Shown here: positions 1 to 54,557 of the stretch, piece after piece
How the letters are laid out: each line of letters opens with the position of its first letter
How positions within the stretch are numbered: the first letter of the stretch is position 1
DNA from: Rariglobus sp.
GTDB lineage: Bacteria; Verrucomicrobiota; Verrucomicrobiia; Opitutales; Opitutaceae
Assembly: GCA_029266495.1 (NCBI GenBank)
Contig: JAQSWS010000024.1
Coordinates: 1-54,557, forward strand
DNA length: 54,557 bases
Direction of reading: 5' to 3'
Program-made: the position numbers and the translations under genes
Notes under the pieces: model-generated
The model's input: the letters and a program-made list of their open reading frames with translations, nothing else
What the model was told of the DNA's origin: nothing
Database searches by the model: none

Positions 1-778
1 ACCAGATCGGAACACCGGCTTTGGCCGGGTTTTGAGTGGCCAACATTTTTCGAAGAGTGGGAGCGATGTTCAGGTAAACCGGCTCCGTGCCTGGATGCGC
101 CATCACGCAGCCGAGAATCTCGTAAGGATGGAGGGTGATATAATCGAAGTGATCCTTGGCGCCCGCGAGGATGGCTTGTTCGAGGTAGGTGATGTGCGCG
201 GATTTGGCGGCCATGCCGATTTTGCAATCGGGGTCGGCTCGCTTGGCGGCCTTGTAGGTGGCGACGACGACCTTGGCGTAATCGGACGCGGGGGCGTTGC
301 GTGTGCCGTTGGGCGGCTCGTTCCAGATTTCCCAATACTTGATGCGGCCCTTCGCGTGTTTGACGATTCGGTAAACGTATTCGGACCACGCCTCGAGTTT
401 GTTCAGCGGAAGGCCGCGCTCGTGATCCAATTTATTCCAAGCCGAGGCGGTCCCCAAAAACAGGCCTCCGCTGCGGATGCCCTGTGCTTCGAGATAATCC
501 AGCTGACGGTCCAGTTCGGTCCAGGTCCATTCGGTTTCGCTGACGGGCTGCACCATGTTCCAGGACGTGCGGGGGGCACGCAAATCGCGGATGCCGATGG
601 CCCTCATCTGCGGAATCCATTTTGCGTGTTGTTTGGTCCCCAGGTTACTGCTGCCGATGCCGAAGATTCCAACATCGGCGGCGGGCGCGGAATCCCCGGC
701 GAGGGCGGCGCTGCTCGCCAACGCGAGGAACGCAATCAGGCAACCGAGCGAGGCGGGGAGCGTTTTAAGGAGGTTCAT
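1..778 (-). CDS. Secreted clan GH-A-like glycoside hydrolase, 3' part outside the window
   Basis: The reading frame runs from an ATG at 776-778 to the left edge without a stop, giving about 259 visible residues. The first 25 or so residues form a signal peptide (MNLLKTLPAS, then a hydrophobic run ending in ALAG), so the protein is probably exported. A WNEPPN motif near residue 154 is the usual acid/base glutamate motif of clan GH-A TIM barrels (GH5, GH10, GH39). It is followed by a CKIGMAAKSA stretch and then a DHFDYITLHPYE stretch. The gene directly upstream (848-3433) has nearly the same three segments in the same order, so the two are paralogues, probably from tandem duplication. The nucleophile region would lie beyond the window. 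The substrate cannot be told from the sequence. There is no Shine-Dalgarno sequence before the ATG. Confidence 0.8.
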   Translation of the reverse strand, partial: MNLLKTLPASLGCLIAFLALASSAALAGDSAPAADVGIFGIGSSNLGTKQHAKWIPQMRAIGIRDLRAPRTSWNMVQPVSETEWTWTELDRQLDYLEAQGIRSGGLFLGTASAWNKLDHERGLPLNKLEAWSEYVYRIVKHAKGRIKYWEIWNEPPNGTRNAPASDYAKVVVATYKAAKRADPDCKIGMAAKSAHITYLEQAILAGAKDHFDYITLHPYEILGCVMAHPGTEPVYLNIAPTLRKMLATQNPAKAGVPIW

Positions 779-847
779 GAAACTTGAGGAAAGAGGGTTC
801 GGCGGCCGACAAGTGCAGCCGCCGAGGAGGGGAGGGAGGGTCTTCGT

Positions 848-3433
848 CTATTCGTGGACGGTCACGTTACGAAAAAAACTCTCGCTGGTGTAAGGCGACG
901 AGTCCTTGTCGCTGATAAAGACCAGGTGCGCCTTGGACCCTGTGGTGTGGGCGCCGATCGGAATGCTGTAGTGCACCCAGTCGGTTGAGGTGTGGGTGTT
1001 GAATGTTTGATTGGCGTAGGTCTGCGTGCCTTGAAGCTGGAAGATAACGCAGCCGGATCCGCCTTCCACGTTGTCGGTTTCGATGCCGATGGCCTGGATT
1101 TCGCCTTCGGGTCCGGCGGCCTTGAAGTCGAACTCGAGCACGGTGCCGGAGGTGACGGTGTAGGAGAAGCCGATCTTTTTCCACAGGTTGCCTGTCAGTT
1201 TCAGCGTGGCTCCGGCATCTTCGACGGCTACGGAGCCGTTTACCGAGTCCTGGGTGGCGTAGCTGCTGGTCGGACTGGTGCTGAAATTGACGGTGGACGG
1301 CGTGAGTTTGGTCACCGTCAGGCTCTGGATGTAATATCGCGGTGAAGCAGAAGAGAGATAGAAGTTGTATCCGTAGTTTCCTACAAACTGGGCATCGTTG
1401 ATGGTCCAGGTCAGAGTATACCACTGGGTGTTGCCAGGAACCGACTGGCTGGTCGTGGTTTTCATGCCGCTCGTGGACTCGTAGGCGATCGCGACGGACG
1501 CCGCATCGTTGGCGGCATTCCGGCGGACGACGGCGGTGATTTGAAGCGGGCCTGTGGTGTAGGAGCTGAAGTTGGGGTCGACGGTGATGTATTGGGCCGT
1601 TCCTTTCTGGATGCCGGCGGTGATCTTGTTGCAATCGCGAGCCGGACCGTAGGGCGTGGTGACCGCGGTCGAGGTGACATCCGCCTTCAGGTGATGCAGT
1701 CCAGCCTCCGTGTTGGGTCCGCCCATGGTGATGGCGACCGAGGGCGCGCTGGTGTAGTCACCGTCCCATGGGAACGGGAGCGTTTTGTTGGTGGTCGCCT
1801 GGGTAACGAGAGCCGCGGGAACACCGACCACGAGAATGGGGGAGTTGGTCAGCGAGTAGCTGCTCGCGCTGGTGACGGAACCCGTCACCGGGTTGATGAT
1901 CTGCACCGTTTGGCCGAAGTTGATGGTGTCGGTCACGCCGGGCGGCGCCCACGCGGCCATCACGGTGGTGGTGGCTCCTTGGAAGACGAAACCGTAGTCG
2001 CGGTCCGGATTGGCGGAGGTGTTCAGTTGCACCCAGCCGATGTAGTCGGGGCGGGTTCCGAGGTATTGGATCACCTTCGAGAAAGCCGTGTAGGCGGGGC
2101 GTTGAACACCTGCGCTGGAGATGAGGCCGAAGGGACCGGAGTCCCCTTCGCGGCCTTCGAACCATGTGATCACGGACACGCCTTGGGCGAGCCCCATGCT
2201 GTAGGCTTTGACGAGGTTTTCAGCGATGATCGTATCGGTGAAGGTGAGACTGCCGTTCACGGAGCCGACCGGCTGGCCCAATTCAGTAAACCAGACGGGG
2301 ACGTCGACCTTCGCGGGATTGCGGTCGGCCAGCATCTTTCGAATCGTCGGAACGAGGCTCATGAACTGCGCTTCCCATCCGTAGCCGATTTGGTCGAAGA
2401 CTTCGTAGGGATGCAGGGTGATAAAGTCGAAGTGGTCGGCGGCGCCGGCATTGATGGTTCGATACAGCCAGTTGATGTCGGCGGATTTTGCGGCGAGGCC
2501 GATTTTGCAGGTAGGGTCCTCCGCCTTGGCGGCATCATAGGCGGTGATCATGGTGCTCGCGTATTGGGCGGGCGTTCCGCCGGAAGTGTAGTTCGGCGGC
2601 TCGTTGCCGACCTCCCAGTGCCGGACCTGGTTTTTGCTATGATTCACCAGCGCGGTGACGTAATTGCCCCAAGCAGGAAGATTGTCGGTGGGGAAGGTTT
2701 GGGTGTTGGGATTAATCCAACTGGCGTTGTAGTTGATGATACCGCACACGTTCATGTTATTGGCTGCGGCGGCGGCCAGGTAAGCATCGACCTGCACCCA
2801 GTTGTAGGTTCCCGGCGAGGGCGTGATGTTGTTGATCCCCTTGAATCCCCGCACCCAGCCGGCGCCCGTCGAGGCGATCGGTCCCACCCAGGATGCCAGG
2901 TTGTCAACGCGGCTGGAAGACATGGAAACTCCGAAGGGATTCGGACGCGTCGAAACGAACTTCACGGCATCCGCGAAGACGTAGCCGTTGGTGCCGGTGT
3001 TGGCGATGAGGACGTTGCCCGCGGTTCCCGCCGTGAAATTATAGGTGCCCAGCAAGTTCCATTGGGAGCCGTCGAGCTGTTCGTTGACTTCGATCAAATC
3101 CGTGCCGCCGGAGTAGGTGACGTCCACGGGGACGTTGGTGGCACGATTGCTGGACGCCGACCACCAGAGAAAAACATCATATTCGCCAGCGGCGGGAAGA
3201 TTCGGGGTGAAGCGGACGCTTTTCGTGCCCTTGGCCCAATTGCCGTCGTGAATGTAATTGGTTCCCCAATACCCGGGGTTCGTTCCGGCGGTCCAGGTTC
3301 CAGTGACGGTGACGCCGGTCGGTGCGGCGTTGTCCACGATGACTTCGGCCGCACGACAGAGAGAGGCGGACAGGCAAAGCACACTTAACAGGGTGCGGGG
3401 AATTCTAGCAGGGCGGGGTATGACACGGTTCAT
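848..3433 (-). CDS. Secreted multidomain clan GH-A glycoside hydrolase (GH39/GH5-like)
   Basis: 861 residues. A signal peptide (residues 1-28) is followed by a beta-sandwich of the golvesin/xanthan-lyase type (about 30-160, with VIVDNAAP at its start and FADAVKFV at its end). A TIM-barrel catalytic domain spans about 167-500. The acid/base is the glutamate of VGNEPP (E278) and the nucleophile is probably that of WFTELG (E384), the usual clan GH-A pair. The last 310 residues look like one or two further beta-sandwich, carbohydrate-binding-like modules. The gene is followed after 69 bases by its shorter paralogue on the same strand. The family could be GH39 or an unassigned GH-A subgroup. Export and glycan hydrolysis are well supported; the substrate is not. 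Long open frames on the other strand here are codon-bias shadows. Confidence 0.85.
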   Translation of the reverse strand: MNRVIPRPARIPRTLLSVLCLSASLCRAAEVIVDNAAPTGVTVTGTWTAGTNPGYWGTNYIHDGNWAKGTKSVRFTPNLPAAGEYDVFLWWSASSNRATNVPVDVTYSGGTDLIEVNEQLDGSQWNLLGTYNFTAGTAGNVLIANTGTNGYVFADAVKFVSTRPNPFGVSMSSSRVDNLASWVGPIASTGAGWVRGFKGINNITPSPGTYNWVQVDAYLAAAAANNMNVCGIINYNASWINPNTQTFPTDNLPAWGNYVTALVNHSKNQVRHWEVGNEPPNYTSGGTPAQYASTMITAYDAAKAEDPTCKIGLAAKSADINWLYRTINAGAADHFDFITLHPYEVFDQIGYGWEAQFMSLVPTIRKMLADRNPAKVDVPVWFTELGQPVGSVNGSLTFTDTIIAENLVKAYSMGLAQGVSVITWFEGREGDSGPFGLISSAGVQRPAYTAFSKVIQYLGTRPDYIGWVQLNTSANPDRDYGFVFQGATTTVMAAWAPPGVTDTINFGQTVQIINPVTGSVTSASSYSLTNSPILVVGVPAALVTQATTNKTLPFPWDGDYTSAPSVAITMGGPNTEAGLHHLKADVTSTAVTTPYGPARDCNKITAGIQKGTAQYITVDPNFSSYTTGPLQITAVVRRNAANDAASVAIAYESTSGMKTTTSQSVPGNTQWYTLTWTINDAQFVGNYGYNFYLSSASPRYYIQSLTVTKLTPSTVNFSTSPTSSYATQDSVNGSVAVEDAGATLKLTGNLWKKIGFSYTVTSGTVLEFDFKAAGPEGEIQAIGIETDNVEGGSGCVIFQLQGTQTYANQTFNTHTSTDWVHYSIPIGAHTTGSKAHLVFISDKDSSPYTSESFFRNVTVHE

Positions 3434-3824
3434 GATCGGTCTTTTTTTGGGGTGAGGTTTGTGCCGGGCGCGGGTTTATTGCGCAGGGGTATGGCAGGGC
3501 TTCGCCGGAGCTCAGAAACGATCAACGACGGGATAAATCCAATTGGATACGTTTATGTATTTTGATAAAAACTTACGACTTATTGTTCGGAGGAGTGACC
3601 TCGCCGGCGGTCGTGACCGGGATGAACAGGGGTGGGAGCTGCAGAGGGTTTTACAGGGCGGTCAGTGAGGCTTGTGCTCCTTGACCGTGCCGTTGTCGGT
3701 GTCGTCTATCCGGTAGGTCTTCAGCGAGTGGAAGCGCGCGCGGATATCACGGAGATCACCCATGTGAACCACAGCGGTATTGCGATTACCAACCAGTCGA
3801 GCAGGTGCATGTATCGGGAAGATC
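3434..3824. other. Gene-free stretch with a symporter remnant
   Basis: This 391-base interval precedes the glycosidase gene that starts at 3433 and follows the 3' end of the GH38 gene. The left half (about 3530-3590) is AT-richer than its surroundings, as expected for a promoter region of the gene at 3433, but no clear promoter boxes could be assigned. The right half holds the decayed sodium:solute symporter ends described separately. Confidence 0.5.
3662..3810 (-). pseudogene. Remnant of a sodium:solute symporter: first and last segments fused by an internal deletion
   Basis: On the minus strand an ATG at 3808-3810 opens a frame beginning MHLLDWLVIAIPLWF, which resembles the N-terminus of sodium:solute symporter (SSS) family proteins. 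It stops after 29 residues (TGA at 3721-3723). The neighbouring frame, open from about 3778 to a TGA at 3662-3664, reads a charged tail ending SLKTYRIDDTDNGTVKEHKP. This resembles the cytoplasmic C-terminal tails that I associate with symporters of this family in Opitutaceae; that recognition is from memory. Some 500 residues of membrane segments that should lie between them are missing. I infer a symporter gene that lost its middle and went out of frame. It would be the only trace of a transporter in the window. Confidence 0.55.
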
Positions 3825-6287
3825 CTAACGACGCGGTTCCTCGGCGGTGGTCACCCGCGCAGCGATCCAGCCGCGTTCAGTGGAGGTGAGATGGAACGAG
3901 AGAATTTCGTGGCGCGTGATCCTTCCGAGAGTGATACGCTGGCCGAGCCAGGTGAGGGCGCACGGGGCGGCTTTGGTTGCCCCGCCTTGAATGCGCACCA
4001 CCCAGCCCTTGCCCGCGGCCGCGGGCTTTACCGCGAGCAGCCGGGCACCGGAGCTCAGCGAGGCAAAGGAGCCGCTGCGTCCGCGGGGGCCGGCGTGAGA
4101 GGCGGTGCGAATAAGCGCGATGGGTTGCTCAAGGCTGTCGGCGAGCGCCCCTGCATCGACATCGCCCGCACCGATAGCGAACTTGAAGCAGTGTTCGCCC
4201 AAATCCTGATGCGGGCGCCATGGTTCTTCGCCGGCCGCAGCCGCGCCGTTGCGTGCATAGCGCGTCGAGCGGACCACCGTGGCGCGGAGCGTGCCGGCGG
4301 TGAGGTCGAAGTTGTAGAGTGCGTCGCTTGCGAACACGAATGGACGGGGCCCCGCATCGGCGCGGATCCAGCGTCCGCCGGGAACTTCGCCGAGCGGGCC
4401 GCGAGTGACCTCGCCGCCGGGCACTTCGAAGGTCGCGCGTTCGCCGGCTCCGGGCATGAGGAGCTTCAGGCGGGCGGAGCGTTCGTTCCAAAGCAGGCGG
4501 GCCGAAATCGCGACGTGGCGCGCGCCCTGATCGACCGAGAAACTCAGTTCCAGGCGGGAGGTCCCGGAGGTGAGCATCACCCAGAGGACGGCGCGCAGCG
4601 GGCCCTTTTCGAGAACCTTGGTTTGGGTGACCTGCCAGCTGGCGAGGACGTTTGAAATATCGTCGCCATGGTGATCGCCATCGTGATTGCCCCAGGAGCC
4701 GAATGGGTCGTCGAAGGTCGCCAGGCGCAAGCCGTCGCGACCGAAGAGTTTTTTGCCGTCGAGCGTGATGTCGACGCCGGCGGCGCCGGCCTTGGCCGAC
4801 ACGGTGAGCGCTTCGTTGGCGACGAACGTGTCGCCGCGGGTGCGCACCCGGGTTTTGATCGGCGGCGCCAGACGCGGAGTTTCGTTCCAGGCGACACGCA
4901 CCACCTGATAACCGCAGGCCGGCAGGGTGGCGGGGAAGAGGAAGCGTTTACGCCAGGGCAAATGGGGCGCGAACTGATTGTCCACCGCGAGCAATTGGAA
5001 CGGCACGGGCTGGCCGCGGTGGTCGATCACTTCAACCGGAAGCGCGTCGGGCTTGTCCTTATAGAGCTGGATCAATCGGTAATCCATGCAGGCCTCGAAC
5101 TCGGCCAGCGTGGTCAACGTGACGGGGTGGGGGTTAAACAGCACCACCGGGACGGCCGACGGCATGTTCTCCGCAGGCGAGGGCACGCGGGTGTCGCATT
5201 CGGCGGCGAGAGCCGTGAGCGCAGCCAGTTCATGGCGGCGGGCGTCGTGGTAGGCCACGCCGAGCCAGGCATGCTGGTCTTCGTAGGTGGACTCGATGGA
5301 CGAGCCGGGAAGGATGTCGTGAAAGGTATTAAACAACATCGAGTCCCACGCCGCGTTCAAGTCCGGTGCCGGCCGGTCGAGCGCGGCGGAGATGACGCTC
5401 GACGTGCGCTCGGCGGTGAGCAGGAGATTCTCGGTGCGGCGGTAGGCTTTTTTGTAGCGAAAAGCACTCGCGTAGCAGCCGCGGAGAGTGAAATTGAGCT
5501 CCTTCCTAACGACGGGATGGCTTTTCTTTTCCTTCGAGAGCGCGTCGAAGAAGCGGTGGAACGTGGAGAACTCGATCTCGACGTCAGGATTGGCATCACG
5601 CCACGCGAGGATCTCTCGGATCTCTTGCTTGCTGGGACCGCCGCCGTGGTTGCCGAGGCCAAAGGTGATGGCGACGTTTTCCAGTCCCCAGGCTGGAGCC
5701 TTCTCGCGATATTGATCCAGACGCCGGGCGACTTCACTGCGATCCGTGCCATACCACCCGACTGGAATGCGCCAGCACAGCACACGGCGTCCGCCCGCGC
5801 CTTCCCACCAAAATGCGGGGGAGGGCAGCGGGCAGTCGGCCTCGAACGGACGGGAAAAAGCAAAGTAGTCCATCCCGGCGGCCGAGTAGATTTCCGGCCA
5901 GCCAAAGCTGTGACCAAAGGAGTCGGCGGCCCAAGCCACGCGCGGACGCACGCCCAGTTCGCGCTGCATGTAGTTGAGCCCGCAGGTAAAATGACGGTTG
6001 AGCACCTCGGTGGCCGGGAGATTGGTGTCGGGCTGGCAGAGGGTGCCGCCGACGACATCCCAGCGTCCGGCGTCGATCTGTTCACGGATGCGATCAAAGG
6101 TGGGCCGATCGTGCTCCTGAATATGGCGGTAGATGGAGGTCTCGCCGCGGATATAGGTGAGTTCAGGGAACTCATCCATAAGGTGAAGAATGGTGCGGCA
6201 CGTGATAATGCCTTCGTTGAGACCCTCGCGCCAGTCCCAGAGCCAAACGGGGTCCAGATGTGAATTGCCGATAAGATGAAAGCGCAT
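3825..6287 (-). CDS. GH38 alpha-mannosidase, cytoplasmic
   Basis: 820 residues from the chosen ATG at 6285-6287. The open frame extends 42 codons further upstream, but homology starts at MRFHLIGNSHLDPVW. GH38 marks are the zinc-binding H-x-D (H10, D12 in SHLDPVW), a second zinc-site/nucleophile Asp in WAADSFGHS (D112), and the histidine motif FNTFHDILPGSS in the middle of the protein. The C-terminal half is the beta-sandwich region usual for the family. There is no signal peptide, so it probably acts on imported oligosaccharides, removing alpha-mannosyl residues. Its neighbours on the same strand are secreted glycosidases. A second, divergent GH38 of the mannosylglycerate-hydrolase type lies at 14437-17211. 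No Shine-Dalgarno sequence is visible at either possible start. Confidence 0.9.
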   Translation of the reverse strand: MRFHLIGNSHLDPVWLWDWREGLNEGIITCRTILHLMDEFPELTYIRGETSIYRHIQEHDRPTFDRIREQIDAGRWDVVGGTLCQPDTNLPATEVLNRHFTCGLNYMQRELGVRPRVAWAADSFGHSFGWPEIYSAAGMDYFAFSRPFEADCPLPSPAFWWEGAGGRRVLCWRIPVGWYGTDRSEVARRLDQYREKAPAWGLENVAITFGLGNHGGGPSKQEIREILAWRDANPDVEIEFSTFHRFFDALSKEKKSHPVVRKELNFTLRGCYASAFRYKKAYRRTENLLLTAERTSSVISAALDRPAPDLNAAWDSMLFNTFHDILPGSSIESTYEDQHAWLGVAYHDARRHELAALTALAAECDTRVPSPAENMPSAVPVVLFNPHPVTLTTLAEFEACMDYRLIQLYKDKPDALPVEVIDHRGQPVPFQLLAVDNQFAPHLPWRKRFLFPATLPACGYQVVRVAWNETPRLAPPIKTRVRTRGDTFVANEALTVSAKAGAAGVDITLDGKKLFGRDGLRLATFDDPFGSWGNHDGDHHGDDISNVLASWQVTQTKVLEKGPLRAVLWVMLTSGTSRLELSFSVDQGARHVAISARLLWNERSARLKLLMPGAGERATFEVPGGEVTRGPLGEVPGGRWIRADAGPRPFVFASDALYNFDLTAGTLRATVVRSTRYARNGAAAAGEEPWRPHQDLGEHCFKFAIGAGDVDAGALADSLEQPIALIRTASHAGPRGRSGSFASLSSGARLLAVKPAAAGKGWVVRIQGGATKAAPCALTWLGQRITLGRITRHEILSFHLTSTERGWIAARVTTAEEPRR

Positions 6288-6631
6288 GGAGAGAGGGAAA
6301 CGGGGTTTGTTGGTGCCGACGCCGGCAGGAAGGAGGAGAGGCAGCCTTCGGCGATCCAAGCGCGCAAGGCCGTGATCACTTAACATTAAGTTAAGCGGAA
6401 ACAACCGGGCCATCGTTTCGAACGAAGCCCGCGGAGAGCGAAACCGGGGTGGCGGACTCCTTCTCCGAGCCGAAGGTCCGGCATGTATTTGTTGCAGCGC
6501 GAGTCCGTGGAAATGCCAGCGCAGCGGCTTTCGGTCCGGGCTTCGTATTCGAGCGTGGCAAAAATTCGTCGCCGGCCATGTGGCCGGCTGGTCGCTCAGC
6601 TAGCCACGCTTCGCTTCGGCCTGGTAGGCGC
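6288..6631. other. Gene-free stretch upstream of the GH38 gene
   Basis: No convincing gene is seen here. The minus-strand frame that extends the GH38 protein up to 6413 codes an arginine- and leucine-rich stretch without homology to the family, so it is taken as leader sequence. The remaining 220 bases adjoin the decayed glcF copy and may themselves be decayed coding DNA, but I could not identify the source. Confidence 0.5.
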
Positions 6632-6763
6632 GCGCGATCCGGCCACGCGGCGAGTTCCGCTCCTTCTTGGTTTTCACATAGGTCGGGCAGGTCGACAGGC
6701 ACATGTCGCAGTGCATGCATTGCTGGAGAATCGAATAGTCAATGTTCGCGAGTTTTTTATCAC
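6632..6763 (-). pseudogene. Decayed 5' end of a second glcF copy
   Basis: This segment is nearly the same nucleotide sequence as 18448-18585, the start of the intact glcF and the glcF/glcD junction. It includes the region coding the first 4Fe-4S motif (CMHCGMCLPTCPTY in the intact gene) and the sequence around the GTG start. The copy is out of frame through single-base changes: for example the poly-T run at the junction is one base shorter (6752-6758) than in the intact gene. Nothing of glcF beyond about residue 45 remains. It cannot encode a working iron-sulfur subunit. Confidence 0.85.
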
Positions 6764-7055
6764 AGATCGAGGCTGCACGTTTTGACCGAGGTGGCGCCGG
6801 AGAACATTGCCAGCCGAGTCTGGCGTGCGGCGGGTTGCGGCAGGGAGCTTCAGCAGAACCTGGGTGATCACGCCGAGCGTGCCTTCGCTGCCGACGAACA
6901 GATCGCGGAGATATAGCCGGCGACGTCCTTCATGCATTTGGAATCGAGCGAGCAGATCGAGCCGTCGGCAAGGGCGGCCTCAAGGCCGATGACGTAATCG
7001 TGGGTGACTCCGTATTTGAGTCCGTGCAGGCCGACGGATTTTTTTATCAGACCGT
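6764..7055 (-). pseudogene. Decayed, internally deleted second copy of glcD
   Basis: After the glcF/glcD junction this segment jumps to sequence matching about 19023-19049 of the intact glcD (6771-6797). It then jumps again to sequence matching about 19269-19510 (6797-7043). Two internal deletions of roughly 430 and 220 bases are therefore implied. The surviving part codes recognisable pieces in different frames, including GLKYGVTHDYVIGLEAALAD and DLFVGSEGTLGVITQVLLKL, against the FAD-binding region of the intact protein. One-base insertions and deletions separate the frames: an extra base in the CAGGGAGC context near 6842 and a missing one in GATATAGCC near 6911. The copy ends about 50 bases before the 3' end of the next gene. 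Confidence 0.85.
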
Positions 7056-7106
7056 TGTGCGGCAGAGGAACACGTCCTTGATCGGCGGTGCAGATGTGTC
7101 GGGGCA

Positions 7107-8690
7107 TTACTGTCGAATCAGACGCACGCCGTCGGCCATGACGTAGGTGCCGGCGGCGGTGCCTGCGTTGCTGATTTCGATGTATTGCATGAGGCCCGTG
7201 GTCCAGCCGGCCTGGAAATAATAGCTGCCGGGCAAGGTTCGCCACACGACGCTGCTCGCCGTGTTGGAGCCGGAACGTTGGTCGACATAGTTTAGGTAAG
7301 ACTGTCCATTGGCCCGCACGGTGACCTTGGTGTTCGAGGAACGGTTAGCCATGGAAGGATAGCATATCTGGACTTGGTAGTAGCCGGCTGCGGGCACACA
7401 AGGACTGTAGCGGACGTAGCGCACGGTGCCTTTGCCCGCGTTGTCATGCCTTGAGGTGGCGTAGTTGGCCTTCTGAAGCGTGCTGGGCAGCCAGTGGGAC
7501 GCATCGGGATAGTAGTTCACCGCTCCCGGCAGGTAGGAATCGTCCAGTGTCAAAACCGCGCCATCCTGGACGGTTTGGAACACAGGATCGTCAATGACCT
7601 CCATGTAGTCGAAGTAGGAGGGTTTGGGACAGACGCCATCAATGTAGTATTTGGTGCCGTTATACTTCACCTGGCATAGTCCGAAGTAGTCGGTGGAAAC
7701 GACTGTGGAAGGCGAACTATACGCGGCGTTCTGGGTTTTCCGGTCCAACAGTTCGTAGGGGAAGATGGCCGCGACTCCCTTCTGATTGGCCAGCTCGCGG
7801 ACCAGCGCGAGCATATTGGCCGACTGGCGTGCGTAGGCGGCGGGATCGGCCGTGACATTGCCCTGTGCGTCGACTGTCTTGAGCAGCGAACCAGCGTAGT
7901 CGTTCGTCTCGGTGATCCAAATCGGCTTTCCGTAGCTATTAAGCTTCGTGATGATCCGGTTGGACGATTGCATGTCGGAATACCAATGCCAGGCGGTGAT
8001 ATTCCAAAGGCAGTAGCTCCAACCTTCCACTTGGGCATCGGCGATGACTTGATCGAGATAGCCATAGTGGAGCCATGCGTCGCCGACCACTCGATTAAAG
8101 GCGGTGTTGTTGAGCGTGTTGCCATCCCAGACACCTTGGCAGAAGCCGCGAAGGATGGCCTTCACCTTGGCGTATTTCAGAGAATCGTAGTGTGAGATAA
8201 GGTCGCCATTGGTGCCGGGCAAGAGGGCGCCATAGGTGGCGGCCATTTCGTTCTCCAGTTCGATCTCGGTGATGATGCCGTCCAAGAAATCATTCTTTCG
8301 GGCGGTGACAAAGGCGACTGCCCGGTTGTAGCAAGCCTGCCGGATCTGTTCCGCGGTGCTCGTGGCGAAGGAGACGGAGGCCGGCTTGTAAAGGATGGGG
8401 AGAATCTTGATTTTGTAGGCCGGGCCGTAGAAGTCGGGATTGGCGCGAATGGCGGCCAGCAGGCCGGCGAGCGAAGCGTCGTCACCCTCACCGGCATCCA
8501 TTCGGTAATAAGTCGCGCCCAGATCCTTGATGAGCTGCAACTGGCTGGAGTGGGCTATCTGCGTGACGCCGTAGGGCGACGAGATGCGCCCGGAATGTCC
8601 GCAGATGCCCCATATCTTGTCGACCGCGTGAACCAGCGGGGCGATGAGACAGAAGAAAGCACTGACTGCGATTTTTGTGGGGGTATTCAT
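7107..8690 (-). CDS. Secreted clan GH-A-like glycosidase with C-terminal golvesin-like domain
   Basis: 527 residues. A signal peptide (1-22, ending VHA) is followed by a TIM-barrel-like catalytic region (about 25-370). Candidate catalytic glutamates are E148 in IELENEM and E261 in WITETND, positioned as in clan GH-A enzymes, although the first motif lacks the usual NEP. Residues about 385-527 form a beta-sandwich of the golvesin/xanthan-lyase type (ending TYVMADGVRLI), the same type that sits at the N-terminus of the protein at 848-3433. The gene belongs to the minus-strand set of secreted glycosidases. The bases before the ATG read CACCCCAAAAAC, with no Shine-Dalgarno sequence. The family and substrate are not recognised; the overall class is fairly sure. 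Confidence 0.75.
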   Translation of the reverse strand: MNTPTKIAVSAFFCLIAPLVHAVDKIWGICGHSGRISSPYGVTQIAHSSQLQLIKDLGATYYRMDAGEGDDASLAGLLAAIRANPDFYGPAYKIKILPILYKPASVSFATSTAEQIRQACYNRAVAFVTARKNDFLDGIITEIELENEMAATYGALLPGTNGDLISHYDSLKYAKVKAILRGFCQGVWDGNTLNNTAFNRVVGDAWLHYGYLDQVIADAQVEGWSYCLWNITAWHWYSDMQSSNRIITKLNSYGKPIWITETNDYAGSLLKTVDAQGNVTADPAAYARQSANMLALVRELANQKGVAAIFPYELLDRKTQNAAYSSPSTVVSTDYFGLCQVKYNGTKYYIDGVCPKPSYFDYMEVIDDPVFQTVQDGAVLTLDDSYLPGAVNYYPDASHWLPSTLQKANYATSRHDNAGKGTVRYVRYSPCVPAAGYYQVQICYPSMANRSSNTKVTVRANGQSYLNYVDQRSGSNTASSVVWRTLPGSYYFQAGWTTGLMQYIEISNAGTAAGTYVMADGVRLIRQ

Positions 8691-8859
8691 GTTTTTGGGG
8701 TGGAAGATGGATCGTAAACGCGTGGGAAAGCGATTCGGAGCACAGCTGCACGGGGCGGCGGGGAAAGCGACCCGCCGAACCCGCGTCCGGCCGGTTGAAG
8801 AAAACCGGCCGGCCTATGAACAAAGGAGTTTCCGCCCGAGGCTGGGCGGATCGATTAGG

Positions 8860-10283
8860 TTACCGGAAAACGATACCAATGGGATGGTCGGGAACAGTCA
8901 CGCCCTTGAGAAATACGCGGCCGCCTTGGCGCTTGACTGGCAAATCAAAGGTCTCGCCGGTCCACAGATCCTGCGCGCGAACCGTGTCCGATTTGGCCCA
9001 ATCTGCGTAGATGCGGATATCGGCAACACGCGGTTGCAGATCGCCGCCCGCACGCTCGGAAGACCAAAAGACGAGGACGGGACGTTTTTCCGCATCGATA
9101 AACGCATGGGTTTCGATGGATCCGGGAGCGGCGAGCTTCGCACCGTCCCACGTGACCGGCCATTCGTCGGGACGGGCGTTTTCGAGCAACACGTTGATTT
9201 CGGGAGCCGTATCCATGCGGCTGCTGGAGCGCAGGAAATCGAGGACCCGGCGCACCGCCGCGAATCCGGGCTTGTCGGAGTAGTCCATGTTGAGCAGACC
9301 GAAGTTTTGCTCGGCGTTGTTGCGCAGGCTGCCGTCTTTCTTGAGGGAGTATATAAAGGAATACTCAACTCCGAGAGACAGGCTATCGACCAAGCTCCGG
9401 CGAAGAGGTCGGGCTTGGTCTGCTGGTAGGAAGTGAATCCCCACTCGGTCAGCCAGATCTCGCGCGGGCCGCTGTATCGGCCGGAGGCTGCGCGATAGAG
9501 CCGGATCAGAGAGGCAAACGTGCCGCGCTGGTCGGCGGTGACGAAGCCATCGCGCTTCAGTTGACCGGGGGTGTCGGCCCACGGAAGAATCTCGGCGGTG
9601 AGCTGCATGCTGTAAGGGTGGTCGACCAGACCGTCGACCTGCGGGACAATACCCATCTCAAGCATGCGGTAGTTGGAAGGCGGCACCGATCCCAGTCCGA
9701 TCACCTTCATCTCGGGATTGGCGGACTTGATGGCCTGCGCGGCGGTGTTCAGGAAGGCGACATATTTTCCAATCCATGGTGACACCGAGCCATCTTTTTC
9801 AACGCCGTTCCATTCTCCTCCATGGTATTTCGAAAACCCGAAGTTGTGAGGCTCATTTAAGATCTCGATGCATCCGACCTTGCCTTTGAGCTCTCGCGCC
9901 AGGTTGGCGGCGGCCGCAGCGTAAGCCTTGGCGTCATAGGAATCCGCATACAGTTTGCTGGAGCCATTAAAGATGAGAAGGACTTTGATGCCGGCGGCGT
10001 TGGCGGCGTCGATCCACGCTCGTGTCCGAGCGGGAAGTTCATAAACGCCCTTTTCGCGTTCGTAGTGGTTCCAGTAGAGCTCGTCTCTGATCCAACCGGC
10101 GCCCAGATCGGCGACCTTCGGGATAAGCGTCTCGATGTTCCAATTCGGAAGATAGGGCCCCGAAAGACCGAAGTGGGTGCATACGCCCACACGGTAATCC
10201 AGCGTCTTGGTAGAGGCTATTCCACGATCATGGAAGAAGGCGAACGTAAGCAAGCAGAGTATAAGTGTTTTGGCTTTTAACAT
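8860..10283 (-). pseudogene. Secreted clan GH-A glycosidase interrupted by a one-base frameshift
   Basis: The frame from the ATG at 10281-10283 codes a signal peptide (MLKAKTLILCLLTFAFF, cleavage near IAS). A TIM barrel follows, with acid/base E144 in EILNEP and nucleophile E280 in WLTEWG, a textbook clan GH-A pair. After LFAGA (near 9395) the family sequence continues in the next frame, LVDSLSLGVEYSFIYSL and onward, to a stop at 8860. A single missing base explains this; with it restored the protein would be about 474 residues. The downstream half keeps sensible protein sequence without further damage, so the lesion is recent or is a sequencing error. Both catalytic residues lie before the shift, but the truncated product would lose the last barrel strand and the C-terminal beta domain. 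Confidence 0.8.
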
Positions 10284-10477
10284 AGGATGAGAAAGGGTGC
10301 CGGTAGAAGCGGCGCAGAGATCAATTGAACGTAATTCACGACGGATTCTATGGGACATTTTATAGGCGTCGCGTGGGCTGTCGCCGTGCGTGACCGGCGA
10401 TGGCAACGCACAAAGAATGGAAACGCCCCATCACTCTTTGTCGCGGTGGATGCCGATTGTATCGGGAACGACTACGG

Positions 10478-11296
10478 TCACTGCCGACGCCGGCGGGCTA
10501 TGACACTCATGCCGACGAAAAGCGCCGATACCATGGCCATATTGGAAGGCTCAGGGATCTGGGTGATATAGAAGTTATCGATCCCGATGCCCGCGCTTGC
10601 CGATGATGCCGGGTCAAACAAACGCAACATGACCACGGTGCTGGTCCAGTTCATATCTCCGGCGGAGAACGCTTGCGAGGTGGACAGACCGCCTGCAGTC
10701 AAGGCGATGGTCGGCGTCGTGCCGGAAACAGACAGCGTGGCCGAATAACCGTTACCGGATGTAAATGTAGTCCCCGTGTGAATACCGACATCCTGGCTGA
10801 GATTGCTGCCCACCTGGGTTCCTGCAGTAAGGCTGGAAGTGTTCACCGTGCCGTCTTTGAAAAAACGGAGTTGATCGACTGCGGTGCCTGTGTTGCTGAT
10901 GGTAAGCAAAGCCATCACGTTGTTGCTGAGATTCGTCGAATCCGCAAAGATGATAGCGAGAGAAGAGTTTGCGGTAGCGGTGTAAAAATCGAAACCAGCC
11001 GTGAGATTCAACGTGGTCGAAAATACCGAGTTGGTCCCGCTTGAGCTATCTCCTGGCGTGGTGTCGTATAGATAAGCAACACCCGACGAAGTTGCGGTCT
11101 GTCGGTCATGCACTACAAAATCGTTGGCGACATCGTTCGACGTTTGCGCGGCCGTGCCGCCGAGTAGACTCACGCCGCGGAAATTCGAGCCGAATTGCCC
11201 GGCAGTTTCGAAATCAAAGGACGCACTCTGGGAATATGCATGCAAGGCGGCGAACAGGCCAACGCCGGAGACGAGGAGGGTGTGGGATAGCTTCAT
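10478..11296 (-). CDS. PEP-CTERM sorted surface/extracellular protein
   Basis: 272 residues with a signal peptide (1-22, ending AYSQ) and a C-terminal PEP-CTERM tag: IPEPS, a hydrophobic segment, then RRRRQ. Such tags direct processing at the inner membrane by exosortase and are common in exopolysaccharide-producing Gram-negative bacteria. The body is Ser/Thr/Gly-rich beta sandwich without catalytic motifs. A paralogue with the same blocks (SxDFETAGQ, YDTTPGD, IIFADSTN, FFKDGTV, FSAGD, VMLRLFD) lies 30 kb away at 41620-42426. A LacI-type operator at 11361-11378 lies 65 bases before the start codon, between this gene and the divergent lacI-family gene, so it is probably controlled by that regulator. 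No exosortase gene is in the window. Confidence 0.85.
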   Translation of the reverse strand: MKLSHTLLVSGVGLFAALHAYSQSASFDFETAGQFGSNFRGVSLLGGTAAQTSNDVANDFVVHDRQTATSSGVAYLYDTTPGDSSSGTNSVFSTTLNLTAGFDFYTATANSSLAIIFADSTNLSNNVMALLTISNTGTAVDQLRFFKDGTVNTSSLTAGTQVGSNLSQDVGIHTGTTFTSGNGYSATLSVSGTTPTIALTAGGLSTSQAFSAGDMNWTSTVVMLRLFDPASSASAGIGIDNFYITQIPEPSNMAMVSALFVGMSVIARRRRQ

Positions 11297-11360
11297 GTTT
11301 TTGGGAAGGTGAGGAACGATGAGGATTTTTATGGTTGCGGGCTTTTTTCTAAAGGCACAT

Positions 11361-11378
11361 TTATCTACTCACGATTAG
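11361..11378. promoter_or_regulatory. Probable LacI-family operator between divergent genes
   Basis: The sequence TTATCTACTCACGATTAG shares TATCTACTCACGATTA with 14389-14404, and its first arm is the same as the arm of the near-perfect palindrome at 13314-13339. It ends 10 bases before the ATG of the lacI-family gene and lies 65 bases before the PEP-CTERM gene start, a position that allows autoregulation and control of the divergent gene. Confidence 0.65.
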
Positions 11379-11388
11379 CTTGCACGCT

Positions 11389-12477
11389 ATGGCTGACTAC
11401 AAATTGCCCACCACCCGGGATATTGCGGCGGCGACTGGTTACAGCCAGTCGGCGGTGTCCCACGCCCTGCGCGGAACACAGAACATCTCGGCGGAAACGA
11501 AGGAAAAGATCCTGCGCGCCGCGGGAAAATTGGGGTGGAAGCCCAATCCTTTCGCCTCCGCCTACATGAGCCACCTACGCAGAACGAAAGGTAAATCCGC
11601 CTACCGGGCGAATCTGGCCTACCTCATTTACAATCCGGAATCCGGCCGGGTCACGGACCAACCACCCCACATACAATACTATTTCCGCGGGGCCTCCAAG
11701 CGGGCGCGGGAACTCGGTTATGAAGTCGAGCCGGTGTGGTTGAATGAACCGCATCTCACCCCGCGCCGGCTGAACGGGATTCTTCGGAGCCGAAATATAT
11801 CCGGCTTGTTCGTTCCCGGCGTTGAGGGGCCGGCTGCTGTCCTCAAACAGCTTCAATGGCGTAATTTTGCCTCGGTCGCCATAGGTTTCATACCTTCGAA
11901 ATCGGAAATCCACCGGGTGACTGCGGACACGTTTGATGGATTTGCGCTGCTTTTGGACAATATCCGAAAGCTCGGTTATCGACGCATAGGAGTGGCCGTT
12001 TCCCGCGCCTATGATGAGCAGGTGAATCACGGGGTGTTGTTTCCCACGTATTTCTCGCGCGAACGCTGGCGCGCCGACTGCACCATCGAAGTATGCGATT
12101 TCGCAACGGATCAGCCGCACGAGATTCCAGTCATCCAAGAGTGGCTCCGGGCGTATCGTCCCGAGGTGGTGCTGGGTGAGACGGTGTCCTGGCGAGCCAT
12201 AACCCGGATGGGATGGCGGGTGCCGCAAGATATCGCTTTCGCCAGCGTTGACTGGTCAGCACGGTATGCCGAGATCGCCGGCTTTAATCAAAGGCATGAA
12301 CTGCAAGGGGCATTGGCAGTCGACATGGTCAGCAGCCAGATCACCCACAACGAACAAGGACTGCCGGCCAATCCTCGCGTTGTGCTGGTGGCCGGCTCGT
12401 GGAAGGCGGGGAAGAGCGTGCCGGCGGCGGAAAAACGCACGCGGATCGTGGGATCGGTCAAGATCGATCAAGGCTGA
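11389..12477 (+). CDS. LacI-family transcriptional regulator
   Basis: 362 residues from the ATG at 11389. An upstream TTG at 11380 is possible but less likely. The N-terminal helix-turn-helix with hinge (residues about 6-60: TTRDIAAATGYSQSAVSHAL, then RAAGKLGWKPN) is typical of LacI proteins. A periplasmic-binding-protein-like sensor domain fills about 65-345, so a sugar or glycoside effector is expected. Three copies of a shared operator motif lie within 3 kb: before this gene, before the gene at 12613-13185 and before the gene at 13553-14245. I infer that it controls itself and these neighbours. The cytoplasmic DNA-binding role is sure; the effector is unknown. Confidence 0.92.
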   Translation: MADYKLPTTRDIAAATGYSQSAVSHALRGTQNISAETKEKILRAAGKLGWKPNPFASAYMSHLRRTKGKSAYRANLAYLIYNPESGRVTDQPPHIQYYFRGASKRARELGYEVEPVWLNEPHLTPRRLNGILRSRNISGLFVPGVEGPAAVLKQLQWRNFASVAIGFIPSKSEIHRVTADTFDGFALLLDNIRKLGYRRIGVAVSRAYDEQVNHGVLFPTYFSRERWRADCTIEVCDFATDQPHEIPVIQEWLRAYRPEVVLGETVSWRAITRMGWRVPQDIAFASVDWSARYAEIAGFNQRHELQGALAVDMVSSQITHNEQGLPANPRVVLVAGSWKAGKSVPAAEKRTRIVGSVKIDQG

Positions 12478-12544
12478 CGGCTGTCGGTCTCTGCCGGAGT
12501 CCCTGACCGGAACGTGGTTCACGGACACCGCGTATTATGTAAGC

Positions 12545-12569
12545 GGCGTCCTTCCGAGCGAGGGACGCC
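12545..12569 (+). terminator. Possible terminator hairpin after the lacI-family gene
   Basis: The arms GGCGTCC (12545-12551) and GGACGCC (12563-12569) can form a seven-pair stem with an 11-base loop, 67 bases after the stop codon and before the convergent gene. The following ATTTGT is only a weak T-run, so it may act in both directions or only stabilise the transcript end. Confidence 0.4.
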
Positions 12570-12612
12570 ATTTGTAAAGATACTCTGGCCGGGAGTTCCT
12601 CCTGGTAAGAGG

Positions 12613-13185
12613 TCAGCGCATCAATTGGACTTCTTTGTATTCAACCGCGCCCACCTTGGGGCTGGATTTGGAGTTCAGGACCATGAGCTGCATTTTTTTC
12701 ACTGGGAAATAAAGTCTCCCGTCGTTGGGACCGCCCCAGTGCTGCTTACTTTTGAAGTTCAGTAAATCGAAAATCATGGTCTGCCACTCGCCCGTCTGGG
12801 CACCGGAAAAACTAAGTTGGTGAACCTGGTTCTGTTCATCAATCAGACGCAGGCCAATCATCTGCTGCGCGTTTGCGCGCACCTTGATGCGAAGCTCGCC
12901 GTAACCGGCCGGCATGTCGACGGTGCTGGTCACGAACACGTAATTGCCCCCTTCCGAAAAGTCATAATTGATGACACCTATGGGTCCACCATCCTTGGAA
13001 ATCACATCCAAGGAACCCTTGGCCCCGGGGAATTCGGCCCCGTTAAAAAAATGCCACGTGGTCGCCCCCTCCGACAGGTTTCCCAGCGGTTTTAAATTGT
13101 CCGTCGCTGCCGAGACGGACACGGACACAAGCATCAGCATAGTGAGAGGGGCTACCAGACCAAGGGTTCGAAGCATTGCATTCAT
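12613..13185 (-). CDS. Small secreted beta-sandwich protein, carbohydrate-binding-like
   Basis: 190 residues from the ATG at 13183-13185; the frame opens further upstream without sense. A strong signal peptide occupies about residues 1-27 (MNAMLRTLGLV, hydrophobic run, SVSAA). The rest is one beta-rich domain with alternating hydrophobic positions (GELRIKVRANAQQMIGLRLI, then EWQTMIFDL), like the jelly-roll carbohydrate-binding modules appended to secreted glycosidases. No catalytic motif is seen. A stand-alone secreted binding module next to a prepilin-like gene and a PEP-CTERM gene suggests a surface or matrix role. The near-perfect operator palindrome at 13314-13339 lies 128 bases before its start, so it probably belongs to the local LacI regulon. 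Confidence 0.7.
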   Translation of the reverse strand: MNAMLRTLGLVAPLTMLMLVSVSVSAATDNLKPLGNLSEGATTWHFFNGAEFPGAKGSLDVISKDGGPIGVINYDFSEGGNYVFVTSTVDMPAGYGELRIKVRANAQQMIGLRLIDEQNQVHQLSFSGAQTGEWQTMIFDLLNFKSKQHWGGPNDGRLYFPVKKMQLMVLNSKSSPKVGAVEYKEVQLMR

Positions 13186-13552
13186 GAGGGGAGACGATGG
13201 AGGGTTTAGGATAATGAGTAGGTGGCTGCATTGACGGTGCCCGCCCAAGGGATGGGTCCGTGCCAAGACTGCTGTGCATTCAATGCCTTCGGACCGATGC
13301 AAACAGAAGCGCCTTTTATCTACTCAAGAGTAGATAAAATGAATGTCCGGGTCGTCGCGCTGATGTTACAGATATTTCGCGAATAAAGGCCGGCCGAAAA
13401 CGGGCAGACTGCACTGGAACGACCGGTGATCGCCTGAAGTATTAGGGGTATTTATATACTGGATACGAAATGAAACGACCGTTCGCGAAAAGCAATGAGC
13501 CATTGCCGGTGCGGCTCTCTTCATCCTCGCCGCGCGCGAATCCCTTGCGGGG
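13186..13552. other. Gene-free regulatory stretch
   Basis: This 367-base interval lies between two minus-strand genes. It holds the 26-base operator palindrome at 13314-13339 in its centre. Short frames on both strands here have no protein-like composition, and nothing else is recognised. Confidence 0.6.
13314..13339. promoter_or_regulatory. Near-perfect 26-base palindrome, probable LacI-family operator
   Basis: The arms TTTTATCTACTC (13314-13325) and GAGTAGATAAAA (13328-13339) are exact inverse complements around a central AA. It is the best copy of a motif found also at 11361-11378 and 14389-14404. LacI proteins bind such symmetric sites as dimers. It lies upstream of the secreted protein gene that starts at 13185 and downstream of the prepilin-like gene. 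Confidence 0.8.
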
Positions 13553-14245
13553 TCAATACCCGTTCCAGGTCGAGGATGGGGCCTGGACCTGAGCTGTGGC
13601 CAGGTCCAGGTATCCGACGTGCCCATCCATGAAGGCGAAATGCCGCGATCCCCCGGGGTGGCGCGTTGAATTGAGGGCCGTGGTGGTATTGGAAATCAGA
13701 TCCGACGCCGTGGCATATCCTTCGTCCACAGAATGCCAATAGGCTCCACCTGGGGCGGAGTCCGTGTAACGTCCGGCCCATTCCACGAGCATGTAAACTC
13801 GAGAGGGATTATTTACCGTCAGTAGCTTGCGTGCCTTGAGCAGGCTGCTGGCCGTCGTCATGGCCGGATACGCCGGAGCAAAACTGCACGGCAAAGTGTT
13901 GCTCTTGGGTGCCAAATCGATGGAAGCCTCGTCGGCGGGGCAGGCAAAACATTGCGATTTCGAAATGAATCCTTGGTCGATCAATGCGCGCGCCCAGGTG
14001 CGTCCAGTGTTGATGGGAGTCGTGTTGCCCACGATCGACGGCAGATATCCGTTATTGTCGTTTGCATGAAGCAGCATGGCTACCGAAACCTGCCTCAGAT
14101 TGGATCCGCATTGCGCACGCTTGCTGGACTCCCGCGCGCGCCCGACGACCGCTATGAAAATAGCCACAAGAATTCCAATGATCAGGATGACCGACAGCAG
14201 TTCGACCAAGGTAAAGCCACGGGTATGTCTTTGACAGGATATCAT
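13553..14245 (-). CDS. Type II secretion/type IV pilin-like prepilin (GspG/DUF1559-like)
   Basis: 230 residues from the ATG at 14243-14245. A short positive leader is followed by the prepilin cleavage motif RGFTLVELLSV and a hydrophobic helix to about residue 36, cut by a PilD-type peptidase between G and F with the Glu at position 5 of the mature protein. Then comes a Cys-containing globular domain (QCGSNLRQV, SKSQCFACPADE), ending with HFAFMDGHVGYLD, the H-x-x-x-DGH tail common in the many prepilin-like proteins of Planctomycetes and Verrucomicrobia. These are thought to be pseudopilin-like surface proteins; the specific role is unknown. A TATCTACTC operator lies 144 bases before the start codon. 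Earlier in-frame starts would bury the leader and are rejected. Confidence 0.88.
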   Translation of the reverse strand: MISCQRHTRGFTLVELLSVILIIGILVAIFIAVVGRARESSKRAQCGSNLRQVSVAMLLHANDNNGYLPSIVGNTTPINTGRTWARALIDQGFISKSQCFACPADEASIDLAPKSNTLPCSFAPAYPAMTTASSLLKARKLLTVNNPSRVYMLVEWAGRYTDSAPGGAYWHSVDEGYATASDLISNTTTALNSTRHPGGSRHFAFMDGHVGYLDLATAQVQAPSSTWNGY

Positions 14246-14388
14246 TGGGGAATGAAACGACCGGAGGGGTAGGAGCCGCAGCCGCCGGGTGCGCCAATGC
14301 CGGAATCCGGCCGGCACCCAACGATAACAGCGTTAACTAGAAACTGCCGTCACCATAGCCGCACGCCGCCCGGTGAAGAAGCATCACG

Positions 14389-14404
14389 TATCTACTCACG
14401 ATTA
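14389..14404. promoter_or_regulatory. Third copy of the LacI-family operator motif
   Basis: TATCTACTCACGATTA, identical over 16 bases to part of the site at 11361-11378 and sharing its first half with the palindrome at 13314-13339. It lies upstream of the prepilin-like gene and just after the end of the GH38 gene. Confidence 0.65.
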
Positions 14405-14436
14405 CCCCAGGAGGCCAGTGGCAGGAGCGGTGCCTG

Positions 14437-17211
14437 TCAGGTTTTTTTGGGGGATGAAAACCGCAAAGTGACGATCTCCTTGGGTTTCATTGAAAGCGCG
14501 AACCGTGCCCCGGCCTTCCGGGCGGAACCCGTGGCGCGGCTCTCCAAATCAACCCGGGTGACCAGACTTTCCCTCCATACTTCGGTGCCGGGCAGCAATG
14601 TCACTACGCCCTTCGTGGTGTCCGGGTTGAACAATCGAATTTCGACCGCGTCACCTTCCTGGCGGACGCTGCTGAGCACCGCAGGCCCCTCGAGCACGAA
14701 CAACGAGGACTCGGCCGGAACGCCCGTTCCCTTGCGGCGATAAATCGGCAGATCGAAATTTCTCAATTGCACGGTCCGCACCGACGCGGCCAAGCGCAGA
14801 CCTGCGTCGAAAAGTGAACTCCGACCGACCTTGCCGGTCTGGGGCACGATCCAATAGTTGAAGACCATCTTCCCCTGGACCTGCCCCTCTGGTTGTCCAT
14901 CGGTCAAAACCGTGCGACGCGTGGAGCGGAAAAGTGTTAATGCGATGGAACGGTCGGGCTGATCCCTGACACACGACTCCGGCAGACCGCTCGACACCAC
15001 GGCCAGGCCACGGGTCCCGGCGACCACTGACGTCCACGTTTGCTGAGGCGTGGTTTCCACCGACAGTTCACGGCCGAGATGGTTATCGGCCGGCAGACCG
15101 ATCGGGCGCTCGACTGCGTCGAAGGCGGTGTCCGCCAGATAGGATTTGGCCTCGGACGCCTCGGTCGGGAAGAGCACGCGGAGACGGTGGTCCTTGATCC
15201 GGTTATCCACGCTCGTGACGACCTCTATACGATCACTGTCGGCGCGCAACGTCACCAGATTGTCGACCACCAGCGAGGCCATCCGCTCGGACCGCGTCCC
15301 TTTATCGAACGCAAACTCCTCCGGCAGGTTAAGGGCAACGCGAACCCGGAAGCGGGCAAGCAACGGACCATTGTGGAGCAAGGCGATGTCGGCGTGCGCG
15401 GCGCCGGACACGAAGCACTGGTCGTTGACGGCGTGTCCGTGAAACCAACCGTCGCCGATGTCGGCCGTGTCCTCGAACGTGAGCAGGCGCTCGTAGGTGT
15501 GTCCGGTTCTTTTGTCGGTCACGGTCAGCGAACCGTTGGGCTCGATCATCACGGACAAGAGCGCGTTGGCCATGGAGCGTTCGGTGGTGGCAAGCCCCGG
15601 AGTCAGTGCATGCCGTGTAGGTAGCATGGCCGCTGAAACCGGCCCCGATTTTTCCATCCATGCGCCTTCCTTCACCGTCAGAGTGGTGTAGCCGAGTGCG
15701 GGAAGCTTCAGTCGAAGAGCAACGGTGATGTCGTTGGTTTTGTAACCCTCCGGATACTTGAGAGGATTGATGCGCGCCTTCGTGCGTCCCATTTCCTGGG
15801 TTAACAATTGATAAGCGACTTCCTTGCCGTCGGCCGTATAAATACGAAATCCGGGCTTGGGCTCGAAACCGAAAAACTCCTGATAGGTTCCCCACTCTGT
15901 TGGGATGTGCAGCGTGAGCGTGACCGTCTCGTCGAGCGTTCGGGCCAACGGATTGGCAATCAGCACGCGCAATTCTTTGTCGGTCAGATCGCCGGCAACC
16001 GCCGCCGCGAGCGAGCGCAACGACTCCTCCGTCTGGGCGGACGCGATCTGCCTGGCCTGCGCAAAGCGATACTTCATGTCCTCATGCACTTCGTCGATGC
16101 TGCATCCGCAGATCGAGTCGTGCGGATGATTTTGGAGCAACCAGCGCCAGGCCGCGTCGAGATAACCGCGCGGCGCGGGCGCGCCGGTCAGCAGTGAATC
16201 AAGCACCGAGAAAGGCTCCGCCCACTGGCAGAGCAGGCTCTGGCATTCGGCGTTGGCCTGCTTGATCCACACTCGGCTGGAGAGCACGCCGGGAATCAGC
16301 CACTGAAGGTCCCGGTCGGCCGAAATCCGTGCAGCTTCGCGCAGTTCCCCCTCGACGACGTCCTTTATCTGGTTCTCATGCGCCACAACATCCTCCAAGT
16401 AGGCGTCAAGCGTGCTATGCGCGACCTCATAGGGAAACTCGCCGCCGACCTGCTGCGCGAAGAGCAATCTGTAGTGATCCGCATCATACTCGAGGTGGTC
16501 TCCGCCGTCGAAGATCAAGAGGGGCGGGATGTCGGTGCGCGCCGCTTCCTTGGCCAGAAAGGCCTTGAGGTCGGTCAACGCCTGGCTCTGCTCAAACGTC
16601 GTCCTTGGTTCGGTGCTGCGACGCACGTCCCAGGAATAGTCGCAGTAACCAGTCCGGCCAAAGCGGTAGCAGGGCAGCTCCGTGCCGTCGGCGCCCCTCC
16701 AACGAAAATGTGCCGCCTTGCGGGGTTCGAGACCGCGCCAGATCAAGCCGGCGCGGATGCCGAATCCCTTGGCGATCTGGGGAAGCTGGCTGATGTGTCC
16801 AAACAGATCGCATACAAAGCCCGCCGAGGAGGGCGTGCCTCCGTAGGAACGGGCGATGGCCCGCCCCAGCCGCAGGTTCCGGATGATCGACTCGCCGGAC
16901 ACCAGCCACTCGTCGGGCAAAACATACCAAGGGCCGATGTTTAAACGACCGTTGCGCGCGAATGCCTCCACCTGCTTCCGCCGCTCCGGCCGGATCTCCA
17001 GATAGTCATCCAGGATGATCGCTTGGCCGTCGGTGGTAAAAGGACCGCGCAACGCCCCGCTTTCGATGTCATCAAGCTGTCGATCCAGCAGGTGCACGAG
17101 CCTGCGGCGATAGTCCTGAAATGTCTGATACCATTCCCTGTCCCAATGCGTGCTGAGCACATAGTGAACTTTGCGAGCCGCCGCATTTTTGGGGGCTTTG
17201 TTTTTTTTCAT
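14437..17211 (-). CDS. GH38 alpha-mannosidase of the mannosylglycerate hydrolase type
   Basis: 924 residues. The zinc-binding motif STHWDREWYQTFQDYR (H22, D24), the nucleophile region GFVCDLFGHISQLPQI (D135) and the later NHPHDSICGCSIDEVH motif are typical of GH38 enzymes of the MngB branch, which hydrolyse alpha-mannosides such as mannosylglycerate or small mannans. A lysine-rich N-terminus and no signal peptide point to the cytoplasm. The ATG overlaps the stop of glcF (ATGA, 17208-17211), so it is the last gene of the DeoR-to-GlcF operon and probably translationally coupled. The natural substrate is open; the context suggests a mannose- or lyxose-containing compound. Length is normal for the branch. 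Confidence 0.9.
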   Translation of the reverse strand: MKKNKAPKNAAARKVHYVLSTHWDREWYQTFQDYRRRLVHLLDRQLDDIESGALRGPFTTDGQAIILDDYLEIRPERRKQVEAFARNGRLNIGPWYVLPDEWLVSGESIIRNLRLGRAIARSYGGTPSSAGFVCDLFGHISQLPQIAKGFGIRAGLIWRGLEPRKAAHFRWRGADGTELPCYRFGRTGYCDYSWDVRRSTEPRTTFEQSQALTDLKAFLAKEAARTDIPPLLIFDGGDHLEYDADHYRLLFAQQVGGEFPYEVAHSTLDAYLEDVVAHENQIKDVVEGELREAARISADRDLQWLIPGVLSSRVWIKQANAECQSLLCQWAEPFSVLDSLLTGAPAPRGYLDAAWRWLLQNHPHDSICGCSIDEVHEDMKYRFAQARQIASAQTEESLRSLAAAVAGDLTDKELRVLIANPLARTLDETVTLTLHIPTEWGTYQEFFGFEPKPGFRIYTADGKEVAYQLLTQEMGRTKARINPLKYPEGYKTNDITVALRLKLPALGYTTLTVKEGAWMEKSGPVSAAMLPTRHALTPGLATTERSMANALLSVMIEPNGSLTVTDKRTGHTYERLLTFEDTADIGDGWFHGHAVNDQCFVSGAAHADIALLHNGPLLARFRVRVALNLPEEFAFDKGTRSERMASLVVDNLVTLRADSDRIEVVTSVDNRIKDHRLRVLFPTEASEAKSYLADTAFDAVERPIGLPADNHLGRELSVETTPQQTWTSVVAGTRGLAVVSSGLPESCVRDQPDRSIALTLFRSTRRTVLTDGQPEGQVQGKMVFNYWIVPQTGKVGRSSLFDAGLRLAASVRTVQLRNFDLPIYRRKGTGVPAESSLFVLEGPAVLSSVRQEGDAVEIRLFNPDTTKGVVTLLPGTEVWRESLVTRVDLESRATGSARKAGARFALSMKPKEIVTLRFSSPKKT

Positions 17212-18578
17212 ACAGAGTTGGAAGGTGGGATAACATTGCCGGTGGGCCGCCCTGAGGCTTCCTCGGCGAGATATGCATTTGCGAGCAGGACGACGGGGTG
17301 GACGATCTTCGGCGCGGACGCGGTGGAGCCGCGGGTGGTCTTCAGGCTATTTTCGATTTGCAGGTGGCATCCGGGGTTCGCCGTCGCCACGACCTGCGCA
17401 CCGGTGGCGAGGAGGTGGCCGAGCTTCCGCTCCTGAAGCCAGCCGGCGGTTTCGGGCTGGGTGATGTTGTAGATGCCCGCGCTGCCGCAGCACCATGAGG
17501 CCTCGGCGCATTCACGCAGCTCGACGCCCGGAATGGCTTTGAGGAGCTCCCGCGGTTGTTTGCTCACTTTCTGGCCGTGGCAGAGGTGGCAGGACTCGTG
17601 ATAGGTCACGCTGACATTTTCAACGGGACCGGCGGCGGAGGCGCCGGGTTTGCGGAAGCCGATTTCGACGAGGTATTCGGAGACGTCCTTCAGCTTGCGC
17701 GACCATTCGACCGCGCGCTCGCGGTAGGCTGGGTCGTTTTCGAGCAAATGATCGTAGTGCCGCAAGTGGGATCCGCAGCCGCCGGCGTTCGAGATGATTG
17801 CGTCAAATGTGAACGGGTCGATCAGATCGAGCTGGCGGCGGGCGAGTTCACGGGCGGTGCCGGTGTCGCCGTTGTGGGCGTGAAGCGAACCGCAGCAGGG
17901 CTGAACGGGCGGGGTGTGAACCTCGCAGCCGTTGGCGAGCAATACATCGACGGTCGCGCGGTTGATGTCGGCGAACACAAGGTCCTGCACGCAACCGGTG
18001 AGAACCGCGACCCGGCGCGGAGCCGGCGGGGTCGCAACGGGTTTTTCCACGGGTGCGATCAATTGATGGGAGAATTTCGCCTGGATGACCGGCGCCTGCG
18101 GTTCGAGGCGGCGGAGGTTTCCGGGCAGAAGTTTCACCAGGCGGGTGCGGCGGGCGAACGTTTGAAGCCCGGAGACCTGCCAGAGCCACAGCAGGCGTCC
18201 GACGAACCGCAGGAGCCGCGGACGCGTGAAGAGGAGGCGCAGCGCGAACCAGCGGATGGCGTCCCGTTTCGGGGAATCGAGGACTCCTTTCTCCTCGATC
18301 TCGGCGCGGGCGACTTCGAACAGCTCGGAATAATTGACCCCGGCCGGGCACGCGGTGGTGCAGGCAAGGCAGCCGAGGCAGTAATACATCTCGTCGCCGA
18401 AGGACTTGGAGACCGCGAGTTCACCGTCGGCGATCGCACGCATGAGCGCGATCCGGCCACGCGGCGAGTTGCGCTCCTCCTTGGTTTCCACGTAGGTCGG
18501 GCAGGTTGGCAGGCACATGCCGCAGTGCATGCACTGCTGGAGAATCGAATAATCGATGTCCGCGAGTTTTTTTATCAC
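17208..18578 (-). CDS. glcF: Glycolate/lactate oxidase iron-sulfur subunit GlcF
   Basis: 456 residues starting with GTG (18576-18578), which overlaps the stop of glcD. Two 4Fe-4S ferredoxin motifs lie at C16-C19-C22-C26 and C67-C70-C73-C77. Two CCG-type cysteine-rich domains follow (QPCCGSLH near residue 225; ASWCCGSAGIY near 360). Together with GlcD this makes a membrane-associated 2-hydroxyacid oxidase that passes electrons to the quinone pool. No GlcE gene is present; many bacteria manage with a two-subunit form. The location after an isomerase, kinase and aldolase suggests that it oxidises the acid made from the aldolase's short aldehyde product. A decayed copy of its 5' end lies at 6632-6763. 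Confidence 0.9.
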   Translation of the reverse strand: MIKKLADIDYSILQQCMHCGMCLPTCPTYVETKEERNSPRGRIALMRAIADGELAVSKSFGDEMYYCLGCLACTTACPAGVNYSELFEVARAEIEEKGVLDSPKRDAIRWFALRLLFTRPRLLRFVGRLLWLWQVSGLQTFARRTRLVKLLPGNLRRLEPQAPVIQAKFSHQLIAPVEKPVATPPAPRRVAVLTGCVQDLVFADINRATVDVLLANGCEVHTPPVQPCCGSLHAHNGDTGTARELARRQLDLIDPFTFDAIISNAGGCGSHLRHYDHLLENDPAYRERAVEWSRKLKDVSEYLVEIGFRKPGASAAGPVENVSVTYHESCHLCHGQKVSKQPRELLKAIPGVELRECAEASWCCGSAGIYNITQPETAGWLQERKLGHLLATGAQVVATANPGCHLQIENSLKTTRGSTASAPKIVHPVVLLANAYLAEEASGRPTGNVIPPSNSV

Positions 18579-19987
18579 AGATCGAAGATCTTGCCCGGGT
18601 TGAGCAGGTTGTCGGGATCGAGGGAGCGCTTCACCAGCTTCAGAAGGTCATAAGAGGCGTCGCCGAGTTGCCGGCGAAGGAAGGGTTTTTTTGCGAGGCC
18701 GACACCGTGCTCCCCGGTGATGGTGCCTCCGCGAGCCAGCGTGGCGGAAACAATGTCGGCAAAGGCGAGTTCCACGCGGTGCATCTCGGCGGTATTGCGT
18801 TCGTCGGTGAGGATGGTCGGGTGCAGGTTGCCGTCACCGAAATGTCCGAAGGTGGCGATGTTGAGATCGTGTTTAAGCGCGATGGCCTCGACATCGCGGA
18901 TCATCCCGGCGAGTTCGCTGCGGGGAACGGTGACGTCCTCGAGGATTGTGGTGGGGCGCAGGCGGGCGAGGGCGCTGAAGGCGCTGCGACGGGCGGTGGC
19001 GAGGAGTGCGGCCTCGGAGGCGGAGGCCGCACGTTTGACCGAGGTGGCGCCATGCAGGCGGCAGAGATCCTCGATTTTCAACGCCTCGTCGGTCGCGGCG
19101 GCGGGATGTCCGTCGGTCTCGATGAGGAGAATGGCCTCGGCATCAAGGGGAAGCCCCACGTGGGTGAAGTCTTCGACGCACCGGATCGTTTTGCGGTCGA
19201 GGAACTCCAGGGTGCAGGGGATGATCTTCGCGGCGATGATGGCCGAGACGGTTTCCGCCGCGGAATCCATCCGGGAGAACATTGCGAGCAGCGTCTGGCG
19301 CGCGGCGGGTTGCGGCAGGAGTTTCAGCAGAACCTGGGTGATCACGCCGAGCGTGCCCTCGCTGCCGACGAACAGATCGCGGAGATTATAGCCGGCGACG
19401 TCCTTCACGCATTTGGAGCCGAGCCAGCAGATCGAGCCGTCGGCGAGGACGACCTCGAGGCCCATGACGTAGTCGCGGGTGACCCCGTATTTGAGACCGC
19501 GCAGGCCGCCGGAGTTTTCCGCGACGTTGCCGCCGATGGTGCTGATCTTCATCGAGCCGGGGTCGGGCGGATAAAACAGGCCGGCGGCCGAAGCGGCGTC
19601 GAAGATCGTCTGGGTGATCGCCCCGGCCTCGGCGCGGAGGGTGAGGTTGGCAGTATCCAGCTCCAAGATACGATCCATCTTTACGAGGCAGAGGACGATC
19701 GCGGCGGTGGACGGCACGCTGCCACCGGAGAGGCCGGTGCCGCTGCCCCGGGTGACGACGGGCGCGTGGTGCAGGCGGGCGAGCTTGAGGACGGCGGAGA
19801 CTTGCGCGGCGTTGCGGGCAAAAACCACGGCGAGCGGGCGCTGTTTGAGCGTGGCGGTGCCGTCGAAACCGTAGGGGATGATGTCCTCGGATGCGGTGAG
19901 AACCTGATCGGCGCCCAGGCTGGTTTGGAGTGCGGCAATGAGCGCCGTGCCTGGGGCGGAGGGAGCGGGGGTGTTCACGAGTTTCAA
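18575..19987 (-). CDS. glcD: FAD-linked glycolate/D-lactate oxidase subunit GlcD
   Basis: 470 residues. The PCMH-type FAD-binding domain spans about 35-215, with VVTRGSGTGLSGG, PPDPGSMKISTIGGNVAENSGG and FVGSEGTLGVITQ. The C-terminal FAD-linked oxidase domain follows to the end, with the histidine motif GHFGDGNLHPT and then TGEHGVGLAKKPF. It oxidises glycolate, D-lactate or a related D-2-hydroxyacid and hands electrons to GlcF. Its stop overlaps the GTG of glcF; the kinase gene ends 42 bases upstream. Which hydroxyacid is used cannot be read from the sequence. A decayed, twice-deleted duplicate lies at 6764-7055. Confidence 0.92.
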   Translation of the reverse strand: MKLVNTPAPSAPGTALIAALQTSLGADQVLTASEDIIPYGFDGTATLKQRPLAVVFARNAAQVSAVLKLARLHHAPVVTRGSGTGLSGGSVPSTAAIVLCLVKMDRILELDTANLTLRAEAGAITQTIFDAASAAGLFYPPDPGSMKISTIGGNVAENSGGLRGLKYGVTRDYVMGLEVVLADGSICWLGSKCVKDVAGYNLRDLFVGSEGTLGVITQVLLKLLPQPAARQTLLAMFSRMDSAAETVSAIIAAKIIPCTLEFLDRKTIRCVEDFTHVGLPLDAEAILLIETDGHPAAATDEALKIEDLCRLHGATSVKRAASASEAALLATARRSAFSALARLRPTTILEDVTVPRSELAGMIRDVEAIALKHDLNIATFGHFGDGNLHPTILTDERNTAEMHRVELAFADIVSATLARGGTITGEHGVGLAKKPFLRRQLGDASYDLLKLVKRSLDPDNLLNPGKIFDL

Positions 19988-20029
19988 ACAGAATAGCGCC
20001 GGGACGACGGCAGGCCAGCCTATGCGAGC

Positions 20030-21064
20030 TCAGGCCGGCGTCGTGCGAAAGCCCCACTGGCCGCCCAATTGCAGGCAGCGGGCGGCGGAGAGAATGCCCT
20101 CCGAGCACGTGGCGTCGCTGAGCGAGCTGGCGGCGGCGCAGACCCCCAGGCGCAGCGTATCGGCAATTTCCCAGCCGGCATGAAACCCGTGGAGCACGCC
20201 GCAGGCAAAGGCATCGCCGGCGCCGGCGGTGCCTTTGATCGCGGACGAGGGGACGTTGAGGCTGGGCTGCCAGTGGCCGGCGCCGGCGGCGTGCAAGGCA
20301 TAAACGGCCTCCGGGAAGTGCACGATCACCCAGCGGCGCACGCCGAGGACGATCAACGCACGGGCGGCGGCCTCGACGGCGGCGCGACGGATGGGTTGAT
20401 CCGGGGCGGGGCGCAGGGGGACGCCGGTGAGCTTTTCCGCCTCGAAGTCGTTTACGAAGAGAATGTCCACTTCGGGGAGCGCGGGCTTTACGACGGCGTG
20501 GAAGCGTCCGCTGTTTTCGCTTACGCAATCGAGCGAGGTGAGCAGACCGGCGGCGCGGGCGCGGCGGAGCACGCCGCAGGCGCGGGGTTCGCCATTTTCC
20601 AGGACATCGAGGCCATCCAGCAGCAGGATGTAGCCAAGATGGAAAATCCGGGCGCGCGTGAGGGTGAAGTCGAAGTGCTCCGGGGCGAGGAGGGCGTTGG
20701 CGCCGCGTTGGTGAAAGAAGGTGCGGCGGCCGGTCGTGCCGTCCGTCATCACATCGCTGTAGGAGGTGGGGGCGGCGGAGGTCTGGCGGAGTTGCGCGGT
20801 GTCGATGCGATGGTCCCGGCAATCGGCGAGGATGCGTTGACCGTCGGGGTCGTCGCCAACCAGACCGATGCCGGCGAGCGGGAAGTCCGCCCCCAATTTC
20901 GCGAGGCCCTTGAGAATGTTGTAGGGCGATCCGCCGTTGCCCCACGACTCGGAGCGAATGTTGGCAAGGGCGTCCTGGGGCGGCCAGCCATCGAGGATCT
21001 TTACGTGGTCGACGATCCAGTTGCCGCCGGCGAGGAGACCGGAGCGTGGGGAGGAAAGGCTCAT
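20030..21064 (-). CDS. PfkB-family carbohydrate kinase
   Basis: 344 residues from the ATG at 21062-21064, which overlaps the stop of the preceding isomerase gene (ATGA). Ribokinase-fold marks are the early WGNGGSPYNILKGLAKLGA motif (about 41-60) and the ATP-site/catalytic motif GTAGAGDAFACG, with D284 as the likely base. It phosphorylates a sugar, here most probably the ketose made by the upstream isomerase. PfkB kinases of this kind commonly attack the C1 hydroxyl of ketoses, which would suit the aldolase in the same operon. Assignment of the substrate is an inference from context. The frame is open 52 codons further upstream, but that part is a low-complexity shadow of the isomerase gene. 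Confidence 0.88.
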   Translation of the reverse strand: MSLSSPRSGLLAGGNWIVDHVKILDGWPPQDALANIRSESWGNGGSPYNILKGLAKLGADFPLAGIGLVGDDPDGQRILADCRDHRIDTAQLRQTSAAPTSYSDVMTDGTTGRRTFFHQRGANALLAPEHFDFTLTRARIFHLGYILLLDGLDVLENGEPRACGVLRRARAAGLLTSLDCVSENSGRFHAVVKPALPEVDILFVNDFEAEKLTGVPLRPAPDQPIRRAAVEAAARALIVLGVRRWVIVHFPEAVYALHAAGAGHWQPSLNVPSSAIKGTAGAGDAFACGVLHGFHAGWEIADTLRLGVCAAASSLSDATCSEGILSAARCLQLGGQWGFRTTPA

Positions 21065-21636
21065 TCGCTGAGGAGATGGATGCGGGCGGGTTCGTCCTCC
21101 TCGATACCCGGGAAGCGGCCGACCCCGGGGTTGACGAAGAAGTTGTCGCGCAAGTCGTCGTTGGCGGTGCTGACTTCGCCGATGATGCACTCGTCGCTGG
21201 ACGGGGCAAACGCGTGCCATACTCCGGGCACAAGGGTGACGCGATGGCCGGCTGCGAGGACATAGGGCCGGCCGGCGGGGAGTTCGGTGGGGATTCCGTT
21301 GATCGGCACGGTCACGAGGTCGTTGGACGGGGAGTTTTCATCGGCGGGTTTGCGCGCCCAGAGCCAGAGGGTGAGCGAGCCGGCGCGACAGATGATATCC
21401 TCTTTTTTCTTTGCGTGGGTATGGCAGGGGGTGCGCTGGCCAAGGCGGGCATACATGAGTTTTTCGCAATATTCCGGCTCGGCCGCGAGGTTGATGAGCG
21501 TGAGGCCGTGCCGGTCGAAATCACCGAGGCCGAAGTCGGTGATGTCCCATTGCGGGTTCGGCGGAAGCACCCAGCAATGCTTGTGAAAGCAGTCGCGGGC
21601 CTGACGATAGGCTTGATTGATGGCGGAGCGTTTCAT
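21061..21636 (-). CDS. D-lyxose isomerase family protein
   Basis: 191 residues of the cupin-fold D-lyxose isomerase family (formerly DUF1498). Metal ligands are visible as H72, H74 and E79 in PCHTHAKKKEDI and H141 in GVWHAF. The family interconverts D-lyxose and D-xylulose, and many members also act on D-mannose/D-fructose. The start overlaps the stop of the upstream gene (ATGA, 21633-21636) and its own stop overlaps the kinase start, so all three are translationally coupled. Length fits the short branch of the family. An isomerase followed directly by a kinase is the normal first pair of a pentose or hexose pathway. Both D-lyxose and D-mannose are possible substrates; the two mannosidases in the window make mannose a serious alternative. 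Confidence 0.85.
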   Translation of the reverse strand: MKRSAINQAYRQARDCFHKHCWVLPPNPQWDITDFGLGDFDRHGLTLINLAAEPEYCEKLMYARLGQRTPCHTHAKKKEDIICRAGSLTLWLWARKPADENSPSNDLVTVPINGIPTELPAGRPYVLAAGHRVTLVPGVWHAFAPSSDECIIGEVSTANDDLRDNFFVNPGVGRFPGIEEDEPARIHLLSE

Positions 21637-22778
21637 GGACGGGTTTGGAAGAACGAAAGATCGACAGGGTGGCGCGCGACGGTGCCCGACGTGGATCGGG
21701 CGAGGAGGTGATTGCCGGCGAGACGGATCGATTTGAGGCGGTCGAAGCCACGGGGCAGCGCGACGACCCCCATGATATAGTTGATGGTGGCGACCCGGTC
21801 GCCACGCAGGCGGAGGACGGTGGGAATGCCGGCTTGGGAAAGCGGATTGGGTGCGGCGGATTCGGCGAGGCCGAAATGGAAGTAACTGGTGACCTCCTCG
21901 AGCCCGAGGACACGGCGGTGGCGGCCGTTCCACGGCGGATAATGGCGTCCGCCGTTGGAGTGCCAGAGGAGGGTGGAGGCGAGTATGCGCGGGTCTTTGA
22001 TGGCGAACCAAAGCCAGCCGGCCTTCGGGAAAGTGACGGTGGTCCAGGCGAACGGGGCGTCGGCCCGCGACGAAACCATCACGATGTCCTCGAAGCCTTC
22101 GCGGGCGGGATAGCGCGAGAGGTCGGCCTTGCCGCCGGAGGCGAGAGGCACGCGTGTCAGGCTGCGGAACGGCGCGCCCGGCTTGAGCGAGGAATAACCG
22201 CCCGCGGCCGGCGACTCGAAGGGTTGCGGACACACGCGGCCCTCGCGCCACGGGCTGAGGAGGATTTGTCCCGGGCCGTTCTCCTCGGGGAACGCGAGCA
22301 TGGCGTGGTGGCCGATATTCAGCGGACCGGAAAAACCTTTCAGTTCATGGCGACAGTAGAGATTGGTTTCGCCGTTGCGAAGGAGGATGTGCTTGGTCAC
22401 TTCCCCGGTGCGGACCTTCGTGCGCAGGCGGGTGACGAATTCGATTCCGGAGGGCGTGGTCTCGCATCCGACAAAGTCCCAGCGTTCCGTGGCGGTTTCG
22501 CCGTGCGCGGGATGACGTTCGCCGCGCCAGGGGCGCGCGTTGCCGCCGAACGGGGCGCAAAAGAAATCGCCGCGCAGGGTTTTGAGGATGGGCGCGGTGT
22601 CCGGCGCGAGCGGTTCTTCGCTCCAAGGAGCGATCGAGAAGGGGTTGACCACGCCCCGCTCGGTGCGAAAACGCACGGGCGCGAGATGTCCGCCGTCGCG
22701 GGTGAGACTCGCCTCGACGCAGTCGCTGGCGAATGTCCAGGATGGGGCGCCGCGGACGGTTTTTAGGGGAGGAGGCAT
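21633..22778 (-). CDS. Galactose-mutarotase-fold protein (aldose-1-epimerase-like)
   Basis: 381 residues, mostly beta-strands, without signal peptide. The pattern (SDCVEASLTRDGGHLAPVRF near the start, HILLRNGETNLYCRHELKG, NIGHHAMLAFPE near the middle) is that of the galactose-mutarotase-like fold, seen in aldose 1-epimerases and in uncharacterised relatives of sugar-catabolism operons. The H-H pair in GHHAML could be part of the sugar site. It overlaps the isomerase start by four bases and follows the oxidoreductase gene after 75 bases. It may convert anomers of the sugar used by the isomerase. It could also be a non-catalytic relative; the specific sugar is unknown. Confidence 0.65.
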   Translation of the reverse strand: MPPPLKTVRGAPSWTFASDCVEASLTRDGGHLAPVRFRTERGVVNPFSIAPWSEEPLAPDTAPILKTLRGDFFCAPFGGNARPWRGERHPAHGETATERWDFVGCETTPSGIEFVTRLRTKVRTGEVTKHILLRNGETNLYCRHELKGFSGPLNIGHHAMLAFPEENGPGQILLSPWREGRVCPQPFESPAAGGYSSLKPGAPFRSLTRVPLASGGKADLSRYPAREGFEDIVMVSSRADAPFAWTTVTFPKAGWLWFAIKDPRILASTLLWHSNGGRHYPPWNGRHRRVLGLEEVTSYFHFGLAESAAPNPLSQAGIPTVLRLRGDRVATINYIMGVVALPRGFDRLKSIRLAGNHLLARSTSGTVARHPVDLSFFQTRP

Positions 22779-22853
22779 GGTGATGGCGGTGGAAACGGAC
22801 GCTCGGAGCGGACGCCGCGGAGAGCCGTCCCTACCGCCGTTCCTATCTGTGAG

Positions 22854-23990
22854 TCAGAGTGTGACGACGGTGGTGTCGCGATGCGAGGCCAGGGCGGCAG
22901 CCCAGATTTCGTGATGGGCGACGGCCTCGTCGGGCGTGGCGCAGCCGAAGCGATCAACGAGCTGGCCGGCCCGTTCGGCGAGGTAGGCCGCCCACATCTG
23001 CATGAGGATATCAGGGAAACCGGGCTCAAAAATACCGCCGGTGATCGTCTTGAACGGCATGGCAAAACCGAGATCGGTGGCGGACCAGGCCTGCTCTTTT
23101 CCACGCGTGTAAGTGAGCAGGGTCTTGGGTTGCTTGGTGGAGAAACGCACGCCGCCATCGGTGCCGAGGATCTCGATTTCCCACGAGTTGGTGTCGGTGG
23201 GACTCATCCGTTTCGTCTCAAGCGTAAGCGGGACGCCGGGCTGGCCGGGGAGATCGACGGTGCAATGGAGGACGGCGTTGTCCCACGTGTCGCAGGGCGC
23301 GGTGCCGCCTTTGCCATCGGGACGTTCGGTGTAGATTTTTTGGAGCTGGGCGTAGAGGCGGGCGGGCTTCCAGCCCATGCGCAGCGGCACGTGGGCAACG
23401 TGGAGGCCGAGGTCGTTCATCACGCCAGCCTCGCCGCAGAATTTATTCTGGCGTTTCCAGTTGATCGGCTTGGTGGGGTCGAGGTCGCTGGAGTGGAGGA
23501 AGCTGTTGCGGATGGAGAGAATCTTGCCGAACGCGCCGGAGCGCGCGGCGGCGATGGCGCGTTGCACGCCGGGAAGAAAGGGAAACTCGGAGGAGACGCG
23601 CACGAAGCGGCCGAGTTGGACGCCTTCATCGCGGATGCGACGGGCGGCGGCGAGGTCGATGCCGAAGGGTTTTTCGGCGAGGAGGTCTTTGCCGGCGCGG
23701 AGAACGTCGAGATAGAGCGCCTCATGGAGGTGGTGCGGCACGGCGACGTAAACGACGTCGATATCGGTTCGCGCGAGGAGCACGCGGTGGTCGGTGTCGA
23801 AGTGTTGCACGGTCGGCACCTGGCGGAACCAGTCGAGGGCGGCGGTGTTGACGTCACAGACGGCGACGAGCTCGGGACGGACGGGGCAGTCGAGCAGCGA
23901 GAACCAGCGGCCGAAGGCGCTGGCGACTTCTCGACCCATGAGGCCGGCGCCGATGACGGCGACGCGGACGGCGGGAGTGGACGTGGACAT
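22854..23990 (-). CDS. Gfo/Idh/MocA-family oxidoreductase
   Basis: 378 residues. The Rossmann motif GAGLMG (G14, G16, G19) binds NAD(P), and the AEKPFG motif (E106, K107, P108) carries the conserved lysine of this family. The C-terminal alpha/beta domain is complete. Such enzymes oxidise or reduce hydroxyl groups of sugars, inositols or glycosides, in some cases as the first step of oxidative glycoside cleavage. It begins four bases after the aldolase stop, inside the DeoR operon. The substrate is not identifiable; a sugar or sugar acid released by the operon's mannosidase is likely. It starts at the ATG at 23988-23990 without a Shine-Dalgarno sequence. Confidence 0.9.
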   Translation of the reverse strand: MSTSTPAVRVAVIGAGLMGREVASAFGRWFSLLDCPVRPELVAVCDVNTAALDWFRQVPTVQHFDTDHRVLLARTDIDVVYVAVPHHLHEALYLDVLRAGKDLLAEKPFGIDLAAARRIRDEGVQLGRFVRVSSEFPFLPGVQRAIAAARSGAFGKILSIRNSFLHSSDLDPTKPINWKRQNKFCGEAGVMNDLGLHVAHVPLRMGWKPARLYAQLQKIYTERPDGKGGTAPCDTWDNAVLHCTVDLPGQPGVPLTLETKRMSPTDTNSWEIEILGTDGGVRFSTKQPKTLLTYTRGKEQAWSATDLGFAMPFKTITGGIFEPGFPDILMQMWAAYLAERAGQLVDRFGCATPDEAVAHHEIWAAALASHRDTTVVTL

Positions 23991-23993
23991 GGG

Positions 23994-24824
23994 TCAGGCG
24001 AGGAGTTTGAGGGCTTGGGCGGGCGTGATGTTTTCGTGGAGCACGGCCATGAGGGCGCGGGTCATCGCGGCGGGCTTGGGGTGCTGGATGATGTTGCGGC
24101 CATAAACGATGCCGCGTGCGCCCTGCGCGATGAGGTCGGCGGTGCGTTGGAGGATGACCTCGTCGGAGACGCGCCCGCCGCCGCGCACGAGGACGGGGAT
24201 GCCACCGGCGGTCTCGACGACCTTGTGGTAGATGGAGACGTCATCGGTCGGATCGGCCTTGATGATATCGGCGCCGAGTTCGACCGCCTGGCGGACGAGC
24301 GGGATGATTTTTTGCGGGTCCCCGTCGACCATGTAGCCGCCGGCCTTGGCGTTGGGTTGGAAGACGAGCGGCTCGATCATGAGCGGCATGCCGAAACGGT
24401 CGCAGAGCGGTTTGATCGCGAGGATGTTTTGGATGCACTGATCGGCGACCTCGGGCTGTTCGGGGATGCGGAAGAGATTCACGACCACGCAAGCGGCGTC
24501 GAGGCGGAGCGCCTGTTCGACGGGATCGGCGATGATGCGCGAGAAGAGCGAGCGAGGGAGCTGGTTTCCATAGACGTTGGCGACATCGGTGCGCAGGACG
24601 AGCGCGGGTTTGGGACGCACGGGCAGGGCCTGGAGGTGAGGGGCCTGTCCGATCGTAAGCTGGATCGCGTCGGGTGCGGCGGCGACGAGGGTGGCGATGG
24701 CCTTGGGAAGGTTCTCGATACCGGCAAGAAACCCGGCCTCGTTGAAGAAGCCGTGATCGACGGCGACATCGAAGCAGCGGCCGGTTTGCGGGTTAAAGAG
24801 GCGGTTGAGACGGGCGGTTTTCAT
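23994..24824 (-). CDS. Class I aldolase of the DeoC/FbaB/LacD family
   Basis: 276 residues from the ATG at 24822-24824. The TIM-barrel pattern runs FDVAVDHGFFNE (start), CVVVNLFRIPE (middle), GADIIKADPTDD and PVLVRGGGRVSD (end). K189 in IIKADPT is the probable Schiff-base lysine. Relatives cleave ketose 1-phosphates or related compounds to DHAP and an aldehyde, as in FbaB, LsrF and LacD. It lies seven bases after the DeoR gene. With the isomerase and kinase it would split a ketose phosphate to DHAP plus glycolaldehyde (from a pentulose) or glyceraldehyde (from a hexulose). That is an inference from the set of neighbours. Confidence 0.85.
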   Translation of the reverse strand: MKTARLNRLFNPQTGRCFDVAVDHGFFNEAGFLAGIENLPKAIATLVAAAPDAIQLTIGQAPHLQALPVRPKPALVLRTDVANVYGNQLPRSLFSRIIADPVEQALRLDAACVVVNLFRIPEQPEVADQCIQNILAIKPLCDRFGMPLMIEPLVFQPNAKAGGYMVDGDPQKIIPLVRQAVELGADIIKADPTDDVSIYHKVVETAGGIPVLVRGGGRVSDEVILQRTADLIAQGARGIVYGRNIIQHPKPAAMTRALMAVLHENITPAQALKLLA

Positions 24825-24831
24825 GGGAGAA

Positions 24832-25596
24832 TTACCTGGTGACGACGTGCAGCGTGGTGCCATGCGAGGTGAGTGCGGTGCGTTCGGCGCGGGTGAAGGC
24901 ACGGTCGGTGAACACGTCGTGAATCTGCGCCCAGTTGGCGTAACGGATGGCGGCGGGTTGATCCCATTTCGACGAATCGACGACAACGACGGCGCGCCGG
25001 GCGCCGGCGGCGATCGCGCCTTTGACGCCGGCTTCGGACAACTCGGTGGTGCAAGGGCCCCCGGATGCATCGATGCCGGAGGCGCCGAGGAAGGCGAAGT
25101 CGGGCCTGAGACGACGAACCCATTCCAGCGCCCCCGCGCCGGTGAGGGCGAGGCTGACGCTGCGCACTTCTCCGCCGATCGCGATCAGGCGGGTGTCGGC
25201 GGCGGGCCGCTCGGAGAGCAGGGGGACGGAGTTGGTGAAGAGCGTGAGCTGGGGACGGGCGACGAGCAGGCGACCGATTTCCAGCGTGGTGGTGCCGGCG
25301 TCGACGAAGACGGTGGCGCCGGGTTTGACGAGAGCGGCGGCGCTTTTGGCGAGAGCAAGTTTGGCCTCCAGGGACTCGCGGCTCTTGCGATCGAAGGAGA
25401 CTTCGCCCTGCGCGTGATCGGGATGAAGCACCCCGCCATGGGTGCGGACGAGCTTGCCGAGCTTTTCGAGGAAAGTGAGGTCCCGACGGATCGTCGCCGG
25501 CGACGCCTTCAACAGGCCTTCCAGGGCGGTGAGGGTGATCGAGGGCTGCTTCTCGAGGGCGGTGAGAATCGCCTGGTGTCGTTCTTGAGCGAACAT
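24832..25596 (-). CDS. DeoR-family transcriptional repressor
   Basis: 254 residues from the ATG at 25594-25596. An N-terminal winged helix-turn-helix (about 3-58: ERHQAILTALEKQPSITL, then SPATIRRDLTFLEKLGKL, then RTHGG) is followed by the sugar-phosphate sensor domain of DeoR proteins (DAGTTTLEIGRLL, LFTNSVPLL, TELSEAGVKGAI). Effectors of this family are phosphorylated sugars, for example ketose 1-phosphates, which would fit the kinase product of its operon. An inverted repeat that includes the start codon (25595-25619) is a likely autoregulatory operator. The gene leads the operon that ends with the GH38 enzyme. An upstream in-frame ATG at 25627-25629 would place the operator inside the coding region and is less likely. 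Confidence 0.9.
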   Translation of the reverse strand: MFAQERHQAILTALEKQPSITLTALEGLLKASPATIRRDLTFLEKLGKLVRTHGGVLHPDHAQGEVSFDRKSRESLEAKLALAKSAAALVKPGATVFVDAGTTTLEIGRLLVARPQLTLFTNSVPLLSERPAADTRLIAIGGEVRSVSLALTGAGALEWVRRLRPDFAFLGASGIDASGGPCTTELSEAGVKGAIAAGARRAVVVVDSSKWDQPAAIRYANWAQIHDVFTDRAFTRAERTALTSHGTTLHVVTR

Positions 25597-25619
25597 GATC
25601 GAAATAATGAAACGATCAT
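25595..25619. promoter_or_regulatory. Inverted repeat at the DeoR gene start, probable operator
   Basis: ATGATCG (25595-25601) and CGATCAT (25613-25619) are exact inverse complements 11 bases apart, and the first arm covers part of the regulator's start codon. Tracts of A and T lie between them. DeoR proteins typically bind such repeats near their own start. Confidence 0.55.
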
Positions 25620-25685
25620 AAGCAATCAATCAAGGCCAAAGCCATTTCATGAGCCGCCCTAGGCCGGAATCTTGAGGTGTGCGGG

Positions 25686-28358
25686 TCAGGAAAGCCCCGG
25701 TTGCGGGGGCATCGTGAACGTGTAGCGACCCGGCAGCAGCGTGAGTGCCGGGCGGTTGTCGGGCAGGACGGTGCCATGGACGCCCGCGTGTTGGTCCCAC
25801 GGCTGGCCGTCGATTTTTACCGTGTCGAGCGACACGCCGGGCGGGACGGCGGTGGCCTGGGTGTTGGGCGGCACCTCCACGATCCAGGTGAATGTCGCGC
25901 GCGTCCGTTTCCACTTGCTGGTGATGCGACCATAGGGCGATTCCAACGTGGCGGCGGCGTGGGTGAGTTTTTCGTGCGGCTGCGGGCGCAGCAGAATGCG
26001 GCGGAAACCGGGGGCCAGTTCGCTGATGCCGCCCACCGTCGCGTAGAGCCATTCACCAATGGCGCCGTAGGCATAGTGGTTGAACGAGTTCATGCCGACC
26101 TCGCCGAAACCCTTGTCGGGAGTCCAGCTGTTCCAGCGTTCCCACATGGTGGTCGCGCCGTTCTTGATCGGAAAAAACCACGACGGGTAGCCCTCGTTGA
26201 AAAGCAGGCGGTAGGCGAGATCGGTGCGGCCGAAGCGCGTCAACACGGGGCAGAGCAAGGGCGTTCCGACGAAGCCGGTGCAAAGGTGATTGTTGCGCCG
26301 TTTGAGCGTGCGTTCGAGGTGGGCGAGGGCCGCGGGGCGCTGTTTTTCCGGGAGCAGGTCGAAGCCGAGCGCGAGCAGGTAGGCCGTCTGGGTGTCGCCG
26401 GCGATGCGACCGTCCGGGGTGACGTAGTGGCGGTTAAACGCGGCGATCACGCGGGTGTGGAGCCGGGTGAAGCGCTTTGCGTCGGCATCGCGCTCGAGGA
26501 TGCGGGCGACCCTGGCCATGATGCCGGCGGTGTGAGCGAAATAGGCGGTTCCGATCAGGTCGCTGGGCGTGGCGGCCCAACCTGCCTGTGACGCATCGGG
26601 TGCCAGCCAGTCGCCGTAATTGGTGTCGGGACGGATCAACCGGGTGGAGGTTTTTTCCTGAAATGCGACGGATCGGGCCATCGCGGAATAGTTTTCCTCG
26701 AGGATGCGGATATCGCCGTATTTTCTGTAGATCGTCCACGGGCAGATGACGCCGGCATCACCCCAGGCCGCGGTGCCGCCGGCGTTGTCCGGCCAGAGTT
26801 TGAAAAAAACATCGGGCGCAATATCGGGATACGCGCCACTCGGATACTGGCCGTCGGCCAGATCACGCGTCCATTTGCGGAAGAAGGCCGAGACGTCGTA
26901 GTTGAAGGCGGCGGTCGGGATGAAGACCTGGGCATCCCCGGTCCAGCCGAGGCGTTCGTCGCGTTGAGGGCAGTCGGTGGGGACTTCGAGGAAGTTGCCG
27001 CGCTGGCCCCAGCGGATGTTGGACTGGAGCTGGTTCACGAGCGGGTCCGAGCAGGTGAAGGTGCCGGTGGGCGTCATCTCGGTGTGCCAGACAAGGCCGG
27101 TGACCGCGTCGAGGCGGGGCCTGGCTTTGAGGCCGGTGAGCTCGACGTAACGGAAGCCGTGAAAGGTGAAACGAGGCTCGTAGATTTCAACGCCTGCGCC
27201 ACGGCAAAGGTAGATGTCGGTGGCCTTCGCCCCGCGCAGGTTTGCAGTGTAGGGTGTGCCGTCGGCCTGGAGCATTTCGGCGTAGCGGAGGGTGATGCGG
27301 GTGCCACGCGGGGCGCGGATGCGCAGGCGGATGTTGCCGACCATGTTCTGGCCCAGATCGAAAACATGGCGTCCCTTTGCAGGCTGTGTCAGGACGACGG
27401 CTCTGAGTTCCTCGGTGGTGCGCACGCACCCGAAGGCTTTGGCGGCGAGGGGAAGCGGTGTGCAAACGAGTTCGCGGGCGGGTTTCCATCCACGGGCTGA
27501 AAAGGTGGGTGTGCACCAGGCGGTATTTGTCAGGCGGGCGTCGTAGGTTTCGCCATCATAGAGATCTGCGGCGACCAACGGGCCGGTCGAGCCACGCCAG
27601 GTGGAGTCGGTGCCGATCCAGCGGATCGAACCATCCTTCTCGATGATGCGAAGCGCGGCGAAAAGTGCGGACGTATCACCATATAGATCATGGTCGCGCT
27701 TCCAGCCAAGATAGCCTGCATACCAGCCATCTGCGAGAAACGCTCCGAGGGTGTTTTCCCCGGCATTGAGCTGTGCCGTGACGTCGTAGGTCAGATATTC
27801 CAGGCGATGCCGGTAGTCGGTCCAGCCGGGCGTCAGGTGATCCTTGCCGATACGTCCGCCATTGATGTGGGCTTCGAAAAGGCCGCGGGCGGTGATGTAG
27901 AGGCGGGCCTCACGGGGAGCGGCGGCGAGCGAGAAGTGTTTGCGCAGTTGGGTGGCCGGCCGGGCGGAGTCGGTTTTGGGCACCGGCAGATGAATCCATT
28001 TTGCTCCGGGCCAGATCGCTTTGCTGTCGAGGAAGCCTGTCTCGAACCAGGCGACTTCGCTCCATCCTGTGACCACACCTTCATGATCCCAGATACGCGC
28101 CCGCCAGTGATACCGGGTGTGCGGTTCAAGGGCGGGGCCGGAGTAAGGAATCAGCACGGAGGCATCGGTGTCGACCCGGAGGGAGTCCCAGACGATTTCA
28201 CCTGAGTGGGTGGAGACCTCGATTTGACAGGCGGTCTGGCCGGCACCGACGCGGGAGTCGGCGAGCTTCCATGAGAAACGGGGGGCTGTTTCGTCGAGGC
28301 CGAGCGGATTGACGAGATGTTCGCAGCGCAGATCGACGGGGCGGGGGTGGGGAGGCAT
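25686..28358 (-). CDS. GH78 alpha-L-rhamnosidase, cytoplasmic
   Basis: 890 residues without signal peptide. The domain order matches GH78: N-terminal fibronectin-like domain (about 8-115, PRFSWKL), N-domain beta sandwich with LYITARGLFEAHINGGRIG, the concanavalin-like domain ending VDVGG-like turns, then the (alpha/alpha)6 barrel with TDCPQRDERLGWTGDAQVF near 460-480, which carries conserved acidic residues of the active site. The C-terminal beta domain completes it. It would cut terminal rhamnose from imported pectic (rhamnogalacturonan) or glycoside fragments. It lies 90 bases before the DeoR gene and 153 bases after the regulator gene at 28512-30377, all in the same direction, so it may be cotranscribed with either. 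Confidence 0.92.
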   Translation of the reverse strand: MPPHPRPVDLRCEHLVNPLGLDETAPRFSWKLADSRVGAGQTACQIEVSTHSGEIVWDSLRVDTDASVLIPYSGPALEPHTRYHWRARIWDHEGVVTGWSEVAWFETGFLDSKAIWPGAKWIHLPVPKTDSARPATQLRKHFSLAAAPREARLYITARGLFEAHINGGRIGKDHLTPGWTDYRHRLEYLTYDVTAQLNAGENTLGAFLADGWYAGYLGWKRDHDLYGDTSALFAALRIIEKDGSIRWIGTDSTWRGSTGPLVAADLYDGETYDARLTNTAWCTPTFSARGWKPARELVCTPLPLAAKAFGCVRTTEELRAVVLTQPAKGRHVFDLGQNMVGNIRLRIRAPRGTRITLRYAEMLQADGTPYTANLRGAKATDIYLCRGAGVEIYEPRFTFHGFRYVELTGLKARPRLDAVTGLVWHTEMTPTGTFTCSDPLVNQLQSNIRWGQRGNFLEVPTDCPQRDERLGWTGDAQVFIPTAAFNYDVSAFFRKWTRDLADGQYPSGAYPDIAPDVFFKLWPDNAGGTAAWGDAGVICPWTIYRKYGDIRILEENYSAMARSVAFQEKTSTRLIRPDTNYGDWLAPDASQAGWAATPSDLIGTAYFAHTAGIMARVARILERDADAKRFTRLHTRVIAAFNRHYVTPDGRIAGDTQTAYLLALGFDLLPEKQRPAALAHLERTLKRRNNHLCTGFVGTPLLCPVLTRFGRTDLAYRLLFNEGYPSWFFPIKNGATTMWERWNSWTPDKGFGEVGMNSFNHYAYGAIGEWLYATVGGISELAPGFRRILLRPQPHEKLTHAAATLESPYGRITSKWKRTRATFTWIVEVPPNTQATAVPPGVSLDTVKIDGQPWDQHAGVHGTVLPDNRPALTLLPGRYTFTMPPQPGLS

Positions 28359-28511
28359 GGGTTAAGGCCGAAACGATAACAATAATCCGTCCACCCTGCC
28401 TCCACGGGAGGGGATTTTTGTAGCACGATCAGCTCATCCGGACGGTGATTCGCGTCCGCGCCGGAAACCACCTCTGCGCCTGCAGCAGCACCTAACGGGG
28501 TAGTGGAGCAG

Positions 28512-30377
28512 TCAGGGTTCCAATACTGTCACCGCGAGCACGCCGAGGGTGGTGGAGCCGGTCGGATCAACGGAGATCTCCAGCGTATCCACGGTCTTGC
28601 CGGGGAAGGGATTGATCCACTCGTAAGTGTAGAGGAAGACGTGGCGCGGCAGGCGCTCGTGTTCGTCGCTCTCCAGGATGGGGGCCATGCGCGCGTTGGG
28701 GAAATCCTCGTGAGGGAAGTCGGGCCACCAATCCTGGATGTTCGGGGCCGGGGAGGCAGCATCCTTTGGGGTTGGAGTGTAGCCGGGAGCAGGCTGGCCC
28801 AGCGCAACCAGTGGAACTTCTCCCAGGGTGGTTTTGCGATGGAGGAAACGATAGCGGGCGAAGGAGTGAAGGAACTTGGCGTAGCCGCAGCCGTGCAGGA
28901 TGTAGACGGCCTTCACCTTGGATTTGATGGGGATGGAGAGCTGATTGGGCAGCGGACGGGCGTTGCCGGTGGTATTGACCGCCGAGTGGAAGACGATGGC
29001 GCCGCAGTCGGTGCGTCGGGGACCTCCCAGGATGTCGAACGGGACGCCGTGGATTTCGTGCCGTCCGGGCGGGAGTTCCTTGAGGGGAAGATCCCCGAGC
29101 CAGCCGCGCCGGAAGTTCAGCGGGCGGTTGACGAGCGGGGCAAGATCGACGGGGGCGAAGCGCGGTTTTTCGGAGAGCGAGGCGCGGGCGGCGAGCGGGT
29201 AGGCCGTGCGCAGGCACAATTCAAGGGATTGCGACGGCGGGCGGGCCGGCTGGGGGGCGGAGGCCGGTTTTTCGGGGGCGACCTTCCGGCCCGCGAGCGA
29301 GGCCGGGGCACGGGTCGAGCAGCGCAGGACGAACTGGGCCTGGACGCGGATGCAGCAGGGTGGGGGAAGGATGCCCAGGGCTTTTTTCTTGCGGGCGGCC
29401 CGAAGTGCCAGGTGGAAGGCGGTCTCCTGCATGAGCGGCATGTCCTGGCCGGCGCTGGTAACCGGGGGAATCGCGGTGGCCGGCGGTTTCGAACTGCCCA
29501 CGAATACAATCGAGAGATCGCGCGGGACTTGCCTCCCCTTTTGCGCCAGTTGCTCCTGGAGAAGCTGCAGATTGTATTCCAGCCCTGAATACAAGATCAG
29601 CGCGGTGGCGGAGGCCCATTTCCCGGTGAGGAGACCGACGACCTCGGCGGCCTCCTCGCGCAGGCGGGCGTTGTTGTCCTGGAAATGGACGCGTTCGATC
29701 GAGCGGGGCAGGTGGTGCTGGCGGCAAAGGTCGCCCCAGGCCAGGAGGGTTTCCTCCGAGGTGGGATTGATGGCCGGGGCGGTGACAAAGCCCAGTTCGC
29801 GATGCCCGAGGTCGACCATGTGACGGACGGCGAGATCGAGATCGTGGCGGCTGTCGGGGACCACCGAATACACCTGGGGCGAGGGCTGGCCGAGGCTGAC
29901 CACAGGGATGCCGTGGCGGATGAGTTTCTCGGCCAGGGGCGTCCAGAGACTGACGGGAGCGGCATAGGGCGGGTCGAGGACCACCGCCTCGGTGTCGCGA
30001 TTGTCGAGACGTTCGAGCAGCAGCAGGGCCTCGTCGATGGACTGCCAGGTATGGACGAGCAGCTTGATGTCCATTTCCTTGGCCACCCGCTTGTAGCTTT
30101 GGAGGTGGATGGAGCGCTGAGCCACGACGAGATGGCAGGTGAGGCGGGAGATCGGGTGGGCACCGGCCTCCGCCACGAAAAGCTTGTAGCCCACCCGTTC
30201 CACCCGTCCCTCGGAGATCAACCGGCTCATCGCACGGTTGAGCGAGTAGTGTTGCAGGCCGAGCTGCACGGCGAGCGAGCGCTCCGACGGAAGGCGCGTT
30301 CCAGGTTTGTGGGCGGTTTTGTCCAGCCATGCGCGCAGGAGGGCGTCGGCTTCGTTTACAAGGCGGCCAAAAGACAT
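28512..30377 (-). CDS. GntR/LacI-type regulator fused to a C-terminal carbohydrate-binding-like domain
   Basis: 621 residues from the ATG at 30375-30377. Three parts are visible. Residues about 5-68 are a GntR-type winged helix (PSERSLAVQLGLQHYSLNRAM). Residues about 78-350 are a LacI-type periplasmic-binding-like sensor (VVLDPPYAAP, SVVPDSRHDLDLAVRHM, ELGFVTAP, ALILYSGLEYNLQLL). A Pro/Ala/Lys-rich linker (about 355-400) leads to about 210 further residues with NRPLNFRRGWLGDL, GVPFDILGG, AVYILHGCGYAK and WINPFPGKTVDTLEISVD. This last part resembles galactose-binding-like sandwiches that usually occur in secreted glycosidases. Ordinary members of this regulator class end near residue 370. Palindromes TGTTTAAACA and TGTTTGAACA lie just upstream. 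There is no membrane segment, so it acts in the cytoplasm. Confidence 0.85.
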   Translation of the reverse strand: MSFGRLVNEADALLRAWLDKTAHKPGTRLPSERSLAVQLGLQHYSLNRAMSRLISEGRVERVGYKLFVAEAGAHPISRLTCHLVVAQRSIHLQSYKRVAKEMDIKLLVHTWQSIDEALLLLERLDNRDTEAVVLDPPYAAPVSLWTPLAEKLIRHGIPVVSLGQPSPQVYSVVPDSRHDLDLAVRHMVDLGHRELGFVTAPAINPTSEETLLAWGDLCRQHHLPRSIERVHFQDNNARLREEAAEVVGLLTGKWASATALILYSGLEYNLQLLQEQLAQKGRQVPRDLSIVFVGSSKPPATAIPPVTSAGQDMPLMQETAFHLALRAARKKKALGILPPPCCIRVQAQFVLRCSTRAPASLAGRKVAPEKPASAPQPARPPSQSLELCLRTAYPLAARASLSEKPRFAPVDLAPLVNRPLNFRRGWLGDLPLKELPPGRHEIHGVPFDILGGPRRTDCGAIVFHSAVNTTGNARPLPNQLSIPIKSKVKAVYILHGCGYAKFLHSFARYRFLHRKTTLGEVPLVALGQPAPGYTPTPKDAASPAPNIQDWWPDFPHEDFPNARMAPILESDEHERLPRHVFLYTYEWINPFPGKTVDTLEISVDPTGSTTLGVLAVTVLEP

Positions 30378-30384
30378 AGGGGTA

Positions 30385-30396
30385 ATGTTTAAACAT
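30385..30396. promoter_or_regulatory. Perfect 12-base palindrome ATGTTTAAACAT, probable operator of the adjacent regulator
   Basis: The site ends eight bases before the start of the GntR/LacI-type regulator gene, so binding would block its translation or transcription start region. The core TGTTnnAACA recurs at 30455, 37421, 37697, 46569, 51311 and 51359. Confidence 0.7.
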
Positions 30397-30454
30397 CGGG
30401 GCGGACCCGGAGTGTCAACGCGGCAGGGAGGCCGGCCGGCCAATATCGGCCGGA

Positions 30455-30464
30455 TGTTTGAACA
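30455..30464. promoter_or_regulatory. TGTTTGAACA, second operator candidate in the divergent promoter region
   Basis: It lies about 70 bases from the palindrome at 30385-30396, 78 bases before the regulator's start and 77 bases before the start of the divergent GH94 gene. This suits control of both genes. Confidence 0.65.
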
Positions 30465-30540
30465 AACTGCCTTGAGATTCTGATTTTTACACAAAATGCC
30501 TCCGCAGGTGTGACGGCGGGGGCTACCCAGTGGCTCCCCC

Positions 30541-32940
30541 ATGAGCTACGGTCGCTTCGATCCCCCCGCCCACGAATATGTTGTCACGCGTCCGGACACA
30601 CCGCGCGCATGGTCCAACTACCTTGGCTCGCGCCGTTATGGTGGCATCGTCACCAACAATGCCGGTGGCTACTCTTTCACGCGTTCGCCCGCCGAGGGGC
30701 GCCTGCTCCGGCACCGCTACAATTCCGTGCCCGCCGAGCAGCCGGGACGCGTTTTCTATCTGCGCGACCGCGACGACGGCGACTATTGGTCGGCGGCCTG
30801 GCAGCCGGTCGGAAAACCGCTCGATCGCTACCACGCCGAGACTCGTTTTGGGCCCGGTTACGCCACGATCACCAGCGACTACGCAGGCATCCGCGCCGAG
30901 TCGCTCTACTTCATCCCGCTGGATCAGGAATTTGAATACTGGCGCCTGCGCGTCACCAACACCGGCGGGCGGACGCGCCGGCTTTCGGTGTTCGCCTGCG
31001 CCGAGTTCACGACCGAGTGGAATCTGGTCAACGACCTCCTCAATCTTCAATACACCCAATACATTGGCGAAGCCTCGTTCCGGGACGGTTTCATCCGCGC
31101 TTCCTCCTGTTCCCGCCTGCCGGAGGATCCGGGCAACTTCGCCAACCGCGACCAGTCCCGCTGGTGGTGGATGACGCTCGCCGGCGCGCCGGTCTCTGGC
31201 CACGACTGCGACCGCGACGCCTTCCTCGGAGCCTATCGCGGTTATGACCGGCCCCTCGTCGTCGAACGAGGCGCGTGCGGCGGATCCGCCGGATTCTCCG
31301 ACAACACCTGCGGCGTGTTGCAGAGCGACATCGAACTGGCCCCGGGCGAAACGCGCGAGGTGCTCGTTCTCCTCGGCATTGGCAAAAGCGAACGCGAAGG
31401 CCGGGCCGCCTTGCGCCGCCACGGCAACGCCGCGGCGTGCGAGCGGGCGTTCGCCTCGTTGAAGGCCCGTTGGCACGGGCTGCTCGAAACGTTTCAGGCC
31501 GAAACGCCTGACGACGATTTCAATCACATGGTCAACACCTGGGGCGCCTACAATGCGCTGGTGACCTTCGAATGGTCGCGTTCCTGCTCGCTGGTCTATA
31601 CGGGAGACCAGCGTGACGGCTTCGGGTTTCGCGACACCGTGCAGGACATGCTCGGCGTCTCCTCGATGCTGCCTGAGGTCGTGCGCGAACGGCTCGTCCT
31701 GATGCTCTCGGCGCAGGACGCCACCGGGGGCGCGCAGCCGGAGGTGCGGCCCTGGTCGCACGCGCCCGGCAGCATGAAACCCACGCCGGCGGGCCATTAC
31801 CGGAGCGACGACTGTCTTTGGTTTTTCAATACCATTCCCGCTTATGTCGCCGAGACGGGCGACGTCGCGTTTTACGACGAGGTCGTGCCTTTCGCGGACA
31901 AGGGCAAGGCGACCGTGCTCGGCCACCTGCGTCGCGCCCTGGAGTTCAACCTGGAACGCACTGGCCGCAATGGCCTGCCCTGCGGCCTGCTCGCCGACTG
32001 GAACGACTGTCTCAAGCTCGGCTACAAGGGCGAGTCGGTCTTTGTCGCCTTCCAGGTGCGCCTCGGCCTCGCGGCCTATGCGGAGATCGCCGGCGCGAAA
32101 AAGCTCTCCCGCGAACGCGCATGGGCCGAGGAGGAGTTGAAGAAAATCGATCGCGCCATCGCCCGCACGTGTTGGGACGGCAAGTGGTTCATCTGGGCCA
32201 TCGCGGAGGACGGCACCGTTTACGGAACGTCGAAAGCGAGTGAAGGACGCATCTATTTGAACACCCAGTGCTGGGCGATTCTGTCGGGTTTCGCCGACGC
32301 GAAGCAGTCGAAGAGTTCGCTGGCCGCGGTGAAGAAGATGCTCGCGTCCGAGTATGGCGTGGCGATGTGCGCGCCGCCCTTTGCGAAGACCCCCGTGAAC
32401 GTGATGCGGGCGGTGCTGTTCAATCCAGGCAACAAGGAAAACGGCGGCATTTTTTCCCACACGCAGAGCTGGGCCGTGCTCGCCGAAATCATGGCCGGTG
32501 ACGGCGACCGGGCCTACGCCTACTACCGCTCGTTCATGCCCTCGGCGCAGAACGACCGCATCGAGACGCGCGAGATCGAGCCCTTTGCGCATTGCCAGAG
32601 CACGCATTCGCAGTTCTCCAAGAAATTCGGCACCTCGCGCGTGCCGTGGCTTTCGGGCACGGCGTCGTGGGCACATTACACGGCAACGCAACACATCCTC
32701 GGCTTGCGACCCGAGATCGGCGGCCTGCGCATCGATCCGTGCATCCCGCGCGAGTGGCCGGGCTTCAAGGCCCGCCGCCGCTTCCGGGACTGCACGGTTC
32801 ACGTCGAGGTGCGCAATCCATCCGGGCTGAACCGCGGCGTGTCGCACCTGCTGGTCGATGGCCTGCGCGTCGAAGGCAACCTTCTGCCGCTCGCGTCACT
32901 CAAGCCGGTCACCCGCGTGGTCGCCGTCATCGAAGCGTGA
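30541..32940 (+). CDS. GH94 phosphorylase (cellobiose/chitobiose-type), cytoplasmic
   Basis: 799 residues without signal peptide. The N-terminal region shows the GH94 pattern SNYLGSRRYGGIVTNNAGGY and FYLRDRDDGDYWSAAWQPVG. The (alpha/alpha)6 barrel has YTGDQRDGFGFRDTVQDMLG and the catalytic-acid motif RSDDCLWF (D423/D424). Later GH94 patterns are WNDCLKLG, LNTQCWAILSGFA and WLSGTASWAHYT. The enzyme splits a beta-linked disaccharide with inorganic phosphate, giving sugar 1-phosphate and saving ATP. Which disaccharide cannot be told. It is divergent from the regulator gene across a region with two TGTTnnAACA sites and is followed after 25 bases by a deacetylase gene in the same direction. Confidence 0.92.
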   Translation: MSYGRFDPPAHEYVVTRPDTPRAWSNYLGSRRYGGIVTNNAGGYSFTRSPAEGRLLRHRYNSVPAEQPGRVFYLRDRDDGDYWSAAWQPVGKPLDRYHAETRFGPGYATITSDYAGIRAESLYFIPLDQEFEYWRLRVTNTGGRTRRLSVFACAEFTTEWNLVNDLLNLQYTQYIGEASFRDGFIRASSCSRLPEDPGNFANRDQSRWWWMTLAGAPVSGHDCDRDAFLGAYRGYDRPLVVERGACGGSAGFSDNTCGVLQSDIELAPGETREVLVLLGIGKSEREGRAALRRHGNAAACERAFASLKARWHGLLETFQAETPDDDFNHMVNTWGAYNALVTFEWSRSCSLVYTGDQRDGFGFRDTVQDMLGVSSMLPEVVRERLVLMLSAQDATGGAQPEVRPWSHAPGSMKPTPAGHYRSDDCLWFFNTIPAYVAETGDVAFYDEVVPFADKGKATVLGHLRRALEFNLERTGRNGLPCGLLADWNDCLKLGYKGESVFVAFQVRLGLAAYAEIAGAKKLSRERAWAEEELKKIDRAIARTCWDGKWFIWAIAEDGTVYGTSKASEGRIYLNTQCWAILSGFADAKQSKSSLAAVKKMLASEYGVAMCAPPFAKTPVNVMRAVLFNPGNKENGGIFSHTQSWAVLAEIMAGDGDRAYAYYRSFMPSAQNDRIETREIEPFAHCQSTHSQFSKKFGTSRVPWLSGTASWAHYTATQHILGLRPEIGGLRIDPCIPREWPGFKARRRFRDCTVHVEVRNPSGLNRGVSHLLVDGLRVEGNLLPLASLKPVTRVVAVIEA

Positions 32941-32965
32941 TTGCCCGCATCATCTTTTTTTCCCC

Positions 32966-33952
32966 ATGAAAATACCCGCCCTCATCAGTTGTGTGACGCT
33001 CCTCCTCCACCCGCTCGCGATGTTTGCTCAGACCGAGTCCACGCAGCCCGGCGCCACGCGGATCGCGCAGTGGAAGGACGATAAGAAAAGTCCTTTCATG
33101 CTGATGTTTGACGACGCGTGTCCGTCACAGGTCGTTAACGCCGTGCCTGAACTCAAGAAGCGGGGCATGGCCGGGACATTTTATAATTTCCCGGCGGCCG
33201 GTCATTACCAAGGGAACAAGGCGTTTTGGGAAACCACGGTTCCGGCCATCCCTGGCGTGGCTTACGGAAACCATACGATCAGCCACAAAGGATTTCCGAC
33301 CCTCGAGAACGCGGAAAAGGAAATCGGCGATGCGAACGCCGTGATCATGCGCCTCTTCCCAGGGAAATCGCCGCGTTTGGTTTCCTATGCCGATCCGGGT
33401 GGCGTGAAGAATGCGATTAGCGGAGCCCAGATCGACGCAGTTCTCGCCAAGAACAACCTGGTTCGCCGCCCTGAGTTTGGCGGCCACGGCGGTGGTATCG
33501 CCTATCACACTGCGGCTGACGTGTTGGCCGCGGCTGACCGGGGTATCAGCAACGGCACTCCTGAATACATCATCTTCCACGGGGTGGGTGGCGACTGGCT
33601 CGTGTTTCCGCTTCCTGAATTCATCCAGTTGCTTGATGGTTTGGAGGCTCGTCGCAACTCGCTCTGGATTGCCGACACGATTTCCGTTCACAAATACGAG
33701 ACCGCGCGCGCCAAGGCGCAGGTGAAGTTCAAGCAGGACGGCCCGGATCAGATCCGCGTGTTGCTCACCGCAGACGTGAATCTCGCGCTCTATGATCAGC
33801 CGTTGACTCTCATCACCAAGGTGCCCGCGGACTGGAAGAAATGTCAGGTTACGCAAGGAACGTCGCGTGCGACTGCAGCCATCGACAACGGAGAAGCGCG
33901 CTACGAAGCGGTGCCTGGCACGACGATGATCGTGCTGACTCCGGTGCGTTGA
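32966..33952 (+). CDS. Secreted polysaccharide deacetylase-like (CE4/NodB-type) protein
   Basis: 328 residues. A signal peptide (1-21, ending MFA) is followed by a NodB-type domain with the metal/base motif FMLMFDDACPS (D49, D50) and HTISH (H103, H107), the H-x-x-x-H zinc pair. The protein ends with a small beta domain. CE4 enzymes remove acetyl groups from chitin, peptidoglycan or acetylated xylan; the substrate here is unknown. The catalytic half closely matches the start of the big protein at 34028-37330, which lies convergent next to it: both read QWKDxK or RWKDNK, then MFDD, PELxKR, GTFY and the H-x-x-x-H. It is probably cotranscribed with the GH94 gene. The ATG at 32966 is chosen because the signal peptide begins there. 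Confidence 0.88.
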   Translation: MKIPALISCVTLLLHPLAMFAQTESTQPGATRIAQWKDDKKSPFMLMFDDACPSQVVNAVPELKKRGMAGTFYNFPAAGHYQGNKAFWETTVPAIPGVAYGNHTISHKGFPTLENAEKEIGDANAVIMRLFPGKSPRLVSYADPGGVKNAISGAQIDAVLAKNNLVRRPEFGGHGGGIAYHTAADVLAAADRGISNGTPEYIIFHGVGGDWLVFPLPEFIQLLDGLEARRNSLWIADTISVHKYETARAKAQVKFKQDGPDQIRVLLTADVNLALYDQPLTLITKVPADWKKCQVTQGTSRATAAIDNGEARYEAVPGTTMIVLTPVR

Positions 33953-33995
33953 GGAAGACATCGTGAACGTGTTGACGGCGTCCCCGTGTCCTCTT

Positions 33996-34015
33996 GGCCG
34001 GCGAGGGAGCCGGCC
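33996..34015. terminator. Hairpin between two convergent deacetylase genes, possible bidirectional terminator
   Basis: GGCCGGC (33996-34002) and GCCGGCC (34009-34015) form a seven-pair GC stem with a six-base loop midway in the 75-base gap between convergent genes. Flanking T-runs are weak on both sides. Confidence 0.45.
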
Positions 34016-34027
34016 AGGCTCTGCTTC

Positions 34028-37000
34028 TTACGGGGTGACGACGCGAAGGCGGATGAAGCGACGCGTCGCAGCTGTAGGGGCGATGAGATCTTTGACCCGG
34101 ACGGTCTGGGTGTATCCATCGTCACTCTGAACGACCGGCGTGGAGATATCGGCTGCGCCTGATTTCCACGTCTGTAGGTCGCCTGATACTTCGACGACGT
34201 AGGTCAGATCGGCGGCCGTTTTGCTCCGCTTGTAGGTGAGGGAAAGACAGCCATCCAAAAGTTCTCCTTGCGGCACGGCAGGGTCGGGCATCTTCGGGTT
34301 CATCGCCAGGGCATATTCCATCAGGTTGGGGTAACCATCATTGTCGGGATCGGCGGAGTTGCCGCTGACTGCGTTGTTACCCAACTCGGCGGAGGTAAAG
34401 GAGGCGGACTTGAAAGCCGCCAGGCTGGAGGGTTGGAAGTTGGCAACCAGTGAACGACTGCCGTTGACCGTAAACGTGTAGGCCGACGGAGAACCCGTTG
34501 ACGTTCCACTTTCACTCCATGCCGCGAAAGCATACCCGCTGGAAGGCGTTGCGGTCAGGGTGACGCTCGTTCCCGCATTGAATATTCCGCTTCCGCCGAT
34601 CGTGCCCGCACCGGCCGGCGATGAACTGGCCGATACCGTGCAGGCGGTCAGGCTTGGGGCCACGTTCTCCATCGCCACGCCGGTGAATGTTGAGGCGTTT
34701 TTGACGGTATCGATTCCCGCACACACGGCCAGACCGGCCATGGGTGTATTGGCGAAGGTCAGCGCCGCGCTTCCGACCTGTATCCATGAAATGTTATTCG
34801 TGGAGTAGTAGCCGGTGCAGGTGCCGCTCGTGGTGGTCAGCTTGAGCCAGATTGGAGGAGCGACGGTTGTTCCGGCCTGCACTGAAGACGCGGTGCCTCC
34901 GGTCGTGGAACGCGCACGAAAGCTGATGACTCCACCCGGCGACACCGTGAGTGCCGCGAAGGGAGCGTCAGGGTCGCTGTTATCGCGGAGCATGACGCCC
35001 GCCTGCGCGTTGCCATGGGTATTCTGAATGGACGTCACGCGCGCGAGAATTGAAGGGCTGCTGGTGGACGTGCGTGCAGAGGCGAAATTAAATTTATCGG
35101 AGGTTCCGCCAATCTGGGTTCCACCGCCGGTGACCGTCCAGGTCGTGCCAGCGTAGGTGGCCGCTCCGCTCAGGGCGGGCGCACCGATATCGAGGTCGCT
35201 CCAGCCATCGGGGAGGAGGCTGGTGGTGATCGTGCCGGTTCCGCTAAAAACGACGCCGCGCCCGTTGAGCTGGGCGGCGGTATAGGTGCCGGCATCCAGG
35301 ACGGTGTTACCGATGGTCAAGCGGGCCACTTTGACCACCTTGTCGTTTGTCACCGCCGTGCCGGTTCCGACGATCAATTGTCCGGAGCTCGTCAGGTTGG
35401 TGGGAACACTCAAGGTTCCGGCGACCAGGTTAAGTTTTCCGCGGTAGTCGGCGGCATTGGAGATATTCAAGAGCGTGGAACCGTTCGTGCCGGCTGTGCC
35501 GATGGCGTTCGTCAGGACGAGGTCACCGGTGCCCGTCAGGCGCGATACCCTCAGGTTGATGCCGCTGGTGGGGTAGGTTGCGTTGCCGCCATTTGAAATC
35601 TGGGTTGTGCCCAAGCTGGTAAACGTGCCGACCGCCAGAATCTGTATCATCGCTCCCGATAGGGGAAGAATGCTGCCGCCCGAGGTGGCGAGCGAAGGAA
35701 GCCTATTGGTGGGCATGCCGCTGGTCGTGGTATACGCGAGCCGCAGCCTGGCCGTGGAGCCATCGAGAACGATGTTGTTCCCGTAAAAATCCGGCTCGGC
35801 CGGATAGGAACTGTTCTTGGTGCGGACCTCGAAGCCGTTGGTGTGAAAACGGTCCGCCACGGTCCCTCGGTTAAACGCGCTGAACGCGACTCCTCCCACC
35901 GGCTGGCTCCACCAAGTCGTCTTCAGGTTCCAATCCTGGCCCGATGCTTGATTGGCGTGCAGATACCAGTCGGCGGGCGGGATATCGGTGCGATCATGGA
36001 TCATCACGATCGCCGAAGTCTTCGGACTGATCACGTAATGGTTTCCGGGGGTGATCGTCATAATGACACTCTGTTCGCCCTCGTAGACGGTGTTGGGCAC
36101 GGGCGTCACGTTCACGGTTGTGGATGGAGCGGTGAGCGGCAGGGGGCCCGCCGCAAGGGTGTGGCGTGTGCCGATGGCGGCGGTGCCGGTGATCGTGTAG
36201 TTGATCGACAGGGGTTGTGTTCCGGTGGTTGAAACGGTGAAGACTCCGGGAGCGGCACCGGTCTCATAAGCCTCGGGGGAAATCGCCTTGATCGTCACTA
36301 CCGGCAGCGGACTTTCTGTGATGGAGACCGAGCCGGCGTTGGGCAGGGCGTCGTAGAGAACCTTTCCGTTGATGACGGGAACGTTCACGGTTCTGGCATC
36401 CTGGACGACGACGGCGGCCTTCCATGCGACCGGCACTTCGGTCGTCAGCGTGAGCGGCAAATCATAGAGCGCGCCCTTCGTCGTGGTCAGCGTCAGGGTC
36501 ACGAGCGAGCTGGTTGTGGAGGTCACCGCGATGGTCGCGGCGTTTCGCTCGGCTTCGTATTTGTGATAAGAGATATGATCGGTGATCCAGAGGTCGCCGC
36601 TGTCCCGTTTGAGTTTCAGGCCGTCGAGAAAGTCACGATAGACGGCTTTATCGAACGCCCAAAAATCCTGGAAGCCCAGGTCGGGATCACCTTCCGAATG
36701 TCTCCGTTGCAAGCCGTGAAAAATCGCGTAGCCCATGCCCTTTGCCGTGATAGCGGTGTCGGCAACCGCCATCAGCTGGGGAAGCGTGTTGATCCCGGAG
36801 AAGGGGGCTTGGGCGGCGATAAAGGCCGGACGGCTGATCAGATTGTATTTGTTCAGGATATCCGTGAGCGGCTGGCCATAGCTGAACCAAGTGCCCACGC
36901 CGGGTTGTCCATAGGACATCAGGCGGGGAGTGGTGTCGCCGGGGTGGAAGATGTTATTGATGGCTTCCCAGCATTTCCGAATTTCGTCCTCCATGCCAAT

Positions 37001-37330
37001 CAGGGTGGTGGTGTTTGAGTGGGACCACGTGTGGTCGCCGTAAACCATCCCTTGTTGCGGAATCACGTTCGTCCACTGGTTGGCGTTGGACGTGTAGGAG
37101 CTGCTGCTGGGATTGATGTAGAAGGTGCCGATCATATCGCGTTTAACCAGCTCGGGGATCGCGATCTGAACGTGGCTGGCGCAACTGTCGTCGAACATCA
37201 GCAGGAAGCACGCGGTCTTGTTGTCTTTCCACCGTGCCACTTGGGAATCACCCACGGCAGCCTGGGCAATCGAGGGAAAGCCTGTTGCCAATGCAGCGGC
37301 CAGCAGTGTCCAGAAGGGGTATCTTTTCAT
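34028..37330 (-). CDS. Large secreted polysaccharide deacetylase fusion protein
   Basis: 1100 residues. A signal peptide (1-24) is followed by a NodB/CE4 domain (about 28-285) with FLLMFDDSC (D47, D48) and DHTWSH (H100, H104). Then come a Calx-beta-like stretch (about 345-445), an autotransporter-strand-like repeat region (about 480-700), a DUF1349-like sandwich (about 710-875), an InlB-B-type repeat (SGYAFAAWSE and following) and a Ca-binding-like DPDNDGYPNLMEYAL segment near the end. No PEP-CTERM tag is present. An in-frame TAA lies six bases before the ATG and fixes the start. It is divergent from the repeat protein at 37842-41150, and the shared 511-base region has two TGTTnnAACA sites. 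A secreted, matrix-bound deacetylase is inferred. Confidence 0.88.
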   Translation of the reverse strand: MKRYPFWTLLAAALATGFPSIAQAAVGDSQVARWKDNKTACFLLMFDDSCASHVQIAIPELVKRDMIGTFYINPSSSSYTSNANQWTNVIPQQGMVYGDHTWSHSNTTTLIGMEDEIRKCWEAINNIFHPGDTTPRLMSYGQPGVGTWFSYGQPLTDILNKYNLISRPAFIAAQAPFSGINTLPQLMAVADTAITAKGMGYAIFHGLQRRHSEGDPDLGFQDFWAFDKAVYRDFLDGLKLKRDSGDLWITDHISYHKYEAERNAATIAVTSTTSSLVTLTLTTTKGALYDLPLTLTTEVPVAWKAAVVVQDARTVNVPVINGKVLYDALPNAGSVSITESPLPVVTIKAISPEAYETGAAPGVFTVSTTGTQPLSINYTITGTAAIGTRHTLAAGPLPLTAPSTTVNVTPVPNTVYEGEQSVIMTITPGNHYVISPKTSAIVMIHDRTDIPPADWYLHANQASGQDWNLKTTWWSQPVGGVAFSAFNRGTVADRFHTNGFEVRTKNSSYPAEPDFYGNNIVLDGSTARLRLAYTTTSGMPTNRLPSLATSGGSILPLSGAMIQILAVGTFTSLGTTQISNGGNATYPTSGINLRVSRLTGTGDLVLTNAIGTAGTNGSTLLNISNAADYRGKLNLVAGTLSVPTNLTSSGQLIVGTGTAVTNDKVVKVARLTIGNTVLDAGTYTAAQLNGRGVVFSGTGTITTSLLPDGWSDLDIGAPALSGAATYAGTTWTVTGGGTQIGGTSDKFNFASARTSTSSPSILARVTSIQNTHGNAQAGVMLRDNSDPDAPFAALTVSPGGVISFRARSTTGGTASSVQAGTTVAPPIWLKLTTTSGTCTGYYSTNNISWIQVGSAALTFANTPMAGLAVCAGIDTVKNASTFTGVAMENVAPSLTACTVSASSSPAGAGTIGGSGIFNAGTSVTLTATPSSGYAFAAWSESGTSTGSPSAYTFTVNGSRSLVANFQPSSLAAFKSASFTSAELGNNAVSGNSADPDNDGYPNLMEYALAMNPKMPDPAVPQGELLDGCLSLTYKRSKTAADLTYVVEVSGDLQTWKSGAADISTPVVQSDDGYTQTVRVKDLIAPTAATRRFIRLRVVTP

Positions 37331-37420
37331 TTCTTAGAAATCGTCGGGACCTGCGACGGAAGGCTCGATGAAGAGCGATTCCCACCTGCAAAAGGCGCCG
37401 CGCATGAATACTAGCGGGGT

Positions 37421-37430
37421 TGTTAAAACA
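37421..37430. promoter_or_regulatory. TGTTAAAACA, candidate operator before the deacetylase fusion gene
   Basis: It matches the TGTTnnAACA pattern and lies 90 bases upstream of the deacetylase fusion start at 37330. Confidence 0.55.
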
Positions 37431-37696
37431 AATGTTCGGAGGCCTTGAAGATCCGCCCGGATGCTGGCCAAAGGCCGGGCGGGGAAAACACGGTCGATGT
37501 TGGTGAACGTGGTCCAGCCGGAGCCACCGTTGACGGACCGCCTGAGGCCGTCGGACGGAAACGGATTCTGGTTGCAGCAGCTCTCATCGCAGAATCGCTG
37601 ATCGTCGAATCTCCGGCCGTCGCCGGGGACTTGGGATGTGCCGGTTCAAAGACCGTTTTGCCGTTCGTTTTCAGTTATGCCGCAACGGCTTTCATT

Positions 37697-37706
37697 TGTT
37701 TTAACA
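37697..37706. promoter_or_regulatory. TGTTTTAACA, candidate operator before the PEP-CTERM repeat protein gene
   Basis: It matches the TGTTnnAACA pattern inside the longer inverted repeat TTGTTTTAACAA and lies 135 bases upstream of the start at 37842, in the AT-richest part of the interval. Confidence 0.55.
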
Positions 37707-37841
37707 ATTTTGTGAGAGAATGGCTGCGAATCTAAGGAATTCTTCCCATGCGCGCTAAAGATCGCCGATAACGTCCCGCAGAGATCGTGGGCCCAAACGC
37801 CCATGAACTTGCGTTAGCCCCACCCCAGCCCCTTCCCCGTC

Positions 37842-40800
37842 ATGAAAAACCTGTGCTTTGCCCAGTCCTCGACCTTCCCTCGTGGTCAGATTTTCGGTTC
37901 TCCGGGACAAAAACCCGTGCTTGGTTCCGCCTTCCGTATTTTGCCGGTCACCGTGTTGATTCTGGCGGGTGGCGTGACGGCGAAAGCCGCCAGCGTTAAT
38001 TGGGACGGCGGCGGCGTGAATGGCACCGACTGGAATACCGCTACGAATTGGAGTGGTGACGTTCTGCCTGGTGCGAGCGACACCGTCTTCTTTACCACCA
38101 CGGGCCTGCCTGCTTCCACGGTCATCTCGTTGGGAGCCTCGCAGACGATCCGTGAACTGCGGATTAACTCCTACAGTAACGTGCCGACATTCACCATCGG
38201 CAGCGCTGCGGATATTACAGCGGGTAACACGCTCACGCTGACCAATGTTTACCGTGGAGATAACAACAGTGGGACGCAGACCATTGCGGCCAACGTCAAC
38301 CTGGCGGGGGACAGCGTCTGGAATATCATCAACGGTTACAGTGGCACCGTTTCTGTCACCGGAGCAGTCGGCAGCGCCTCCGATGTCACCCTCGTCAAAG
38401 AGGGCAGTAATTCGCTGACCTTGAGCGGCGCCAACACCTTCACGGGTGGCGTGCGTTCAGTCGGTGGCAGTCTTATTTTGACCAACACCAATGCCTACAC
38501 CGGCACCACGGCGGCGACGGGTGGCAACGTGACGCTGAGTTTCGGCGCGGCGACCGCGACGAATATCGTCAACAGCTCCTCCACATTGGCGCTGGGCGGC
38601 ATCCGTGGCGGCGGCACCCTGACCGTGAACGGCCGCAACCTTGCCAACGTCGTCAACAGCCAGACTTTCAACGGACTGACGCTCAACGCGGGTGCATCGA
38701 CCTTGAGTATTGTGAACGGCATCTCTTCGGGCAAGACGCTCGTGAGCCTGGGTGCGATCACCCGCAATGTCGGCGGCACTGTCAATTTCGTGCAGCCGAC
38801 GGTCGCCACGACGATCAGTGCTCAAAACGGTTATACCACTACGTCGACCAACGACGCGGGTAACATTCTCGGTGGCTGGGCCACGGTCGGATCCGCCAAC
38901 TGGGCGACCAATGATGGCACCAACATCGTCGCTTACACCGCCTACACCAATGATGCATGGGCTGCGGGGAACAACACCACGGTCACCACAAGCGGGACGA
39001 TCGCGGATGATTCCACCACGCACAGCCTTCGCTTCAATGCGGCCGCAGCCAACACCCTTACGCTGGGCGGGACCAACACGATCACTTCGGGCGGCATCCT
39101 GGTCACCTCCGCAGTGGGCAACAATCTTACCACCCTCACGGGAGGAACGCTTCGCGGATCCAGCGGCGGCGATCTGGTGATCCACCAGCACAACACCAGC
39201 AACAGCCTGACGATTGCCTCGAATATCGCGGACAACACCACGCCCACCGCGCTCACCAAGTCAGGCAGTGGTAACCTCAACCTGACGGGAACTCTTGGCC
39301 ACACTGGCGGCACCTATGTGAACGCGGGCACGCTCACGCTTGTGGCCGGCTCAACCGATCCGCTCGTCAACACCGGCGCGATTACGGTCGCCGGGGGCAC
39401 CCTCAGTCTGGGCACGGGCACGAATCAGAGCACCAGCGGTGCGGTCGTTCTCGCCAGCGGCACGCTTTCGGGCGGCACGCTCACCAAGTCCGGTGCCAAC
39501 TATGATGTGCGCAACGGCACGATTTCCACGAAGCTGGCGGGCAGCGTCGGCCTCGATAAAACCACGTCCGGCACGGTGACGTTATCAAACACGGCCGCCA
39601 ATACGTTTACCGGCACCACGACAATCACCGAGGGCAATGTGATCGGCGGCGGAGCCGCCAACGTGATTGCAATCAGCGGCGATCTGGTGGTGGGCTCGGT
39701 GAGCGGGATCAACGCGGCGTCCTACACCAACAGCGGATCCAACACCGTGTTTAACAGCGCCAAAAACATCACGGTCTACAGCAACGGCACGGTGAGTCTG
39801 GGTGGCGGTGCCCAATCACTGAACGGCACGATTTCGATTTTCGGAGGCACCATCACCGGCTCCCAGGTTTATCAGAATGTCACGGTCAACATGACCGGCG
39901 GCACCTGGAGCGGCACCACCTATGGCAACAACAACAGCTTCAACACGAGTGCCAGCGATACCACGGCTACTATTTCCGCCGCATTGCAGAGCAGTCAGGC
40001 CACCAAGACCTTTACGGTGGCGGATGGTGCGGCCTCGGTTGACGCGCTCATGAGTGGGAGCATTGCCACCGGTGCGGTGACCAAGGCCGGAGCTGGCTAC
40101 CTGTCGATGACCGGCAGCAAGGCCTACACAGGCATCACAACCATCAGCGGAGGCACTCTTGCGGCGTCCGTCCTCGCGAATGGAAACACCAGCAGCAGCA
40201 TAGGTGCTTCGTCGAATGCCGCAGCCAGTCTCCGTCTGGGCAACGGCACGACGTTTCAATACACCGGTTCCGGGCATACCACGGACCGTCTCTTTACGGT
40301 GAACGGCACTGCTGCCGGCGACAGCGCCACGGTTGAGGCATCGGGCACGGGAGCGGTGAATTTTAACAACACCGGCAGCACTGCCTGGGGCACGACCAAT
40401 CAAACGCGCACACTCAAGCTTGGCGGCACCAGCACGGCGGATAACACGCTCTCCGCACTCATTGCCAATAACGGCACCGGGGCGGTCGCTTTCACCAAGG
40501 AAGGCGTCGGCAAGTGGATTCTCACCAACGCCAACACCTACACCGGCGCCACCACCGTCAACGGCGGTTCGCTCATCGTGAACGGCAGCCTGGCCTCCGG
40601 TTCCGCAGTCACCGTCAACTCCGGCGGCACGCTTGGGGGCTCGGGCATCATCGGCGGCAGCGTCACGGTCGAGTCCGGCGGTTTCCTCGCTCCCGGTAAC
40701 AGCCCTGGCATCCTTACGGTCGGTTCGCTCAACCTCGCCACGGGCAGCACGACCTCCCTGGAGATCGCTGGCGCGGCGGTGCGTGGCACCGATTTCGATG

Positions 40801-41150
40801 GTATTACCGTCACGAACTTGAACGGCCTCACCTACGGGGGCACCCTCAGCTTCAGCTTCACCTCCAGCCTGACCAATGGTGACACGCTTGATCTGTTCAG
40901 CTTCACCGGCACCACCGGCGGCGCCTTCACCAGCGTCGTCTCCACCGGAGCGTATGCCGGCACCTGGACGGTGGGCACCGGTGTGTGGACGCTCATCAGC
41001 AACGATCAGCTGCTGACCTTTAACAATGCCACCGGCGATCTCTTGGTGGTAGCCAACGCCATCCCCGAGCCTTCCACGTATGCCGTGATCGGAGGTCTGC
41101 TCGCTTTGGCTGCGGCTGTCTGCCGCCGCTCCCGTTCGTCCCGCGTTTGA
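37842..41150 (+). CDS. PEP-CTERM protein with autotransporter-associated beta-strand repeats
   Basis: 1102 residues. An unusually long signal sequence (about 1-50, hydrophobic run FRILPVTVLILAGGV, cut near AKA) is followed by about 1000 residues of degenerate strand repeats built around G-x-L-T-L-x-x-x-N-T-Y-T-G-x-T and GGSLxVNG. These repeats form a long beta-helix-like stalk. The repeat unit GKWILTNANTYTGATTVNGG is the clearest copy (about 890). The C-terminus has the PEP-CTERM tag IPEPSTYAVIGG, a hydrophobic segment and RRSRSSRV. There is no autotransporter pore domain, so it is probably sorted by exosortase to the surface or matrix. Repetitive sequence here is coding, not a CRISPR. A strong terminator follows at 41221-41255. 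Confidence 0.92.
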   Translation: MKNLCFAQSSTFPRGQIFGSPGQKPVLGSAFRILPVTVLILAGGVTAKAASVNWDGGGVNGTDWNTATNWSGDVLPGASDTVFFTTTGLPASTVISLGASQTIRELRINSYSNVPTFTIGSAADITAGNTLTLTNVYRGDNNSGTQTIAANVNLAGDSVWNIINGYSGTVSVTGAVGSASDVTLVKEGSNSLTLSGANTFTGGVRSVGGSLILTNTNAYTGTTAATGGNVTLSFGAATATNIVNSSSTLALGGIRGGGTLTVNGRNLANVVNSQTFNGLTLNAGASTLSIVNGISSGKTLVSLGAITRNVGGTVNFVQPTVATTISAQNGYTTTSTNDAGNILGGWATVGSANWATNDGTNIVAYTAYTNDAWAAGNNTTVTTSGTIADDSTTHSLRFNAAAANTLTLGGTNTITSGGILVTSAVGNNLTTLTGGTLRGSSGGDLVIHQHNTSNSLTIASNIADNTTPTALTKSGSGNLNLTGTLGHTGGTYVNAGTLTLVAGSTDPLVNTGAITVAGGTLSLGTGTNQSTSGAVVLASGTLSGGTLTKSGANYDVRNGTISTKLAGSVGLDKTTSGTVTLSNTAANTFTGTTTITEGNVIGGGAANVIAISGDLVVGSVSGINAASYTNSGSNTVFNSAKNITVYSNGTVSLGGGAQSLNGTISIFGGTITGSQVYQNVTVNMTGGTWSGTTYGNNNSFNTSASDTTATISAALQSSQATKTFTVADGAASVDALMSGSIATGAVTKAGAGYLSMTGSKAYTGITTISGGTLAASVLANGNTSSSIGASSNAAASLRLGNGTTFQYTGSGHTTDRLFTVNGTAAGDSATVEASGTGAVNFNNTGSTAWGTTNQTRTLKLGGTSTADNTLSALIANNGTGAVAFTKEGVGKWILTNANTYTGATTVNGGSLIVNGSLASGSAVTVNSGGTLGGSGIIGGSVTVESGGFLAPGNSPGILTVGSLNLATGSTTSLEIAGAAVRGTDFDGITVTNLNGLTYGGTLSFSFTSSLTNGDTLDLFSFTGTTGGAFTSVVSTGAYAGTWTVGTGVWTLISNDQLLTFNNATGDLLVVANAIPEPSTYAVIGGLLALAAAVCRRSRSSRV

Positions 41151-41220
41151 ATCCGTAAGGATCACCTGCGTTGTGACACCAGCAGGTTCTCCCTTGGGGG
41201 AGCTTGCCGGGTGTCTCGAA

Positions 41221-41255
41221 AAAAAGGCCGCGCATGAGTGCGCGGCCTTTTTTTT
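41221..41255 (+). terminator. Strong rho-independent terminator
   Basis: A stem pairs 41221-41233 (five A then GGCCGCGC) with 41240-41252 (GCGCGGCC then T), with a six-base loop ATGAGT, followed by more T residues to 41255. It lies 70 bases after the PEP-CTERM repeat gene. The A-run on the other side makes it usable from the minus strand too. Confidence 0.9.
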
Positions 41256-41565
41256 GGTGTGCGACAAACACTCCGACTCGACGCTTCTCTCTGCGGGTGT
41301 CTGCGGATCTGGCGTCTCTCGGACCACCAATTTGGCGGCGACTCACTTCACGCCTTAACCTTTCCACGGGTCGAGCCAATGGGAAATCCCATATCTCCGG
41401 CCGCGGGGACAACCTGCTGTTTGCCGAATTGAAGGACGAGTATTCATGGAGCGGACACCGGTTCTGGATGGCCCGCGGACGGCGTGGTCGGCGGACTGGC
41501 CTCCGCCTTCGGATTGGGAAACAAGCCCGGCCGCAGCACTGCGTGGACTGGTGGTCAGGTGCGCA

Positions 41566-41593
41566 CAAAAAAACCCGGCGGGGAGCCGGGTTG
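41566..41593 (-). terminator. Rho-independent terminator of the minus-strand PEP-CTERM gene
   Basis: AACCCGGC (41573-41580) pairs with GCCGGGTT (41586-41593) around a five-base loop. On the minus strand the stem is followed by a run of T (A residues at 41568-41574 on the plus strand). It lies 27 bases after the stop at 41620. Confidence 0.88.
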
Positions 41594-41619
41594 ATTAAGC
41601 GGGTGGTTGGGAGACCGGA

Positions 41620-42426
41620 TCAGGCCTTTGGGCGGCGACGCCAGAAGGCGAGGCCGAGGACCGCAGCGCCGGAGACCACGGCGTAGGTCGAGGGTTCGGG
41701 GATGGTGCCGATGGCAAAGTTATCCGCCCAGATGCTGGGGGTTAAACTCGTGTTGCCTGCATCGAAAAGGCGCAAGATCACCGTGGTGCTGGCCCAATTA
41801 AAATCGCCGGCGGAAAACGTGCGGGAAAAAGTCTGGGAGCCGACCGTGAGTGCAAGCGTGGGCGTTGTTCCGGCAACGCTGAGGGTTGCCGAATAGCTTC
41901 CGAAGGCGGAACCGACATCGACACCGGTCGACGCCGTATTGCTGCCCGCCAGGGTGCCGGCCTCTATGCTCGCGGTGGTCACGGTGCCATCTTTGAAGAA
42001 GCGGAACAGGTCGGTGGTGCCGCTATTATCCACATTGAAAAGGGCCAGCACGTGGTTGCTGGCGTTGGTCGAGTCGGCGAAAATGATGCCGACGGAAGAA
42101 TTGGCGGTCGTGGCACGAAAATCGAAGCTCACGGTGAGAGGCGAGCTCGTGGAAAAGGTGGACTGGGTGCCGTCCGTCGTGTCTCCCGGTGTCGTATCGT
42201 AAAGCAATGCCGCGGCGCTGAACGAGCTGTTCGAGATGTTATGAATGAGGTAGTCGTTGGCCACTCCGTTGGACGACTGGGTGTTGCTGCTGGTCGCAGG
42301 GCCCAGATTGCGGAAGTTACCTGAGACCTGGCCTGCCGTTTCAAAGTCCAGGGATACTTGGGCGTAGGCGGTCACCGAGACGGAAGCGGCCAGGGTAAAT
42401 AGCAGGGAACGTAGGGAAGTGTTCAT
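41620..42426 (-). CDS. PEP-CTERM sorted protein, paralogue of the one at 10478-11296
   Basis: 268 residues with signal peptide (1-22, ending AYAQ) and a C-terminal tag IPEPSTYAVVSG, hydrophobic segment, RRRPKA. The body shares ordered blocks with the protein at 10478-11296: SLDFETAGQ, GVANDY, LLYDTTPGD, FRATTANSSVGIIFADSTN, LFRFFKDGTV, YSATLSVAGTTPTLALT, FSAGDFNW and LRLFD. No catalytic motifs are seen; a surface or matrix protein is likely. Unlike the other copy it has no TATCTACTC site upstream. It is followed by a good terminator. The bases before the ATG contain AGGATAAGG, one of the few starts here with a purine-rich tract. Confidence 0.87.
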   Translation of the reverse strand: MNTSLRSLLFTLAASVSVTAYAQVSLDFETAGQVSGNFRNLGPATSSNTQSSNGVANDYLIHNISNSSFSAAALLYDTTPGDTTDGTQSTFSTSSPLTVSFDFRATTANSSVGIIFADSTNASNHVLALFNVDNSGTTDLFRFFKDGTVTTASIEAGTLAGSNTASTGVDVGSAFGSYSATLSVAGTTPTLALTVGSQTFSRTFSAGDFNWASTTVILRLFDAGNTSLTPSIWADNFAIGTIPEPSTYAVVSGAAVLGLAFWRRRPKA

Positions 42427-42499
42427 GGGCCTTATCCTACCTGAAACGGACGGAAGGCGTTAGTCTGCTCCCTCGTTTAAAATGGAATAATTCTCAGGT

Positions 42500-43426
42500 T
42501 TAACTTTGTTCGAACTGGAACACCCTCGGGGTTTTTCCGGTGCGACGCTTGAAGACGCGCACAAAGTGGCTGGGGTCGGCGAAGCCGCAGTAGTGGGCGA
42601 TTTCGCCAACCGAGAACTGACGGGCCTGGAGCATGGACTTGGCGCGTTCGATGCGGACCCGCTCAATGTAGGCGGTGAGATTGCCGCCGGTGTGGCGTTT
42701 GAACTCGCCGCTCAGATAATTCGGGTGGCAGCCCGCGTGCGCGGCGATGTCGGTCACGCGGCAAGACTGGCCGAAGCGTCGCGCGACGAACTTGACCGTG
42801 GTGCGCACGAGCGGGGGAAGGTTGTGATAAGGGAGCCAGTGCACGTTTTGCGCGAGCGGCGGGTAACGCTCGACCGGAATGGCCAAGGCTTCGCACCACA
42901 GGCGGACGGATTCGACCACGGTGCGGAGGCGGTCTTGGTGCGCGGCGATCTCGGTCTCGCGGATGCGGGGCGCCGTTTTCCATGCGGCCACGTGGTTTGC
43001 CGGATCGATGCCGCGTCGCTTGCAGTAGCGGTGCACCCGGCGGAGCGATTCGGCCTCCCGTTCGACGATGGCGACGGAGCCGTAATAAAACACACCGAGC
43101 ACGGCGCCGCTGATGACGAGCGGCTCAACCAAGTCGAAGAGCCCGAGGTGGCAGAGGCCGCCAAACCCTTCGCGCCGGCGAATGGCAATGCGGTTGGCCG
43201 CACCTTTATTGATAGAACAGTCGAGCGGTCCGTGGAGGGCCGACTTGGCATGCATACAGGCGGCGCAGTTGTGGATGTCGTAAGATACCGGCAGCAGTAA
43301 TTGAGGGTAATCCAACGTCACGCCGGTGAAGTCCTCGAAACTCGCCCTGAGCGGTGCGGAGTTATTGAGCAGGTCCAGGGTGCGCTGGAACAGCGAGGGG
43401 GCGGCGGCGGGCAGGGCGGGGGGCAC
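42500..43426 (-). CDS. AraC-family regulator with PocR-type sensor domain
   Basis: 308 residues. The N-terminal part (about 8-150) has the cysteine pattern of PocR-like domains (YDIHNCAACMHAKS and LDCSINKG, then FGGLCHLGLFDLVEPLVISG), which bind small molecules, possibly with a metal. The C-terminal AraC domain (about 205-305) has two helix-turn-helix units: RVTDIAAHAGCHPNYLSGEF and VGEIAHYCGFADPSHFVRVFK. It follows the genes at 43499-46455 in the same direction with a 72-base gap, so it may control them. The effector is unknown. The start at 43426 gives a sensible protein; no Shine-Dalgarno sequence is present. Confidence 0.9.
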   Translation of the reverse strand: MPPALPAAAPSLFQRTLDLLNNSAPLRASFEDFTGVTLDYPQLLLPVSYDIHNCAACMHAKSALHGPLDCSINKGAANRIAIRRREGFGGLCHLGLFDLVEPLVISGAVLGVFYYGSVAIVEREAESLRRVHRYCKRRGIDPANHVAAWKTAPRIRETEIAAHQDRLRTVVESVRLWCEALAIPVERYPPLAQNVHWLPYHNLPPLVRTTVKFVARRFGQSCRVTDIAAHAGCHPNYLSGEFKRHTGGNLTAYIERVRIERAKSMLQARQFSVGEIAHYCGFADPSHFVRVFKRRTGKTPRVFQFEQS

Positions 43427-43498
43427 GAGGGTGGAGACCTGGGGTGGTGTGGGACGGGTGGCCGGGCATTTCCCCGGGGCGTCCGACCGGTGGTCGGG

Positions 43499-44530
43499 CT
43501 ACACGGTCGCCGGCGCGGCGGGGCAGTAGATGCCGTCCGGTTTGCGCGGGCCCATGCCTTGGGGAACGACGTTGTCCATGCGAAGCACGCGAAAGTGCTC
43601 GAAGCCGAGGCCGACCAAGGCGTCTTCCGCGAGGAGGCCGTTCCACGTGCGACCGCGCGGATCGTTGTAGAGACCTTCGCCGTAGAGGGCGTGGCCGCCG
43701 CACACGTCGACGTTGACCGCGCCGTAACGCTGAAGTGCGCGGGCAACGATTTTGGCGGCGGGTGAAAGCCTGAGTTTTTCGAGGTCGAGGGCCGGATCGA
43801 GTTGCACGATCGCGCCCTCTGGCAGGCCGTCCGGCCAGCCTCCGTCGGTCCAGCAGGCGGGTGGATGAACGAAGCGTTGAAGGGCGGAACTCTGGGTGGC
43901 GAAGGAGAGTTTATGGTCGATGCAACCGGAGGTGATCTCGTCGTGCATGATCGTGCCGGCGAGGATGGGCACGCCGGCGGCGCGCGCGGGGCCGTAGGGG
44001 TGGATGCTCTCGCCGTTGCTCACGGCAAACTCCGCGCGATCGAATACGCCGGAGCCTTTGGCCGGATACTTCATGCCGGAGTTGCATTCCCATTCGCCGT
44101 CGGGGCGCACGCGCGCGGCCCACATGTCCCAGATCCAGCCGTTTTCCCAGTCGACCAGAGCGATGTGGCTGTCGCCTTCAGGATCCGGGCGGGCGTATTC
44201 AGGGAGGGGAATGAGTCCGGAGGCCGCGTCGGCGGCGAAGTCACGGCCATGGCCCACGGGGTGGCCCGGGAAGAGATACGGGGTGCTGCGGACCATGATC
44301 CCGCCGACGTGCGGAGCCATGCGACGATGCACGCGGCGGCGCGGCGTGCCGGCGTTCACCTCATAAATCGGAATGGTCCACTGGTGGAGGTTGATCCAGA
44401 ATCCGCGGTCGTCGTGCGTCGCGAGAAAATCGAGCATGGCGCGCGAGTCCGGATCGATGGCGGGATCGGGGGCGACCGGGCGGTTCCAGAAGCTGGTGTC
44501 GTGGAAAAAACGTTTCATGGGGGATTGCAT
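43499..44530 (-). CDS. Conserved protein of unknown function, enzyme-like
   Basis: 343 residues from the ATG at 44528-44530 (339 if the second ATG at 44518 is used). It has no signal peptide. Early residues read FFHDTSFWNRPVAPDPAIDPDS, similar in pattern to a widespread uncharacterised family with an SxWNxPI start. Candidate active-site or metal residues are His and Asp in VGGIM, HPVGHGRDF, DPEGDSHIALVDWENGW, GTIMHDEI and GCIDHKLSF, spread as in a beta-sandwich hydrolase. The gene starts nine bases after the esterase stop, so the two are very likely cotranscribed. A role on the same acetylated or acidic glycan is a fair guess, but no family name can be given. Confidence 0.65.
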   Translation of the reverse strand: MQSPMKRFFHDTSFWNRPVAPDPAIDPDSRAMLDFLATHDDRGFWINLHQWTIPIYEVNAGTPRRRVHRRMAPHVGGIMVRSTPYLFPGHPVGHGRDFAADAASGLIPLPEYARPDPEGDSHIALVDWENGWIWDMWAARVRPDGEWECNSGMKYPAKGSGVFDRAEFAVSNGESIHPYGPARAAGVPILAGTIMHDEITSGCIDHKLSFATQSSALQRFVHPPACWTDGGWPDGLPEGAIVQLDPALDLEKLRLSPAAKIVARALQRYGAVNVDVCGGHALYGEGLYNDPRGRTWNGLLAEDALVGLGFEHFRVLRMDNVVPQGMGPRKPDGIYCPAAPATV

Positions 44531-44538
44531 TGCCGGAG

Positions 44539-46455
44539 TTACCAGCGATCGGTCCGGAACGGGCTGGCGGGCAATCCGTCGAGGTTGGCGAGATTGCAGC
44601 CTTCGGGATTGTCGGCCCAGGCGTAGCGCACCGCCGTGGGTTGAGAAATGGCGGGGAGGGAAACCACCACGTCGTTGCCGTCGATGCGGGCGTGTGCGGG
44701 ATGAAACTCGCGGTCCACGCCGCAGATGAAAAACAGGCGCGGAGCTTGTCCGTCGGTGGTGGCCAGCCCGGCGCCGGTGTCCTTGAACCGGCAACGCGCG
44801 ATTCCGCCGGAGAAAACAACGCTTTCGAAAAGCGGGCCGTTGGGCGTGAGGTTGCGGGCGTAAGTGCGGGCGAGTGCGCTTTGCGCGAGGCGCTCGCCGA
44901 CGGGGATTTTGTTTTTCGGGTGAATGTCCCCGGCCTCGCCGAGGTCGATGGTGACGGCGATGCCCGTGTGCGGAAGCGAGAGGGTGTCCGCCTGGGCTTC
45001 GCGCAGGCGCGCCCAGTTGCTGTCGGGCTGGTGTTCGCGGGCGGCCTGGAACCCGGGCAACTGCACGGTGTGAAACGCGAGGTCGGCGCGTCCCCATTGT
45101 GCGCGCCAATCCAGAACCAGGTCGCGCATGAACCGTGTATAGAGCGGCGCCTGGGAGGTGTTGCCCTCGCCCTGATACCAGATCACGCCGCGCAGGGCGT
45201 AGGGCACGAGCGGCTGGAGCATGTTGTCGAAGAGGATGTGCGGGGAATTGCGTTCACCGTGTCCCATCAAGTGGGTTTCGGTGACGAGTCCGAGATTGTG
45301 CTCGCACTGGTAGCGCCAGGCTCCGGCCAGGGGGCACGAGGAGCCGGCCGCATCCGCCGGGGCGATGCGCAGGTCGTTGTCCGCGCCGATCATTCCGCCG
45401 TCATAGATAAATGAATACACGCGCACGGCGATGTGGAGCGAGCGTCCGGTGACCGCCGAGGCCGGGACGGTGTAGCGGCGGGGAACGTTCCAGTATTGGT
45501 CTTCGCGGTCTTTGCCGGTGCGGCCGACCTCCACGCCGTTGACGTAGGTGATGTCCTGCTTGTCGATGCCGCCGAAATGCAGGTGCAAGTCGCGGCCGGC
45601 CCACGCGGCGGGGATTTCCACGGTGCGCCGGAACCAGTAGACGCCCGAGTGCCGGTGTCCCGCGGATTGCCAGGTGCCGGGCACGGGCATCACGGGCCAG
45701 CCGGAGTCGTTGAAGTCCGGCTGGTGCCAGCCGCGGGCCACTGCGGTGTTGCCGGGATCCTTCGGCGCGCCGTTGACGCGGCCATCGGGGCCGGGGGAGC
45801 TCATCTGGTCCCAGTGTTCCGATGTCCAGACCTGGCTTTCGTAGCGTTCCAGCCACGGGGCGGCCTCGGGGTTGAGGGCAAGCGCGGAGCGGCTGAGCCA
45901 GCTCTGGATGATGCTGCCTCCCCAAGAGGAGGAGATGATGCCAATGGGCACGCCGAGTTCGCGGTGGAGGCGGCGGGCAAAGCTGAAGGCGGCGGCCGAG
46001 AAGCTGCCGACGGTCCCGGGCGTGGACGCCCGCCAGTTGCCTTCGACCGTGCGTTGCGGGCCGAGGTGGGCGCGGTTCGCGACATTGAAAAACCGGATGG
46101 CGGGGAAGTCGGCGGAGGCGATGTCGGAGTCTGTGAGCGGGCGGCAGCCGGCGAGCTTCATCTCCATGTTGGACTGGCCGGAGGCGAGCCAGACTTCGCC
46201 GACGAGCAGGTCACGGACCTCTACGCGTTCATCGCTTCCTTCGATGGAGACGGCGAGCGTGTGCGGACCGCCGGCCGGCAAAGCCGGAAGACGCACGAGG
46301 AAGTCGCCTTGAGTGTTGGCGATCGTCACGGCGGTGTTGTCCGCAAGGGTCACGCGAACGCGGGCACCGGCACTGGCCCGGCCCCAGACGGGAAGCGTCT
46401 GATCGCGCTGGAGAACGGCATGGTCTTGGAAGAGGGAGGCGAGTTGAAGGCTCAT
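44539..46455 (-). CDS. Sialate O-acetylesterase-family carbohydrate esterase without signal peptide
   Basis: 638 residues. The serine motif ASGQSNMEMK (S95) and the later GVIWYQGEGNTS and DLGEAGDIHPKNK blocks, with the catalytic aspartate-histidine pair in the last, define the SGNH-type sialate O-acetylesterase family. An inserted sandwich domain (about 240-330, DLHLHFGGIDKQDITYVNGVEVG) is as in the longer members. The N-terminus MSLQLASLFQDHAVLQRDQ lacks a signal peptide, unlike its relative at 47661-49697. In soil or gut bacteria these enzymes often act on acetylated plant xylan, pectin or rhamnose residues rather than sialic acid. A TGTTTGAACA site lies 114 bases before the start. It is followed by the unknown gene after eight bases. 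Confidence 0.88.
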   Translation of the reverse strand: MSLQLASLFQDHAVLQRDQTLPVWGRASAGARVRVTLADNTAVTIANTQGDFLVRLPALPAGGPHTLAVSIEGSDERVEVRDLLVGEVWLASGQSNMEMKLAGCRPLTDSDIASADFPAIRFFNVANRAHLGPQRTVEGNWRASTPGTVGSFSAAAFSFARRLHRELGVPIGIISSSWGGSIIQSWLSRSALALNPEAAPWLERYESQVWTSEHWDQMSSPGPDGRVNGAPKDPGNTAVARGWHQPDFNDSGWPVMPVPGTWQSAGHRHSGVYWFRRTVEIPAAWAGRDLHLHFGGIDKQDITYVNGVEVGRTGKDREDQYWNVPRRYTVPASAVTGRSLHIAVRVYSFIYDGGMIGADNDLRIAPADAAGSSCPLAGAWRYQCEHNLGLVTETHLMGHGERNSPHILFDNMLQPLVPYALRGVIWYQGEGNTSQAPLYTRFMRDLVLDWRAQWGRADLAFHTVQLPGFQAAREHQPDSNWARLREAQADTLSLPHTGIAVTIDLGEAGDIHPKNKIPVGERLAQSALARTYARNLTPNGPLFESVVFSGGIARCRFKDTGAGLATTDGQAPRLFFICGVDREFHPAHARIDGNDVVVSLPAISQPTAVRYAWADNPEGCNLANLDGLPASPFRTDRW

Positions 46456-46568
46456 GGGAACGCCGGGCGGGGGGAGTCGCGGGGCAGGGGACTAAATGGA
46501 GATACTCGCCGGCGTGCGCCATCCAAGGATAGGGCGGCACATGCCGTATCGTCGTAATCTCGTGAAGA

Positions 46569-46578
46569 TGTTTGAACA
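46569..46578. promoter_or_regulatory. TGTTTGAACA, candidate operator upstream of the esterase gene
   Basis: It is identical to the site at 30455-30464, lies 114 bases before the esterase start at 46455, and fits the TGTTnnAACA set. Confidence 0.5.
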
Positions 46579-46612
46579 ATTCCACGTGGCCTCCCGCAGA
46601 ATGGGCGGAAAG

Positions 46613-46840
46613 ATGCATGCCGGGCTGCACGCGCGCGTGATGCCCATCTCTTCCACGCTTTACCGCGTGGGACGCCACGGATCGGCCTTCATCAAGGGGC
46701 TGAAGTGCGCGCTGAACGAACTCGGGATCTGCGACGACTTCATGGCCGGGCCCTTCCATCGCTTCCGCGAGCCGGAGCGCGCCTTGGTGCGCGCGCGACT
46801 CGGCGAACTCGGACTGTTGTCCGAACCGACCGCCGCGTGA
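46613..46840 (+). pseudogene. C-terminal remnant of a dihydrodipicolinate synthase/N-acetylneuraminate lyase-family gene
   Basis: The plus-strand frame reads ARVMPISSTLYRVGRHGSAF, then IKGLKCALNELGICDD, then FREPERALVRARLGELGLL to a stop at 46840. This is the pattern of the last 70 or so residues of DapA-family aldolases, where a Lys-x-Ala-Leu segment is followed by a Gly-Ile-Cys turn and a final helix. The barrel that should precede it is absent; upstream codons are not protein-like for the family. The frame opens with an ATG at 46496, but a product would lack every catalytic residue. I infer a truncated gene whose 5' part has been deleted. Confidence 0.5.
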
Positions 46841-46854
46841 GGCGCCCCGCGTGA

Positions 46855-47655
46855 TTACGAGGTTTCCACGACCACGCGGAAACCGAAACGGCTGGTGGCG
46901 CGGGTCGAGATGATGCCACCGCGATTGGTGCTGCGGGCGCTCAAGGGTCCCGTTTCCCAGCAGCCGCCGCGGAGGATGCGCAGGTCACCCGCGGGCGGGC
47001 CCTTGGGATCGCTCACGGTTTTGTCTTCGTAAGGACCTTTGTAGCGATCGGAGCACCATTCCCAGACGTTGCCGGCCATGTCGTGAAGGCCCCAGGCGTT
47101 GGGTTTTTTCTGACCGACCGGATGCGTTTTTCGCTCGGAGTTGATCTCATACCAGGCGTGGTCGGGAAGAAGCGCGTGGTCGGGATCTTCGCCGAAGTAA
47201 TAACGCGTGGCCGTGCCGGCGCGGCAGGCGTATTCCCACTCGGCTTCGGTGGGCAGGCGGACGACTTTGCCCGTGCGTTTGGAGAGAAGCTCGCAGAATT
47301 TCATGGCGTCTTCCCACGAGACATTGTCCACGGGCAGGTTTTTGCCGCGGAAGATACTGGGGTTTTTGCCGGCGACACGGATGTATTGCTCCTGGGTGAC
47401 CTCGGTGACGCCGATAAGGAAGCCCCGCGTGAGCGTGACCTCGTGTTGGTAGACGGCGTCTTTGCGATGACGGTCCGATTCGTCGTAGGCGGCGCCGACG
47501 GAGCCCTTGGGGGCGCCCATGAGAAATTTTCCGGCGGGGACGGGCGCGAGTTTTACGTGAACGCCGTCACCGAGATCGAGGTCCGCGGCGCGGATGACAG
47601 GTGCGGTGAGTGCGATGAAGAGCAGAGCGAACGCGGGGAGGAGTGCGGTGCGCAT
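46855..47655 (-). CDS. Secreted SUMF1/formylglycine-generating-enzyme-like domain protein
   Basis: 266 residues from the ATG at 47653-47655. A signal peptide (1-24, ending IRAAD) is followed by the full FGE-sulfatase fold: GKFLMGAPKGS, EVTQEQYIRVAGKNPS, DNVSWEDAMKFCELL, RLPTEAEWEYACRAG, GLHDMAGNVWEWCSDRY and RFGFRVVVETS. In true formylglycine-generating enzymes two cysteines about five residues apart in the last third are catalytic. Here that segment is RILRGGCWETGPLSARSTN, with a single Cys, so formylglycine formation is doubtful. It starts five bases after the esterase stop and belongs to that operon. No sulfatase is in the window. A binding or other role of the fold is as likely. Confidence 0.82.
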   Translation of the reverse strand: MRTALLPAFALLFIALTAPVIRAADLDLGDGVHVKLAPVPAGKFLMGAPKGSVGAAYDESDRHRKDAVYQHEVTLTRGFLIGVTEVTQEQYIRVAGKNPSIFRGKNLPVDNVSWEDAMKFCELLSKRTGKVVRLPTEAEWEYACRAGTATRYYFGEDPDHALLPDHAWYEINSERKTHPVGQKKPNAWGLHDMAGNVWEWCSDRYKGPYEDKTVSDPKGPPAGDLRILRGGCWETGPLSARSTNRGGIISTRATSRFGFRVVVETS

Positions 47656-47660
47656 GGGAA

Positions 47661-49697
47661 TCAGTAAGGGGCTTTTTTGCCGAGGGTGCGCATGGGCCAG
47701 TCGTCGGAGCGGAAAGACGCGGCAGGAAGGCCGGCTTGGTTGTAGAGATTGGCGCCGAGCGGGTTGATCGCCCACGCGTAGCTGACGGCGACGGGCGCGG
47801 GAACCGTGTCACTCCATACGACCACGGTGTCGCCTTCGATGCGGGCCTGCGCCCACACGTAGTTGCGATCGGCACCGGCCACCGCGAAACGCGTGAGAGT
47901 GCCGTCGGGCGCGTCCTTGGCGACGAGACCGCCGCCGACATGGCTGAACTTCACGCGGATCTTCGAGCCCTCGACGGCCATGCCGGCGTAGAGCGGGCCG
48001 GAGTATTCGATTTTTTCGCCGAGGGAGACTGCGCGCGCGGCGAGGGCGAGGCGTGCGCCGACATCCTTTTTGTTTGAGGGATGGATGGAGGCGTCGCCGA
48101 GATCGATGGTGGAGACCATGGCGGTGCGGGGTTCGGTGAGGCCGCGCCATTGGGCGTCGCGCAGTTCGGTCCAGGAATCGTTGTATTGAGAGTCGGCGGT
48201 GGGCGTGGCGGAGGGACTGCCACCGAGGTTGGGCAGTTGAACGTAGACAAACGGGAACTCCTCGCCCCACGCTTCGCGCCAGTCGCGAATCATCATGGGG
48301 AATTGCGCGCGGTATTCCCAGGCATTGCCGGTGTTTTGCTCGCCCTGATACCAGATCACGCCGCGCATGCCGAACGGAACGACGGGCGCGACCATCGCGT
48401 TAAAGAGGCAGGAAGGCAGCTTGTGGGAATGTGCGTCAACGGTGACGCCACGCGTGGAGAGCGGCACGCCGACTTTGTATTTCCATGTGCCCTTGAGGGA
48501 GAGGATCTCCTTGGGTTTTCCCGCGGGATGAAAACCGATGTCGCGCTTTTCCCACTCGGGATAACCACGGATGCCGCCGGCGCCCGTGGCGTTGAACGTG
48601 CGCACGGCGATGGTGGCCGGGCCGGGCTTGAGCACGCCGGCGGGGACGGCGTATTCGCGGCGGCCGCGGCCTTTGGTGGCGAGTGCGGCTTTGTCGGTGC
48701 GGCCGACCTCGACGCCGTTGACGAAGGCGATGTCGTAATTGGCGATGGCGCCGAGGGCCAGCACGAGGTCTTTTCCGGTCCACTCGGCGGGGATGTCGAT
48801 TGAATGGCGGAACCAGATGGCACCCTGCGTGTGCTCGGGCTTGCCCCAGGATCCGAATTCGCCGGGTTGCTCCCAGTCGCGCCATTTGGAATCGTCGAAG
48901 TGAGCCGCCTCCCAACCGAGTTCGGCGGGTTGGAGGCCGGGATCGATGTAGGCGTCGCGCTCGTCAACCACACCGGCGGCGAACTCTTTTTCGAAACGGC
49001 GGACGGGATAGTAGTAATTGGAGGTGATGCCGACCAGATCGGGATTGGTCTCCAGAGTCGGCAGGCTGGTCCATGATTGGATGGCGGAGCCGCCCCACGA
49101 TGAGTTGATCAACGCGACGGGAACTCCGGTGGCGCTTTGGAGTTCGCGACCGAAGTGATAGGCCACGGCGGAAAAGGTCTTCACGCTTTCAGGCGAGCAC
49201 TCGGTCCACGTTGCGCCGGTGAGGTCGGAGAGAGGCCGGGGCGCGCCGCGTTGCGGGATCGTGAGGAGGCGGATGCGCGGGTGGTTGGCGAGAGGGATTT
49301 CCTTCGGCCCGCTGTTTAACTGGGACAAAGACCACCCCATGTTCGACTGGCCGGAGCAGAACCAGACGTCGCCGACGAGGACGTTTTTGACGACGTGTTT
49401 TTCGGAGGCGGTGGAGATGGTCAGTTCATGAGGGCCGCCCGCAGGAAAAGGGCCGACGCGCACCGACCATTTTCCGTCGGCTCCCGCCGTCGCCGTGGCG
49501 GACTTGCCCAGGAATGAGACGGTGACCCGCTCGCCGGCGGTTGTGGTTCCCCACACTGGAGTCTCGCGGTCGCGCTGCAGGACCATGTTGTCGGAGAACA
49601 AGAAATTCGGTTTGAGCGCGGTCGAGGCGTGGAGGGCGCCGGCGAAGGCGCACAGCGCAAGCAAGGCGCACAGGCGCGGGAGACGGGGTAGGGGCAT
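47661..49697 (-). CDS. Secreted sialate O-acetylesterase-family carbohydrate esterase
   Basis: 678 residues from the ATG at 49695-49697. A signal peptide (1-24, ending ALHAS) precedes NFLFSDNMVLQRDRETPVWG, the family start. The nucleophile motif FCSGQSNMGWS (S118), GVIWYQGEQNTGN and DLGDASIHPSNKKDVG (catalytic Asp-His) follow. The inserted sandwich with DLVLALGAIANYDIAFVNGV is like that of the esterase at 44539-46455, so the two are paralogues: one is exported and the other apparently not. The SUMF1-domain gene follows after five bases. The target is probably an acetylated glycan. A longer frame to 49967 is open but codes a shadow of the leader region. Confidence 0.9.
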   Translation of the reverse strand: MPLPRLPRLCALLALCAFAGALHASTALKPNFLFSDNMVLQRDRETPVWGTTTAGERVTVSFLGKSATATAGADGKWSVRVGPFPAGGPHELTISTASEKHVVKNVLVGDVWFCSGQSNMGWSLSQLNSGPKEIPLANHPRIRLLTIPQRGAPRPLSDLTGATWTECSPESVKTFSAVAYHFGRELQSATGVPVALINSSWGGSAIQSWTSLPTLETNPDLVGITSNYYYPVRRFEKEFAAGVVDERDAYIDPGLQPAELGWEAAHFDDSKWRDWEQPGEFGSWGKPEHTQGAIWFRHSIDIPAEWTGKDLVLALGAIANYDIAFVNGVEVGRTDKAALATKGRGRREYAVPAGVLKPGPATIAVRTFNATGAGGIRGYPEWEKRDIGFHPAGKPKEILSLKGTWKYKVGVPLSTRGVTVDAHSHKLPSCLFNAMVAPVVPFGMRGVIWYQGEQNTGNAWEYRAQFPMMIRDWREAWGEEFPFVYVQLPNLGGSPSATPTADSQYNDSWTELRDAQWRGLTEPRTAMVSTIDLGDASIHPSNKKDVGARLALAARAVSLGEKIEYSGPLYAGMAVEGSKIRVKFSHVGGGLVAKDAPDGTLTRFAVAGADRNYVWAQARIEGDTVVVWSDTVPAPVAVSYAWAINPLGANLYNQAGLPAASFRSDDWPMRTLGKKAPY

Positions 49698-49816
49698 GGG
49701 CGGAAAAACGTTCTCGTTCCTCCTGCTCGTTCTGTTCTCAAATCTTCCGAACTGAAGGAGCGGCTGAGCGGAAGCGGGGAAGGTGAACGAGTAAGAGAAC
49801 GAGGGAGGCGGGCGGT

Positions 49817-51127
49817 TTAGAGAAAGCGGATGTTCTCGGCGTTGCGGGTATGCAGGTCGAGTTCGTCGGCGGAGGAGACCTTGTGTTCGTTCAGATAAAA
49901 ATCCTCGAAAACGATGTCGCGCGCGGGCTTTTTTCCGGAGTAGCCGCTGATGAGCGAGATGGAGCAACCGGGGTTGAAGACGGAGTGGACGATGCGGATG
50001 TTCTTCAGCCGGATGTTGCGGATGAGGCCGCGCTCGGGGTCTTTGTTGTAGCGGGAGCGAACGACACGGAAATCCACGAGCTTGTCCCAGTAATGTTCGA
50101 CGCGGATATTTTCCCAGCGGACGTTTTCGACGATGGCACGATCACCATTGTGAATGGAGAAAACGGCGCCTTCCCCGTGGGCGTTGAGCACATCGATGTC
50201 CTCGAAGGCGATGTTCGAGATGCGGTCGGTGCTCAGCTCATAGCCGATCTCCATGGCATTGCCCGGCTGGCCATTGAGGAAGATGCAGCGGCGGACGACG
50301 ACATTGTCGACGTCGCCCTCCCAGATGCTGGTTTTATCGAAGGTGCCGGCTTTGACGGCGATGTTGTCGTCATCGTTGCGCAGGCAGCAGTTCTCGATGA
50401 GCACGTCGCGTGAGGCGCAGACGTCGATGCCGTCGGAGGACATGCAGGAGCCGATCTGCTTGAGGCCGTCCACATGCACGTCACGGCAGCAGGCGAAGAC
50501 GAGCATCCATGACGTGGGTTCGATCATGATGATGTCGCTCACGCGGACGCGGGTGCAGCGCTCGAAGATCACGGAACGGATGCGATCGCCCTTGGCGTAG
50601 TCATGCCAGCGGCCGTCGAGAATGCCCTGGCCGCGGATGGAGACATTGTCGGCGCCGGTGGCGCGGACGAACCCGCGGACGACCGCGCCGGCTTCGATGT
50701 AGAGCGTCTGGCCGCTCGTGAGCTCGATTTCACCCGCCTCATGGATCTTTCCGGCGGCGAAGTAGCGGACGTCGGGATCCCGGGGCGACGGCTTGGCGAT
50801 CTCGGGGGCGTTGGCGTAGATGAAGAACGGCTTGAGACCCGGGACGTCGACGCACAGGCACTGCGGCCCGTCGATTTGAAAGCGGATGGCACGACCGTCG
50901 ACGGACGGGGTGATGCCGCGGGAGAGCGGTTTTACCTGGGTGCCTTCGGCGGCGGTCGCGGCGACGATCGCGATGTGAACGGGGCTGCCGCATTCGAAGA
51001 CGGCAAAATCGGCCTTCTCCGCGAGAAGCGCATCAACGGGCTCTCCGTTGACCCAGAGCTGAAAGTGGGCGGAGCGAGGCTGCGCGACCGGATGGACGCA
51101 AGAGGTGACCGGCGAAAGGATGTTCAT
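49817..51127 (-). CDS. GH28-type right-handed beta-helix glycoside hydrolase
   Basis: 436 residues from the ATG at 51125-51127. A small N-terminal sandwich domain (about 1-110) is followed by the parallel beta-helix of pectinase-like enzymes. Candidate catalytic aspartates are D232 and D235 in SSDGIDV and D252-D254 in RNDDDNIAVKAG, the pair seen in GH28 and relatives. The polygalacturonase GHG and RxK motifs are not clear, so the substrate may not be polygalacturonate. No signal peptide is seen (MNILSPVTSCVHPV), so it may act inside the cell on imported fragments. The gene is divergent from the Asp-box protein at 51688, and the shared region holds two TGTTnnAACA sites. Confidence 0.82.
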   Translation of the reverse strand: MNILSPVTSCVHPVAQPRSAHFQLWVNGEPVDALLAEKADFAVFECGSPVHIAIVAATAAEGTQVKPLSRGITPSVDGRAIRFQIDGPQCLCVDVPGLKPFFIYANAPEIAKPSPRDPDVRYFAAGKIHEAGEIELTSGQTLYIEAGAVVRGFVRATGADNVSIRGQGILDGRWHDYAKGDRIRSVIFERCTRVRVSDIIMIEPTSWMLVFACCRDVHVDGLKQIGSCMSSDGIDVCASRDVLIENCCLRNDDDNIAVKAGTFDKTSIWEGDVDNVVVRRCIFLNGQPGNAMEIGYELSTDRISNIAFEDIDVLNAHGEGAVFSIHNGDRAIVENVRWENIRVEHYWDKLVDFRVVRSRYNKDPERGLIRNIRLKNIRIVHSVFNPGCSISLISGYSGKKPARDIVFEDFYLNEHKVSSADELDLHTRNAENIRFL

Positions 51128-51310
51128 TAAGAAGAAAAGGGATGCGCCCTTCCGGTGGTGCGCGTTCGTCACGGACCGAGACGGGAGGCGGGGCCGGCGG
51201 AGTCGTGTCGGAGCCGAAAGTGGGGCTTGCGGGTGTGGGCTTCATCCAAAGCCCGGACGCCTCGGCACGGGCAAATGAAGAACCCGGGGGCGGCGAGAAA
51301 TTCAGTCGAA

Positions 51311-51320
51311 TGTTGAAACA
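51311..51320. promoter_or_regulatory. TGTTGAAACA, candidate operator
   Basis: It matches the TGTTnnAACA set, 48 bases before the exact copy at 51359, 183 bases upstream of the GH28 start. Confidence 0.5.
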
Positions 51321-51358
51321 ATGGGCGCGGCTCCGGAACCCGGACGGGGGTAGTTCGA

Positions 51359-51368
51359 TGTTTAAACA
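51359..51368. promoter_or_regulatory. TGTTTAAACA, candidate operator in front of the Asp-box gene
   Basis: It has the same ten bases as the core of the palindrome next to the GntR/LacI-type regulator gene (30386-30395) and lies 319 bases before the start at 51688. Confidence 0.6.
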
Positions 51369-51687
51369 AAATTGTGAGGCAATCGCCGGCGCGCGCTTAA
51401 TCTATTCGCCCCGGGCGGGACGACGTAAAATGTCCGGAGACAGCGTTACCCCGCGCCTTTGACGCGCAGTCGGATCCCCCGTCCGGATGCCCCGCGTTCG
51501 AAGGTCCGTTTCTCCCCCGAATGAAACCAAAGAGCCTTCATATTTCGCATCCCGGCCTGACGGTCGCGGCGTGGGCTTCGGTCAATTCGCGGCGGTCGAC
51601 GACATGGCGTGCGTTGATGCGCGACCTCCAGCTTGATCGAAGCCCGTTAAGCCGCCTCGCCACCTTTTTTCTTTTCCTTAAACCCTT

Positions 51688-54342
51688 ATGCACCCCGTCA
51701 TCATGACTTCCCGTTTGTTAAGCAAACCCCGCCGGTGGCTGTTCGCCGGACTTTGCGCGGCGACCGCCACGGTTGCCGACGCGGCTCCGCTGGCGACCGC
51801 TGAAAACGCCACGCCCGCATGGACCCCGACCGGCTGGAGCGGCGGCGGTTTCTATTATTCCGCGGCCTTTCACCCGACGCGCGACGGCGTGTTGTTTCTT
51901 GGCATGGACGTGGCCGGCGTGGCGAAGTCCACCGATCACGGAAAAACCTTCCGCATGGTGAACAAGGGACTCGTCGACTACGCGATGTATTCGCTGGCGG
52001 TGGACGTAAAGAATCCCGATATCGTTTATGCCGGCACCGAGGGCGGCCTGCACAAGAGCACCGACGGCGGCGAGACCTGGAAGTTCATTCCCGGAACCGC
52101 CAAAAAGGAACTGCGCATCACCTCGGAGCGCGGCACGAGCGTGCGCTCGGTCGCGTCGGATCCGACGGACAGCAACATCGTTTATGCGGCGAGCCCCGGC
52201 GGTAAAATCTACAAGAGCACCGACGGCGCCATGACGTGGCGCGTCGTTTATCAAAAAGGAGCCGAGATCGATACGTTCAACGGCGTGCGCGTTCAGTTCG
52301 GCAAGGCCAACGGCGCGTATTTCGGCGGCATCTGGTCGCCGTTGCAGTTCCCGAAGGATGCAACCGGCGCGACCGGCATCGGCTTCACGCTTAAGGGCGA
52401 CGGCTCGGCCCCCGAGCGAGCCTATCTGAATTTGAAGACGGCCACGAGTGTCGCTTATCGCAGCCGCAACATCCTCGATATTTTCGCGGACACCCAGGTG
52501 CACGATGTCGTTTATACTGCGGCGGATTTTGAGCTCGATCCGGACTTCGTCAAAAAGTCTCCCGAACTGGCTGCGGCCGCTCCCAAGACACCGGACTGGG
52601 CTGCGATCACGCGCATGGATTTCTCACGCGTCTCGGCTCCTGACACGGCTTCGGTTTTAAAAATCGGACGCATCTTTTTTGTAGCCCTCGGAGCCGACGG
52701 CAAGGAAGCCAAGCTCACGGTGCGCGATTTCAGCGCAGACAAAGCCGTGCAGTCCTACGGCAACGTGCGCTTGGGCGAAGCGGCGGCCGCAGGCGGAGCG
52801 GTGAGCAGCGTGGTGGTCTGCGCCTCCAATCCGTCCAAGATCCTCGCGGCCACCTCCGAAACCGGCCTGTTGTTGAGCGATGACAAGGGCGAAACCTGGC
52901 GTCCGCTGCCCACGCCGAAGAAGGCGATGCACGCGGCCTTCGATCCCAGCAATGCCTCTGTGATCTACGGCGCGTTTGCCACCGACGGCATTCATAAGTC
53001 CATCGACGGTGGTGCGACTTGGACAAAAATTTCCGCGGGTCTTCCTCCGAAACTGTCGGCCCGTGAAATCGTGGTCCATCCGACCAACTCGAACGAGGTT
53101 TACTTCATCGGCTCAGACGGCTGGAACGGCGAATTCGGCTACTCGATCGATGCCGGAGCGACCTGGACGATCTCCCGCTCGGTCAAGGTCGACCTGGCGA
53201 TCGATCCGACCCTGCCGGGCGACGGTTCCTCGGCCGGCTTGAGCGCTCCGACCAATCTCACGATCAATCCGCGCAACCCGAAGCAACTCTTCATCAGTGC
53301 CAACTGGCGCCCGGCCTTCAGCTCCGACGGCGGCCGCACGTGGGAAGAGCGAGTCAAGGGCGCCGACATCACGGTGCACACCGACATCCGTTTCAGCGGC
53401 GACCGCACCTATGTGAGCGCGATGGACGAAGGCACGCTCATGAGCGAAGATCAGGGCAAGACTTGGAAACAACTCTGGCCGCTCAAATACGATGGCGAAT
53501 TCTCCGGTCACAACTGGCGCCTGGCCGTCAACAAGGTGAACGGCGTCGACCGCATCATCGCGACCGTCAGCCCTTGGACCGGCAAGAACAAGGTCATCAT
53601 CGCCATCAGCGAAGACGGCGGAAAGACCTACAAGCAAACCACCGCCGGCCTGCCCACCTACGAGATCAAGGCCAACACGATGTGGGGTCGCGGTTATCCG
53701 CGCGCTCTCGCGGTTGATCCGACCAATCCGAAGATCGTCTACCTCGGCATCGACGGCGATCCCACGCCCGGCAATCCCGCGGAAACCGGCGGCGGCGTTT
53801 TCAAATCCGAGGACGGCGGCTACACGTGGAAGCAACTGCCCAACCAACCCGGCAGCCGTCGCATGTATTACGGCCTGGCGATCGACCCGACCAATCCGAA
53901 GCGCATTATCTGGGGCGGCTTCGGCGCCAACGGCGGCGTCTACATCAGCGAGGACGGCGGCGATTCGTGGAACTATGCCCTCAAGCAGGACCAATATCTC
54001 TTCAACGTCCATGCGACCGCCGACGGCACGCTCTACGCCGGTGGCAACAACCTCTGGACCAGCACCGACCACGGAAAAACCTGGAAGCAGATCACGAAAC
54101 TCACGGGCCGCTCGGTGGTCGGCATTGAAGTCGATCCGCGTAACCCGAAGACGATCTGGATTTCCGCGGTGACGTGGGACGGCAGCGCCAACGGAGACGT
54201 TTACAAGAGCACCGACGGCGGCGCGACCTGGACGGATTTCACCGGCGACATCCAGCACCGCAAGCCGCAGATCCTGCGCTTCAATCCGAAGACCAACGAG
54301 CTGTGGTCCGGCCAGACGATGCTGCACAAGATCAAACAATAA
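51688..54342 (+). CDS. Secreted GH74-like Asp-box beta-propeller protein
   Basis: 884 residues. A signal peptide (about 1-32, ending DAAP) is followed by two-part beta-propeller sequence with many Asp-box motifs: KSTDHGKTF, KSTDGGETW, KSTDGAMTW, LSDDKGETW, KSIDGGATW, SSDGGRTW, SEDQGKTW, SEDGGKTY, KSEDGGYTW, SEDGGDSW, TSTDHGKTW and KSTDGGATW. Such proteins include GH74 xyloglucanases and sortilin-type propellers. A stretch of about 120 residues (about 190-320) without Asp boxes interrupts the first propeller and resembles an inserted jelly-roll. GH74 catalytic aspartates cannot be fixed by eye. The gene is followed by a good terminator. Xyloglucan or a related beta-glucan is a plausible substrate, not a demonstrated one. 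Confidence 0.85.
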   Translation: MHPVIMTSRLLSKPRRWLFAGLCAATATVADAAPLATAENATPAWTPTGWSGGGFYYSAAFHPTRDGVLFLGMDVAGVAKSTDHGKTFRMVNKGLVDYAMYSLAVDVKNPDIVYAGTEGGLHKSTDGGETWKFIPGTAKKELRITSERGTSVRSVASDPTDSNIVYAASPGGKIYKSTDGAMTWRVVYQKGAEIDTFNGVRVQFGKANGAYFGGIWSPLQFPKDATGATGIGFTLKGDGSAPERAYLNLKTATSVAYRSRNILDIFADTQVHDVVYTAADFELDPDFVKKSPELAAAAPKTPDWAAITRMDFSRVSAPDTASVLKIGRIFFVALGADGKEAKLTVRDFSADKAVQSYGNVRLGEAAAAGGAVSSVVVCASNPSKILAATSETGLLLSDDKGETWRPLPTPKKAMHAAFDPSNASVIYGAFATDGIHKSIDGGATWTKISAGLPPKLSAREIVVHPTNSNEVYFIGSDGWNGEFGYSIDAGATWTISRSVKVDLAIDPTLPGDGSSAGLSAPTNLTINPRNPKQLFISANWRPAFSSDGGRTWEERVKGADITVHTDIRFSGDRTYVSAMDEGTLMSEDQGKTWKQLWPLKYDGEFSGHNWRLAVNKVNGVDRIIATVSPWTGKNKVIIAISEDGGKTYKQTTAGLPTYEIKANTMWGRGYPRALAVDPTNPKIVYLGIDGDPTPGNPAETGGGVFKSEDGGYTWKQLPNQPGSRRMYYGLAIDPTNPKRIIWGGFGANGGVYISEDGGDSWNYALKQDQYLFNVHATADGTLYAGGNNLWTSTDHGKTWKQITKLTGRSVVGIEVDPRNPKTIWISAVTWDGSANGDVYKSTDGGATWTDFTGDIQHRKPQILRFNPKTNELWSGQTMLHKIKQ

Positions 54343-54364
54343 CAGCGCTCAATCCTGCCAATCC

Positions 54365-54399
54365 GGCCGGCGTCATCACGGGATGGGCCGGCCTTTTTT
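54365..54399 (+). terminator. Rho-independent terminator after the Asp-box gene
   Basis: GGCCGGC (54365-54371) pairs with GCCGGCC (54387-54393), with a 15-base loop and a following T-run (54394-54399). It starts 23 bases after the stop codon. Confidence 0.85.
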
Positions 54400-54407
54400 C
54401 TACCGCC

Positions 54408-54557
54408 ATGTCGCACATTGATCACCTCGCAGAAAATGTCCGCTGGATGTGGGCGCCGGACTGCACCGGTCCGAATCATTACGTTGAGTTTGCGCGGGAG
54501 ATAGACGTGAGCGGCGACGTGACGGCGGCTTGGATTCAGGTATCGGCGGAAAGCTCA
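54408..54557 (+). CDS. 5' end of a rhamnosidase-like (GH78/GH106-type) gene, cut by the window
   Basis: The ATG at 54408-54410 opens a frame that runs to the right edge, 50 codons. It reads MSHIDHLAENVRWMWAPDC, then TGPNHYVEFAREIDVSGDVT, then AAWIQVSAES. The tryptophan-rich WMWAPD, the NHYVEFAREI strand and the final strand match the N-terminal sandwich of alpha-L-rhamnosidase-like proteins, in which an IW-x-P or similar motif is followed by FRR/ARE-I. There is no signal peptide. It lies 65 bases after the Asp-box gene's stop, beyond a terminator. The class is uncertain because so little is visible. Confidence 0.5.
   Translation, partial: MSHIDHLAENVRWMWAPDCTGPNHYVEFAREIDVSGDVTAAWIQVSAESS

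Follow-up and report, generated by a model that had tools for sequence, protein, structure and literature searches.

What does a transcription factor of a well-known sugar-repressor type do with a conserved third domain that has no name? The question is raised by a gene on a 54,557-nucleotide contig of Rariglobus sp. (the whole of this stretch is called the window below, and positions are numbered along it). An earlier note described the gene product as a GntR helix-turn-helix and a LacI-type sensor, continued in the same frame by an extension of a kind found in secreted sugar-active proteins. The gene, for which that note named no strand, is indeed one continuous fusion: the minus strand of 28512–30377 contains an uninterrupted frame of 621 residues, and a stop is present in the plus strand over the same bases. 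The sequence strings quoted for the extension are present in the translation. An alternative in-frame ATG at 30542 would give a protein of 676 residues but overlaps the divergent gene, and the ATG at 30377 is the start that agrees with relatives of the regulator. The gene and its parts are as follows:

28512–30377, minus strand: three-part regulator, a single frame of 621 amino acids plus stop codon
30192–30356, minus strand: GntR-type winged helix-turn-helix, residues 8–62 (Pfam PF00392, E 2.3e-10)
29286–30152, minus strand: LacI-type sensor, residues ~76–364 (PF13377 at residues 184–340; structural match with Z 25.9 over residues 76–364)
29229–29297, minus strand: disordered linker, residues 361–383 (pLDDT below 50)
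28515–29189, minus strand: C-terminal beta-sandwich domain, residues 397–621 (without a Pfam family; from the model and conservation)

The front part of the protein is what it had been taken for. In addition to the GntR domain, Pfam finds Peripla_BP_3 (the PF13377 match, E 9.3e-14) and has no match beyond residue 340. The NCBIfam matches are all far below cut-off, are to GntR-type and LacI-type regulators, and at E ≤ 1 do not extend beyond residue 335; a PDB sequence search with the front part returns LacI/GntR matches. The sensor superimposes on LacI-family structures with Z scores of up to 25.9, and on the sensor of Bacillus subtilis AraR (3tb6) with a Z score of 24.5 (274 residues aligned, rmsd 3.3). 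In the AraR arrangement described in PMC4494728, a GalR/LacI-type sensor comes after a GntR-type winged helix, and the window regulator has both domains in common with it. The claim of a new sensor architecture thus holds for the third domain and not for the first two: AraR as described there consists of two domains, whereas the window regulator adds a conserved third one of about 225 residues. The full-length predicted model (14 sequences, mean pLDDT 79.8, pTM 0.47) consists of folded parts separated by the disordered residues 361–383 and, because its pTM is low, leaves the relative placement of the domains open.

The extension could be an artefact of assembly or of two genes fused into one frame, an explanation that we practically dismiss because intact frames are found in the paralogs of this genome, in a second member of the genus (G010, with four copies) and in named genomes of Verrucomicrobiota. 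In the window's own genome, four further genes match the C-terminal domain over most of its length; three of them have the winged helix (43–45% identity), and the fourth, the start of which lies off its contig, shows 34% identity. One scan of named genomes gave 14 loci with the C-terminal domain, which by their titles come from Verrucomicrobiota or from groups that belong to it. Among 56 related genomes, four carry the C-terminal domain, and 13 places, the window's own counted in, match residues 1–352 at E ≤ 1e-15. Eleven of the 13 are open frames of 622–793 amino acids; one (G008, a frame of 476 amino acids) reaches the end of its contig just within the C-terminal domain, and one (G017, 400 amino acids, 30% identity) is too short to contain it. 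Among these places, no close relative showed a stop near residue 370, which the earlier note named as the sign of an artefact. With 11 of 13 places in long frames, the front part and the extension therefore travel together. The distribution of the regulator is patchy even within its own genus (3 of 13 genomes).

Family searches with five copies of the C-terminal domain matched no Pfam family at E ≤ 10, and PDB sequence profile searches with the domain gave weak, scattered matches only. Its predicted model (15 sequences) is mostly strand and forms a beta sandwich, with a pLDDT of 84.9 and a pTM of 0.87, the five models differing in mean pLDDT from 58.0 to 84.9. Foldseek alone found no match to this model at E ≤ 0.001. 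The closest solved fold, in the VIA-align comparison, is AziU3/U2 of Streptomyces sahachiroi, a protein of the azinomycin pathway, which takes the top row (chain A, Z 14.5, 170 of 202 residues aligned, rmsd 3.2, 16% identity) and the second (Z 14.3, 171 residues aligned). Rows 3–9 are carbohydrate-binding modules: CBM8 (Z 9.1, 128 residues aligned, rmsd 3.2), CBM29 (five rows, Z 8.3–8.7) and CBM86 (Z 8.2). They are followed by PAPP-A (Z 8.1), a porphyran-binding module (Z 8.0) and an ephrin receptor (Z 8.0), and such matches around Z 8 may reflect just a common strand arrangement in the predicted fold. The carbohydrate-binding-like domain of the earlier note is thus a predicted beta sandwich, but the modules that it was expected to resemble come second to AziU3/U2.

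CBM8, CBM29, CBM86 and CBM15 have a beta-sandwich fold like that predicted for the C-terminal domain (Z 7.6–9.1), but the latter has no Pfam match and is joined to a DNA-binding domain. Carbohydrate-binding modules sit on carbohydrate-active enzymes, as do distant copies of the domain (on GH2 and GH20 proteins); the copies in the regulators do not. The AziU3/U2 match points elsewhere, since this protein is described in PMC12559475 as functionally an aziridine synthase. The domain could then have kept or gained catalysis, or it could bind a ligand other than a sugar. Such a role, which we consider improbable, would account for the Z score of 14.5 being well above the 9.1 of the next row; against it, the two proteins share 16% identity, and AziU3/U2 is absent from the PDB sequence profile searches at E ≤ 10. 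All 23 of 23 regulators have Cys497 (28887–28889, in an HGCGY motif), which speaks for such a role; against it, this cysteine is matched in just 3 of 16 distant copies and 3 of 7 beta-helix/AraC copies of the domain (the groups of copies are those of the tree below).

Outside the regulators, the domain is found on enzyme-like proteins. It was matched at E ≤ 0.01 in at least 73 of 387 genomes sampled across the phylum, a lower bound, as are all domain counts from this search, in which up to seven candidates were scored per genome; a family of this spread has no Pfam match. The non-regulator copies among the matches listed lie mostly in open frames between several hundred and 1900 residues long. 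Fifteen of the proteins with distant copies were run against Pfam: four contain GH2 domains and one more a GH2 match below cut-off, two are GH20, three beta-helix proteins, one has DUF4350, one an AraC-type helix-turn-helix, and three are without a family. Two further proteins were compared with NCBIfam alone and match beta-galactosidase models far below cut-off. Many of the distant-copy proteins begin with an apparent signal peptide, as judged by eye, and the domain lies near the end in many of them and near the front in others. The kinship with secreted sugar-active proteins that had been suspected from the sequence is thus supported by the beta sandwich and by the distant relatives on GH2, GH20 and beta-helix proteins. 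Elsewhere in the phylum, six proteins of about 600 residues (L139, L129, L140, L131, L132 and L141) match part of the domain; the match lies close to their N-terminus, behind what looks like a signal peptide.

The AraC-type protein is a second kind of regulator with the same C-terminal domain (L065:2–1777, on contig C229 of genome G265; HTH_18 at residues 222–299, C-terminal domain at 369–580). This fusion was found in one genome only, and its frame starts at the contig edge.

A tree of the domain was built from 46 of 61 hits, 15 with too little coverage of the domain having been dropped; near-duplicates (L012, L013, L015, L017, L026) and a fragment (L019) are also left out, and the root is a drawing aid only. 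In this tree, the 23 GntR-type regulators, including L005, which is assumed to be of this type as its start lies off the contig, form a single clade (support 99/98). Closest to them, and apart from a more distant group of 16 copies, are the beta-helix proteins (a label checked in Pfam for three of six rows: L064, L066 and L068) and the AraC fusion, which stands on a long branch beside a beta-helix copy (support 94/44). An independent origin of the AraC fusion is unsupported: the AU test does not reject a tree that holds all regulators together, in which the two fusions would go back to one event (p 0.299).

Several residues are retained across this divergence. His495, Tyr509, Trp550, Trp587, Asn589 and Pro590 are each kept in 15–16 of the 16 more distant copies and in 21–23 of the 23 regulators, and Pro592 is also common to 15–16 of the 16. 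The seven beta-helix/AraC copies keep the retained residues in six or seven cases, except for Trp587, which is found in two of the seven.

Among the regulators, no other part varies as little as the extension. To the three own-genome paralogs with the winged helix, the window protein is 41–51% identical in the winged helix, 31–36% in the sensor and 58–60% in the extension. The same pattern is found in an alignment of the window protein with 13 of the named-genome loci (the starts of L030, L031 and L032 in it were set by the alignment and not by start codons), where mean pairwise identity is 49.0% in the extension, 46.1% in the helix-turn-helix, 32.2% in the sensor and 26.0% in the linker. For 90 of 91 pairs, identity is higher in the extension than in the sensor, and for 65 of 91 it is higher than in the helix-turn-helix. 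Pfam finds the sensor domain (PF13377) in all 14 of these regulators and GntR in 12, the start of L033 being cut by a contig edge. The suggestion that the extension reads a particular polymer therefore fits poorly, and one ligand, partner or structural job common to all paralogs is likelier. Since it is the sensor that varies, the LacI-type sensor probably reads the specific sugar, and the extension probably serves something that the paralogs have in common.

What the regulator controls is suggested by its neighbours:

25686–28358, minus strand: GH78 alpha-L-rhamnosidase gene, downstream of the regulator on the same strand (PF17389, E 5.8e-127)
30541–32940, plus strand: GH94-type gene, divergent from the regulator (PF17167, E 4.6e-126)
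44539–46455, minus strand: SASA-type esterase gene
49817–51172, minus strand: GH28 gene
51688–54342, plus strand: BNR/sortilin-like gene

The window contains two SASA-type esterases in total and also holds Gfo/Idh, DeoC/LacD-type and polysaccharide-deacetylase-like genes. The divergent pair of regulator and GH94 gene recurs in L151 (the ortholog in G010) and in L020, and the GH94 gene is a likely target of the regulator. Given the GH28, GH78 and esterase genes, the substrate of the regulon is probably pectin or rhamnogalacturonan. Around other members, 20 neighbours, hand-picked for Pfam from the calls of a rough codon-position script (those of L027, L031 and L032, among others, were left out), include GH38, SASA, GH28, GH31, GH92, GH94, GH78-like, BNR/sortilin-like and MFS genes, as well as a histidine kinase (L030), a DUF5107/TPR protein (L148) and a protein without a family (L153).

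The region between the divergent genes contains two copies of a palindrome, TGTTTRAACA, and two more places are found elsewhere in the window:

30386–30395: operator candidate TGTTTAAACA within ATGTTTAAACAT, directly before the regulator ATG
30455–30464: another operator candidate, TGTTTGAACA, within the promoter region that the divergent genes share
46569–46578: third TGTTTRAACA place, 114 nt upstream of the SASA-type esterase gene 44539–46455
51359–51368: fourth TGTTTRAACA place, between the GH28 gene and the BNR/sortilin-like gene

These four places correspond to six strand matches, against 0.06 expected from shuffles, and make up four of the 15 places in the genome, of which the window is 1.1% by sequence. 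Both TGTTTAAACA and TGTTTGAACA recur before L151. In 17 regulator promoters outside the discovery set, the exact motif is found in two and a version within one mismatch in five (shuffle means 0.014 and 0.30, respectively; 0 of 500 shuffles reach five). The rough gene caller places all four window palindromes inside frames, the two before the regulator because it begins that gene at the most upstream start (30542), and those at 46569 and 51359 because of short plus-strand frames of 114 and 106 amino acids; in our judgement, the four are promoter sites. The motif fails as a genome-wide mark of the regulon, since 8 of the 11 places outside the window fall inside called frames (by the same rough calling). 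One of these 11 (L162, contig C99 of genome G000, 23186–23195) is found 60 nt upstream of an MFS transporter gene, which may belong to the regulon.

The candidate operators bear a partial resemblance to those of AraR. The site ATTTGTTTAAACAAAT of L024/L025 matches 12 of the 16 positions of the AraR consensus given in PMC4218819, the four differences lying in the centre. The ATTTGT...ACAAAT arms of that consensus are matched in L024/L025, and the corresponding window sequences are ATGTTTAAACAT and TGTTTGAACA. Speaking against an operator reading along AraR lines, 12 of 20 regulator promoters, including those of both tested own-genome paralogs, lack TGTTTRAACA within one mismatch, and eight have it; in this comparison, the promoters of L030, L031 and L032 may be misplaced, their starts having been chosen by alignment, and the first gene of L148 (an own-genome paralog with its promoter cut at 60 nt) and L005/L150 (off contig) are left out.

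The uniformity of the C-terminal domain could also mean that it binds no ligand and is an assembly module that joins dimers, so that two operators would be bridged by a DNA loop. In LacI, such joining of dimers is the task of the C-terminal helix. We regard this explanation as quite possible, if on balance doubtful. Paired candidate sites, with a spacing of 69 bp in the window, 87 bp in L151 and 63 bp in L020 (one mismatch in each L020 site), fit it; according to PMC4218819, AraR binds cooperatively to pairs of boxes, and a small loop is formed. However, the three spacings are unequal and give no support to a constant operator spacing, and two sites within one mismatch are found in only 3 of 20 promoters. 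Furthermore, His495, Tyr509, Trp550 and Asn589 are kept in common with the distant copies, which purely structural reuse of the domain need not entail.

Because of the domain's kin and these retained residues, we prefer a shared glycan-type ligand to assembly, with sugar binding by the C-terminal domain as a hypothesis. The regulator would then repress a plant-glycan regulon in the manner of AraR, with a second input added by the third domain, a reading that we hold with slightly less than even confidence. A dimer would bind the TGTTTRAACA palindromes and repress the regulator's own gene, the divergent GH94 gene and a regulon for a plant glycan, probably pectin or rhamnogalacturonan. It would be released from DNA when the variable LacI-type sensor takes up a sugar specific to the substrate. 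The C-terminal beta sandwich would bind another ligand, of glycan type and the same for all paralogs, and thereby tune DNA binding or assembly. Three findings count against such a second input: the best fold match is an enzyme complex and not a binding module, a structural role would explain equally well why the domain is so conserved among paralogs, and Trp587 is kept in just two of the seven beta-helix/AraC copies, the nearest kin. With operator candidates and likely targets named, the idea is directly testable.

Taken more widely, the two kinds of fusion would represent a glycan-sensing domain, shared with secreted glycan-acting proteins, that was built into GntR/LacI and AraC regulators, where, in the cytoplasm, it would integrate a substrate-specific sugar with a family-wide glycan cue. 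We advance this generalization tentatively and think it may well not hold. If the domain does sense a glycan, part of a secreted degradation machinery would have become an internal sensor for that same machinery. A literature search by title and abstract found no account of such a fusion; it covered subscription journals sparsely, so one may have been published.

Two further features of the neighbourhood were observed. The window encodes an AraC-type regulator (42500–43426, minus strand) that includes a PocR sensory domain. A stretch MKRFF(N/H)D(T/S)SFWN, noticed by eye, occurs near several of the three-part regulators: in the window at 43499–45109 (minus strand), in L152:12697–13713 and in L022:13672–14718.
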